Of a DNA stretch of 43,678 nt, positions 1-43,678 are shown in pieces. The position numbers and the translations under genes were made by a program. A model generated the notes under the pieces. The model searched no databases and was not told the origin of the DNA. It saw only the letters and a list, made by a program, of their open reading frames with translations. This DNA is from Rhodobacter sp. CACIA14H1. GTDB taxonomy: Bacteria; Pseudomonadota; Alphaproteobacteria; Rhodobacterales; Rhodobacteraceae. Position 1 is the stretch's first letter, and every line of letters begins with the position of its first letter. The stretch spans positions 1 to 43,678 of the forward strand of contig AYNO01000009.1 of NCBI GenBank assembly GCA_000500915.1, read 5' to 3'.

Positions 1-1748
1 TCTTCGCTTTCGGCGCCGATCTCGCCGCCCATGGCGCGGGCCAGCCGCCGTGCGATGCCCAGGCCGAGGCCGGTTCCCCCCGCGCTGCGGCCATAGCTGG
101 GGTCCAGCGTCACGAAATCGTCGAAGATGCGGTCGAGGTCGGCTTCGGCGATGCCGATTCCGGTGTCGGTGACGCGGAATTCGATGCGCTGGGTGCCGTC
201 GGGGGCAGGGGCGAGCCGTTCGGTTTCCACCGTGATCTCGCCGTTGCGGGTGAATTTGACGGCGTTGCCGACGAGGTTGAGGAGGATCTGCCCGATCCGC
301 CCCCTGTCGCCGCTGACCTGCCCGATGGGGCCCGAGAGCGGCAGGACGCGCAGGCGGTTGCCGGCGGCGGCGGCGAGGCCCTGCTGGTTGGCGGCCACCT
401 CTTCGACGAGGCGGTCGAGGTCGAAATCGGCCGTGTCGGGGCGCAGGCCGCCGGCTTCGGCGCGCGAGACGTCGAGGACGGAGTTCACATGGCCGAGCAG
501 GATGTCGCCGGTCGCCTGCATGATCTGCAGGAGTTCCGCCTGCGCGGGGGTCAGGCCGCCCTGCCGCATCAGTTCGATCGATCCCATCAGCCCGTTGAGC
601 GGGGTGCGCATCTCGTGGCTCATGACCGCGAGGAATTCGGCCTTGGCCTTTTCGCCCGCCAGGGCGTGGTCGAGGGCGCGGGTCAGGTCGCGTTCGGCGG
701 CGCGGCGGTCCGAGATGTCGCGCAGGAAGGCGACGATCAGGTCTTCGCTGCCTTCGCCGGGGGGGCTGGCGCGGGCGACCGAGAGTTCGGCGGGGAAGGT
801 CGTGCCGTCGGCGCGGCGGGCGTCGGCTTCGATCCGGACGGGGGTGGTGCCGGCCTGGGTGCCGCGCAGGGCAGCGAGGAGCGCGCCTTGCTGCGGGGCG
901 TCGGGCGTGCCGGAGAACAGGGTCGCGGCGGCGTCGCGGCCGAGGACCTGTGCGGCGGACTGGCCGAAGATGCGTTCGGCGGCGGGGTTGAAGTCGCGGA
1001 TCGCGCCGTCGGGACCGGTGACGACGATGGCATCGGCAGAGGTGGCGAAGATGGTCGCAAGGCGGGTGCCGGTCCGGCGCAATTCGCGGGCCTGTGCCTG
1101 CGAGCGGGCGGATTGCCATGCCATGATGATGGCCGCCGCGACGGCGACCAGCAGCAGGACGGAGACGGCAAGGGCGAGGATGGCCAGCGTCCAGGCGATG
1201 GATTCGCGGTTCATGTCGGATTGCGCGGCGAAGTCCGACAGGGCGTTGAGTGTCATGCTGCGCGAGGCCGCGCGGATGTCGGGCAGGTCGCGCCCCACTT
1301 CGGCCAGCCGCGCGGCGAGGATGGTGTCGGGGCTGTCGATCAGCGCGACGGTGCGGTCGAGATAGGCGCGGATGCCGTCATAGCTGCTGCTGTAGTCGGG
1401 CGTGGACAGGAGCGGCGCATAGACCGGGCTTTCCTGCAGCATGGAGACGCGGCTGTAGAGGACGTTGAACCAGCGCCGCACCTCTTCGAGATTGGCGGGC
1501 GCGGGGTCGTCGCGGGCGGCGAGGATGGCGGCCTGCAGGCGCAGCACCTCCACCTCGGTCTGCATGAGGACCCATTGGGTATTGTCGGAATTCGCGCGTT
1601 CCAGCGCGTCCAGCCGGTCCCGCACCTCGAGCGCGAGGAACGGGATGACGGCAAGGCAGATCGCCGCAACGGTGGCCGTCGCGCCGAACCTGAGCCAGCG
1701 CAGGGGGGGCAATCGGTCCAGTCTCGCCTCCGATCCGTGGTGTGGCAT
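1..1748 (-). CDS. PAS-domain sensor histidine kinase, partial (C-terminus beyond left edge)
   Basis: Inner-membrane sensor kinase of a two-component system; 582 residues are visible. Two membrane segments (about residues 22-40 and 185-210) enclose a periplasmic, mostly helical sensing region of roughly 145 residues. A PAS domain (about 228-345) and a HisKA domain follow, with the phospho-accepting His near residue 378 in FLAVMSHEMRTPLNG, then the ATPase domain with the N box (LLNLVGNAVKFT) and G boxes (DTGIGIA, GTGLGLGIA). The frame is still open at base 1, so receiver or Hpt domains may follow. The ATG at 1748 is chosen because an in-frame TAG lies two codons upstream. It is divergent from the LuxR-type response regulator at 1883 (134-bp gap), its likely partner. 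The signal sensed is unknown. Confidence 0.9.
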   Translation of the reverse strand, partial: MPHHGSEARLDRLPPLRWLRFGATATVAAICLAVIPFLALEVRDRLDALERANSDNTQWVLMQTEVEVLRLQAAILAARDDPAPANLEEVRRWFNVLYSRVSMLQESPVYAPLLSTPDYSSSYDGIRAYLDRTVALIDSPDTILAARLAEVGRDLPDIRAASRSMTLNALSDFAAQSDMNRESIAWTLAILALAVSVLLLVAVAAAIIMAWQSARSQAQARELRRTGTRLATIFATSADAIVVTGPDGAIRDFNPAAERIFGQSAAQVLGRDAAATLFSGTPDAPQQGALLAALRGTQAGTTPVRIEADARRADGTTFPAELSVARASPPGEGSEDLIVAFLRDISDRRAAERDLTRALDHALAGEKAKAEFLAVMSHEMRTPLNGLMGSIELMRQGGLTPAQAELLQIMQATGDILLGHVNSVLDVSRAEAGGLRPDTADFDLDRLVEEVAANQQGLAAAAGNRLRVLPLSGPIGQVSGDRGRIGQILLNLVGNAVKFTRNGEITVETERLAPAPDGTQRIEFRVTDTGIGIAEADLDRIFDDFVTLDPSYGRSAGGTGLGLGIARRLARAMGGEIGAESE

Positions 1749-1882
1749 CCGCTATCGCGACCACCGGTTGAAAGCTATGCTACAAAGGGCTTGCTTTCCA
1801 TGCCCTTATGGGGGGAAACCTAGGGCGGACCATCGCAGCGTTCGGTTGCGTTGCGAGGTGGAACTGCAAGGAATGCGGGTAG

Positions 1883-2492
1883 ATGCGGATTCTTCTGGCC
1901 GACGATCACGATCTGGTCCGTGAAACGCTGGCCGCCTTCCTGCTGGCCGAGGGGTTTGCCGAGGTCCGCACGGTTGCCACGCTGGAGTCGGCGCTGCAGG
2001 CGCTGGCGGGGGACGGGCGGTTCGATCTGGTCCTGCTGGATTACAACATGCCGGGGATGAACGGATTCGAAGGGCTGGCGCGGGCTAGGGCCGCCGCGGG
2101 CGGGGCGCCAGTCGCCATCATCAGCGGCACCACGCAGCGCGATCTGGCCGAGGCGGCGCTGGAGGCGGGCGCGGCGGGGTTCGTGCCCAAGACGCTGGCG
2201 TCACGCGCCATGGTGGCGGCGGTGCATCTGATGGCGTCGGGGGGATGTCTTCGCGCCCATCTCGCTGTTGATGCGGGAGCCGGAGATGGCGGAGGCGCTG
2301 CAGGGCCTGACGCGGCGCGAGACGGATGTGCTGAAGGGCATCTGCGAGGGCAAGTCGAACAAGGAGATCGCCCGCGACCTGGAGTTGCAGGAGGTCACGG
2401 TGAAGCTGCATGTCAAGACGCTGAGCCGGAAGCTGGGGGCGAAGAACCGCACCCATGCGGCGATGATCGCGCGGGATGCGGGGTTGAGCTGA
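1883..2492 (+). CDS. LuxR/NarL-family response regulator, reading frame broken in a G run
   Basis: Receiver plus LuxR-type DNA-binding regulator, probably the output of the divergent kinase. The receiver (residues 1-115) has the acidic pocket DDHD, the phospho-acceptor Asp near residue 53 in LLDYNMPG, and the switch Lys in FVPKTL. The DNA-binding half is intact but in another frame: 2244-2492 reads DVFAPISLLM, then LTRRETDVLKGICEGKSNKE and the recognition helix. The frames part at six G's (2239-2244). Removing one G gives the continuous reading MASG-DVFAP, the expected linker, for a protein of about 202 residues. Either one G too many was called or the gene is inactive or phase-variable. An AAGGA lies about 10 nt before the ATG. 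The gene ends 30 bp before the convergent glutamine-synthetase-like gene. Confidence 0.82.
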
Positions 2493-2498
2493 GCGAAG

Positions 2499-2521
2499 GC
2501 GGAGTTTGCGTCAAACTCCGC
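2499..2521. terminator. Hairpin between convergent genes (likely bidirectional terminator)
   Basis: A perfect 10-bp stem, GCGGAGTTTG / CAAACTCCGC, closes on a CGT triloop. It fills the gap between the response regulator stop (2492) and the ligase stop (2523). There is no U run on either side, so intrinsic termination is inferred from position and symmetry only. A hairpin with the same loop sits at 32583-32605. Confidence 0.6.
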
Positions 2522-2522
2522 T

Positions 2523-3911
2523 TCAGACCGTGTAGAGGTAGAGGTCGTAATCCACCTCGCTGACCGTTCTTGCCACGCGGGCGTATTCGGCGGCCTTGAT
2601 GGCGGTCAAGGTGCGGTGCATGTCTTCGCCCAGCGCGTCCTTCAGGAAGGCCGACCCTTGGGCCGCGACGATGGCCGAGCGCCAGTCCACGGGGATGGGC
2701 GGCGCGTCCTGCGCGTCGGCATAGCCGTTGCCGGTGGTTTCGGGGCCGGGGTCGATGCGGTTCGTCAGGCCGTGACGGATGCCCGCGAGGACGGTGGTGG
2801 CGACAAGGTAGGGGTTGGCGTCCACGCCGGCGGGGCGGTGTTCGATCCGCCGCGCCTTGATGTCGCCTGCCGGGATGCGCAGCGCGACGGAGCGGTTGTT
2901 GACGCCCCATGTCGGGCTGACGGGGGCATAGCTCTGCGCCGCGAAGCGCCGCCATGAATTGGCATGGGGGGCGAAGACGAGCATCGATTCCCCCATCGTG
3001 TCGCGCAGCCCTCCGAGTGCGTGGAGCAGGGTGGGGTTCCAGCGGCCTTCGGTTTCTTCGATGAAGACGTTGCGGCCCTTGGCGTCCATCAGGGACACGT
3101 GGAAATGCATCCCCGATCCGGCGTAATCCTCTACCGGTTTGGCCATGAAGCAGGCGGTGACGCCGTGCTGGCGGGACTGGAGGCGGACGATGCGTTTCAG
3201 GCGCATCAGGTCATCGGCGGCCTGCATGACATCGGTGCGGTAGTGCAGGGTCAGCTCATACTGGCCGGGGGCATATTCCGAGATCATGGTTTCGGCCCGG
3301 ATCCCCGCCTTTTCGGCGGCGGCGTAGATGTCGCTGAACAGGGGCAGCATCCCGTGCAGGTGGTCCACGGAATAGACTTCTGTCTTGTGCGAGCCGCGCC
3401 CGTCCAGCACGTCGCGGGCGGGTTGCACCTTGCCGTCAGGGCCACGGTCGTTGGACAGCAGGAAGAATTCCAGTTCGAAGGCACCGGCGGGGTGCAGGCC
3501 TTCGGCGGCCAGCGCGTCCACCTGCCGTTGCAGGGCATGGCGCGGGTCGGAGGTCATGGGGGTGCCGTCCAGCGTGTACATGGACAGCAGGAGTTCGCCG
3601 CGCGGCGGGGTGGTGGCGTGCAGGGGGATGAGGCTGCCGGGAACGGGCCAGGCCCGCAGGTCGCCATCGCCCTGGTCCCAGATGAGGCCGGTTTCATGCA
3701 CATCCTCGCCGCAGATGTCGAGGCCGAGGATGGAAATGGGCAGGTGCCGCCCGTTGTCGTAAATGGACAGGAGTTCGTGGCGCCGGATGATCTTTCCACG
3801 GCCGATCCCGTTCGAATCGTGCAGGACGATGTCGAAGGCTTCGATTTCGGGATGGGCGGCGAGGAAGGCTTCGGCCTCGGCGCGGGAGGAGCCGGAGGGG
3901 CTTTGGGTCAT
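2523..3911 (-). CDS. Glutamine synthetase family ligase (PuuA-like gamma-glutamylamide synthetase)
   Basis: ATP-dependent ligase of the glutamine synthetase fold, 462 residues. Family marks in order: the N-terminal DSNGIGRGK; the metal-binding ELEFF (about 146); SEYAPGQYELTL (211-222); the nucleotide/metal region SGMHFHVSLMD (266-276); FAPHANSWRRF (313-323); WGVNNRSVALRI (335-346); and RRIEHRPAGVDANPYL (354-369). The divergence from housekeeping GlnA and the catabolic neighbours favour the PuuA/IpuC type, which joins glutamate to an amine; the amine is unknown. The start codon overlaps the upstream aminotransferase stop (ATGA), so the two are translationally coupled. It is last in its operon and followed by the hairpin at 2499-2521. 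A second paralogue-like ligase lies at 12713-14080. A true glutamine synthetase cannot be excluded but is unlikely. Confidence 0.85.
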   Translation of the reverse strand: MTQSPSGSSRAEAEAFLAAHPEIEAFDIVLHDSNGIGRGKIIRRHELLSIYDNGRHLPISILGLDICGEDVHETGLIWDQGDGDLRAWPVPGSLIPLHATTPPRGELLLSMYTLDGTPMTSDPRHALQRQVDALAAEGLHPAGAFELEFFLLSNDRGPDGKVQPARDVLDGRGSHKTEVYSVDHLHGMLPLFSDIYAAAEKAGIRAETMISEYAPGQYELTLHYRTDVMQAADDLMRLKRIVRLQSRQHGVTACFMAKPVEDYAGSGMHFHVSLMDAKGRNVFIEETEGRWNPTLLHALGGLRDTMGESMLVFAPHANSWRRFAAQSYAPVSPTWGVNNRSVALRIPAGDIKARRIEHRPAGVDANPYLVATTVLAGIRHGLTNRIDPGPETTGNGYADAQDAPPIPVDWRSAIVAAQGSAFLKDALGEDMHRTLTAIKAAEYARVARTVSEVDYDLYLYTV

Positions 3912-5284
3912 TGTGCGGTTCCGGGGAAGAGGTCGGCAAGGATGGCGTCGAAGGCCGCGATCAGGCGGTCGATCTGGCGGTCGGTGGTGGCGGGGCTGAC
4001 GAGCATCATGTTGTGGAAGGGCGCGATCAGGCAGCCACGGTTTAGGAGGGCGGTGTGGACGGCGGCCTCCACTTCCGGCTGGTGGGCGGCATGGGCTTCG
4101 GTTCCGTTGCGCAGGGGGCCGGGGGCGCAGATGAATTCCACGCGGGCGCCGACGCGGACGACGTGCCAGGGGGCGTGGTGTTTCGCGATGGCTGCGGCAA
4201 GGCCGGAGGAGAGGCGTTCGGCGCCCGCCTCCATATGGGCGTAGTTTTCCGGCGTCATCACGTCGCGCAGGGTGGCGGTGAGGCAGGCGAATTGCATCGG
4301 GTTGGCCGAGAGCGTGGTGCCCATGCCGGAATGGCCCGACTCGCGCGTGGAATTGTAGGCGGCGAAGCGGTCGGCGACCTGCTGCCGCATCCCCCAGACG
4401 GCGGTGGGCATCCCGCCCGCGACGCATTTGCCGATGACGAACATGTCGGGGTCGAGGCTGTGGCGGGCGGTATAGCCGCCGAGGCCGGAGGAGATGGTGT
4501 GGGTTTCGTCGATGATGAGGAGCGCGCCGTATTTCGTGGCGAGGTCGCGCAGGCCGGCGTGGAAGCCTTCGGCGGGGAGGACCATGCAGGAATTGGTCAT
4601 CACGGGTTCGGTGAGGATGGCCGCGACGTCGCCCTTCTGCAGCAGCGCCTCTACCCCGGCGAGGTCGTTGAATTCGGCGACGGTGGCGGCGCGGGTCAGG
4701 TCCTGCACCTGTCCCACCAGCCCTGCGCGGTTGACGGGGGTGCCGTTCGCCAGTTCCACCATCGTGTCATCCAGCGTGCCGTGGTAGCAGCCGTTGAAGA
4801 CCAGCACCTTGGGCCGCCCCGTCACGGCGCGGGCGACGCGGAGGGAGAAGCGGTTGGCATCGGTGGCGGTGGTGGCGATCTGCCAGCGGAAGGCGCCGAA
4901 GCGTTCGGTCAGCAGGCGCCCCGCCTCCATCGCGGCTTCGGTGGGCAGCATGTAGGTGAGGCCGCGGCCGGCCTGCGCCTTGATGGCCTTGGCCACGGGG
5001 GCGGGGGAATGGCCGAACATGGAGCCGGTATCGCCGAGGCAGAAGTCGTCGATGCGGTGGCCGTCGATATCGGTGAGTTTCGCGCCCTGCGCCTTGGCGA
5101 CCAGCGGCAGGTGCGGCATCGGCCAGTCGGCCATCCAGTGCATCGGCACGCCGCCCAGCCAGTGGCCCGAACCCTGTTCCAGCGCCTTCGCCGCCTTGGG
5201 GCGGGAGGCGGCGTAGCGTTCCGCCTCGCGTCCGGCGATGGCGGTCAGGAGGGGGCGGGGGATGCCGGCGATGGTGTCGGTCAT
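3908..5284 (-). CDS. Class III PLP aminotransferase (glutamate-1-semialdehyde aminomutase-like)
   Basis: PLP-dependent transaminase of 458 residues. Visible marks: FNGCYHGT (163-170) that packs on the cofactor, LLIIDETHT with the PLP-binding Asp (about 259), and the Schiff-base Lys near residue 286 in FVIGKCVAGGMP. The sequence is closer to glutamate-1-semialdehyde aminomutase-type enzymes than to ornithine or GABA transaminases. Its overlap with the glutamine-synthetase-like gene suggests both act in one pathway, perhaps moving an amino group from or to the compound that is glutamylated. The ATG at 5284 is the first Met before the conserved region; its ribosome binding site is weak. A 278-bp spacer separates it from the AruI-like gene, so it may have its own promoter; a palindrome lies at 5328-5339. 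Substrate not known. Confidence 0.85.
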   Translation of the reverse strand: MTDTIAGIPRPLLTAIAGREAERYAASRPKAAKALEQGSGHWLGGVPMHWMADWPMPHLPLVAKAQGAKLTDIDGHRIDDFCLGDTGSMFGHSPAPVAKAIKAQAGRGLTYMLPTEAAMEAGRLLTERFGAFRWQIATTATDANRFSLRVARAVTGRPKVLVFNGCYHGTLDDTMVELANGTPVNRAGLVGQVQDLTRAATVAEFNDLAGVEALLQKGDVAAILTEPVMTNSCMVLPAEGFHAGLRDLATKYGALLIIDETHTISSGLGGYTARHSLDPDMFVIGKCVAGGMPTAVWGMRQQVADRFAAYNSTRESGHSGMGTTLSANPMQFACLTATLRDVMTPENYAHMEAGAERLSSGLAAAIAKHHAPWHVVRVGARVEFICAPGPLRNGTEAHAAHQPEVEAAVHTALLNRGCLIAPFHNMMLVSPATTDRQIDRLIAAFDAILADLFPGTAQ

Positions 5285-5327
5285 GGGATCAGGGTCCGTC
5301 TGGCTGTCGCCCTGCTTATGGCGCGGA

Positions 5328-5339
5328 ATTTGATCAAAT
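5328..5339. promoter_or_regulatory. Perfect palindrome ATTTGATCAAAT, candidate operator
   Basis: A 12-bp perfect dyad 43 bp upstream of the class III aminotransferase. Read on the minus strand it continues as TTTGATCAAATTCCGCGC, almost the same as the element at 14293-14304 upstream of the second ligase. Position, symmetry and recurrence suggest a regulator site; which regulator binds is unknown. Confidence 0.5.
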
Positions 5340-5352
5340 GCAATTGAAGGAA

Positions 5353-5466
5353 GCGGAGCGGGCGCAAGCGCCCGCGTTCCCTTTGTCTTGCCCGCGCGGC
5401 CGGGGCCGCGCAGGCGCGGGGGCGGGGCCAGCCCCCGCACCCCCGGGATATTTGGGAACGGATGAA
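5353..5466 (+). repeat. Composite intergenic repeat, copy 1
   Basis: Begins with a GC hairpin (AAGCGGAGCGGGCG, then CGCCCGC, 5358-5375), passes through a very GC-rich stretch, and ends with the 21-bp box GGATATTTGGGAACGGATGAA-type at 5446-5466. The same order of parts recurs at 20562-20697. It lies in the 278-bp gap between the AruI-like gene and the aminotransferase. No reading frame is supported here. Confidence 0.55.
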
Positions 5467-5507
5467 AGGGCATGTCGCGCTGCCCATTCATCCGTTCCCA
5501 AATATCC
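5446..5507. repeat. Near-perfect 62-bp inverted repeat (possible terminator of the AruI-like gene)
   Basis: Arms 5446-5466 and 5487-5507 are exact reverse complements over 21 bp. After one A-A mismatch the pairing continues with GGGCA/TGCCC, leaving an 8-nt loop at 5473-5480. It lies 56 bp past the stop of the AruI-like gene. Each arm is a copy of the box that also occurs at 20677-20697, so the structure may be two repeat copies placed head to head. Confidence 0.7.
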
Positions 5508-5562
5508 TCGGGTGGGTCCGGGAGGGCGAAGCGCCTCCCGGGGGTGGGGCAGGGCGGGACGG

Positions 5563-7137
5563 TCAGGAGGTGACGCGGATTTCGATCAGGCGGGGGCCGG
5601 TATGGGGTTGGCGCAGCGCGTCGTGGAGGGCCTGCGGGTCTTCGGGGAGGGTTTCGAAGGGCAGGCCGCAGGCGGCGGCGAAGGGCGCGAGGTCGAGGGG
5701 GGAGGGGGAGCAGCCGATGATTTCGGTCTGGGCGTCGCGCATGGCTTCTGCGATCTCGCGGTAGCTTGCGTTGTTCCAGACGAGGAAGGTGATGTCGAGG
5801 TCTTCGTCGCGGGCGGTGCGGAGTTGGGCGGGGTCGAATTGCAGGCCGCCGTCGCCGATGAGGCAGATCACCGGTGTTGCGGGGTCGGCGATGGCCGCGC
5901 CGATGGCGGCGCCGGGGCCATAACCGAGTGCGCCGAAGCCGGTGGCGGCGTTGAACCAGCCGGACGGGCGGTCGTGGTCGTAATAGAGGTTGGCGGCATA
6001 GACCGGCTGCGTGCTGTCGCCGACGATGCGGGCCTGCGGGAGGCTGTCGCGGATGGTTTCGACCATGGCGAGCTGGTGGGGCATGGCGGGGTGGAGGGCG
6101 GGAAGTTCGGCGCGGGCGTTGCGGCGGGTGGTGGCGGCGCGGGTCGGGCCGTCGGCCTGTTTCGGCGCGAGGCGGGGGAGGAGGGCGGCGATGGCCTGTT
6201 CCGCGTCCGCGCGGATGGTCAGGGCGGCGGGGTGGCGTTCCAGCTGGTCGGCGCAGAGATCGATCCGGATCATGGCGGAGAGGTCGGGGAAGCCGCCCCT
6301 TGCATACATGTCGTAATCCGTGGGGCCGAGTTCGGTGCCGATGGCGAGGATGCGGTCCGAGGCGCGGATCAGGTCGCGGGGGGCGTCGAGCGAGGGGGAG
6401 GCGGGGATGGCCAGCGGGTGGGCGTGGAGGAGGCCGCGGGCGTTGACCGTGAGGATGACGGGGGCGTCGAGGCGTTCTGCCAGCGCGGCGAGGGCGGCGT
6501 TGCACTGGCGGGCGCCGCCGCCGGCGAGGATGACGGGGCGCTGCGCGGCATCCAGGAGGCTGGCGGCTTCGGCAATGGTTGTGGCGTCGGGGGCGGGGCG
6601 CTGTGGCAGGGGGGCGCGGGGCGCGTCGGGGGCGGCCAGCGGCATGACGTCGGTGGGGATTTCGATATGGACGGGGCCGGGGCGGCCCGTCAGCAGGCGG
6701 GCGAAGGCGCGGTCGAGCAGGGGTTCCAGATCGGCGGGGTCTTCCAGCCGTTCGGTGGGGCAGAGGGCGCGGACCATCGCCGCCTGATCGGGGAGTTCGT
6801 GCAGGAGGCCGAGGCCGCGGCCCAGCGAGGCGCGGCGGTTCACGCCGGAGATGACGAGGAGGGGGACAGAGTCCGCCTTGGCCTGTCCCATGGCGGTGAG
6901 CGTGTTGGTCAGGCCCGGGCCGGTGATGACGAAGGCCACCCCCGGTTTGCCGGACACGCGTGCATAGCCGTCGGCCATGAAGCCCGCGCCCTGTTCGTGG
7001 CGGGGGGTGACATGGCGGATGCCGCTGCCCGCAAGGCCCCGGTAGAGTTCGATCGTGTGGACACCGGGGATGCCGAAGACCACCTCGACGCCGCGCGCCT
7101 TGAGCCCCGCGACGAGGGCCTGGCCCACGGTCTTCAT
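5563..7137 (-). CDS. aruI: Thiamine-diphosphate enzyme, AruI-like 5-guanidino-2-oxopentanoate decarboxylase
   Basis: ThDP-dependent decarboxylase or acetolactate-synthase-like enzyme of 524 residues. The N-terminal PYR domain has the catalytic Glu near residue 48 in RHEQGAGFMADGYAR. The C-terminal PP domain has the ThDP/Mg motif starting GDGGLQFD and ending NN. The N-terminus (VFGIPGVHTIELYRGLAGSG) matches the AruI type, which decarboxylates 2-ketoarginine to 4-guanidinobutanal in the arginine transaminase pathway. The start overlaps the AruH-like stop by ATGA, so the two are coupled, and the pairing AruH then AruI is that of Pseudomonas. No guanidinobutyrate hydrolase is in the window, so the substrate could be another 2-oxo acid. 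Family assignment is firm; the substrate is inferred. Confidence 0.8.
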   Translation of the reverse strand: MKTVGQALVAGLKARGVEVVFGIPGVHTIELYRGLAGSGIRHVTPRHEQGAGFMADGYARVSGKPGVAFVITGPGLTNTLTAMGQAKADSVPLLVISGVNRRASLGRGLGLLHELPDQAAMVRALCPTERLEDPADLEPLLDRAFARLLTGRPGPVHIEIPTDVMPLAAPDAPRAPLPQRPAPDATTIAEAASLLDAAQRPVILAGGGARQCNAALAALAERLDAPVILTVNARGLLHAHPLAIPASPSLDAPRDLIRASDRILAIGTELGPTDYDMYARGGFPDLSAMIRIDLCADQLERHPAALTIRADAEQAIAALLPRLAPKQADGPTRAATTRRNARAELPALHPAMPHQLAMVETIRDSLPQARIVGDSTQPVYAANLYYDHDRPSGWFNAATGFGALGYGPGAAIGAAIADPATPVICLIGDGGLQFDPAQLRTARDEDLDITFLVWNNASYREIAEAMRDAQTEIIGCSPSPLDLAPFAAACGLPFETLPEDPQALHDALRQPHTGPRLIEIRVTS

Positions 7138-8315
7138 GCCGCCACCTTGCGGGCGGCGAAGGTGGCGATGCGGGCGCAGGCTTCGGCGATGCGGTCGTCG
7201 GGTTGGGTGAGGGAGAGGCGCAGCCAGCCGGTCAGGGCGGTGCCGAAGCTTTCGCCGGGCATGGTGGCGACCTTTGCCTCGGCCAGAAGGGTGCGGGCGA
7301 AGGCGTCGCCGGTCATGCCTGTGGCGCGGATGTCGAGGAGGGCGAACATGCCCGCCTGCGGGATGTGGACGGCCAGCCCGTTCCGGCCATGGAGCGCATC
7401 GCGGATCAGGAGGGCGCGGCGGTGGAAGCGGGCCATCATGTCCGCCGCGATGGGCGAGGGGGCAGAGACGGCGGCGGCTGTCATGTCGGCGATGAAGGGC
7501 TGGCTGCCGAAGAGCATGGTTTCCGACAGGGGCAGAAGGCGGGAGCAGAATTCGGCGGGGCCGACGCACCAGCCGGAGCGGAAGCCGGGGGCGGCGTGGG
7601 ATTTGGAGATGGAGGAGGCGACGATCACCCGTTCCGCGAATTCCGGCAGGTCGAGGGGGGAGGCGAAGGTGGTGCCGGGGAAGAGCAGGTCTTCATAGAC
7701 CTCGTCGCAGAGGAGCCAGAGGTCGTGGTCCTGTGCGATCCCGCAGAGCGCGGTCAGGTCGTCGCGCGACAGGACGGCACCGGTCGGGTTGTGGGGGGAG
7801 TTGAGGAAGAGGACGCGGCTGCGGGGGGTGATGCGGGGGGCCACATCGGCGGGCTGCATCCGGAAGCCCGCCGCAGGGCGCAGGGGGACGGGCACCACCG
7901 TCGCGCCTGTGGAGCGGATGAGCCCTTCATAGGTGGCATACATCGGGTCGCCCACCAGCACCTCGTCCCCCGTGGAGACGAGGGCGTTGAGGACGGCGTA
8001 AAGGGTCGTCTGCGTGCCGGGAAAGCACATGATCTGGTTGCGGTCGATGCGGCGGCCGCGGCGGGCGGTGTAGCGGTCGGCAAGGGCCGCGACGAGGCCC
8101 GGTTCGCCCCGCCCATTGCTGTAGCCGGTGCGGCCCGCCCGCATGGCGGCGGCGGCGGTGTCCATCAGCGCGGGGGGCGTCGGGACATCGGGTTCGCCGA
8201 TGGTGAGTTCGATCACCGGCTCGCCCGCGGCGGCCATGCGGCGGGCGAGCATGTGGACTTCCCATTTCGCGCCGCCAAGGCCGGCGAGGCGTTCGGTGAC
8301 GGGGGCGTAGCGCAT
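7134..8315 (-). CDS. aruH: Class I/II aminotransferase, AruH-like arginine--pyruvate transaminase
   Basis: Fold-type I PLP aminotransferase of 393 residues. Marks: LNSPHNPTGA (171-180), CDEVYEDL with the PLP-binding Asp (about 204), and the Schiff-base Lys near 238 in SSISKSHAAPGFRSGW. The start MRYAPVTERLAG and the stretch GDEVLVGDPMYATYEG resemble AruH, which moves the alpha-amino group of arginine to pyruvate. It abuts the TetR gene (zero gap) and overlaps the decarboxylase, so tetR-aruH-aruI is one transcription unit. Transamination followed by decarboxylation is the logical order. Other basic or aromatic amino acids remain possible substrates. Confidence 0.8.
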   Translation of the reverse strand: MRYAPVTERLAGLGGAKWEVHMLARRMAAAGEPVIELTIGEPDVPTPPALMDTAAAAMRAGRTGYSNGRGEPGLVAALADRYTARRGRRIDRNQIMCFPGTQTTLYAVLNALVSTGDEVLVGDPMYATYEGLIRSTGATVVPVPLRPAAGFRMQPADVAPRITPRSRVLFLNSPHNPTGAVLSRDDLTALCGIAQDHDLWLLCDEVYEDLLFPGTTFASPLDLPEFAERVIVASSISKSHAAPGFRSGWCVGPAEFCSRLLPLSETMLFGSQPFIADMTAAAVSAPSPIAADMMARFHRRALLIRDALHGRNGLAVHIPQAGMFALLDIRATGMTGDAFARTLLAEAKVATMPGESFGTALTGWLRLSLTQPDDRIAEACARIATFAARKVAA

Positions 8316-8981
8316 TCAGGCGGGCTTTCTGTCGGAAGGGTCGGGATAGAAGCTGTCCGGGAAGCGGATGCCCAGCAGCGCGGCGGTGCCGTCCAGAGCG
8401 ATGCGCAGGATCTCTCCCTTGGCGAAACCGTCGGGGAGCGAGCCGCCCTCGATCCAGAGCCCGTCGATCAGCCCGTTGCAGGCGATGGCGTCGCGGCGGT
8501 CGCGGGCGGGGTCGGCGGGGCGGGGCAGGGCGGCGATCAGGGATTGCAGGCGGTCACGGTAGGCGAGGTAGGTCGCTTCGTGGATGGCGTGCATCGTGGG
8601 GTCGTTGCGGCCCAGATGCATGTAACCGGCCCAGACCCCGACGGAGCGGGTGGTCATCACGGGGGGGCGGAAATTCGCGGCGATGAAGGCGGCGAGTCGC
8701 GAGACCGGGTCGCTTTCGGGGATGGCGTCGCAGGCGCGCATCGCCTCGGCGGTCATGTCTTCCATCACCTGCCGGTAGGCGGCATGGGTCAGTTCTTCCT
8801 TGGACTGGAAATAGTGCCGGATCAGGCCCGGCGTCACGCCCGCGCGGGCGGCGATTGCGCGGACGGTGGCCGCTTCCGGCCCGCCTTCGGCCACCAGTTC
8901 CATCGCGGCGGCGATCAGGCCTTCGCGCCGTTTCTCTTCGCCCTCGCGGCGGTAGGGGCGGCGTTCGGTTTGGGCTGTCAT
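8316..8981 (-). CDS. TetR/BetI-type transcriptional regulator
   Basis: A 221-residue regulator. The N-terminal helix-turn-helix (about residues 19-65) contains IAARAGVTPGLIRHYFQSKEE, and the C-terminal ligand domain is of the BetI-like TetR_C_6 kind. First gene of the operon with the AruH/AruI-like pair, so it probably controls that operon and itself. The upstream gene on the same strand is the cation efflux gene, 117 bp away. A TATAAT box (8996-9001) lies only 14 bp before its ATG. Confidence 0.88.
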   Translation of the reverse strand: MTAQTERRPYRREGEEKRREGLIAAAMELVAEGGPEAATVRAIAARAGVTPGLIRHYFQSKEELTHAAYRQVMEDMTAEAMRACDAIPESDPVSRLAAFIAANFRPPVMTTRSVGVWAGYMHLGRNDPTMHAIHEATYLAYRDRLQSLIAALPRPADPARDRRDAIACNGLIDGLWIEGGSLPDGFAKGEILRIALDGTAALLGIRFPDSFYPDPSDRKPA

Positions 8982-8995
8982 GCGGGGACCGGTGA

Positions 8996-9001
8996 ATTAT
9001 A
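8996..9001 (-). promoter_or_regulatory. -10 box TATAAT for the tetR operon
   Basis: Read on the minus strand, a perfect TATAAT ends 14 bp before the tetR ATG, in a short AT-rich island with the repeat TTGTCCACTTGT beside it (9000-9011). No good -35 box is seen at 16-18 bp, as expected for a promoter needing an activator or for an operator overlapping the core promoter. The mRNA leader would be only a few bases long. Confidence 0.45.
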
Positions 9002-9091
9002 CAAGTGGACAATAAATTGGCGGACGGTCCGGTGCAAGCTCCGGTGCCGTGGAATTTGCCACAGGTGAAGGGGAAAGGCGACGGGGTGCAG

Positions 9092-9108
9092 CGGGCCGTC
9101 AGGGCCCG
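9092..9108 (-). terminator. GC hairpin at the 3' end of the cation efflux gene
   Basis: CGGGCC and GGCCCG pair around a five-base loop and overlap the stop codon of the efflux gene. There is no U run; the role in termination is inferred from position. Confidence 0.35.
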
Positions 9109-9982
9109 TCTGCGACGTCTTTGTGAACGATAACGTCAGCCTGCGGGTAGGCCTGCAGGATGGCGCGGCGCAGGCCCGCGCCGATGGCGTGGGCGTCGCG
9201 CAGGGACTGGTCGCCATCGAGTTCGATATGGATGTTGACGAAGATGCGGCTGCCTGCAGTGCGGGTCTTGAGGTCGTGGTAGCCGCGCACGCCCGGCCAG
9301 TCGCGGGCGATGCGTCCGATGCCTGCGACGATGGCGGGGTCGGCGCGGCGGTCCATGAGCGCGTCCCATGCGCCCTTGCCGATGCGGGCGGCACCGAGCA
9401 GCAGCATCGCGGCGGCGCCGAGGGCCACCACGCTGTCGATCTGGCCGAGGCCGAAACGGGCCGAGGCCCAGAGCGACAGGATGGCGCCGATGTTGGGCAG
9501 CAGGTCGCCGAGGTAATGCAGCCGGTCGGCGGCCACGACGCGGCTGCCGGTGCGGCGGGCGACGCGGCCCTGCCACCAGACGAGGGCCAGCGTCAGGGCG
9601 ATGGAGGCGCCCATGACCACCATGCCGAGGGATTCGTCGGCCAGCGGGGGCGGGCGGGGGCGAGCAGGCGGTTAACCGCGCCCCAGCCGATGGCGCCTGC
9701 GGCGATGGCGATGAAGATGGATTGGCCCAGCGCGGCAAGGTCTTCGGCGGAGCTGTGGCCGAAGGCGTGGTCTTCGTCCGCGGGTTTGGCGGCGTAGAGG
9801 ATCGCGGCCATGGCGCCGAGGCTGACCATCAGGTCCATCGCGCTGTCGGCGAGCGAGGCCGCGACGGAGAGGGCGCCGGTCTGGCCGAAGGCCCAGAGCT
9901 TCAGCCCGACCAGCGCGGCGGCCACGATGACCGAGGCCAGACCTGCGGAGAGGTTCATGCGGGTGGAACGGGGGGTGGACAT
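9099..9982 (-). CDS. Cation diffusion facilitator (FieF-like), frame broken in a G run
   Basis: Inner-membrane divalent metal/proton antiporter, about 294 residues when the frame is restored. The first part (9982 to about 9650) carries membrane helices and the metal-site motif ADEDHAFGHSSAEDLAALGQ. The second part (in another frame to 9099) carries ADRLHYLGDLLPN with the H-x3-D metal pair and the cytoplasmic domain (VRGYHDLKTRTAG, FVNIHIELD). The frames part near five G's (9646-9650, C's on the coding strand); adding one base gives APARPPLADESLGMVVMG, the expected loop. This is probably a missing base rather than a dead gene, since both halves are well conserved. Metal specificity is not readable. 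Confidence 0.82.
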
Positions 9983-10062
9983 GGGGCAGCTCGGACAAGG
10001 ACTGTCCTGCGGCTAACCCGACGTGGGGCGCGGGGATCAAGCGCAAGCGACTCGCAAGAAGG

Positions 10063-10088
10063 GGCGGGGGCGGCGATGCGCCCCCGCC
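10063..10088 (-). terminator. GC hairpin downstream of the iron alcohol dehydrogenase
   Basis: GGCGGGGGCG and CGCCCCCGCC form a 10-bp stem with a short loop, 11 bp past the dehydrogenase stop. It marks the likely end of the catabolic operon. No U run. Confidence 0.5.
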
Positions 10089-10098
10089 GTCGGGTCTG

Positions 10099-11259
10099 TC
10101 ACATGCAGGCCTGATAGAGGGCGCGGGTGTTTTCCCGCGTCATCTCGATCGGGTTGCCGCCGCAGGACGGGTCTTCCAGCGCCATGTCGGTCAGTTCGTC
10201 CAGACGCGCCTGTTCCACGCCCATCGCCGTCAGGTTGGCGGGGATGTCCAGCGTGCTGCGCAGGTTCATGACCGCCTGGCGGAAGCCGTCGAAGCCGCCC
10301 GCGATGCCGATATAGGCGGCGGCCTTTTCGATGCGGGCCTCGATCGCGGGGCGGTTGAAGTCCAGCACCATGGGCATGACCACGGCATTGGTGGTGCCGT
10401 GGTGGGTGTTGTACACGGCGCCGACCGGGTGGGACAGCGAATGGATCGCCCCGAGTCCCTTCTGGAAGGCGACCGCGCCCATGGCGGCGGCCGACATCAT
10501 GTGGGCGCGGGCTTCGAGGTTGGTCGGGTCCGAATAGGCGGTGGGGAGGTTTTCGAAGACCAGCCGCATCCCTTCCAGCGCGATGCCCTGCGACATCGGG
10601 TGGTAGAAGGGGGAACAGAACGCCTCGAGGCAATGGGCCAGCGCGTCCATGCCGGTGCCTGCGGTGATGAATTTCGGCATCCCCACGGTCAGGGCGGGGT
10701 CGCAGATGGTGACGGCGGGCATCAGCTTCGGGTGGAAGATGATCTTCTTCTTGTGGGTGGCCGAGTTCGTCAGCACGCCCGCGCGGCCCACTTCGGAGCC
10801 GGTGCCTGCGGTGGTGGGGACGGCGACGATGGGGGCGATCTTGGCGGCATCCGCGCGGGTGTACCAGTCGTCGATATCTTCCAGATCCCAGACCGACAGG
10901 TCGGCCCGCTGATGTGCCATCAGCGCGATCATCTTGCCGAGGTCGAGCGCGGAGCCGCCGCCGAAGCAGATGACGCCGTCATGCCCGCCTGCCTTGTAGG
11001 CGGCGATGCCGGCGGCCATGTTGCCTTCGTGCGGGTTGGGGTCCACGTCAGAAAACACCGCCGACCCCAGCCCCGCCTTGGACAGGACCGCCACCGCTTC
11101 GGCGGTGATGGGCAGCGAGGCCAGCGCCTTGTCCGTCACGAAGAGCGGCTTCGTGATGCCTGCCGCCTTGCAGTGTTCGGCCAGTTCCGCGATGCGGCCC
11201 ACGCCGAATTTCAGGGCGGTGGGGTAGGACCAGTTCCGGTTGGGAACGTTGTGGGTCAT
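10099..11259 (-). CDS. Iron-containing alcohol dehydrogenase
   Basis: Group III NAD(P)-dependent alcohol dehydrogenase of 386 residues, cytoplasmic. The N-terminal half has the nucleotide-binding FGGGSALDLGKMIA. The iron ligands are visible as Asp and His in GTGMDALAHCLEAF, His in GLGAIHSLSHPVGA, and His in YNTHHGTTNA. It interconverts an alcohol and an aldehyde; paired with the aldehyde dehydrogenase 5 bp upstream it probably handles the same aldehyde intermediate. The start is supported by AGAAGG upstream. Last gene of the operon. Substrate unknown. Confidence 0.9.
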   Translation of the reverse strand: MTHNVPNRNWSYPTALKFGVGRIAELAEHCKAAGITKPLFVTDKALASLPITAEAVAVLSKAGLGSAVFSDVDPNPHEGNMAAGIAAYKAGGHDGVICFGGGSALDLGKMIALMAHQRADLSVWDLEDIDDWYTRADAAKIAPIVAVPTTAGTGSEVGRAGVLTNSATHKKKIIFHPKLMPAVTICDPALTVGMPKFITAGTGMDALAHCLEAFCSPFYHPMSQGIALEGMRLVFENLPTAYSDPTNLEARAHMMSAAAMGAVAFQKGLGAIHSLSHPVGAVYNTHHGTTNAVVMPMVLDFNRPAIEARIEKAAAYIGIAGGFDGFRQAVMNLRSTLDIPANLTAMGVEQARLDELTDMALEDPSCGGNPIEMTRENTRALYQACM

Positions 11260-11264
11260 GTCGG

Positions 11265-12644
11265 TCAGACCTTCTTGAGGTGATAGGATTTCGGGCGGGT
11301 CACGGAATGGAAGCCGAGATAGGACAGGCTGCCGCCGCGGCCCGTGTCCTTGCATCCCGTCCAGCACAGCGCGGGGTCGAGGTAGTCGGCGCGGTTCATG
11401 AAGACGGTGCCGGTTTCGATCCGCTGGCCGATGGCCTGTGCGGTTTCGTAATCCTGCGTCCAGACCGAGGCGGTCAGGCCGTAGGGCGAGTCGTTCATCA
11501 GGCAGATGGCTTCGTCGTCATCCCGGACCTTCATGATGCCGACGACGGGGCCGAAGGATTCTTCGGTCATCACGCGCATGGAGTGGTCCACATTCACGAG
11601 GATTTGGGGCGCGAGGTAGGCGCCGCCGTCATCCGCGCCGAATTTGGCGGGGTCGAGCAGGGGCTTGGCGCCCTTGGCCACCGCTTCGGCGATCTGGTCG
11701 CGGACGACCTTGGCGAAACGCTTGTTCGCCATCGGGCCGAGGGTGGTAGCGGCGTCGAAGGGGTTGCCGAGTTTCAGCTGGCCGACCCACGCGACGGATT
11801 TTTCCACGAAGGCGTCGAAGAGGGATTCGTGGACATAGACCCGCTCGATCCCGCAGCAGCACTGGCCTGCGTTATACATCGCGCCATCCATCAGCACGTC
11901 CACCGCCACGTCGAGATTGGCGTCATGGCGGACATAGCCCGGGTCCTTGCCGCCGAGTTCCAGTCCCAGCGGCGTGAAGGTGCCTGCCGCGGCCTTTTCC
12001 ATCGCCACGCCCCCCGCGACCGAGCCGGTGAAGTTGACGAAGCCGAAGGAGCGGGCGGCGATCAGCGCCTCGGTCGTGGCGTGGTCGAGGACGACGTTCT
12101 GGAACACGTCTTCGGGAATGCCTGCGGCGTGGAACGCCTCGGCGATGCGTTCGCCGACCTTCATCGTCTGGGAGGCGTGTTTCAGGATGACGGTGTTTCC
12201 GGCGATCAGCGCGGGGACGAGGGTGTTGATCGTGGTCAGGTAGGGGTAGTTCCACGGGGCCACGATGAACACGACGCCCACGGGTTCGCGGGCGAGGTAG
12301 CGGCGGAATTTGTCGCTGTCTTCGACCATCAGGGGGGCCAGCGTCTGGGCCGCGATGTCGGACATGTAGTCGGTGCGGGCGTTTACGCCGCCGAATTCGC
12401 CGCCGTAGCGGGTGGGGCGGCCCATCTGCCAGGCCAGTTCCTCGACCACCACGGCGGACATGTCGTTCAGGCGTTTGACGCCCGCCTTGACCAGCGCGAT
12501 GCGGTCTTCCAGCGGTTTCGCGGCCCATGCCTTCTGCGCCCCCTTGGCGCGGGCCACGGCGGCTTCGGCGGCGTCGCGGGTCAGGGGGGTGCGTTCGATA
12601 TAGACCGATCCATCGACCGGCGAGATGAGTTGGATGGGTTTCAT
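11265..12644 (-). CDS. NAD(P)-dependent aldehyde dehydrogenase family protein
   Basis: Aldehyde dehydrogenase superfamily enzyme of 459 residues, oxidising an aldehyde to the acid. Visible: the catalytic-domain signature FIVAPWNYPYL, cofactor-binding Lys in VILKHASQT, NFTGSVAGG, the Glu of LELGGKDPGYV, the catalytic Cys in AGQCCCGIERVYV, and EESFGPVVGIMKV. In the gamma-glutamyl amine scheme it would take the PuuC step. A GAGGA ribosome site lies 7 bp before the ATG at 12644. It is followed by the iron alcohol dehydrogenase and preceded by the second glutamine-synthetase-like ligase with a 68-bp gap holding two GC hairpins. Confidence 0.9.
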   Translation of the reverse strand: MKPIQLISPVDGSVYIERTPLTRDAAEAAVARAKGAQKAWAAKPLEDRIALVKAGVKRLNDMSAVVVEELAWQMGRPTRYGGEFGGVNARTDYMSDIAAQTLAPLMVEDSDKFRRYLAREPVGVVFIVAPWNYPYLTTINTLVPALIAGNTVILKHASQTMKVGERIAEAFHAAGIPEDVFQNVVLDHATTEALIAARSFGFVNFTGSVAGGVAMEKAAAGTFTPLGLELGGKDPGYVRHDANLDVAVDVLMDGAMYNAGQCCCGIERVYVHESLFDAFVEKSVAWVGQLKLGNPFDAATTLGPMANKRFAKVVRDQIAEAVAKGAKPLLDPAKFGADDGGAYLAPQILVNVDHSMRVMTEESFGPVVGIMKVRDDDEAICLMNDSPYGLTASVWTQDYETAQAIGQRIETGTVFMNRADYLDPALCWTGCKDTGRGGSLSYLGFHSVTRPKSYHLKKV

Positions 12645-12659
12645 GTCATATCCTCGTAG

Positions 12660-12677
12660 GGCGGGGGTCGCCCCGCC
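12660..12677 (-). terminator. GC hairpin just upstream of the aldehyde dehydrogenase
   Basis: GGCGGGG and CCCCGCC with a GTCG loop, 16 bp before the aldehyde dehydrogenase start. With the hairpin at 12688-12709 it may tune read-through or mRNA stability between the ligase and the dehydrogenase genes. Confidence 0.35.
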
Positions 12678-12687
12678 GATCCGTGCA

Positions 12688-12709
12688 GGGGCGGGGTGGA
12701 CCCCGCCCC
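12688..12709 (-). terminator. GC hairpin directly after the second ligase
   Basis: A perfect 9-bp stem GGGGCGGGG / CCCCGCCCC with loop TGGA begins 3 bp past the stop of the ligase. Strong structure without a U run; it could attenuate transcription into the dehydrogenase genes or act as a processing barrier. Confidence 0.5.
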
Positions 12710-12712
12710 GGT

Positions 12713-14080
12713 TTATGCCCGTTCCAGCAGGCGCTGGAGTTCGAAATCCGTCACCACGCGGTCCGTTTCGGAAATCTCCCACTGCGCGGCGTGGTGGTAA
12801 TGGTCCACCACCTCGTCCCCGAAGGCTTTGCGCAGCATGTCGGAGGCCAGCAGCCTGTCGGCGGCGTCGCGCAGGGTGCGGGGGATTTCGCGGATACCGG
12901 CGGTGTTGTACATGTCGCCCTTCATCTCGGGCTCCAGTTCCAGCTTCTGTTCGATCCCCGCAAGGCCCGCCGCCAGAAGCGCGGCGCAGCAGAGGTAGGG
13001 GTTCACGTCGCTGCCCGGGATGCGGCATTCCACGCGGACGGCCTTGGTATGTTCGCCGCAGATGCGGAAGCCTGCGGTGCGGTTGTCCGCGCTCCAGACC
13101 GCCTTGGTGGGGGCGAAGAGGCCGATGCAGAAGCGTTTGTAGCTGTTCACGTAGGGCGCGAGGAAGGCGGTGATTTCCTGCGCATGGGCAAGCTGGCCTG
13201 CAAGGAAGTGCTTCATCGTGGCCGACATGCCGTGCGGGTCGTCATGGTCGTAGAAGGCGGGTTTGCCGTCCAGCGTCCAGAGCGACTGGTGGACATGGGA
13301 GGAGGAGCCGGCCTTGCGGTGGTCGTACTTGGCCATGAAGGTGACGGACTTGCCCTTCAGGTGCGCGATTTCCTTCACGCCCTGCTTGACGATCACGTGG
13401 TTGTCCGCCGTATCCAGCGCGTCGGAATAGCGGTAGTTCACCTCGTGCTGGCCGCTGTCGGCTTCGCCCTTGGTGTTTTCGATGGGGATGCCCGCCTTGT
13501 AGAGGTGGTTGCGGACGTCGCGCATGAGGCTTTCTTCCTTGGTCGTCTGGAAGATGTGGTAATCCTCGTTATAGGCGCTGATGGGCCGCAGGTTGCCGAA
13601 GCCGTCGTCGCGGAGCTGTTCGTAGGCGTTTTCGAAGATGTAGAATTCCAGTTCCGTCGCCATCATCGGGTCGAAGCCCATGGCGCGGGCGCGGGCGACC
13701 TGACGTTTCAGGATGGCGCGGGGGGAGACGGCGACTTCTTCCTGCGTGTGGTGGTCGAGGAGGTCGGCAAGGCAGAGCGCGGTGCCCGGCAGCCAAGGGA
13801 GCGGGCGCAGGGTGGCGAGGTCGGGTTTCATGACGTAGTCGCCATAGCCCTTTTCCCATCCGGCCGACTTGTAGCCGGGGACGGTGTTCATCTCCATGTC
13901 CACGGCCAGCAGGTAGTTGCAGCAATGGGTTTCCTTCCAGCCGCCATTCACGAAGAAGGCGGCGTGGAAGCGTTTGCCCATCAGGCGGCCCTGCATGTCC
14001 ACGCTGGCCACGAGGACGGTGTCGATCTCGCCGCGGTCAACGGCTTCTTTCAGGGCATCGAAGGTGAGGTTTCCGGGCAT
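12713..14080 (-). CDS. Second glutamine synthetase family ligase (gamma-glutamylamide synthetase type)
   Basis: Glutamine-synthetase-fold ligase of 455 residues. In order: SVDMQGRLMGKRF, the metal-site ATELEFYIF, SGQHEVNYRYSDA, the substrate-region AGSSSHVHQSLW, YVNSYKRFCIG, the ATP/glutamate-site WSADNRTAGFRI and VECRIPGSDVNPYL. It differs markedly from the ligase at 2523, so the two probably have different amine substrates. The ATG at 14080 is preferred because AGAGG lies 8 bp before it; the alternative Met at 14098 has no ribosome site. Adjacent dehydrogenases, the TRAP transporter and the DadA-like oxidase suggest it gives gamma-glutamyl derivatives of an imported amine. It is not the housekeeping GlnA. 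Confidence 0.87.
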   Translation of the reverse strand: MPGNLTFDALKEAVDRGEIDTVLVASVDMQGRLMGKRFHAAFFVNGGWKETHCCNYLLAVDMEMNTVPGYKSAGWEKGYGDYVMKPDLATLRPLPWLPGTALCLADLLDHHTQEEVAVSPRAILKRQVARARAMGFDPMMATELEFYIFENAYEQLRDDGFGNLRPISAYNEDYHIFQTTKEESLMRDVRNHLYKAGIPIENTKGEADSGQHEVNYRYSDALDTADNHVIVKQGVKEIAHLKGKSVTFMAKYDHRKAGSSSHVHQSLWTLDGKPAFYDHDDPHGMSATMKHFLAGQLAHAQEITAFLAPYVNSYKRFCIGLFAPTKAVWSADNRTAGFRICGEHTKAVRVECRIPGSDVNPYLCCAALLAAGLAGIEQKLELEPEMKGDMYNTAGIREIPRTLRDAADRLLASDMLRKAFGDEVVDHYHHAAQWEISETDRVVTDFELQRLLERA

Positions 14081-14167
14081 CCTTGCCTCTCGGTTCATCG
14101 GTGTGTCGGGTGCCCTTGCGGGCGGAGGGCCGGGGGGCCGTCGGGAAGGCAGGCCGCGCCCCGTGGA

Positions 14168-14254
14168 TCAGGTTGCGGCTAGGGCGCCGCCGAATTCGGG
14201 CTTGCGGGGCCAGCAGTCGCGGCTGGCGGGACAGGACGGGGTGGCGGTCGTCAT
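14168..14254 (-). CDS. Possible 28-residue small ORF upstream of the second ligase
   Basis: ATG at 14254 with CGGAG placed 7 bp upstream, TGA at 14168-14170. The peptide begins MTTATPSCPASRDCWPRKPE and has two Cys, a Trp and three Pro in its first half. It sits between the TTTGATCA element (14293-14304) and the ligase start (87 bp further on), so it would be the first cistron of that transcript. It could be a leader peptide or a small protein; nothing identifies a function, and chance ORFs are common in such GC-rich DNA. Confidence 0.35.
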   Translation of the reverse strand: MTTATPSCPASRDCWPRKPEFGGALAAT

Positions 14255-14292
14255 GGACGGCTCCGATGGGGCGGGCGGAGGCCCGCGCCGGA

Positions 14293-14304
14293 ATTTGATC
14301 ATAT
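14293..14304. promoter_or_regulatory. ATTTGATCATAT near-palindrome, candidate operator / -10 region
   Basis: On the minus strand this reads ATATGATCAAATTCCGGCGC, matching the element at 5328-5339 (ATTTGATCAAATTCCGCGC) nearly base for base. It contains TATGAT, a fair -10 box. It lies about 215 bp upstream of the ligase and 40 bp upstream of the small ORF. Confidence 0.5.
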
Positions 14305-14380
14305 TCTTGCGCCAGTGCGAGGCGCTGCGCAAGGGGGGGGCGGGGGGTGCGGGGGGCGGATGGCCGCCCCCGCCCGCGGG

Positions 14381-15418
14381 TCAGAAGCGGTAGGGGCGGC
14401 CTGCCGCCTCCATCGTGGCGTTGTAGGTCTTGAAGATTTCCACCACCTTGGCCTTCACCTCGGACTCGGCGGCGATTTCGTCCCAGAACACCTGTGCGGC
14501 GGCTTCGACCGTCTTCCATTCCTCGTCCGGGATGGTGGTCAGTTGCAGCTTGCCGCCGTTGATGCGCAGGTCCGCCTCGCCCGCCCAGTACCAGTGCTGG
14601 CGGTAGTAGTGGGACTGTTCGAAGCAGGTGGCCAGCAGCTCCTGCAGGTGGGGCGGCAGTTCGTTCCAGCGGTCCATGTTGGCGAAGAAATGGCCGATCC
14701 ACGCGCCGGAGATGTTGTTGGTGAGGAAGTAGTTGGTCACGTTGGACCAGCCGACGGTATAGACCTCGGTGATGCCGGACCATGCGATGCCGTCCAGTTC
14801 GCCGGTCTGCATGGCGACTTCGATGTCTTCCCATGGCAGGGTGACGGGAACGACGCCGAATTGCGTCAGGAAGCGGCCGGCGGTCGGGAAGGTGAAGACG
14901 CGCTTGCCCTGCAGGTCGGCCAGCGAGTTGATCGGGTCCTTGGTGGCGAAGTGGCAGGGGTCCCATGCGCCCGCCGAGATGTGCTTGACCCCGACGGCGG
15001 CGTATTCGTCTTCCCAGATCTGCTTCAGCCCGTATTTGTTGAACAGCGCGGGCACGTCGAGCGAATAGCGCAGCGCCAGCGGGAAGTAGCCGCCGAAGAC
15101 CGTCACCTCGGTCGGGGAGGCCATGGAGTCGTCATCGGATTGCACGCAGTCGATGGTGCCCGATTGCAGCGCCTGGAAGAGTTCGGAGGTGGGAACCAGC
15201 TGGTCGGCATAGAACAGTTCGATTTCCATCTGGCCCTGGGCGATGCGGTTGAAGGCGTCCACGGCGGGTTTCACCACCTGCTCGCCCAGCGCGGCGCCGG
15301 CATAGGTCTGCATCCGCCATTTGATCGGCGCCTGTGCCTTGGCCACGACGGGGGCGGCCAAGGTCGCGGCGCCGGCAAGTGCACCCTTGGTCAGGAAGGA
15401 ACGTCTCGAAGTCGTCAT
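14381..15418 (-). CDS. dctP: TRAP transporter substrate-binding protein DctP, Tat-exported
   Basis: Periplasmic solute receptor of a TRAP transporter, 345 residues. The N-terminus has a twin-arginine signal (TSRRSFLTKGALAG) followed by a hydrophobic stretch and a cut site near AKAQA. The mature protein is a DctP-family binder (ATKDPINSLADLQGKRVF; LPWEDIEVAMQTGELDG). Its specificity cannot be read; TRAP receptors usually bind carboxylates through a conserved Arg, so the ligand probably carries a carboxylate. The ATG at 15418 has AAGGAG 10 bp upstream. A 49-bp gap separates it from dctM, and receptor mRNA is often made in excess from such a place. Confidence 0.9.
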   Translation of the reverse strand: MTTSRRSFLTKGALAGAATLAAPVVAKAQAPIKWRMQTYAGAALGEQVVKPAVDAFNRIAQGQMEIELFYADQLVPTSELFQALQSGTIDCVQSDDDSMASPTEVTVFGGYFPLALRYSLDVPALFNKYGLKQIWEDEYAAVGVKHISAGAWDPCHFATKDPINSLADLQGKRVFTFPTAGRFLTQFGVVPVTLPWEDIEVAMQTGELDGIAWSGITEVYTVGWSNVTNYFLTNNISGAWIGHFFANMDRWNELPPHLQELLATCFEQSHYYRQHWYWAGEADLRINGGKLQLTTIPDEEWKTVEAAAQVFWDEIAAESEVKAKVVEIFKTYNATMEAAGRPYRF

Positions 15419-15467
15419 TGTCTTCAATCTCCTTGTTGTTTGCGGGGTTTTGCCCCGTCTCGGTGCT

Positions 15468-16811
15468 TCAGTTCGGGTAGATCAGGTTGGGAAGCCAAAG
15501 CGCGATTTGCGGGAAGGCCATGAGCAGGCCAAGCGCGACCGCCATCACCAGCACGAAGGGCACGACGGAGCGGTAGATGTCGCCCATCGTGATTTCCGGG
15601 GGCGCGAAGGCCCGCATCAGGAACAGGTTGTAGCCGAAGGGGGGCGTCAGATAGGCGATCTGGCAGGTGATGGTGTAGAGGACACCGTACCAGATCAGCA
15701 CATCCTGCGGCGGGATGCCGAGGTCGAGCGTGGCCACCAGCGGCACATAGAGAGGGGCCACGATGACCAGCATGGCCGTATCGTCAAGGAACATCCCCAT
15801 CAGCAGGAAGCTGACCTGCATCAGGATCAGGATGGTCCACGGCCCGAAGCCCAGCTTTTCCACGAAGAGGCTTTCGATGGCCTTCACCGCGCCCAGCCCG
15901 TCGAACACCGCCCCGAAGGACAGCGCGGCGAGGATCACCCACATGAACATGCAGGAGATGAAGAGAGTGTTGCGGGTCGCAACCTCGAACACGGCGCGGG
16001 TCATGCGGCGCTTGATCGCGGCGGCGGCGACGGTGGCGGCCACGCCGATGACCGAGCTTTCGACGAGCGAGGTCCAGCCATAGATGAAGGGGAACATCAT
16101 CGCGAAGAAGATGATGAAGGGCAGGGCGCCGGCGCGGAGCGCGTGCAGCTTGTCTGCCGTGGTGATGGCCGCCCGTTCCGCCGCAGACATCGGGGGGCCA
16201 AGCTCCGGCTGGAAGCGGCAGCGCAGCCAGACATAGAGGATGAACATCCCCGCCATCATCAGGCCGGGCAGGACACCGGCAAGCCAGAGTTCCGACACCG
16301 GTGCGCGGGCAATCATGGCGTAGAGGACAAGGACGACGGAGGGCGGGATCAGGATGCCGAGCGACGATCCGGCCTGTATGACGCCCGTCACCATCTGCTT
16401 CTGGTACCCGCGCCGGAGCAGTTCCGGCAGCGCGATGGTGGACCCGATGGCCATGCCCGCGACGGAAAGACCGTTCATCGCGGAAATCAGCACCATGAGC
16501 AGGATCGTCCCGATCGCCAGCCCGCCCGGAACGGGGCCGAACCAGACGTGGAACATGCGGTAGAGGTCGTCGGCCAGCCGGCTTTCGCTCATGACATAGC
16601 CCATGAAGACGAACATGGGCAGCGACAGCAGCGGATACCATTTCATCAGCTTCATCGAGGCCGAGAAGCCCATGTTGTGCCCGCCCGTCCCCCAGAGCGC
16701 CATGGCCGCGACGACGGCGACGAAGCCGATCACGGCAAAAACCCGCTGCCCCGTCATCATCATCAGGAGCATGGTCGAGAACATCAGGGCGGCGATCATC
16801 TCGTAGGACAT
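15468..16811 (-). CDS. dctM: TRAP transporter large permease DctM
   Basis: Large inner-membrane subunit of 447 residues with about 12 membrane segments, carrying out sodium-coupled transport with DctP and DctQ. Family stretches include LLSLPMFVFMGYVMS, ISAMNGLSVAGMAIGSTIALP, GSSLGILIPPSVVLVLY and FLDDTAMLVIVAPLYVP. It starts on the last base of the dctQ stop (TGATG), so the two are translationally coupled. The order dctQ-dctM-dctP places the receptor last. Confidence 0.93.
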   Translation of the reverse strand: MSYEMIAALMFSTMLLMMMTGQRVFAVIGFVAVVAAMALWGTGGHNMGFSASMKLMKWYPLLSLPMFVFMGYVMSESRLADDLYRMFHVWFGPVPGGLAIGTILLMVLISAMNGLSVAGMAIGSTIALPELLRRGYQKQMVTGVIQAGSSLGILIPPSVVLVLYAMIARAPVSELWLAGVLPGLMMAGMFILYVWLRCRFQPELGPPMSAAERAAITTADKLHALRAGALPFIIFFAMMFPFIYGWTSLVESSVIGVAATVAAAAIKRRMTRAVFEVATRNTLFISCMFMWVILAALSFGAVFDGLGAVKAIESLFVEKLGFGPWTILILMQVSFLLMGMFLDDTAMLVIVAPLYVPLVATLDLGIPPQDVLIWYGVLYTITCQIAYLTPPFGYNLFLMRAFAPPEITMGDIYRSVVPFVLVMAVALGLLMAFPQIALWLPNLIYPN

Positions 16812-17374
16812 CAGATCGTCTCTCCGCGGATGGTGGCGATGTCGCGGATGAAGGAGGCGAGGGCCTGCAGGAGCATCAGGACGAAACCGGTCAGCATCAC
16901 CAGCTTGATGGGCCAGAGATAGGGTCGCCAGGCGGTGGGGCTGCGTTCCAGACGACCGATCTGCGGCCAGGACCAGCCGAGGAAGGAGGTTTCCGGATCG
17001 CTCCACCTGATCCCCAACGAATAGCCGAGGCTTTCGGCGGCGCCCCAGATCATGATGGCAAGGTAGAAGATCAGGGCAAAGACGGTGAAGCCGTCCCACC
17101 ATGCGCGGCGCACGGGGGTCTGTTTGGCATAGAAGAGGTCCATGCGGACATGCGCCTCGTTCTGCATCGCGTAGGGGCCGCCGAGGATGTAATAGGCCAC
17201 CATCACGAATTGCGCCATTTCCAGCGTCCAGAGCGACGGCATGAACAGGGCCTTGGAGAGGGAGGACCACATCAGCACCGCCATCAGGACGAAGAGCAGA
17301 TACATGGCAAGGCGGCCGACGCCGTAATTGAGCCGGTCCACCAGTCGCACGAAGCCGATCAGGACGCGGGGCAT
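16811..17374 (-). CDS. dctQ: TRAP transporter small permease DctQ
   Basis: Small membrane subunit of 187 residues with four predicted helices (about 18-40, 52-68, 90-110, 155-178) and the family motif EAHVRMDLFY. It has a long loop between helices 3 and 4 (SDPETSFLGWSWPQIGRLER), typical of the larger TRAP subfamilies. Eight bases separate it from the amidohydrolase-family gene upstream, so both are on one transcript. Confidence 0.9.
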   Translation of the reverse strand: MPRVLIGFVRLVDRLNYGVGRLAMYLLFVLMAVLMWSSLSKALFMPSLWTLEMAQFVMVAYYILGGPYAMQNEAHVRMDLFYAKQTPVRRAWWDGFTVFALIFYLAIMIWGAAESLGYSLGIRWSDPETSFLGWSWPQIGRLERSPTAWRPYLWPIKLVMLTGFVLMLLQALASFIRDIATIRGETI

Positions 17375-17382
17375 GGTGGCAC

Positions 17383-18180
17383 CTATCCTTGCAGCGCCGC
17401 GACGGCGGCGGCGATCACGGGGGCGAGCAGGTCCGCCATGCGGTCCTCGGCCGGGGCGTCGGCGATCAGGTCGTTGCGGATTTCCAGCATGGCATTAGGC
17501 AGGCCGTAGGGCGTGGCGTGCAGGCGCAGGGTGTGGGTCACGTCATCCTTCGCGGAATAGGGTTCGTTCAGCATCGCCAGAAGGGTGGTGCGGGCCTGCG
17601 CTTCGGCAAGGATGGCGCGGGGAAGCCTGTCGTCGGCATCGTGGATGACGCCGAATTCCACGGCGCGGGGCTGGCCGAAATAGACGGGCGTGAAGCTGTG
17701 GATGGTCACGATCACGGGGGCCAGACCGCGGGCCATGCGCCCCATGAGCAGGGCGTGAAGCCCGTCGTGGAAGGGGACATAGACCGATGCCGTCCGCGCC
17801 GCCCGTTCTTCGGAGGGCAGGGATGCATTGCCGGGGATGTCGTGGATTTCCGACCGTGCGGGCATGGCGCCCGGCATGTCGGGGGCGCGGTTGCAGTCAT
17901 AGACCAGCCGCGACACCGGCGCATGGACCAGCACCGCGTCCAGGCGCGAGGCCAGCCCCCGCGCCAGCCCCAGCGCACCGGGGTCCCAGGCGATATGCGC
18001 GGTCCGCTGGTCCGGCGTCAGTCCCAGATCGCCCCAGGGTGCGGGGATATGGTTCGAGGCATGTTCGCAGACAAGCACGATACGCCCCGCCGCCGAGGCA
18101 TTCTCGACCACGGGCGGATGGGTTGCCGCCTTGTGTTGTCCGCCCGCGTTCACGCGAGTCATCTCCCTGCTGGTTGGCAC
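17383..18180 (-). CDS. N-formylglutamate amidohydrolase family enzyme
   Basis: Zinc-dependent amidohydrolase-family protein of 265 residues, related to HutG of histidine breakdown. Marks: LVCEHASNHIP near the N-terminus, HIAWDPGALGLA, LVYDCNRAPD, and HSFTPVYFG. No other histidine-utilisation gene is near, so its target is likely another N-acyl or gamma-glutamyl amide linked to this cluster, which could replace the PuuD hydrolase step. That role is inferred. The GTG at 18180 is chosen for its AGGGAA site at good spacing; the ATG at 18162 is possible but its AGGGAG touches the start codon. First gene of the minus-strand operon, divergent from the RpiR regulator. Confidence 0.82.
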   Translation of the reverse strand: MPTSREMTRVNAGGQHKAATHPPVVENASAAGRIVLVCEHASNHIPAPWGDLGLTPDQRTAHIAWDPGALGLARGLASRLDAVLVHAPVSRLVYDCNRAPDMPGAMPARSEIHDIPGNASLPSEERAARTASVYVPFHDGLHALLMGRMARGLAPVIVTIHSFTPVYFGQPRAVEFGVIHDADDRLPRAILAEAQARTTLLAMLNEPYSAKDDVTHTLRLHATPYGLPNAMLEIRNDLIADAPAEDRMADLLAPVIAAAVAALQG

Positions 18181-18214
18181 AAGCGTTCCCTGCAGGTTGC
18201 GATCCTGTCAAGAA

Positions 18215-18243
18215 TTTTTCGGATGCAAATTTTCTGTTACAAT
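18215..18243 (+). promoter_or_regulatory. Candidate promoter for the rpiR gene within an AT-rich island
   Basis: TTTTTC (18215-18220), 17 bp, then TACAAT (18238-18243). The island 18211-18255 is the only AT-rich stretch in the divergent region and contains the rough dyad GAATTTTTC-N6-AAATTTTC (18212-18234), a plausible site for the divergent RpiR protein. Confidence 0.4.
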
Positions 18244-18333
18244 GTTTTCTGACTGGACATGCGCAGCGAATTGGCGACCTTTCCGCCGAGGCAGGCGCAG
18301 CGGGTCAGGAGCGGCGCGAGGGGGGATGGTGCG

Positions 18334-19203
18334 ATGGGCGGCACGGCCACGATCGAGGACCGGATGCGTTCGGCCATGCCCGACCTGACGCGGGCGGAGC
18401 GGCAGCTGGCAAGCCATATCCTGACGCATTATCCGGTGGCGGCGCTGGGGTCCATCACGGAGCTGGCGAAGGCGGCGGGGGTGTCCAATCCGACGGTGGT
18501 CCGGCTGTGCCAGAAGCTGGGCTACAGGGGCTATCCCGATTACCAGCAGGCCCTGCGCGGCGAGGTGGAGGCGATGCTCGTCTCGCCGCTGGCCAAGCAT
18601 GACCGCTGGGCGGGGGGCGTGCCGGACACGCATATCCTGAACCGCTTTGCCGATGCGGTGGTGGCCAACCTGCAGGCGACGCTGGGCCAGATCGACCATG
18701 CGGAATTCGACGCTGCCGCCGCGCTGCTGGCCGATCCGGGGCGGCGCGTCTTTGCCATGGGCGGGCGGATCACCCATGCGATGGCGGATTACCTTGTCAC
18801 GCTGATGAAGAACGTGCGGGCGGATGTGACGCTGCTGTCGGGGCTGTCCAACACATGGCCCACCGCGCTGCTGGACATGAAGGCGGGGGATGTGCTGGTC
18901 GTCTTCGACATCCGCCGTTACGAGAATTCGGTCCTGCAGCTGACGGAACTGGCGGTGGAGCAGGGGGCGGAGGTGATCCTTGTCACCGACCGCTGGCTGT
19001 CGCCCGCCGCCGCCCATGCCCGCCATGTGCTGGCCTGCCATGTGGAGGCGCCGAGCGCGTGGGATTCCACCGTGTCGCTGCTGGTGCTGGTGGAGACGCT
19101 GCTGGCCTCGGTGCAGGACCGGACATGGGCCGTGACGGAGGGGCGGCTGAAGCGGCTGGAGGACCTTTATGCCCGGGCGCGGTTCTTCCGGCGGCACCGC
19201 TAG
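18334..19203 (+). CDS. RpiR-family transcriptional regulator (HTH plus SIS domain)
   Basis: A 289-residue regulator. The N-terminal helix-turn-helix (about residues 9-80) contains ITELAKAAGVSNPTVVRLCQ; the C-terminal SIS domain (about 125-260) normally binds a phosphosugar or another small ligand. The ATG at 18334 is chosen for its GAGGGGG site nine bases upstream; an ATG at 18259 extends the frame but lacks a site. Divergent from the amidohydrolase-TRAP-ligase operon and upstream of the DadA-like oxidase, so it is the likely local regulator of the locus. Confidence 0.88.
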   Translation: MGGTATIEDRMRSAMPDLTRAERQLASHILTHYPVAALGSITELAKAAGVSNPTVVRLCQKLGYRGYPDYQQALRGEVEAMLVSPLAKHDRWAGGVPDTHILNRFADAVVANLQATLGQIDHAEFDAAAALLADPGRRVFAMGGRITHAMADYLVTLMKNVRADVTLLSGLSNTWPTALLDMKAGDVLVVFDIRRYENSVLQLTELAVEQGAEVILVTDRWLSPAAAHARHVLACHVEAPSAWDSTVSLLVLVETLLASVQDRTWAVTEGRLKRLEDLYARARFFRRHR

Positions 19204-19292
19204 CAGGCCGGCAGGATGAGGGGGCACCCCCCCCTCCCACAGGAGGCGGCGCTGCGCTATGGCTGCGCCAGCCGCGAGAAGGAGCAGACCCG

Positions 19293-20549
19293 ATGACCCG
19301 CCACATCACCACCGAGATCGCCGTCATCGGGGCGGGGGTCGTGGGACTTGCCGTGGCGGAGCGGCTGGTGGCGGAGGGGCGGGAGGTCTGTGTCCTCGAC
19401 CCCCATCCGCCGGTGCCCGTGACGCGCGAGACGGCGGCGAGCTATGGCAATGCGGGGACGATCGCGGATTACGCGGTGATGCCGGTGGGGACGCCCGACG
19501 TGCTGCGGAACCTGCCGTCGCTGCTGTTCGACCGCACTTCGCCGCTGGCCATCCGCCGCGCCGCGCTGCCGGCGCTGCTGCCCTGGCTGGCGCGGTTCGC
19601 GTGGCAGTCGCTGCCGCGGGCGGCAGAGCGGAATGCGCGGACCCTTGCGGGGCTGCTGTCGTCGGCGACGGCGGACTGGCTGGACCTTGGCGCACGGATC
19701 GGGGGCGGCGAGATCCTGCAGAAGCGGGGCTGTCTCTATGCCTATGAGACGGCGGCGGCCTTCCGCGCGGCGGAGCGTGACATGGCCTTCCGCCGCAGGC
19801 TTGGCGTGACGGTGGAACTGGTCGGGCCCGAGGTGCTGCACCAGATGGAACCCGGCCTGCCGGAGGTGGAGGGGGGCGCGGCCTATTTCCCCAAGGCGGT
19901 GTTTCTGGACGATCCGGGGCGGATGGTGGCGCTGCTGGCCGGAGAGGTGGCGCGGCGGGCCGAGGTGGTCGCCGCACGGGTGGAGGCGTTGCACCGGCAG
20001 GTGGACGGGGTGATGCTGACGGGGCCGGGGATACAGGTCCATGCCCGCCGCGTGGTGATCGCGGCGGGGGCGCATTCGCGGCGACTGGCGGCGATGGCGG
20101 GCGACCGCGTGCCGCTGGATACGGAGCGGGGCTATCATGTGGAATGGGACATGGATCGGCTGCCGCTGACGCGCCCCACCTGCCCCACGACGCGGGGGTT
20201 CTACCTGTGCCCCATGCAGGGCCGGTTGCGGGTCGCGGGGACGGTGGAACTGGGCGGGCTGACCGCGCCGCCCTCGCCGCACCGGATCGCAAGGCTGGTC
20301 GAGGGCGCACGGGCGCTGTTCCCCGGCCTGCCGGAGCCGGACCGCGACTGGATGGGGTTCCGCCCGTCCCTGCCCGACAGCGTGCCGGTGATCGGACCGG
20401 GCCGCGCGGGGGGCGAGGTGATCCATGCCTATGGCCACGGGCATATCGGGCTGACGCTGGCCCCGGTGACGGCGCGTCTGGTGGCGGATGTGGTGGCGGG
20501 GCGCGAGCCGGAGCTGGACATGCGGCCCCTGCTGCCGCAGCGGTTCTGA
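19293..20549 (+). CDS. FAD-dependent oxidoreductase of the DAO family (DadA/PuuB-like)
   Basis: Flavoprotein of 418 residues that oxidises C-N bonds. The N-terminal dinucleotide-binding motif is IAVIGAGVVGLAVAERLVAE, then ETAASYGNAGTI as in DadA-type D-amino-acid dehydrogenases; the C-terminal FAD region is GPGRAGGEVIHAYGHGHIGL. It could oxidise a D-amino acid or, given two glutamine-synthetase-like ligases and an aldehyde dehydrogenase nearby, a gamma-glutamyl amine as PuuB does. A strong GAGAAGGAG site precedes the ATG at 19293. It follows the rpiR gene by 89 bp and is probably co-transcribed with it. Confidence 0.88.
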   Translation: MTRHITTEIAVIGAGVVGLAVAERLVAEGREVCVLDPHPPVPVTRETAASYGNAGTIADYAVMPVGTPDVLRNLPSLLFDRTSPLAIRRAALPALLPWLARFAWQSLPRAAERNARTLAGLLSSATADWLDLGARIGGGEILQKRGCLYAYETAAAFRAAERDMAFRRRLGVTVELVGPEVLHQMEPGLPEVEGGAAYFPKAVFLDDPGRMVALLAGEVARRAEVVAARVEALHRQVDGVMLTGPGIQVHARRVVIAAGAHSRRLAAMAGDRVPLDTERGYHVEWDMDRLPLTRPTCPTTRGFYLCPMQGRLRVAGTVELGGLTAPPSPHRIARLVEGARALFPGLPEPDRDWMGFRPSLPDSVPVIGPGRAGGEVIHAYGHGHIGLTLAPVTARLVADVVAGREPELDMRPLLPQRF

Positions 20550-20561
20550 CCCGTCGGAATG

Positions 20562-20697
20562 CGGAGCGGGCGTTGCCGCCCGCACGCCTGCAAGCTCCGC
20601 CCCGCGCGGGCGCGGGACGGAGCGGCGGGGGGCGTTCCGCCCCCGTCGCCGCGCGGGCGCGGCGACTCCCCCCGAGGGTATTTGGGCCGAGATGAAG
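20562..20697 (+). repeat. Composite intergenic repeat, copy 2 (hairpin at its start may end the oxidase mRNA)
   Basis: Starts with GCGGAGCGGGCG-TTGC-CGCCCGC (hairpin 20566-20583, 17 bp past the oxidase stop), continues through GC-rich dyads, and ends with the 21-bp box at 20677-20697 (GGGTATTTGGG, four bases, GATGAA). The same parts in the same order form copy 1 at 5353-5466. It fills most of the 209-bp gap before the epimerase gene. Confidence 0.55.
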
Positions 20698-20758
20698 CGG
20701 CGGGCTTGATTTTGTGCCCCGTCCCGCGCGAGGTGGCGGGGATGTGACGGAGGGCGGC

Positions 20759-21754
20759 ATGGCGCGGCGTGTATTGGTGACGGGATCGGCGGGGTTCATC
20801 GGGTACCACCTGTGCCGGAGGCTGCTGGCCGAGGGCTGGGAGGTGACGGGGCTGGACGGGATGACGGCCTATTACGACGTCACGCTGAAGGAGCGCCGCC
20901 ATGCGATGCTGCAGCAATCGCCGGGCTTCCGCGCCGTGACCGGGCTGGTCGAGACGCCCGGTCTGGTGGCCGAGTTGGCGCAGGGGGCGGAGGTGGTGGT
21001 CCATCTCGCGGCGCAGGCGGGGGTGCGCTATTCCATCGACGCGCCGCGCAGCTATGTCGATGCCAACCTGATCGGCACCTACGAGGTGCTGGAGGCTGCC
21101 CGCGCCACGCGCCCTGCGCATCTGCTGATCGCCTCCACCTCGTCGGTCTATGGCGCGAACGGGGCGATGCCCTATGCCGAGCTGCACAGGGCCGACCACC
21201 CCATGTCCTTCTATGCCGCGACCAAGAAGGCGGGCGAGGCGATGGCGCATTCCTATGCCCATCTCTATTGCGTGCCGACGACGCTGTTCCGCTTCTTCAC
21301 GGTCTATGGCCCCTGGGGGCGGCCCGACATGGCGCTGTTCAAGTTCGTGAAGGCGATCCTGTCGGATCAGGCGATCGACATCTACAACTACGGGGACATG
21401 CGGCGGGACTTCACCTATGTCGATGATCTGGTGGAGGGGATCGTGCGTCTGGTCGGGGTGCCGCCCCTGGCGCGGGCGGGGGAGGCGGACAGCCTGTCGC
21501 CCGTCGCCCCGCACCGCATCGTCAATATCGGGAACGGGTCGCCCGTGGGCCTGATGGAGTTCGTGCGTGCCATCGAGGCCGCGCTGGGCCGCGAGGCGCG
21601 GAAGACCCTGCTGCCGATGCAGCCCGGCGACGTGCCCGCGACATGGGCCGATGCCACGCTGATCGAGGCGCTGACCGGCCCGCTGCCGCGCACCGACATC
21701 TCCGAGGGCGTGCGGCGGTTCGTGGCGTGGTACCGCGACTATTACCGCGTCTAG
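20759..21754 (+). CDS. NAD-dependent epimerase, UDP-glucuronate 4-epimerase type
   Basis: Extended short-chain dehydrogenase of 331 residues. It has the NAD motif [16 protein letters not shown], the diagnostic [11 protein letters not shown] of UDP-glucuronate 4-epimerases, the catalytic Ser/Tyr/Lys in ASTSSVYG and FYAATKK, and [15 protein letters not shown]. It would make UDP-galacturonate for cell-surface polysaccharide. The ATG at 20759 is chosen because GGAGGG lies five bases upstream and the Rossmann motif follows at once. No polysaccharide genes adjoin it. Its stop shares CTAG with the convergent gene. Confidence 0.88.
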
Positions 21755-22239
21755 ACCGGCCCCTTGGCGACGTTTCCGGCGTAGTCCTCTTTCGGGTCGC
21801 GGCCCAGAAGCATCTTCAGCCCGGCAACGAGGCTGTTCCCGTTCAGCCAGATCTCGGCCCGCTGCGGTTCCAGCTTCAGCAGCAGGAGATCGGGGTCATC
21901 CTTGCCGCCTTCGTACCAGGCCGCGATGAAGGGGGACCAGAGACGGTCGATCATGGTCCTGTCCGCCTCTTCCGAGATCGTGCCGTGGAGGGTGGCGAAG
22001 AGGTCATGCCCTCTGGAGGCGAAGGTGAAGAGGGCCGGGCCGTTCGGCATCATCTGGTGCGCCAGTCCGGTGGAGCGGGCGGTGAAGAACCAGATCGGGC
22101 CGTGATCCGCCCCGTCCTCCATGATCGCGGTCATGGGGCGCGGCGGTTCGGCCCATGCCCCTTCGAGACCCAGCATCACGGTGCGGTCGGAGCGCAGCGC
22201 CTTCCAGAATTTCGCGCGGATTTCGGTATCTTCGGGCAT
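21751..22239 (-). CDS. Pyridoxamine 5'-phosphate oxidase-related, general stress protein 26-like
   Basis: A 162-residue flavin/FMN split-barrel protein of the general-stress family. Visible are [20 protein letters not shown], the strand [13 protein letters not shown], and [19 protein letters not shown], which is typical of this subgroup. The family is thought to bind FMN or a deazaflavin; the reaction is unknown. The ATG at 22239 has AAAGGAAG five bases upstream, so the longer frame to 22263 is not used. The stop overlaps that of the epimerase on CTAG. Confidence 0.83.
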
Positions 22240-22370
22240 GTCGCTTCCTTTCGATCCTTGCATCGAAGGAAGAAGCCGTTACCGGCTGCAGGGTTCCGGT
22301 CGGTCCTGCCGCGCCGGGGGGGATTGGCCGCAGGCGAGGAGGGGACAGATGTCCCCTGCCTTCACGGACG

Positions 22371-23357
22371 TCACAGCATCCCCGGCACCACCTGGTCGGA
22401 CGGCCGGTGCCCGTCGGCGAAGGTCTTGATGTTGATGATGACCTTCTCGCCCATTTCGATCCGGCCCTCGATCGTGGCCGAGCCCATATGCGGCAGCAGC
22501 ACCACATTGGGCAGTTCGCGCAGGCGGGGGTTGATCTCGGCCCCGCGTTCATAGACGTCGAGGCCCGCCCCCGCGATCTCGCCCGCGCGGATCATGCGGG
22601 TCAGGGCGTTTTCGTCGATCACCTCGCCGCGGGAGGTGTTCACGATGACGGCGGAGGGTTTCAGCAGTTTCAGCCGCCGCGCGTTCATCAGGTGGTAGGT
22701 GGAGGGTGTGTGCGGGCAGTTGATCGAGATGACGTCCATGCGGGCGATCATCTGGTCCAGGCTTTCCCACCATGTCGCCTCGAGTTCGGCTTCCACCTCG
22801 GGGCGCAGGCGGCGGCGGTTGTGGTAATGGATCTGCATCCCGAAGGCGCGGGCGCGGCGGGCGACGGCCTGGCCGATGCGGCCCATGCCCAGGATTCCAA
22901 GGCGTTTTCCGCCGATCCGCCCGCCGAGCATCGCCATGGGCGACCAGCCGGGCCAGCCTTCCTTCTGCATCATGGCGATGCCTTCGGGGATGCGGCGCGT
23001 GACGCCGAGGATCAGGGCCATGGTCATGTCGGCGGTATCCTCGGTCACCACGCCGGGGGTGTTGGAAACGAGGATGCCGCGCTGGCGGGCGGTGGCGACG
23101 TCGATATGGTCCACGCCCGCGCCGTAATTGGCGATGAGCTTCAGCTTGTCGCCGGCCTGTGCCAGAAGGCCCGCATCGATCTGGTCGGTGATGGTGGGGA
23201 CCAGCACATCGGCACGCTTGACGGCTGCCGCCAGTTCGTCGCGCGACATGGGCGTGTCGGGGTCGCGCAGTTCAACGTCGAAGAGTTCCTTCATCCGCGT
23301 CTCCACGGGTTCGGGCAACCGTCGCGTCACGACAACAGTCAGGCGTCCTGCGGGCAT
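22371..23357 (-). CDS. gyaR: Glyoxylate/hydroxypyruvate reductase, D-2-hydroxyacid dehydrogenase family
   Basis: NAD(P)H-dependent D-2-hydroxyacid dehydrogenase of 328 residues, the usual length of GyaR. The NAD motif is LGILGMGRIGQAVA; catalytic Arg in NTSRGEVIDE, Glu in AGLDVYERG, and His in LLPHMGSATIEGR. It reduces glyoxylate or hydroxypyruvate. The ATG at 23357 is preceded by GGAGA at seven bases. Monocistronic by context: it is divergent from the SH3 gene and 131 bp from the gene downstream. Confidence 0.88.
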   Translation of the reverse strand: MPAGRLTVVVTRRLPEPVETRMKELFDVELRDPDTPMSRDELAAAVKRADVLVPTITDQIDAGLLAQAGDKLKLIANYGAGVDHIDVATARQRGILVSNTPGVVTEDTADMTMALILGVTRRIPEGIAMMQKEGWPGWSPMAMLGGRIGGKRLGILGMGRIGQAVARRARAFGMQIHYHNRRRLRPEVEAELEATWWESLDQMIARMDVISINCPHTPSTYHLMNARRLKLLKPSAVIVNTSRGEVIDENALTRMIRAGEIAGAGLDVYERGAEINPRLRELPNVVLLPHMGSATIEGRIEMGEKVIINIKTFADGHRPSDQVVPGML

Positions 23358-23515
23358 GGGCGGTCTCCGTCGCACTTCCAAAATCCGGTTCCGGATGGCA
23401 AAGTGGCGGGAAGCGGGGGAAGGCACAAGTCCCCCCGAAGGACGAGGGGCGCGCGATGGACGTGTCTCCGGTGGGCAGCAGGCCGCCCGGCGGGTGCGAA
23501 GGACAGGCGGACGCT

Positions 23516-24163
23516 ATGGCGGTTCTGGCACGGTATGCGCTGGCTGGCGCGATGATCTGGGCGGCGACGGGGGGTGCGGCGCAGGAGGTGACGCGCCCGC
23601 AGCCCCGCCCGGGGACGGTCGTCGCGGCATCGGCGGCGACGCCACCGGTTGCGGCGGAGGAGGCGCCCGCTCTGGCGGCGCCGGCGCAGCCCGCTCCGGC
23701 ACCGGCGGCAAAGCCGGTGGTCCTGCGCGACCCGAACCGCGGGGCGGTGACGAACCTGCCGCTGCCGCGTTTCGTCAGCCTGAAGGGGCGCGAGGGCAAT
23801 GCGCGGCGCGGTCCGGGGCTGACGCACCGCATCGACTGGGTCTTTACGCGGGCCGGTATGCCCTTGAAGATCACGGCGGAATTCGAACATTGGCGGCGGG
23901 TCGAGGATGCCGAGGGGGTGGGCGGCTGGGTCCATTACTCGTTGCTGTCGGGCGTGCGGTCGGCGCTGGTTGCGGTGGATCTGGCCGAGTTCCGGGCGCG
24001 GCCTTCGGAGGATGCGGATATCCGCTTCCGTGCCGAGCGGAACGTGGTGGGGTGGATCGAGGAATGCCTGCCGGACTGGTGCGACCTGTCCATCGACGGC
24101 GAGGAGGGGTGGGTCCGGAAATCGGCGCTGTGGGGCGTGTTGCCGGACGAGACGGTGGAATAG
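23516..24163 (+). CDS. Periplasmic SH3-domain protein with signal peptide
   Basis: A 215-residue exported protein. An N-terminal signal (LARYALAGAMIWAATGGAAQ) is followed by an Ala/Pro-rich linker (about residues 25-75) and two bacterial SH3 repeats of the SH3_4 kind: FVSLKGREGNARRGPGLTH with HWRRVEDAEGVGGWVHYSLL, then VGWIEECLPDWCDLSIDGEE with GWVRKSALWG. It probably binds peptidoglycan or another envelope component. The ATG at 23516 is chosen because the signal starts there and AGGCGG precedes it; an in-frame ATG at 23456 would hide the signal. Confidence 0.82.
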   Translation: MAVLARYALAGAMIWAATGGAAQEVTRPQPRPGTVVAASAATPPVAAEEAPALAAPAQPAPAPAAKPVVLRDPNRGAVTNLPLPRFVSLKGREGNARRGPGLTHRIDWVFTRAGMPLKITAEFEHWRRVEDAEGVGGWVHYSLLSGVRSALVAVDLAEFRARPSEDADIRFRAERNVVGWIEECLPDWCDLSIDGEEGWVRKSALWGVLPDETVE

Positions 24164-24180
24164 CCCCCGCAAGTCCCCCG

Positions 24181-25053
24181 TCAGGCCGCCGCGGCGCGTC
24201 TTGCGCCCGAGATGCCGTTGACCGTGACCGCGACCAGCAGGATCGCGCCACCCGCGAAGGTGGCGGAGCTGGCGGTTTCGTCGAGAAAGAGCCAGACCCA
24301 GAGGGGGGCCAGCATCACCTCGATATTCGACAGGAGCGCGGTTTCGGCGGCGGGGATGATGCGGCTGCCGAGTTCGTAGAGCACCATCCCGCCCGACAGG
24401 GTGACGGCGCCCATCGCCATCGCCCAGAGCGCATCGGCCGGCGGAACGGAGAGTGGTTGGCCAAGGTAGCCCGCCATGCAAGCCCCTGTGATCAATGAGA
24501 AAACGCCCCCGAGAAGGACGGAGGGCAGGCTGTCCGCGACCTTGCCCCAGCGCAGGGTGACGGTGAAGACGGCGAAGCCGAGCGCCGAGCTGAGGGCCGC
24601 GATATTGCCCGCCATCGCCCCGCCGGACAGGCCGTCGCTGACCATGACGTAGATGCCCGCCATGGCGAGGCCCATCGCGGCCCAGGTCACGGGATGGACG
24701 CGTTCGCCGAGGGCGGCCCAGCCGATGAGGGCGGTGAGGAAGGGCGAGGCGGTGAAGAGGAAGACGGCATTGGCGATGGTGGTGGACTGGATCGCATAGA
24801 TCGCGCCGCCGAAAGCCCCGACGAGGCCGAGGCCGCCCATGACCCCCGCCAGCCCCACCGCGCGGATGGCAGGCAGGGGCGACCCCTTCGCGCGCCATGC
24901 GAGGAAGATCAGAAGGGCGGGCAACATGCCCAGCGAACGCCAGAACAGGACGGACCATGTTCCCGCCGTATCGATCTGGCGGAAGACAAGCCCTTGCAGC
25001 GACCAGACAATTCCCGCGCCGATCACCAGTGTCATGCCCGTGCGGTAGGTCAT
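24181..25053 (-). CDS. EamA/DMT-superfamily transporter
   Basis: Inner-membrane drug/metabolite transporter of 290 residues with ten predicted helices in two EamA repeats (first half with GIVWSLQGLVFRQIDTAGTW, second half with GNIAALSSALGFAVFTVTLR). Substrate unknown; relatives export amino acids or other metabolites. The ATG at 25053 has GGAGA seven bases upstream. It is convergent with the SH3 gene, with only 17 bp between their stops. Confidence 0.87.
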   Translation of the reverse strand: MTYRTGMTLVIGAGIVWSLQGLVFRQIDTAGTWSVLFWRSLGMLPALLIFLAWRAKGSPLPAIRAVGLAGVMGGLGLVGAFGGAIYAIQSTTIANAVFLFTASPFLTALIGWAALGERVHPVTWAAMGLAMAGIYVMVSDGLSGGAMAGNIAALSSALGFAVFTVTLRWGKVADSLPSVLLGGVFSLITGACMAGYLGQPLSVPPADALWAMAMGAVTLSGGMVLYELGSRIIPAAETALLSNIEVMLAPLWVWLFLDETASSATFAGGAILLVAVTVNGISGARRAAAA

Positions 25054-25655
25054 TCCCGTCTCCTGCCCCTGTGGGATGAGGACCACGGGGAGGGGGCGGC
25101 GTCTGTTCCGATTGCGACGCCGCGGGGTCCGTTTCGGGATGCTGCGCCTTTGGCTTGCGTGGCGGGAGGGGGCGGTCTGCCCGATCTTGGCCTGCGGCCA
25201 ATCCACCCCTTGGGGATATTCGGGGAGGGAAGATGCGGGCAGGCGCGGTGCCCTGTGCCAAGCCGTTGGAACGGCGCGTTAATCCGGCCGGACCGGCCTT
25301 TCCGGAGGTGCCGTGTCCTGTGCCACGGGCTGTGCCGCAAACTGTACATACGCACGGGGCGAAAAGGGGCGGTTAACCATGTGCTGGCGCGGCGCGGCGG
25401 GGTGAGTCGCGGAGGGGGCGGGAGGCGCCTTGGGCTTGGGGCGGGGCCTCTGGTCGGGGGTGGGGGGTGTCTGGGGGCCTGTGGCGGCAGGCGGTGTGGG
25501 GCGGGTCGTTTCGGGCGGTGTGGTGACGGGTGGATGGGGCGGGATGCGCCACGGTTTTGGGTTGGGACGCGGCGGGGGGAGGTCGGTGCGGTCCGGGGCG
25601 GGAGGGCCTGCGGGGCCCGTGGCGGGGGCCGGTGGGACGGGTCGGGGCGTGGGGG
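25054..25655. other. 602-bp region without a supported gene
   Basis: No frame here shows family features or a good ribosome site. One minus-strand frame encodes a low-complexity Pro-rich run that reads through from the GhrA-type gene in another phase; it looks like GC bias. The stretch 25411-25478 has many G runs on the plus strand. A degenerate copy of the 21-bp repeat box (GGATATTCGGGG, then GATG) is at 25213-25234. Confidence 0.5.
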
Positions 25656-26585
25656 TCAGTAGCCGCGGGTGCGGTCCACGCGGTTGAGGAAGGGTTCGCC
25701 AGCCTCTCCGCGCCGGATGTTCGCGGCGATCACGCGGCTGGCCGAGGGGGCGCGGGTGTCGGCGGCGATGTGGGGGGTGACGGTGACGCGGGGATGGGTC
25801 CAGAAGGGGTGGTCCTGCGGCAGGGGTTCGGTGCGGAACACGTCCAGCGTGGCGTGGCCGATATGGCCTGCGTCCAGCGCCGCGAGCAGGGCTTCGTCGT
25901 CGATCAGGGCGCCGCGTCCCGGGTTCAGGATCACTGCGCCCTGCGGCAGCAGGGCGAGGCTGCGGGCGTTCAGGGTGTTTTCCGTATCCGGCGTCTTCGG
26001 CAGCAGCGTGACCACGATCTGCGCCGTCCGCAGCGCCTGTTCCAGACCTGCTTGTCCGTGCAGGCAGGGGATGCCGGTCCCCTGTTTCGGCGTCCTGCTC
26101 CAGCCTGTGACGGGGAAGTTCAGCGCGGCCAGCGCACGGGCGCAGGCCAGCCCGAGTTCGCCCATCCCCAGCATCGCCACGGGGCGTTCGCGGGCGAGGG
26201 GCGGACAGGTCGGGTCCCAGAGGCGGGAGGGGTTCACGATGTGGCGGTCCATCCCGAGGTGGTGGCGCAGCGTGTGGCCCACCACCCATTCCACCATGCC
26301 CTCGGTCAGGGCGGGGTCCACCATGCGGCAGAGGGGCTGGGTCAGGGTCGGGTTGCCCACGATGCGTTCCACCCCTGCCCAGAGCGACAGCACCGCCTTG
26401 CAGCGCGTATAGGGCGCGAAATCCTGCAGGGGGGAGGAGGGGGCATAGACGATGTAATCCACCGCCTGCGGGTCCGCCTCGCGCGTCAGGGTGGCGTCGA
26501 GTCCCGACTCGGCGAAGGCGTGGCGCAGGGGGGCGGCGTATTCCGCCCAGTTGGCATCCGAGGCGGCGAAGAGGACGGTCAGCAT
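25656..26585 (-). CDS. ghrA: Glyoxylate/hydroxypyruvate reductase A-type 2-hydroxyacid dehydrogenase
   Basis: A 309-residue NAD(P)H-dependent reductase of the GhrA subgroup. The NAD motif is VAMLGMGELGLACARAL; the active site has Arg in LNPGRGALID, Glu/Asp in TLDVFRTEPLPQDHPFW, and His in VTPHIAADTRAP. It starts 3 bp past the rodA stop, so it is transcribed as the last gene of the rod-shape operon although its chemistry is unrelated. A second reductase of the wider family (gyaR) lies at 22371. Confidence 0.87.
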   Translation of the reverse strand: MLTVLFAASDANWAEYAAPLRHAFAESGLDATLTREADPQAVDYIVYAPSSPLQDFAPYTRCKAVLSLWAGVERIVGNPTLTQPLCRMVDPALTEGMVEWVVGHTLRHHLGMDRHIVNPSRLWDPTCPPLARERPVAMLGMGELGLACARALAALNFPVTGWSRTPKQGTGIPCLHGQAGLEQALRTAQIVVTLLPKTPDTENTLNARSLALLPQGAVILNPGRGALIDDEALLAALDAGHIGHATLDVFRTEPLPQDHPFWTHPRVTVTPHIAADTRAPSASRVIAANIRRGEAGEPFLNRVDRTRGY

Positions 26586-26588
26586 GGT

Positions 26589-27728
26589 TTACCTTGGTCG
26601 GTGGACATGGGCGCTTTGTATCAGCCCGAAGGCGATGAGCAGCACCAGCATGACCGATCCGCCATAGGAGAGGAAGGGGAGCGGCACCCCCACGACGGGG
26701 GCCATGCCCATGACCATGGAGAGGTTGACCGCAAGGTAGAGGAAGAAGTTGGCCGCCAGCCCGATGATGAGGAGCTGGCTGAAGCGGTCCTTGTTCTGGA
26801 TGGCGGAGGTGAAGCAGAAGAACAGGATCAGCCCGTAGAGGACGAGCAGGGAGAAGGCGCCGACGAAGCCGAATTCCTCGCCCAATGTGGTGAAGATGAA
26901 GTCGGTGTGTTTTTCGGGCAGGAAGTTCAGCCGGGACTGGGTGCCCTGCATGAAGCCCTTGCCGCCCCAGCCGCCGGAGCCCAGCGCGATCTTGGCCTGC
27001 ATGATGTTGTAGCCTGCGCCGAGCGGGTCGGCGGAGGGGTCGAGGAAGGTGTCGATGCGGCGGTACTGGTAGTCGTGCAGGAATTGCCAGGGCGTGCCGC
27101 GCGTGGTGAAGACCGAGGCGACGAGACCCGCGACCATGGCCGCGACCGCCGCGAAATACCATACGGAGACGCCGGCCGCGAACATGACCGCCGCCCCGCC
27201 CATCAGCAGCATGAGCGAGGTGCCGAGGTTGGGCTGGATGACGACCAGCGCGGTGGGCAGCACGATGACAAGGACGGGGATCAGCACCCAGAGCGGGCGC
27301 GAGACCTTCTTGATGTCGAGCCAGTCGTAATAGGCGGCCAGCAGCATGACCATCGTGACCTTGGCCAGTTCCGAGGGCTGGATGCGGATGGGGCCGATGT
27401 CCAGCCAGCGCTGGGCGCCCATGCCGACGACGCCGAAGAATTCCACCGCCAGCAGCAGGAGGATCGTCACCGCGAAGGCCAGCCCCGCCATGTTGCGCCA
27501 GAACCAGATCGGCACGAAGGCGATGGCGAACATCATGACGAGGCCGACGGCAAACCGCTTCATCTGCGGTTCGGCCCATGTCGCCATGTCGCCGCCCGCG
27601 ATGGAATAGAGGATGAGGAAGCCCACCGAGGCGACGGCGATGACCAGCACCACGAGCGGCCAGTTCAGGTGGAGGACCTTGGACAGCCCGCCCGGGACGG
27701 TCTTGACGCGGTATTCGAGGAAACTCAT
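26589..27728 (-). CDS. rodA: Rod-shape determining protein RodA, SEDS peptidoglycan glycosyltransferase
   Basis: Polytopic inner-membrane protein of 379 residues with about ten helices. It polymerises lipid II into glycan strands in the elongasome with PBP2. SEDS features are ITQPNLGTS-like VVIQPNLGTSLMLLMGG, the extracellular loop GWGGKGFMQGTQSRLNFLPE followed by HTDFIFTTLGEEFGFVG, and the C-terminal PFLSYGGSVML. The start overlaps the mrdA stop (ATGA). Confidence 0.95.
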   Translation of the reverse strand: MSFLEYRVKTVPGGLSKVLHLNWPLVVLVIAVASVGFLILYSIAGGDMATWAEPQMKRFAVGLVMMFAIAFVPIWFWRNMAGLAFAVTILLLLAVEFFGVVGMGAQRWLDIGPIRIQPSELAKVTMVMLLAAYYDWLDIKKVSRPLWVLIPVLVIVLPTALVVIQPNLGTSLMLLMGGAAVMFAAGVSVWYFAAVAAMVAGLVASVFTTRGTPWQFLHDYQYRRIDTFLDPSADPLGAGYNIMQAKIALGSGGWGGKGFMQGTQSRLNFLPEKHTDFIFTTLGEEFGFVGAFSLLVLYGLILFFCFTSAIQNKDRFSQLLIIGLAANFFLYLAVNLSMVMGMAPVVGVPLPFLSYGGSVMLVLLIAFGLIQSAHVHRPR

Positions 27729-29680
27729 CCCTGCTGCTCCGTCGCGGGCGGGGTCGCGGTGCCGCTGAGGCGCAGTCTTTCGCGCAGGGCGTTCAGGTCC
27801 GTCTCGATCCGGCCGCGCTGGTTGGCGGGGTAGGAGGTGAGGGGCGGGATGTCGCCATGCAGGACGCGCAGGATCGCGTCGCGGGCGACGGGGGCGGCCA
27901 CGGCGGAGCCGCCGCCGCCATGTTCGACGACGACCGAGACGGCATAGCGCGGCTTGTCATAGGGGGCGTAGCCCACGAAGAGCGCGTGGTCGCGGCGGTT
28001 CCACGGGAGCTGGTCGTTGGAGACGACGCCGCGCGCCCGTTCGGCGGCGGTGATGTTGCGGACCTGGCTGGTGCCCGTCTTGCCCGCGAAGACCAGCGTC
28101 TCGTCCGCGATGCGCGAGGAATAGGCGGTGCCGCGCTGGGCGTTCAGCACCTCGAACATGCCCTGCCGCACGGCGGCGAGGCCGTCGGAGGACAGGCCCA
28201 GCGGTTCGGCCTGCGGCATCTCTACCGGCCTGCCGCCGATGGCGCGGACGAGGCGGGGGACGATGGCGCGGCCCGTCGCGATGCGGGCGGTCATCACGGC
28301 CAGTTGCAGCGGCGAGGCGAGGACGTAGCCCTGCCCGATGGAGGCGTTGATCGTGTCGCCGATGCGCCAGTCCTGCCCCCAGCGTTCCTGCTTCCAGGCC
28401 TTGTCGGGCATGATGCCTTCGGTGATGGCCGACATGGGCAGGTCGTGGCGGATGCCGAGGCCGAGGCGGCGTCCCATTTCGGCGATCTTGTCGATGCCGA
28501 CCTTCTGCGCGATCTCGTAGTAGTACACGTCGCAGCTTTCGGCCAGCGAGCGGGCAAGGTCCACGCGGCCGTGGCCGCCGCGTTTCCAGCAGTGGAAGCG
28601 GCGGTCGCCGAATTCGATGTAGCCCGGGCAGGAATGGGTGGTGGAGGGGGTGATGAGCCCCGCCTCGAGCGCGGCGAGGGCCGTGACCATCTTGAAGGTG
28701 GAGCCGGGGGGATAGGCGCCCTGCACCGTCTTGTTGGCCAGCGGGCGGTGGTCGTTTTCCATCAGCGCGGAATAGTCGCGCTGGGTGATGCCGCGCACGA
28801 AGAGGTTGGGGTCGAAGCCGGGGGCGGAGGCGCAGGCGATGATTTCGCCGGTTTCGACATCGATCACCACGCAGGCGGCGCTTTCGGTGCCGAGGCGGGC
28901 CTGCACGAAGTTCTGCACGTCGGCATCGATGGTCAGGTGGACATCCTGCCCCGGCGTGCCGTCGATGCGTTCCAGTTCGCGCATGACGCGGCCGACATGG
29001 TTGACCTCGATCCGCTTGTTGCCGGCGGTGCCGCGCAGCGTGTCCTCCATCCAGCGTTCCACGCCGATCTTGCCGATCTGGAATTCCGGGATGCGCAGGA
29101 CGGGGTCGGGGTCAGGGCGTTCGGCAAGGTCCTTTTCGCTGACAGGGCCGACATAGCCCACGACATGGCTGAAATCCTCGACCAGCGGGTAGTGGCGGGA
29201 CAGGCCCACCTCGGGCGTGACGCCGGGCAGGGTGGGGGCGTTCAGCGCGACCTTGGAAAAGTCGTCCCATGCCAGACGGTCCGCCACGACGATGGGCACG
29301 AAGGGCGAGTTGCGGTCGAGGTCGCGGGTGATGCGGTCCATATCCTCGGCCGTGACGGGGATGAGGCGGGTGAGGCGGGCCAGCACCGCATCGACATCGC
29401 CCGCGCCTTCGCGGGTCATGGTGACGGAGTAGTTCTGTTCGTTGCCCGCGACCAGCGCCCCGTTGCGGTCGAGGATCAGCCCGCGTTCCGGCGGGATGAG
29501 GCGCATGTTGATGCGGTTCTCTTCGGCCAGAAGCTTGAATTCGTCGGCCTGTTCCACCGAAAGGTAGCGCATCCGGGCGCCGAGGACGGCGAACATCGCC
29601 ACCATCGCGCCGCCCATCAGCAGGGCGCGGCGGTTGATGCGGCGGGCGCTTTCCTCGGTGTCCTTGGCGGTTCTTCTCAT
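27725..29680 (-). CDS. mrdA: Penicillin-binding protein 2 (peptidoglycan D,D-transpeptidase)
   Basis: Class B penicillin-binding protein of 651 residues with one N-terminal membrane anchor (about 22-40), a pedestal domain (VERWMEDTLRGTAGNKRIEV), and a transpeptidase domain. The catalytic Ser/Lys lie in PPGSTFKMVTAL, the SxN-type motif in ESCDVYYYE, and the KTG box in FAGKTGTSQVRN. It cross-links side-wall peptidoglycan with RodA. One base separates its start from the mreD stop. Confidence 0.95.
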   Translation of the reverse strand: MRRTAKDTEESARRINRRALLMGGAMVAMFAVLGARMRYLSVEQADEFKLLAEENRINMRLIPPERGLILDRNGALVAGNEQNYSVTMTREGAGDVDAVLARLTRLIPVTAEDMDRITRDLDRNSPFVPIVVADRLAWDDFSKVALNAPTLPGVTPEVGLSRHYPLVEDFSHVVGYVGPVSEKDLAERPDPDPVLRIPEFQIGKIGVERWMEDTLRGTAGNKRIEVNHVGRVMRELERIDGTPGQDVHLTIDADVQNFVQARLGTESAACVVIDVETGEIIACASAPGFDPNLFVRGITQRDYSALMENDHRPLANKTVQGAYPPGSTFKMVTALAALEAGLITPSTTHSCPGYIEFGDRRFHCWKRGGHGRVDLARSLAESCDVYYYEIAQKVGIDKIAEMGRRLGLGIRHDLPMSAITEGIMPDKAWKQERWGQDWRIGDTINASIGQGYVLASPLQLAVMTARIATGRAIVPRLVRAIGGRPVEMPQAEPLGLSSDGLAAVRQGMFEVLNAQRGTAYSSRIADETLVFAGKTGTSQVRNITAAERARGVVSNDQLPWNRRDHALFVGYAPYDKPRYAVSVVVEHGGGGSAVAAPVARDAILRVLHGDIPPLTSYPANQRGRIETDLNALRERLRLSGTATPPATEQQG

Positions 29681-29681
29681 G

Positions 29682-30221
29682 TCACAACCGTCTGCCGTAG
29701 GCGTCCACCTCGCCCATCGCCGGCTTCTTCAGGTCGAAGGCGAAGCGGGAGGCGGCGACGACAAGGGGATAGCACAGGATGGACCAGAGAGTCTGCAGCA
29801 GCGCGAAGCCGAAGCCGGGCTGCGGCAGGAAGGCGACCGAAAAGGCCATGCGATAGGCGAGAAGCAGCGCGAACATCATGCTGGCGACCAGAAGCCATTC
29901 GGTCAGGAAGCCCAGTTCGCGCGTCAGGGTGGCGCGGGAGCGGATGAATTCGGTGGCCAGCACGACCAGCGCACACCACAGCCCCGGCGGGCGCAGGAGG
30001 ATCAGGTCTTCCAGCAGGACGACGATGGCGACGAGCAGGACGGGCAGGTAATCGGGCCGGCGGACCACCCATGCGAAGATCAGGCAGAGCAGGATGTCGG
30101 GACCGGGCCAGTCGCCCGCCGCCCCGCCGAGCGGCAGGAGGCGGAGGAACAGCAGGACAAGGGCCAGACCGACGAAGGCCAGACGGTAGAGCCAGACGGA
30201 GGAGCGGACGGCATCAACCAT
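29682..30221 (-). CDS. mreD: Rod shape-determining protein MreD
   Basis: Small inner-membrane protein of 179 residues with five to six hydrophobic segments and no other domain. Identification rests on its length, hydrophobicity, and fixed place between mreC and mrdA. It links MreC to the RodA/PBP2 pair. It overlaps mreC by 8 bp. Confidence 0.88.
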   Translation of the reverse strand: MVDAVRSSVWLYRLAFVGLALVLLFLRLLPLGGAAGDWPGPDILLCLIFAWVVRRPDYLPVLLVAIVVLLEDLILLRPPGLWCALVVLATEFIRSRATLTRELGFLTEWLLVASMMFALLLAYRMAFSVAFLPQPGFGFALLQTLWSILCYPLVVAASRFAFDLKKPAMGEVDAYGRRL

Positions 30222-31194
30222 CGCCTGCCTCCACCCCCGGCGAGCCTTCGGTCACGTCGCCGGTGCCGCCCTGTGCAGAGGGGTCGGGGGCCGGGGTTTC
30301 GCCGGTTTCCGCCTCGGGTTCCGGGAGGGTCGGCGGCGGGGCGATCAGGGCGCCGGGATCGGTGATGGGTTGCAGGTCGTGGCTGCGCAGGACGCGCAGG
30401 AATTCCAGTCTTTCGTAATCCGCGCCGAGGATGACGCGCAGGCGGCGGTCGGTGCCCATGGCCACCTGACCCACGGGCAGGCCTGCGGGCAGCATCCCGC
30501 CATCGCCGCTGGTCACGACGCTGTCGCCGGGGCGGACGAGGTCGGCATCTTCGAGGAATTCCAGCGGGGGGAGGGAGGAATTGTCGCCTGCCAGCAGGGC
30601 TTTCTGGCCGGAGGGCTGCACGGTGACGGGGACGCGGGAGTTCGAGTCGGTCAGCAGGATGACGCGCGAGGTGCGTTCGCCCACGCCCGAGATGCGGCCG
30701 ACAAGGCCGATGCCGTCCATCGCGGCCCAGCCGTCGCGGATGCCGTCGCGGGCGCCGACGTTCAGCAGGACGGACTGGCGGAACGGGCTGCCGCTGTCGG
30801 CCAGCACGACGCCGGTGACATGGGTGAGTTTCGGGTCCAGCCGCACGCGGTTGAGGTCGAGGAGGCGGGCGTTCTTCTGTTCCAGTTGCAGGGCGGCTTC
30901 GCGCCATGCCTTCATCTGCTGGAGTTCGCGGCGCAGTTCCTGGTTCTGTTCGTAGAGGCTGGCATAGCTCTGGAATTCGTCGATCATCGCGGCGGCCTTC
31001 GTCACGGGCAGGAGCGCCCAGTCGAAGGAGGGAACGACGCGGTCCACCAGTGCCGCGCGGAAGCGTTCGACGCGGGGGCTGTCGATGCGCCAGAGCAGGA
31101 AGATCGCCAGAAGGAGCAGGACCAGAAGCCCGACCAGAAGCCGCCGCAGGGGGCGGGCATAGTCTTCGGGTCCGGCGCTGCGTGTCTTGGCCAC
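30214..31194 (-). CDS. mreC: Rod shape-determining protein MreC
   Basis: Bitopic periplasmic scaffold of 326 residues: a short cytoplasmic tail, one membrane helix (about 19-38), a coiled coil (about 65-110), and the beta domain with GVVLADSGSPFRQSVLLNVG, GIGLVGRISGVGERTSRV and LLTDSNSRVPV. The last 50 residues are rich in Pro, Glu and Gly and are probably disordered. The start is GTG at 31194, with AAGGAC six bases upstream; no ATG is better placed. Confidence 0.92.
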   Translation of the reverse strand: MAKTRSAGPEDYARPLRRLLVGLLVLLLLAIFLLWRIDSPRVERFRAALVDRVVPSFDWALLPVTKAAAMIDEFQSYASLYEQNQELRRELQQMKAWREAALQLEQKNARLLDLNRVRLDPKLTHVTGVVLADSGSPFRQSVLLNVGARDGIRDGWAAMDGIGLVGRISGVGERTSRVILLTDSNSRVPVTVQPSGQKALLAGDNSSLPPLEFLEDADLVRPGDSVVTSGDGGMLPAGLPVGQVAMGTDRRLRVILGADYERLEFLRVLRSHDLQPITDPGALIAPPPTLPEPEAETGETPAPDPSAQGGTGDVTEGSPGVEAGDG

Positions 31195-31235
31195 GGCTGG
31201 TCCTTGCGTTCAGGGTCCCCGCGAAGGGCGGCGGA

Positions 31236-32339
<1,104 letters not shown>

Positions 32340-32343
32340 TCAC

Positions 32344-32372
32344 CATATAAAGACAGGCAAGGGACTGTGAAA
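32344..32372 (-). promoter_or_regulatory. Candidate promoter of the mre operon
   Basis: On the minus strand TTTCAC (32372-32367), 17 bp, then TATATG (32349-32344), 71 bp before the mreB ATG. It lies in the only AT-rich spot of the 385-bp upstream region. Confidence 0.45.
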
Positions 32373-32519
32373 GCCCGCAGGACAGCGCATCGCGCAATTC
32401 CGCGTGTGCGGGGCGGGGGTTGCGGTTTTCCTGCGCAACGGCGGGCGCGGGCGGCCGGTCGGGGGCGCGGCCTTGCGCTTTTCGGACATCGCGGGCGCTG
32501 TCCGGCGCAGACATCGCGA

Positions 32520-32605
32520 CGGAATTCGACGCAGATTCCGGGCCCCGAGGGCGGGGGTCCGTTTCCTGCGACAGGAAACGGCGCGAAATCTGCGTCAGAT
32601 TTCGC
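32520..32605. repeat. Cluster of three short hairpins between mreB and the PD-(D/E)XK-like gene
   Basis: First, CGGAAT / ATTCCG around GACGC (32520-32540). Second, GTTTCCTG-CGA-CAGGAAAC (32561-32579). Third, GCGAAATCTG-CGT-CAGATTTCGC (32583-32605). The last has the same loop and size as the hairpin at 2499-2521. Apart from these and the mre promoter, the 385-bp gap (32274-32658) holds nothing recognised. Confidence 0.6.
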
Positions 32606-32658
32606 TGTCCGTCCGGAGGTTGTGGGGATATGGGGGCGGCAGATCCAGAGGGGACAAG

Positions 32659-33402
32659 ATGCCGGATTTCCTTCCTGACGTTCCCGCCGATGCCGTCCTT
32701 GCCGCCCTGTCGCGTGCGCCGGGGGGCGAGCTGGCCTCGGGCAAGTTCGACAGTCCCGAGTCTTCGGCCGCGCTGGCCGCAAATGCCTTTGGCCGTTTCC
32801 TCGATGCCCCCGAGCTGCTGCCGCCCTTGCCGGGCGTGCCGATGGGGCGCCCCCTGCGGGTGGAGGTGGAGGCGGAGATGCGCTTTCCGTGGAAGGGCGG
32901 GCGGCATCCGTGGCTGGATGCGGCGGTGACCACGGCGACGACGCTGGTGGGGGTGGAGTCCAAGCGCTACGAACCCTTCCGTCCGGCAAAGGCGGCGGTG
33001 TTCTCGGAAGCCTATGACAGCCGCGACTGGGGGGCGGGGATGGCGGCCTTTGACGCGGTGCGGGGCGCGCTTTCGGGCGGGCGCCTTGCCTATCGGCATC
33101 TGGATGCGGTGCAGCTGGTGAAACATGCCTATGGCCTGCGGACGCAGGGCGAGAAGCGCGGGGTGGGGGCGGTGCTGGTCTATCTGCACGCCGCGCCCGC
33201 CACCTGGGCGAATGGCAAGCCGGTCGATCCGGCGGCGATCCGTGCGCATGGGGCCGAGGTGGCCGATTTCGCCGCGCGGGTGAAGGGGGCGGCCGTGACC
33301 TTCGTTCCGCTGCGCTGGGCGGCGCTGCTGGCGCAATGGGCGGCGGTGCCCGCACTGGCGGGGCATGCGGCGGCGATCACGGCGCGGTTCGGGGTGGTGT
33401 AG
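32659..33402 (+). CDS. Uncharacterised protein, possible PD-(D/E)XK nuclease fold (PGN_0703-like)
   Basis: A 247-residue soluble protein without signal or membrane segments. The best clue is LVGVESKRYEPFRPAKA, where an E-x-K after a hydrophobic strand resembles the core of PD-(D/E)XK enzymes of the PGN_0703 type, followed by FSEAYDSRDW. Full catalytic sets cannot be confirmed by eye. The ATG at 32659 follows GAGGGGAC and begins the conserved frame. It stands alone, convergent with leuA, with no methyltransferase or other defence gene beside it. Confidence 0.6.
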   Translation: MPDFLPDVPADAVLAALSRAPGGELASGKFDSPESSAALAANAFGRFLDAPELLPPLPGVPMGRPLRVEVEAEMRFPWKGGRHPWLDAAVTTATTLVGVESKRYEPFRPAKAAVFSEAYDSRDWGAGMAAFDAVRGALSGGRLAYRHLDAVQLVKHAYGLRTQGEKRGVGAVLVYLHAAPATWANGKPVDPAAIRAHGAEVADFAARVKGAAVTFVPLRWAALLAQWAAVPALAGHAAAITARFGVV

Positions 33403-33409
33403 CGGCGAC

Positions 33410-33438
33410 AGGCGCCCCCCGTCTGGCGGAGGGCGCCT
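33410..33438. terminator. Hairpin between convergent genes (33402 and 33463)
   Basis: AGGCGCCC (33410-33417) and GGGCGCCT (33431-33438) form an 8-bp stem with a 13-nt loop. It lies in the 60-bp gap between the stops of the upstream gene and leuA and could serve both. No U run. Confidence 0.5.
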
Positions 33439-33462
33439 TGCGATCTGCCCGGGAAGCTGCCG

Positions 33463-35037
33463 TCACTCGCCGTGATAGGTGACGGTCTTCACATCCTCGC
33501 CCGGTGCCGTCTTCTGGCGGCGGACGATCAGGCGGTTCAGCGCGTTCACATAGGCCTTGACCGAGGCCACGATGGTGTCGGTATCCGCCGACTGGCCGGT
33601 GACGATGCGCCCGTCCTCCTCCAGCCGGACCGACACTGTCGCCTGCGCGTCGGTGCCTTCGGTGACGGCGGCGACCTGATAGACCTGCAGCCGCGCCTTG
33701 TGGGGGAAGAGCATCTTCACGCAGTTGAAGGCCGCATCCACGGGGCCGTCGCCGGTGGCGTCGATGTGGTGGTCCTTGCCGTCGATGGACAGGACCATGT
33801 CGGCCTCTTGAGGGCCATCGGTGCCGCAGACCACGCGGAGCTTCTTCAGCACGAGGATGTCATGCGCGTCGTTGGTCTGTTCGTCGGCGACCAGCGCGAG
33901 GATGTCGTCGTCATAGACTTCCTTCTTGCGGTCGGCGAGCGCCTTGAAGCGGACGAAGACATCGTTGAGCTGGTTGTCGGCGAGGTCGTAGCCCAGTTCC
34001 TTGAGCTTTGCGCGGAGTGCGGCGCGGCCGGAATGTTTGCCCATCGCGATGTTCTTCTGCGTCAGGCCGATATCTTCGGGGCGCATGATTTCGAACGTCT
34101 CGACATTCTTCAGGACGCCGTCCTGATGGATGCCGGATTCGTGCAGGAAGGCGTTTTTCCCGACGATGGCCTTGTTGAACTGCACCGGGAAGCCCGAGAC
34201 GGTGGAGACCCGGCGCGAGAGGTGCATGATCTTGGTCGTGTCGATGCCCGTGCGGTAGGGCAGGATGTCGTTGCGGACCTTCATGGCCATGACGACTTCT
34301 TCCAGCGCGGTGTTGCCCGCCCGTTCGCCCAGCCCGTTGATGGTGCATTCGATCTGGCGTGCGCCCGCCTCGACCGCTGCCAGCGCGTTGGCGGTCGCCA
34401 TGCCGAGGTCGTTGTGGCAATGGGTGGCGAAGGTGATCGTGTCCGCGCCGGGGACGCGTTCCAGCAGCATGCGGATGATCTTGGCGGATTCGAAGGGGTA
34501 GGTGTAGCCCACGGTGTCGGGGATGTTGATCGTGGTGGCGCCCGCCTTGATGGCGATTTCCACGACGCGGCAGAGGTAGTCGGCTTCGGTCCGCGTGGCG
34601 TCCATCGGCGACCATTGCACGTTGTCGCAGAGGTTGCGGGCGTGGGTCACGGTGTCGTGGATGCGTTCGGCCATCTGGTCCATGTCCAGATTGGGGATCG
34701 CGCGGTGGAGCGGCGAGGTGCCGATGAAGGTGTGGATGCGCGGCGATTTCGCGTGGCGCACCGCTTCCCAGCAGCGGTCGATATCCTTGTAGTTCGCGCG
34801 GGCGAGGCCGCAGATCGTGGAATTCCTCGACCGTTTCGCGATTTCCGACACCGCCGCGAAGTCGCCTTCGGAGGCGATGGGGAAGCCCGCCTCGATGATG
34901 TCCACGCCCATTTCGTCGAGGAGGGAGGCGATTTCCAGCTTCTCCTCATGCGTCATGGTGGCGCCGGGGGATTGTTCGCCGTCGCGCAGCGTGGTGTCGA
35001 AGATCAATACGCGGGGTTGCGTGGATTTGTCGGTCAT
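33463..35037 (-). CDS. leuA: 2-isopropylmalate synthase
   Basis: First committed enzyme of leucine synthesis, joining acetyl-CoA and 2-oxoisovalerate; 524 residues. The catalytic TIM barrel has FDTTLRDGEQSPGATM and the metal-binding HCHNDLGMATANALA, then INGLGERAGNTALEEV. The C-terminal regulatory domain (about 390-520) binds leucine for feedback control. The start is preceded by AAGGACC. It is preceded on the same strand by a 28-codon leader peptide gene rich in Leu codons and by competing hairpins, so attenuation is expected in addition to feedback inhibition. No other leu gene adjoins it. Confidence 0.95.
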   Translation of the reverse strand: MTDKSTQPRVLIFDTTLRDGEQSPGATMTHEEKLEIASLLDEMGVDIIEAGFPIASEGDFAAVSEIAKRSRNSTICGLARANYKDIDRCWEAVRHAKSPRIHTFIGTSPLHRAIPNLDMDQMAERIHDTVTHARNLCDNVQWSPMDATRTEADYLCRVVEIAIKAGATTINIPDTVGYTYPFESAKIIRMLLERVPGADTITFATHCHNDLGMATANALAAVEAGARQIECTINGLGERAGNTALEEVVMAMKVRNDILPYRTGIDTTKIMHLSRRVSTVSGFPVQFNKAIVGKNAFLHESGIHQDGVLKNVETFEIMRPEDIGLTQKNIAMGKHSGRAALRAKLKELGYDLADNQLNDVFVRFKALADRKKEVYDDDILALVADEQTNDAHDILVLKKLRVVCGTDGPQEADMVLSIDGKDHHIDATGDGPVDAAFNCVKMLFPHKARLQVYQVAAVTEGTDAQATVSVRLEEDGRIVTGQSADTDTIVASVKAYVNALNRLIVRRQKTAPGEDVKTVTYHGE

Positions 35038-35060
35038 GGGTCTGGTCCTTGTGCCGTCTG

Positions 35061-35139
35061 CTGCTTTTCCTTCGGGCGCTGTGTCACCTCCGAGCGGTCG
35101 CGCCCGAGGGCACGCTCAGAGGCGGCTAAGGAGAAGCAG
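35061..35139 (-). promoter_or_regulatory. Leucine attenuator in the leuA leader
   Basis: In transcript order: the Leu codon run (35139-35128); a1 CCTCTGAGCG (35122-35113, holding the leader stop); b1 CGGGCGC (35106-35100); a2 CGCTCGGAGG (35096-35087); b2 GCGCCCG (35079-35073). The segments a1:a2 and b1:b2 pair in an interleaved way, so only one hairpin can form. A 12-nt segment (35072-35061) can also pair with the Leu codons, 11 of 12 bases. Ribosome stalling at Leu codons would favour a1:a2; finishing the peptide would cover a1 and favour b1:b2. b1:b2 lacks a U run, so it may act with Rho or on translation. Confidence 0.75.
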
Positions 35140-35202
35140 GCCAAGGGCGGCGGGGGCGCGGAATGCACCCGAGATCGAAGCGATATGCCGGTTCCCTGTC
35201 AT
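35116..35202 (-). CDS. leuL: leuA leader peptide (28 residues, Leu-rich end)
   Basis: ATG at 35202, TGA at 35118-35116. The peptide ends ALGLLLLSRL: the codons CTT GGC CTG CTT CTC CTT AGC CGC CTC give six Leu in the last ten residues. The stop lies inside the first arm of the attenuator, as in known leu leaders. A possible promoter is TTGCGC (35238-35233), 16 bp, TATCGT (35216-35211), which would leave a leader of very few bases before the ATG; no ribosome site is seen. Confidence 0.75.
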   Translation of the reverse strand: MTGNRHIASISGAFRAPAALGLLLLSRL

Positions 35203-35304
35203 GGGGCGCGACGATACGCAGGAATTGCGGCGGCGCAAGGTGGAAAAGGCGGGTTGAAGCGTGTTTTTCGCGGGTTAGGTGACGGGGCGGAAAGCGGGGG
35301 TGTG

Positions 35305-35967
35305 ATGCGGGCATTGGTGATCGGGGCATCGGGGGGGATCGGGTCGGCGGTCTGTGCCGCGCTTTCGGCGCGCGGGTGCGAGGTGGTGGGTCTGTCACGG
35401 TCGGCGGACGGGCTGGATGTGACGGACGAGGCGTCGGTGGCGGCGGTGCTGGGGCGTGTCGGCGGGGTGTTCGATCTGGTCTTCGTGGCGACCGGGGGGC
35501 TGGAGGTGGCGGGGTTCCGGCCGGAGAAGTCGGTGAAGGCTTTGGATGCGGGGGCGCTGGCGGCGCAGTTCGCGCTGAATGCGATCGGGCCGGCGCTGGT
35601 GCTGAAGCATGTGTGGCGGCTGATCCCGCGGGATCGCGTGGCGCGGGTGGCGGTGCTGTCGGCGCGGGTGGGGTCGATCGGGGACAACCGGCTGGGCGGG
35701 TGGCATGGCTATCGGGCGGCGAAGGCGGCGCTGAACCAGATCGTGCGGACCTGCGCGGTGGAGCTGGCGCGGACGCATCCGATGGCGGCTTTGGTCGCGC
35801 TGCATCCGGGGACGGTGGCGACGCCGCTGACGGCGGCCTATGCGGGCGGGCATCCGGTGGTGACGCCCGAGGCGGCGGCGGAGCGGTTGCTGGCGGTGAT
35901 CGAGGGGCTGGGGGCGGAGCAGTCGGGGTTGTTTTTCGACTGGAAGGGGGAGCGGGTGGAGTGGTGA
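35305..35967 (+). CDS. Short-chain dehydrogenase/reductase (C-factor-like)
   Basis: A 220-residue SDR-family oxidoreductase. NAD(P) motif ALVIGASGGIGSAVCAAL, VATGGLE at the NNAG position, the active-site Ser in VAVLSARVGSIG, and Tyr/Lys in WHGYRAAKAALNQIVRT. HPGTVATPLTAAY follows as in CsgA-type SDRs. Substrate unknown. The ATG at 35305 begins directly before the Rossmann fold; its ribosome site is weak. Divergent from the leuA leader (102 bp between starts) and followed by a palindromic region. Confidence 0.85.
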   Translation: MRALVIGASGGIGSAVCAALSARGCEVVGLSRSADGLDVTDEASVAAVLGRVGGVFDLVFVATGGLEVAGFRPEKSVKALDAGALAAQFALNAIGPALVLKHVWRLIPRDRVARVAVLSARVGSIGDNRLGGWHGYRAAKAALNQIVRTCAVELARTHPMAALVALHPGTVATPLTAAYAGGHPVVTPEAAAERLLAVIEGLGAEQSGLFFDWKGERVEW

Positions 35968-35990
35968 GGCTTCCCTTTGGTGCAACGGAA

Positions 35991-36085
35991 GGGGCGCGGC
36001 CGTCACGCAGGGGTGGCTGCACATATATGTGCGGCCGCCCCGGGGGGGCGGGACGGCCGCGCCCCGATGCTTTGGGCATCGGGGC
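35991..36085. repeat. Nested palindromes between the SDR and photolyase genes
   Basis: Outer arms GGGGCGCGGCCGTC (35991-36004) and GACGGCCGCGCCCC (36052-36065) are exact over 14 bp. Between them is the perfect dyad GCACATATATGTGC (36019-36032). A third hairpin, GCCCCGATGC with GCATCGGGGC (36061-36085), shares bases with the right outer arm, so the two structures compete. It may end the SDR mRNA and also hold an operator for the photolyase. Confidence 0.7.
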
Positions 36086-36130
36086 ATGTTCTGACGTTGC
36101 GCCTTTGCTCTGTCATCGGGGCGTTGCGCC

Positions 36131-37654
36131 ATGACGCGCCTGATCCTTGTCCTTGGGGACCAGTTGACCGCCGATGTCGCCGCCCTGCGGCAGGCCCGCC
36201 CTGACGATGTGGTCGTCATGGCCGAGGTGATGGCGGAAGGCACCTATGTCCCGCACCACCCGCAGAAGATCGCGCTGATCCTGTCGGCGATGCGTCATTT
36301 CGCGGATGACCTGCGGGGGGCGGGGTGGCGGGTCGCCTATTCGCGCCTCGACGATCCCGAGAACACGCAGTCCATCACGGGCGAGATCATCCGGCGGGCG
36401 GCGGAGCATGGGGCGCGGGAGGTGATCGCCACCGCCCCCGGCGACTGGCGGTTGCGGCAGGCGCTGGCGGATTGTCCTGTTCCCGTGACGCTGCTGCCCG
36501 ACGACCGGTTCCTCTGTTCGGAGGCGGAGTTTGCCGCATGGGCCGAGGAGCGCAAGCAGTTGCGGATGGAATTCTTCTACCGCGAGATGCGGCGGAAGAC
36601 CGGGTTGATGATGGAGGGCGGGCAGCCTGCGGGCGGGCAGTGGAACTATGACCACGATAACCGCAAGCCCGCCAGGCCCGACCTGTTCCGCCCGCGCCCG
36701 CCGCGTTTCGCGCCGGATGCGGTGACGGAGGAGGTGCTGGCACTGGTAAAGCTGCGGTTCGGCGGGCATTTCGGGGCGCTGCGCCCCTTCGGCTGGGGCG
36801 TGACGCGGGCTGATGCGCTGGCCGCGCTGGACCATTTCGTGGCCCATGCGCTGCCGACCTTCGGGGATGAGCAGGATGCGATGCTGCGGGATGACCCGAC
36901 GCTGAGCCATGCGCTGGTGTCGCCCTATCTGAACCTTGGCCTGCTGTCGCCGATGGAAATCTGCCAGAGGGTCGAGGCGGAATGGCAGGCGGGGCGTTGC
37001 CCGATCAATGCGGCGGAAGGGTTCATCCGGCAGATCATCGGCTGGCGGGAATTCGTGCGGGGCATCTGGGCGCTGGAGGGGCCGGATTATGCGCGGCGCA
37101 ATGTGCTGGGGCATTCCCGCGCGCTGCCGCCGGTCTATTGGGGCGCGGGGACGCGGATGGCCTGCATGGGCCATGCGGTGGGGCAGACGCGGGACATGGG
37201 CTATGCGCACCATATCCAGCGGCTGATGGTGACGGGGAATTTCGCGCTGCTGGCGGGGGTGGACCCTTGGGCCGTGCATGAATGGTATCTGTCGGTCTAT
37301 GTCGATGCCTTCGAATGGGTCGAGGCGCCGAATACCGTGGGGATGAGCCAGTTCGCCGATGGCGGCGTGGTGGGGTCGAAGCCCTATGTCAGTTCGGGCG
37401 CCTATATCGACCGGATGTCGGATTACTGCGGAGGCTGCCATTACAGGGTGAAGGACAAGACGGGCGAGCGGGCCTGTCCGTTCAACCTGCTGTACTGGCA
37501 TTTCCTGATGCGGCACCGCGAGCGGTTCGCGGGCAATCCGCGCATGGCGCAGATGTACCGGACTTGGGACCGGATGGAGGAAGGGCACCGTGCCCGCGTG
37601 TTGCGGGAGGCGGAGGCGTTCCTTGCGCGGATGGAGGCGGGGGAGGCGATCTAG
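36131..37654 (+). CDS. phrB: Iron-sulfur bacterial cryptochrome/(6-4) photolyase, PhrB type
   Basis: Light-driven DNA repair flavoprotein of 507 residues, the same length as PhrB of Agrobacterium. The N-terminal antenna domain starts LILVLGDQLTADVAAL; the FAD domain has GWGVTRADALAALDHFV, ALVSPYLNLGLLSP and GFIRQIIGWREFVRGIW. The [4Fe-4S] cysteines are visible in MACMGHAVG (likely first ligand), YCGGCHYRV and RACPFNLLYW, which together define the FeS-BCP group. It repairs (6-4) photoproducts in that family. Its stop overlaps that of the convergent ArsR gene on CTAG. Confidence 0.92.
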   Translation: MTRLILVLGDQLTADVAALRQARPDDVVVMAEVMAEGTYVPHHPQKIALILSAMRHFADDLRGAGWRVAYSRLDDPENTQSITGEIIRRAAEHGAREVIATAPGDWRLRQALADCPVPVTLLPDDRFLCSEAEFAAWAEERKQLRMEFFYREMRRKTGLMMEGGQPAGGQWNYDHDNRKPARPDLFRPRPPRFAPDAVTEEVLALVKLRFGGHFGALRPFGWGVTRADALAALDHFVAHALPTFGDEQDAMLRDDPTLSHALVSPYLNLGLLSPMEICQRVEAEWQAGRCPINAAEGFIRQIIGWREFVRGIWALEGPDYARRNVLGHSRALPPVYWGAGTRMACMGHAVGQTRDMGYAHHIQRLMVTGNFALLAGVDPWAVHEWYLSVYVDAFEWVEAPNTVGMSQFADGGVVGSKPYVSSGAYIDRMSDYCGGCHYRVKDKTGERACPFNLLYWHFLMRHRERFAGNPRMAQMYRTWDRMEEGHRARVLREAEAFLARMEAGEAI

Positions 37655-37995
37655 GCGTCCGGCGCGTCGAGTTCGGCTTCGAGGAAGCGCTCGAAGGCGT
37701 CGAGGTCCACCGGATCGAACTGGCCGAAGCCCTGCATCCAGACCGAGGCCGCCCGCAGCGCGTCGGGTTCCAGCTTGCACCATTTCACGCGGCCGCGCTT
37801 TTCCTGCGTGATCAACCCCGCCTCGGCCAGCACGGCGAGGTGTTTGGAGATGGCGGCCAGCGACATGGCGAAGGGTTCGGCCACGTCGGTGACGGCCATG
37901 TCATCTTCCAGCAGCATCGTCAGGATGGCGCGGCGCGTGGGGTCGGCCAGCGCGGCGAAGACGGTGTCGAGGGGATGGGACTGCGGGGCGGTCAT
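37651..37995 (-). CDS. ArsR-family winged-helix regulator
   Basis: A 114-residue regulator. LADPTRRAILTMLLEDDMAV and the recognition helix region MSLAAISKHLAVLAEAGLIT are diagnostic; RGRVKWCKLEPDALRAA forms the wing and following helix. The metal-binding Cys pattern of ArsR/SmtB is absent (only one Cys), so it more likely senses a non-metal signal, as in the subgroup often paired with AHSA1/SRPBCC genes; no such gene is next to it. The dyad TCAACC-N4-GGTTGA at 38027-38042, 31 bp before its ATG, is the likely autoregulatory site. Confidence 0.9.
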   Translation of the reverse strand: MTAPQSHPLDTVFAALADPTRRAILTMLLEDDMAVTDVAEPFAMSLAAISKHLAVLAEAGLITQEKRGRVKWCKLEPDALRAASVWMQGFGQFDPVDLDAFERFLEAELDAPDA

Positions 37996-38026
37996 GGGTG
38001 GTCTTTGCAGGGATCAGGCGGGATCG

Positions 38027-38042
38027 TCAACCGTTGGGTTGA
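38027..38042. promoter_or_regulatory. ArsR operator candidate TCAACC-GTTG-GGTTGA
   Basis: Perfect 6-bp arms around four bases, directly upstream of the arsR gene. The TCAACnnnnGTTGA type dyad is the usual form of sites for this ArsR subgroup. It also lies 41 bp upstream of the small ORF at 38084 on the other strand. Confidence 0.6.
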
Positions 38043-38083
38043 ATATGCCGACAGGGCCGGATCGGCCGGAAGGAGGGTGCGCG

Positions 38084-38230
38084 ATGGCGGATGCTGCATT
38101 TGAAAATACATATGAAACAACGGGTTACGGCGCGATGCCCGTGCCATTTCGCCGCTTGACTCATGCCGGACCCCTCCGTAGGTTCCGGCCGAACGTTCTG
38201 GGGGTGCCCGAACATGGCCATCGAACCTGA
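38084..38230 (+). CDS. Possible 48-residue small ORF overlapping the atpI start
   Basis: ATG at 38084 with a near-perfect AGGAGG site seven bases upstream (38071-38076); TGA at 38228-38230, 17 bp into atpI. It begins MADAAFENTYETTGYGAMPV and ends in a basic stretch. It overlaps the proposed atp promoter. The strong ribosome site and the ArsR dyad upstream argue for translation; the lack of any family likeness and the overlap with the promoter argue against. Undecided. Confidence 0.35.
   Translation: MADAAFENTYETTGYGAMPVPFRRLTHAGPLRRFRPNVLGVPEHGHRT
38156..38184 (+). promoter_or_regulatory. Promoter of the atp F0 operon
   Basis: TTGACT (38156-38161), exactly 17 bp, then TAGGTT (38179-38184), 29 bp before the atpI ATG. 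Good match to housekeeping promoters of alphaproteobacteria. Confidence 0.65.
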
Positions 38231-38546
38231 CCGCGAGCGTCTGAAGGCGCTTGAGGAGAAGATCGCGAAGGCCAGGGATGCGGCCGAAGGGCCGCGCAAG
38301 CGCCACCAGGAGGAGCACTATTCGCAGGCGCAGCTTGCGTGGCGGATGGTGATCGAGCTTGTGGCCGGTCTGGCGATCGGCTTCGGCATCGGATACGGGC
38401 TGGATACCCTGCTGGGGACGATGCCCATCTTTCTGGTGCTGTTCATACTGGCGGGCTTTGCGGCGGGGGTGAAAACCATGCTGCGGTCGGCGAACGAAGT
38501 GCAGGAACGGAAGGCGGCACAGGCCGCCAAGCAAGAGGAAGACTGA
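38214..38546 (+). CDS. atpI: ATP synthase protein I (AtpI)
   Basis: A 110-residue protein: a charged N-terminal helix ([20 protein letters not shown]), two membrane helices (about 43-65 and 69-90) and a charged tail. AtpI-family proteins help assemble the c-ring. The Met at 38214 starts the conserved part; upstream frame continuation is chance. First gene of the F0 operon, one base before atpB. Confidence 0.88.
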
Positions 38547-38547
38547 C

Positions 38548-39300
38548 GTGGCGGAAGAAGCGCACAGCGAAGGCGGTCTGGTGTTCCACCCGATGGACCA
38601 GTTCATCGTGAAGCCGCTGTTCGGCGACGGTCCGGTGGAATGGTACACGCCGACGAACGTGACGCTGTGGATGGCGCTTGCCGTGGTCTGCGCGATCGCG
38701 CTGTTCGTCATGGGCACGCGGGGCCGCGCCATCGTGCCGTCGCGGGTGCAGTCGGTGGCGGAACTGGCCTACGGGTTCATCTACAAGATGGTCGAGGATA
38801 TCTGCGGCCATGACGGGGTGAAGTACTTCCCGAAGATCTTCACGCTGTTCGTGTTCATCATCTTCACCAACTACCTCGGCCTGCTGCCGATGTCCTTTAC
38901 CCCCACGTCGCATATCGCGGTGACGGCGGTTCTGGGCTTTGGCGTGTTCTTCGCGGTGACGATCCTTGGTTTCGTCAAGCATGGCGCACATTTCCTCGGC
39001 CTGTTCTGGATGTCGGACGCCCCGCTGATCCTGCGCCCCATCATCGCTGTGATCGAGGTCATTTCCTATTTCGTCCGCCCAGTCAGCCATTCGATCCGTC
39101 TTGCGGGCAACATCATGGCCGGCCACGCCGTGATCAAGGTTTTCGCGGGATTTGCGGCCATCGCCGCCATCTCGCCGGTGTCGGTCCTTGCGATCGTCGC
39201 CATCTACGGGCTGGAGGTGCTGGTCGCCTTCATCCAGGCCTACGTCTTTACCATCCTGACCTGCGTCTATCTGAAGGATGCGCTGCATCCGGGCCACTGA
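38548..39300 (+). CDS. atpB: ATP synthase F0 subunit a
   Basis: Proton-channel subunit of 250 residues with five to six membrane helices. The essential Arg is in [20 protein letters not shown], and [15 protein letters not shown] is the usual C-terminus. The start is GTG at 38548, with an AAGAGGAAG site in the end of atpI. Confidence 0.95.
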
Positions 39301-39348
39301 CGCGCCGGTCATACCTAAACTCAAGCATTCCATCGTAAGGAGAAAATC

Positions 39349-39585
39349 ATGGAAGGCGATATCGCAAGCATGGGTCAGTTCATCGGTGCCGGCCTCGCCG
39401 CCATCGGTTCGGGCGCTGCCGCCATCGGCGTTGGCCACGTGGCCGGCAACTTCCTGTCGGGCGCCCTGCGCAACCCGTCGGCTGCCGGTTCGCAGACCGC
39501 CACGCTGTTCATCGGTCTGGCCTTCGCGGAAGCTCTGGGGATCTTCGCGTTCCTCGTCGCGCTTCTGCTGATGTTCGCCGTCTGA
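39349..39585 (+). CDS. atpE: ATP synthase F0 subunit c
   Basis: Rotor-ring proteolipid of 78 residues: two helices joined by the loop [10 protein letters not shown], with the proton-carrying Glu in [12 protein letters not shown] perfect AAGGAG precedes it, in line with the need for many copies. The following spacer is strongly structured (39591-39643). Confidence 0.96.
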
Positions 39586-39590
39586 TCCCG

Positions 39591-39643
39591 CTTCGAATCC
39601 TTACGTAAGGGGGGCACGCCGGGCGACCGGCGGCCCTTCGAAG
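39591..39643 (+). repeat. Structured atpE-atpF' spacer
   Basis: CTTCGAA (39591-39597) pairs with TTCGAAG (39637-39643) and encloses the perfect dyad CCTTACGTAAGG (39599-39610) and a GC hairpin. Such a structure after atpE may protect the atpE part of the mRNA from 3' decay and so raise its yield over the b subunits. Confidence 0.55.
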
Positions 39644-39668
39644 TTCAAAGGGTCCGACGGAGGACAAG

Positions 39669-40217
39669 ATGGCTACTGAATCTACCGCCGCCGACATTGC
39701 CCAGTGTGTCAACGAGCATGGCAGCGCCATCGGCATGCCGCAGCTCTGCGCCGACTGGATGCCGAACCAGATCTTCTGGCTGATCGTCGCGCTGGCCGTG
39801 ATCTATTTCGTGCTGTCGCGCATCGCGCTTCCGCGCATCGGTGGCGTGCTTGCCGAACGCAAGGGCACGATCACCAACGACCTGACCGCGGCTGAAGAGC
39901 TGAAGGCCAAGGCCGTCGAGGCCGAGAAGGCCTATCAGGACGCGCTGGCGCGGGCCCGTGCCGAAGCCGCGAAGATCGTGGCCGAAGCGCGTGCGGACAT
40001 CCAGAAGGATCTGGATGCGGCCACCGCCAAGGCGGATGCCGAAATCGCGGCCAAGGCTGCGGAATCCGAGAAGCGCATCGGGGAAATCCGTGCGGGTGCC
40101 TTGGAAGCCGTGACCGAGGTGGCGAAGGACACGGCCAAGGAACTGGTGGCGGCGCTGGGCGGCAAGGCCGACGCACGCAGCGTGACCGCGGCTGTCACTG
40201 CGCGACTGAAAGGGTGA
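39669..40217 (+). CDS. atpF': ATP synthase F0 subunit b'
   Basis: Peripheral-stalk subunit of 182 residues. A periplasmic tail with [15 protein letters not shown] precedes one membrane helix (about 35-55, [20 protein letters not shown]), then a long charged helix (about 60-160) typical of b-type subunits. The longer N-terminal part and its place before atpF mark it as b', found in photosynthetic bacteria and alphaproteobacteria. GGAGG precedes the ATG; four bases separate it from atpF. Confidence 0.92.
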
Positions 40218-40221
40218 GGCC

Positions 40222-40779
40222 ATGAAGAAGCTTGTTGCCATTCTGGCGCTGACCGCATCGCCCGCTTTCGCGGCGTCGGGCAAGCCCTTCTTCTCGCTGT
40301 CGAACACCGATTTTGTGGTGACGATCAGCTTCCTCGTCTTCGTGGGCGTGCTGCTGTACTTCAAGGTGCCGGCGATGATCGCCCGCCTGCTGGATGGTCG
40401 CGCTGCGCAGATCAAGGCCGAGCTGGAAGAGGCCCGCGCCCTGCGGGACGAGGCCAAGGCGGTTCTGGCGTCCTACGAGAAGAAGCAGAAGGAAGTGCAG
40501 GAGCAGTCCGAGCGCATCGTCGCTTCCGCCAAGGAAGAGGCGATGGCGGCTGCCGCGCAGGCCAAGGCCGACCTGAAGGCGGCGATTGCCCGCCGTCTGG
40601 CCGCGGCCGAGGACCAGATCGCTTCGGCGGAGGCTTCGGCTATCCGCGAAGTCCGCGAGAAGGCGATTGCGGTTGCGGTTGCGGCGGCCGGCGACGTTCT
40701 GTCCAAGCAGATGACCGCCGAGGGGGCTGCGGCTTCCATCGACGCGGCCATTGCGCAGGTCGAAGCCAAGCTGCACTGA
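40222..40779 (+). CDS. atpF: ATP synthase F0 subunit b
   Basis: Peripheral-stalk subunit of 185 residues. The N-terminus (KLVAILALTASPAFA) looks like a cleavable signal, then one membrane helix (about 28-48, FVVTISFLVFVGVLLYFKVP) and the long stator helix. Last gene of the F0 operon, followed by the intrinsic terminator at 40801. F1 genes are not in the window. Confidence 0.94.
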   Translation: MKKLVAILALTASPAFAASGKPFFSLSNTDFVVTISFLVFVGVLLYFKVPAMIARLLDGRAAQIKAELEEARALRDEAKAVLASYEKKQKEVQEQSERIVASAKEEAMAAAAQAKADLKAAIARRLAAAEDQIASAEASAIREVREKAIAVAVAAAGDVLSKQMTAEGAAASIDAAIAQVEAKLH

Positions 40780-40800
40780 ACGGACAATCCGTTTCGGAAG

Positions 40801-40833
40801 GAACCCGGTCGCAAGGCCGGGTTCTTTCGTTTT
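40801..40833 (+). terminator. Intrinsic terminator of the atp operon
   Basis: GAACCCGG / CCGGGTTC, 8-bp stem with an 8-nt loop, then TTTCGTTTT. Classic Rho-independent form, 21 bp past the atpF stop. Confidence 0.9.
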
Positions 40834-41600
40834 CAGCGGGCGCGTTCGTGTTCCAGCCTTTGGCGCGCCACGGCTTCGTTGCGGGCGGCGCGGGCCTGTT
40901 CGGCATAGGCGATTTCCACGAAGCCCAGATGCGCCTCGATCGCGGCGCGGGCGGCGGCTGGGTCGCGGGACTGGATCGCGGTGTTGATGGCGCGGTGCTG
41001 GTCGAGCAGCGCCTCGCGCGTGGTGCGGACCTTGAACAGGATCTGGCGGTTGTAGAAGACGCCCATCCGCAAGAGGTCGAACATTGAGCGCATCATGTGC
41101 AGCATGATGACGTTGTGGCCGGCCTCGATGATGGCCATGTGGAATTGCGCGTCGAGCTGCGATTCATCGGTGGGATCGCGTTTGGAATGCGCGGCTTCCA
41201 TCTTGCGGAAGATTTCGTCGATGACCTGCAGGTCGGTGTCCGAGGCCAGCCGCGCGGCGCGTTCGGCGGCGAGGCTTTCCATGTCGCGGCGGAAGGAGAG
41301 GTAATCCGTCACCGCCTCGTCATGGCGGGAGAAGAGGTCCACCAGCGCGGGCGAGAAGGCGGAGCCGAGGACATCGGCGATGTAGATGCCGGCATTGGGG
41401 CGGGCGACGACGAGGCCGCGTTCCTGCAGGTCGGCAATCGCCTCGCGCAGGGAGGGGCGCGAGACGTCCATGCGTTCGGAGAGTTCGCGTTCGGAGGGCA
41501 GGCGTTCCCCGGGCCGCAGGATGCCGCGCAGGATCAGGAGTTCGATCTGGCGGACGATGGTCTGGGACAGTTTCTCGGACTGGGCCTTTTCGAAGGGCAT
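40833..41600 (-). CDS. GntR-family regulator, FadR (FCD) subfamily
   Basis: A 255-residue regulator. The winged helix (about residues 8-75) has LILRGILRPGERLPSERELS and SRPSLREAIADLQERGLV; the C-terminal FCD domain has the metal-binding pattern with Asp in LDAQFHMAII, His in the same helix and His in DQHRAINTAI. The closest general type is PdhR/LldR, controlling pyruvate or lactate-related genes, but no such gene is adjacent. The ATG at 41600 has GAGG upstream; an in-frame TTG at 41615 is less likely. Likely autoregulated through the dyad at 41617-41637. Confidence 0.88.
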   Translation of the reverse strand: MPFEKAQSEKLSQTIVRQIELLILRGILRPGERLPSERELSERMDVSRPSLREAIADLQERGLVVARPNAGIYIADVLGSAFSPALVDLFSRHDEAVTDYLSFRRDMESLAAERAARLASDTDLQVIDEIFRKMEAAHSKRDPTDESQLDAQFHMAIIEAGHNVIMLHMMRSMFDLLRMGVFYNRQILFKVRTTREALLDQHRAINTAIQSRDPAAARAAIEAHLGFVEIAYAEQARAARNEAVARQRLEHERAR

Positions 41601-41616
41601 GGCAACCTCGCGCAAT

Positions 41617-41637
41617 CTGGTCGGAATTTATGACCAG
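41617..41637. promoter_or_regulatory. GntR operator candidate CTGGTC-N9-GACCAG
   Basis: Perfect 6-bp arms around nine AT-rich bases, 16 bp before the gntR ATG. TGGTC/GACCA halves fit the TGGT/ACCA theme of FadR-subfamily sites, though the spacing is wider than the usual one. Confidence 0.5.
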
Positions 41638-41657
41638 CGGGCAGGGTTTCACAATTG

Positions 41658-41685
41658 AAAAAGGCCGGACCCAGGGTCCGGCCTT
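41658..41685 (-). terminator. Intrinsic terminator of the OmpA-family gene
   Basis: On the minus strand AAGGCCGGACC, loop CTG, GGTCCGGCCTT, then a T run (A's at 41658-41662). An 11-bp stem with U tract, 23 bp past the stop of the lipoprotein gene. Confidence 0.9.
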
Positions 41686-41708
41686 CAGATGCGCACGGGG
41701 CGTCGGGA

Positions 41709-42368
41709 TCACATCGTCGGGCGGATGATGATTTCCACGCGGCGGTTCTGGGCGCGGCCTTCGGGCGTGAGGTTCGAGGCGATGGGCTGATCCTCGCCCC
41801 GGCCGAAGGCGGCGATGCGGCCGTTCGGCACGCCGCTTTCGCGCAGGACATTGGCGACCGACACGGCGCGGCGCTGCGACAGGTCCTGGTTGTAGCTGGC
41901 CGATCCGGTGTTGTCGGTGTGGCCGATGATCTGGATCTGGCTGTTGGGATAGCGCAGCAGGTTCTGGGCCACGGATTTGATGTCGCGCGTCAGGTCGGGG
42001 CGCAGCGCGGCGCTATCGACCGAGAAGAGCACGTCCTGCGGCATGTTGACGACGAGGTAGTCGCCCATGTTCGTCACGTTGAACTGGCTGTTGATGCCGC
42101 GCAGTTCCTGCGCCTGCTGGTCCAGCGTGGTGCCGATGGCGCCGCCGACGATGGCGCCGATGCCGGCGCCCACGGCGGTTTTCAGAAGCCGGTCGTCATC
42201 GGATTGCGACCCGATCAGGCCGCCCGCCATCGCGCCGATCAGGGCGCCGGACTGGGCGCGGGGGCCCATCGGCTGGACCGGCTGGCCGCCGGCATAGGGG
42301 TCGGCGGGCACGCAGGCCGTGAGGGCGAGGATGCCGAGGGTGGAAAGGATTAGGGGGGTCTTGGTCAT
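41709..42368 (-). CDS. OmpA-family outer-membrane lipoprotein (YiaD-like)
   Basis: A 219-residue lipoprotein. Signal peptide with lipobox LTAC (Cys at about 19), a glycine-zipper stretch (about 41-85, GALIGAMAGGLIGS and GAGIGAIVGGAIGTT), and the C-terminal OmpA peptidoglycan-binding domain (about 105-215) with IQIIGHTDNTGSASYNQDLS and NRRVEIIIRP. It ties the outer membrane to peptidoglycan. Monocistronic, with its own terminator and an AT-rich patch (42418-42428) upstream. Confidence 0.92.
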   Translation of the reverse strand: MTKTPLILSTLGILALTACVPADPYAGGQPVQPMGPRAQSGALIGAMAGGLIGSQSDDDRLLKTAVGAGIGAIVGGAIGTTLDQQAQELRGINSQFNVTNMGDYLVVNMPQDVLFSVDSAALRPDLTRDIKSVAQNLLRYPNSQIQIIGHTDNTGSASYNQDLSQRRAVSVANVLRESGVPNGRIAAFGRGEDQPIASNLTPEGRAQNRRVEIIIRPTM

Positions 42369-42479
42369 TTTCTGCCGCCTCGATGGTGGGTGGCCCTGTG
42401 TTGCGGGCTCTGTTCACCTTTATATCAAGGGGGCGCGGGGCAGGATAGGACCGGCACCGCTGCGGCAACAATCCGCGCA

Positions 42480-43320
42480 TCACATTCCGGTGCGGGCGGA
42501 TTCCCACGCAAGGATGGCGCGTTTGACCGGCAGGCCCCAGTGATAGCCGCCAAGGCTGCCGTCGCGCCGGAGGGCGCGGTGGCAGGGGATCAGGAAGCTG
42601 ACGGGGTTGCGGCCGACGGCGGTGCCGACGGCGCGGACGGCCTTGGGGTTGCCGATGGTGCCTGCGATTTCGCTGTAGGTGGTGACATGGCCGGTGGGGA
42701 TGCGCAGCAACGCCTCCCAGACCTTGATCTGGAAGGGGGCGCCGATGAGGTGGAGGGGGGTCTTGCCCATCCCGTCGGTGGCGAAGGCCGCCAGCACCCA
42801 GGGGCGCAGGGCGGTGGGGTCTTCGGTAAAGGTGGCCTTGGGCCAGCGGCGGAGCAGGTCTTCGAAGGCGGGTTCCGCCCCCATCTCGGCCGCGAAGCCC
42901 ATGCCGCAGATGCCGCGGTCGGTGCCCATGACGATGGCGGGGCCGAAGGGGCTGTCGAACCAGCCCCAGCGGATGGTCAGGCCTTCGCCGCCGCGGGCAT
43001 AGTCGCCGGGGGTCATGGCTTCCCATGTCAGGAAGAGGTCATGCAGGCGCCCCGTGCCGGACAGGCCGGTGGCCAGTGCCGTTTCCAGCGTGGTGAAGCG
43101 GTCGGCCAGCATCCGGCGGGCGTGGTCCAGCGTCAGGTATTGCTGGTAGCGTTTGGGCGAGATGCCGACCCATTGGGAAAAAGGTGCGCTGGAAATGCGC
43201 GGGCGACATGTCCATCCGCGCGGCGAGGTCATCCAGCGTGAGGGCGGGGCCGCCTTCGTCGATGATGCGCAGGGCGCGGGCGATGACGCCGTAATGGTAG
43301 GCGGGGGACTGGTCGGTCAT
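42480..43320 (-). CDS. AraC-type HTH / methylated-DNA-cysteine methyltransferase fusion (Ada-like), frame broken in an A run
   Basis: DNA-repair protein of about 280 residues when the frame is restored. It has an AraC-type DNA-binding domain (LDDLAARMDMSPAHFQRTF, then QWVGISPKRYQQYLTL) and a C-terminal O6-alkylguanine methyltransferase domain with the catalytic Cys in SFLIPCHRALRRDG and GGYHWGLPVKRAIL. The N-terminal metal-binding domain of E. coli Ada is absent. Frames part at five A's (43179-43183): removing one gives HFQRTFSQWVG. Probably a base-call error. The ATG at 43320 has AAGGAG six bases upstream. Divergent from endonuclease III. Confidence 0.85.
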
Positions 43321-43424
43321 GGGCATCTCCTTGCCCTGCAGTCTATAGGCGCGGGCGGCCACAGGCGACCCGAATTCTGCGCATCCCGCTTGTCCGGTGG
43401 GGCCGTGTCGCTTATGGCGTGGGC

Positions 43425-43678
43425 ATGGCAAAGCAGCTTTCCTATGCACAGATGAAGGAGATCTTCACCCGCTTCCACGCGCTGGAGGCGGAGCCGAAGG
43501 GCGAGCTGGAGCACGTGAACGCCTTTACCCTGCTGGTCGCGGTGGCGCTGTCGGCGCAGGCGACGGATGCCGGTGTGAACAAGGCAACGCGGAAGCTGTT
43601 TGCGGTGGCCGATACGCCCGACCGGATGCTGGCGCTGGGCGAGGAGGGGCTGATCGAGCATATCAAGACGATCGGCCT
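43425..43678 (+). CDS. nth: Endonuclease III, N-terminal part (runs off right edge)
   Basis: The first 84 codons of a DNA glycosylase/AP lyase that removes oxidised pyrimidines. FTLLVAVALSAQATDAGVNK and the start of the helix-hairpin-helix region are visible; the catalytic Lys, Asp and Fe-S cysteines lie beyond the window. It begins 104 bp from the divergent methyltransferase gene, so two base-repair genes share one intergenic region. Confidence 0.9.
   Translation, partial: MAKQLSYAQMKEIFTRFHALEAEPKGELEHVNAFTLLVAVALSAQATDAGVNKATRKLFAVADTPDRMLALGEEGLIEHIKTIG

Follow-up and report, generated by a model that had tools for sequence, protein, structure and literature searches.

The region upstream of leuA in Rhodobacter sp. 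CACIA14H1 is best read as a leucine-responsive, ribosome-mediated translational attenuator, an interpretation of sequence comparisons to which we assign a probability of roughly 0.8. We are more confident still that a ribosome reads the leader for leucine, and we consider control at translation rather than transcription about as probable as the reading as a whole; that the leader is a real conserved element is nearly certain. What comparison supports is the leader ORF, its Leu codons together with their unusual codon choice, four helices (A to D), the lack of a U tract and, in operons where a cupin gene comes next, pairing of the Leu codons (helix C) with the Shine-Dalgarno (SD) sequence of that gene. 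From these features we infer the leucine response, the transcription start, the order of folding and the roles of helices B and D.

Coordinates refer to the window, i.e., the whole stretch of 43,678 nt that was analyzed, and the features of the leader region lie on its minus strand. The leuA gene (33463..35037), coding for a 2-isopropylmalate synthase of 524 aa with Pfam domains HMGL-like, HCS_D2, and LeuA_dimer, is preceded by an SD sequence, AAGGA, read at 35046..35050, and starts 78 nt downstream of the stop codon of the leader ORF. The latter (35116..35202) comprises 28 codons (MTGNRHIASISGAFRAPAALGLLLLSRL, stop TGA), ending in CTT GGC CTG CTT CTC CTT AGC CGC CTC TGA. Its stop codon (35118-35116) falls within the 5′ arm of stem A, CCTCTGAGCG (35113..35122), which pairs over 10 bp with CGCTCGGAGG (35087..35096), i.e., 35122-35113 with 35096-35087. 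The loop of stem A in turn contains the 5′ arm of stem B, TCGGGCGC (35100..35107), whose 3′ arm, GCGCCCGA (35072..35079), lies downstream, yielding an 8-bp interleaved pair. The codons CTG CTT CTC CTT, CTGCTTCTCCTT (35128..35139), constitute the 5′ arm of stem C and pair in 11 of 12 positions with the 3′ arm AAGGAAAAGCAG (35061..35072). Stem D, weak in the window and strong in relatives, joins leader codons 2 and 3 (35194..35198) to CCTTG (35142..35146) immediately 5′ of the Leu run. Stems A and D were assigned from covariation (stem A in 44 sequences), stem B from the pairing of loop and downstream strings, and the Leu-codon arm of stem C from kept leucine plus covariation.

The original prediction had described the 28-codon ORF with its stop codon in a hairpin arm, the interleaved arms and an 11/12-base match to the Leu codons. 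All of these are present at this place on the minus strand, the last as 35139-35128 with 35072-35061, and a match to the Leu codons is kept family-wide. The count of four different Leu codons has to be lowered to three. A near-absent 5′ leader had also been proposed; indeed, a -10-like box, TATCGT (35211..35216), of a kind common in relatives, lies 8 nt 5′ of the leader ATG, an arrangement kept in the family, and no SD sequence precedes this ATG in the window. Upstream of a 16-nt spacer, TTGCGC (35233..35238) was picked by eye as a possible -35 element, at about the position of the family consensus CTTTCCTTT.

An alignment of leuA upstream regions across Rhodobacteraceae, proposed with the original prediction as its check, shows that the Leu codons are conserved and that the stems covary. 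The leader is present in 109 of 111 leuA upstream sequences, a set of 110 loci plus the window again (as L001 and WIN). One of the two misses, L061, has a wrongly called leuA start, and the covariance model R1 does find the element there; the other, L027, is an apparently chimeric contig. In the latter, a public MAG contig, unrelated sequence replaces the first leuA codons (positions 1200-1530). R1 describes the core of the element (72 positions) and derives from an alignment, A1, of 44 sequences picked for equal loop length and mutual dissimilarity. Built from members of the set as it is, R1 matches 80/81 loci, missing L027, and 86/89 further loci, missing L174, L203, and L205, which are operons with another gene first; in longer stretches of these three genomes the element is found farther upstream (L243, L229, and L230, respectively).

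Genome-wide searches gave the same picture. R1 matches all 101 genomes searched of the order, the own genome plus 100 others (E 3.6e-18 to 2.7e-5), all of them labelled as the family of the window, with the order name Rhodobacterales resting on record titles. In every one of the 101, the best match shares contig and strand with leuA and lies upstream of it, at a distance of 26-177 nt in 88 genomes and 393-431 nt in 13, and three genomes have a second, weak match (E 0.005 to 0.06). In the own genome, a single match is significant (E 5e-18), the next being at E 0.6. Counts for stem B, stem C, the promoter, codons, the frameshift and the -10 shuffles were all taken from one core set (n = 146), obtained from 169 family entries after removal of exact duplicates and 13 named entries, namely eight loci with a cupin gene first, L164 and L211 (wrong ORF), L050 and L081 (wrong leuA start), and WIN (identical to L001).

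Rfam 15 gave no match at the leader up to E 5 (window 30000-40000), and at gathering score the upstream sequences yielded just a tRNA, in L215, L216, L217, L115, L128, and L113. Elsewhere in the window, at 36025-36089, two adjoining GC-rich hairpins between two ORFs gave weak Rfam matches (6C and Scr3202, E 3-4); this is probably a terminator region.

For stem A, 98.0% of 440 cells are paired in the 44 aligned sequences, and the covariation score of 0.137 compares with 0.067 ± 0.008 after shuffling (reached in 0/500) and at most 0.047 for slid arms; three of its pairs change on both sides, as is the case in 16/500 shuffles. For stem B, the downstream string was compared with the loop: of 51 sequences with GGGCGC in the loop, 49 have GCGCCC downstream, and of 59 with CGGCGCG, 39 have CGCGCC and 27 have GCGCCG. 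Loops with GGGTGC have GCACCC in 4/13 and GCGCCC in 8/13, and in the seven loops of the CGGGCC type, a search for the strings GGCCCG and GCGCCC returned 0 and 1 matches, respectively. The mean helix score of stem B is 20.1, compared to 17.7 ± 0.23 with swapped and 13.7 with shuffled partners. Stem D was scored in 74 of the 146 sequences, those whose leaders start with Met-Thr and have 24-36 letters, where it reached 16.3 versus 12.8 ± 0.45 for swapped partners. Here, CACGGG is matched by CCCGTG in 25/27 cases and never by CCCTTG, while CAAGGG is matched by CCCTTG in 4/5 and never by CCCGTG.

Stems A and B had been thought mutually exclusive, which their geometry does not require. The outer 10 bp of stem A share no base with stem B, competition being confined to an inner TGCC/GGCG extension, and the connecting loops (L1 mostly 4-9, L2 mostly 1-3, L3 mostly 5-11 nt, 6 being commonest) are in the H-type range, so that the two stems could coexist as an H-type pseudoknot. 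Their energies in the window are nearly equal (-16.7 and -16.2 kcal/mol for A and B, respectively), and simple folding cannot score a pseudoknot; stem C adds about -11 kcal/mol to stem A plus inner pairs. Since stem C can form together with either A or B, the model does not explain why stem B should be needed. The roles of stems B and D are speculative. Note that GGAGGTGA (35084-35091, minus strand), into which the 3′ arm of stem A continues, resembles a very strong SD sequence, the complement of the 16S end. We rejected it as a hidden start, as no start codon follows closely and visual comparison shows no conservation beyond the family.

In stem C, the Leu codons themselves are one strand. 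Between +40 and leuA, 56 of the 146 sequences contain a 7-nt complement of their own Leu arm, versus 2.8 expected from species with a different arm. The match follows the type of arm: TCCTTAGC occurs with a GCTAAGGA-type partner in 19/42 sequences and with a GCTAAGAA-type partner in none, TTCTTAGC with the GCTAAGAA type in 21/42 and with the GCTAAGGA type in 1, and TTCTTACG with CGTAAGAA in 6/9. The exact 7-nt match in fixed register is absent from 90/146 sequences, including the window, which uses another register, and none of the 16 sequences with arms TCCTAATC, TCCTTACC, TGCTAAGC, or TTCTTACC match in register. Compared with the nearest relative of another type, stem C scores higher in 72 sequences, lower in 38 and equal in 36 (p 1.2e-5). 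When the register is not fixed, 99 sequences give a helix score of 16.8, compared to 14.7 ± 0.31 for swapped and 13.9 for shuffled sequences. On the leuA tree, position 2 of stem C changes as a pair four times, a parsimony count made on the 38 of 99 leaves that are in register and thus conditional on pairing. In family members with leuA first, the 3′ arm lies at the SD sequence or, often, just upstream; in the window, the conserved arm ends 23 nt 5′ of the leuA ATG. In the minimum-energy fold of the window, stem C is longer, with CCUUG, next to the Leu run, paired to the CAAGG that covers the leuA SD sequence; these CCUUG bases are those of the 3′ arm of stem D.

The strongest argument that the target of this pairing is translation initiation of the next gene comes from lineages of the family in which a cupin gene of 117-118 codons (Cupin_2 in L226) intervenes between leader and leuA. 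In these operons the element precedes the cupin gene, and in 13 of 16 the complement of the Leu codons lies on the cupin SD sequence, contains an SD-like core, and ends 4-12 nt before the cupin ATG; examples are TCCTAATC with GATTAGGA and TCCTAGT with ACTAGGA. The mean helix score of stem C is 17.7 here, compared to 10.6 ± 0.8 after shuffling, where none of 200 rounds exceeded 12.85. The 16 loci are not independent, representing nine genera by label, and the 13 represent six. The failures are L237, L238, and L240, and in L240 the script had taken an earlier ATG. Note that the underlying 20 stretches were picked nonrandomly, for an element that was distant from leuA or had seemed absent or odd; they comprise the 16 with cupin, L242 with the same protein missed by the motif, two with leuA first, and one unresolved. 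The small Cupin_2-like gene, seen in L225-L234, L236-L238, and L240-L243, appears to have been captured into the leader operon. Such cupin operons amount to a natural transplant, linking the pairing to the next gene, whatever that gene is.

The pairing with the cupin SD sequence would be superfluous if the leader and its hairpins stopped RNA polymerase before leuA, by a terminator lacking a U tract or by Rho. We regard such transcription attenuation as improbable, although the transcription attenuator leuL of Escherichia coli, for which Rfam has a leader family, is also a Leu-rich leader ORF before leuA. There, a GC-rich hairpin and then T7 stand between leader and leuA, whereas no such combination is present here: the longest T run between leader stop and leuA is at most 4 in 91/91 loci, with 11 loci of unusual spacing excluded, T accounts for just 8.8% of bases from +50 to leuA, and the same measure returns a run of 7 in the one E. 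coli leuL-leuA gap used as a control. Among 28 members of the class outside the family, two have a longest T run of 5 and one has a run of 6. Scans of the window found no terminator-like site and missed the E. coli leu terminator as well, so that only the T-run count carries weight; on the absent T tract, we rejected a transcription terminator before leuA.

Transcription attenuation has been reported for Rhodobacterales cysS and Caulobacter ilvIH leaders. The former, uORFC-8-2, is a Cys leader before cysS that is proposed to be read by a ribosome (PMC8632094). It resembles the leuA leader in being an amino-acid leader in the same order and differs by the U run at the end of its consensus, a mark of transcription termination. 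In the genome from which L218 was taken, a short Cys-codon leader, MTRTGILCFRCITR (L218 1316-1360), which resembles uORFC-8-2, lies upstream of cysS; we dropped it as a U-run control because its T run is ambiguous. Beside cysS in the same genome lies a leuA-like gene of 31% identity (G000 C12 37557-38780), possibly a citramalate or homocitrate synthase.

Leader-peptide attenuation as originally predicted is thus supported as a type, given the Leu codons and the covariation. The lack of a U run, also predicted, is borne out by the window, which has no T run, and by the family; together with the Leu-codon match and the near-absent 5′ leader, which are likewise kept, it points to translational control and not to classical transcription termination.

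Choice of codons speaks to what is being read. Leucine occupies codons -7, -6, -5, and -4 relative to the leader stop in 129, 143, 138, and 146 of the 146 sequences, and positions -7 and -6, which lie outside the fixed 8-nt arm of stem C, use all four CTN codons. Moreover, CTT and CTA make up 50% and 10% of Leu codons in the leader runs (n = 592), compared to 5.7% and 0.3% in the leuA genes (n = 3,615). This usage, and the leucine kept outside the arm, suggest selection on the amino acid or its tRNA and not on the RNA alone. These data argue against the RNA serving to bind a protein or small molecule, with the Leu codons mattering only as RNA. The strong conservation of the RNA core would suit such a role, as would the codon mutants reported in Streptomyces (PMC1262725); no Rfam family matches, and we judge a binding site quite unlikely, more so than transcription attenuation. 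Less probable again is that the leader peptide functions in trans as a small protein, the role described for peTrpL of Sinorhizobium meliloti: the ORF is conserved, but its length and N terminus vary widely and mainly the Leu run and stem bases are kept. Equally remote is a +1 frameshift at CUU AGC that would take leader ribosomes to the leuA start and couple translation, for while the +1 frame of the window extends without interruption to an ATGA overlap with leuA (ORF 35168-35034), this frame is not kept, the stop-to-ATG spacing leaving remainders of 0, 1, and 2 in 56, 32, and 58 of 146 sequences and the +1 frame reaching the leuA start in 90/146 versus 81.0 in shuffles, so that we discarded it as a conserved mechanism.

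The leader ORF itself looks leaderless. Of the 146 sequences, 126 carry a -10-like box at a distance of 6-10 nt upstream of a leader ATG, most commonly TATAGT (68 sequences), compared to 12.9/146 expected and at most 20 in shuffled upstream DNA. Just 2/146 leader ATGs have an SD core in front of them, compared to 77/146 leuA genes, or 138 with AAAG/AGAG counted. Both lines suggest that transcription starts at or beside the AUG. The -35-like stretch CTTTCCTTT of the leader promoter, which accompanies TATAGT, is strongly conserved and unusual, and it is unlike TTGACA.

The predicted fold of the window leader is of unexceptional energy (z -1.25; 22/200 shuffles as good), and the evidence for the element is hence comparative, not energetic. 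In a fold model, a ribosome on the Leu codons was represented by blocking everything up to them, for 132 of the 146 sequences. The predicted openness of positions -30 to -9 relative to leuA then rises from 0.42 to 0.63 (up in 115/132 sequences, down in 3), and from 0.39 to 0.67 in the window. This opening amounts to 0.206, versus 0.112 in chimeras that carry the pre-leuA region of other species (p 1e-8). By comparison, the SD sequence and start (-16 to +3) change from 0.535 to 0.646 (74/132 up, 20 down), which is not above the chimeras (p 0.12), and in the window from 0.59 to 0.61. As this segment opens little, stem C in family members with leuA first would probably obstruct the site upstream where the 30S subunit lands and not the SD sequence. 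A ribosome placed at the stop codon leaves the openness of -30 to -9 at 0.60, nearly the value for the Leu codons, implying that the OFF state needs a ribosome-free leader.

For the leuA leader as a translational attenuator, we envisage the following course of events. Transcription would begin at or beside the AUG of the SD-less leader ORF. With ample charged Leu-tRNA, the ribosome would cross the Leu run, end at the UGA and leave; on the ribosome-free leader, stem A could then close and the Leu codons pair, as stem C, on or just upstream of the next SD sequence, resulting in poor translation. When leucine is scarce, the ribosome would wait on the Leu codons and cover one strand of stem C and, late in the run, one of stem A, leaving helix B free to form and the leuA landing site accessible. 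The Leu codons would thereby act as sensor and anti-SD strand at once. Helix D, which pairs the first codons of the leader with the bases before the Leu run, may re-close the start of the leader after each passage.

Leaders of this kind extend beyond the family. Across 133 genomes of the class, leuA was found at E <= 1e-100 in 65, 63 of them outside the family, and 40 of these 63 were analyzed for their upstream regions. A Leu-codon leader with a stop hairpin is present in 29/40, compared to a mean of 0.04/40 in the same test on shuffled sequences and 1/40 on the opposite strand; L132 and L139 fall slightly below the thresholds. The commonest stop hairpin in the class is CCCCTGA / TCAGGGG. A search of the 133 genomes with R1, a model made for the family, gave 22 places at E <= 0.1, 18 of which adjoin leuA (the window and G210 included) and four of which do not (G411 C17, G388 C5, G422 C14, and G454 C621). 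For stem C, 28 class sequences give a helix score of 18.75, compared to 15.57 ± 0.54 for swapped partners (reached in 0/200), and in some members, e.g., L126, L131, L133, and L146, the arm is on the SD sequence. Many class members have Leu-Arg-Leu with a CGA codon in place of Leu-Leu-Leu. This Leu-Arg(CGA)-Leu often stands before xxP*, as in L115, L119, L121, L122, L128, L130, L131, L137, and L138.

Several known systems share part of this logic. In translational attenuators of the ermC type, stalling of a ribosome within a leader ORF makes the SD sequence of the next gene available, the inducer being an antibiotic. Here, the inducer would instead be uncharged Leu-tRNA, with the anti-SD strand made up of the very codons on which the ribosome would stall. 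The nearest relative in design is the LEU element of Actinobacteria (Seliverstov 2005, PMC1262725), which is described as a Leu leader before leuA whose Leu codons pair with the SD sequence, with two inner helices forming either a pseudoknot or an alternative hairpin and other attenuator elements missing. Its authors preferred a binding protein, citing Streptomyces leuA leader mutants whose effect is called inconsistent with classical attenuation in one place and said to have no regulatory influence in another. The alphaproteobacterial element, from another phylum, has in common with it the Leu-run leader before leuA and a stem between Leu codons and SD sequence, the latter on the SD itself in the 13 cupin-first operons. 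Among its features are also a stop codon within a conserved 10-bp stem, a leaderless-looking leader, helix D and, in some lineages, stem C on the cupin SD. At the leader of one actinobacterial leuA (Tsukamurella, L215), R1 gave no match, its sole match, at E 0.94, lying elsewhere; by eye, this sequence has a short Leu leader whose stop codon falls within a hairpin. We view the element as an alphaproteobacterial counterpart of the LEU element and not as a proven member.

In the literature, within a search that had subscription papers and supplements outside its scope, we found no alphaproteobacterial leuA leader. Such leaders may be listed in Vitreschak 2004 and Lopatovskaya 2010, and also in the supplements of PMC6429828, a paper that describes 11 uORFs of an alphaproteobacterium.

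More tentatively, and with the balance of probability somewhat against it, the element could be a class-wide and probably ancestral device in which the sensing codons are the anti-SD strand, a pseudoknot at the stop codon brakes the stalled ribosome from ahead, a 5′-terminal helix shuts the leaderless start after every ribosome, and one passage of a ribosome makes one decision. If this were true, a second phylum would have the layout of the LEU element, which would speak for both being switches read by a ribosome, whether they share an ancestor or arose convergently. The attenuator reading, if right, would provide a clean natural test of whether an SD-paired Leu run works by ribosome stalling, a question open for the LEU element, and an element this compact could serve as a leucine-biosensor module. 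For the bacteria themselves, the attenuator reading would mean that leuA is under leucine control at the level of translation in a large part of the Alphaproteobacteria.
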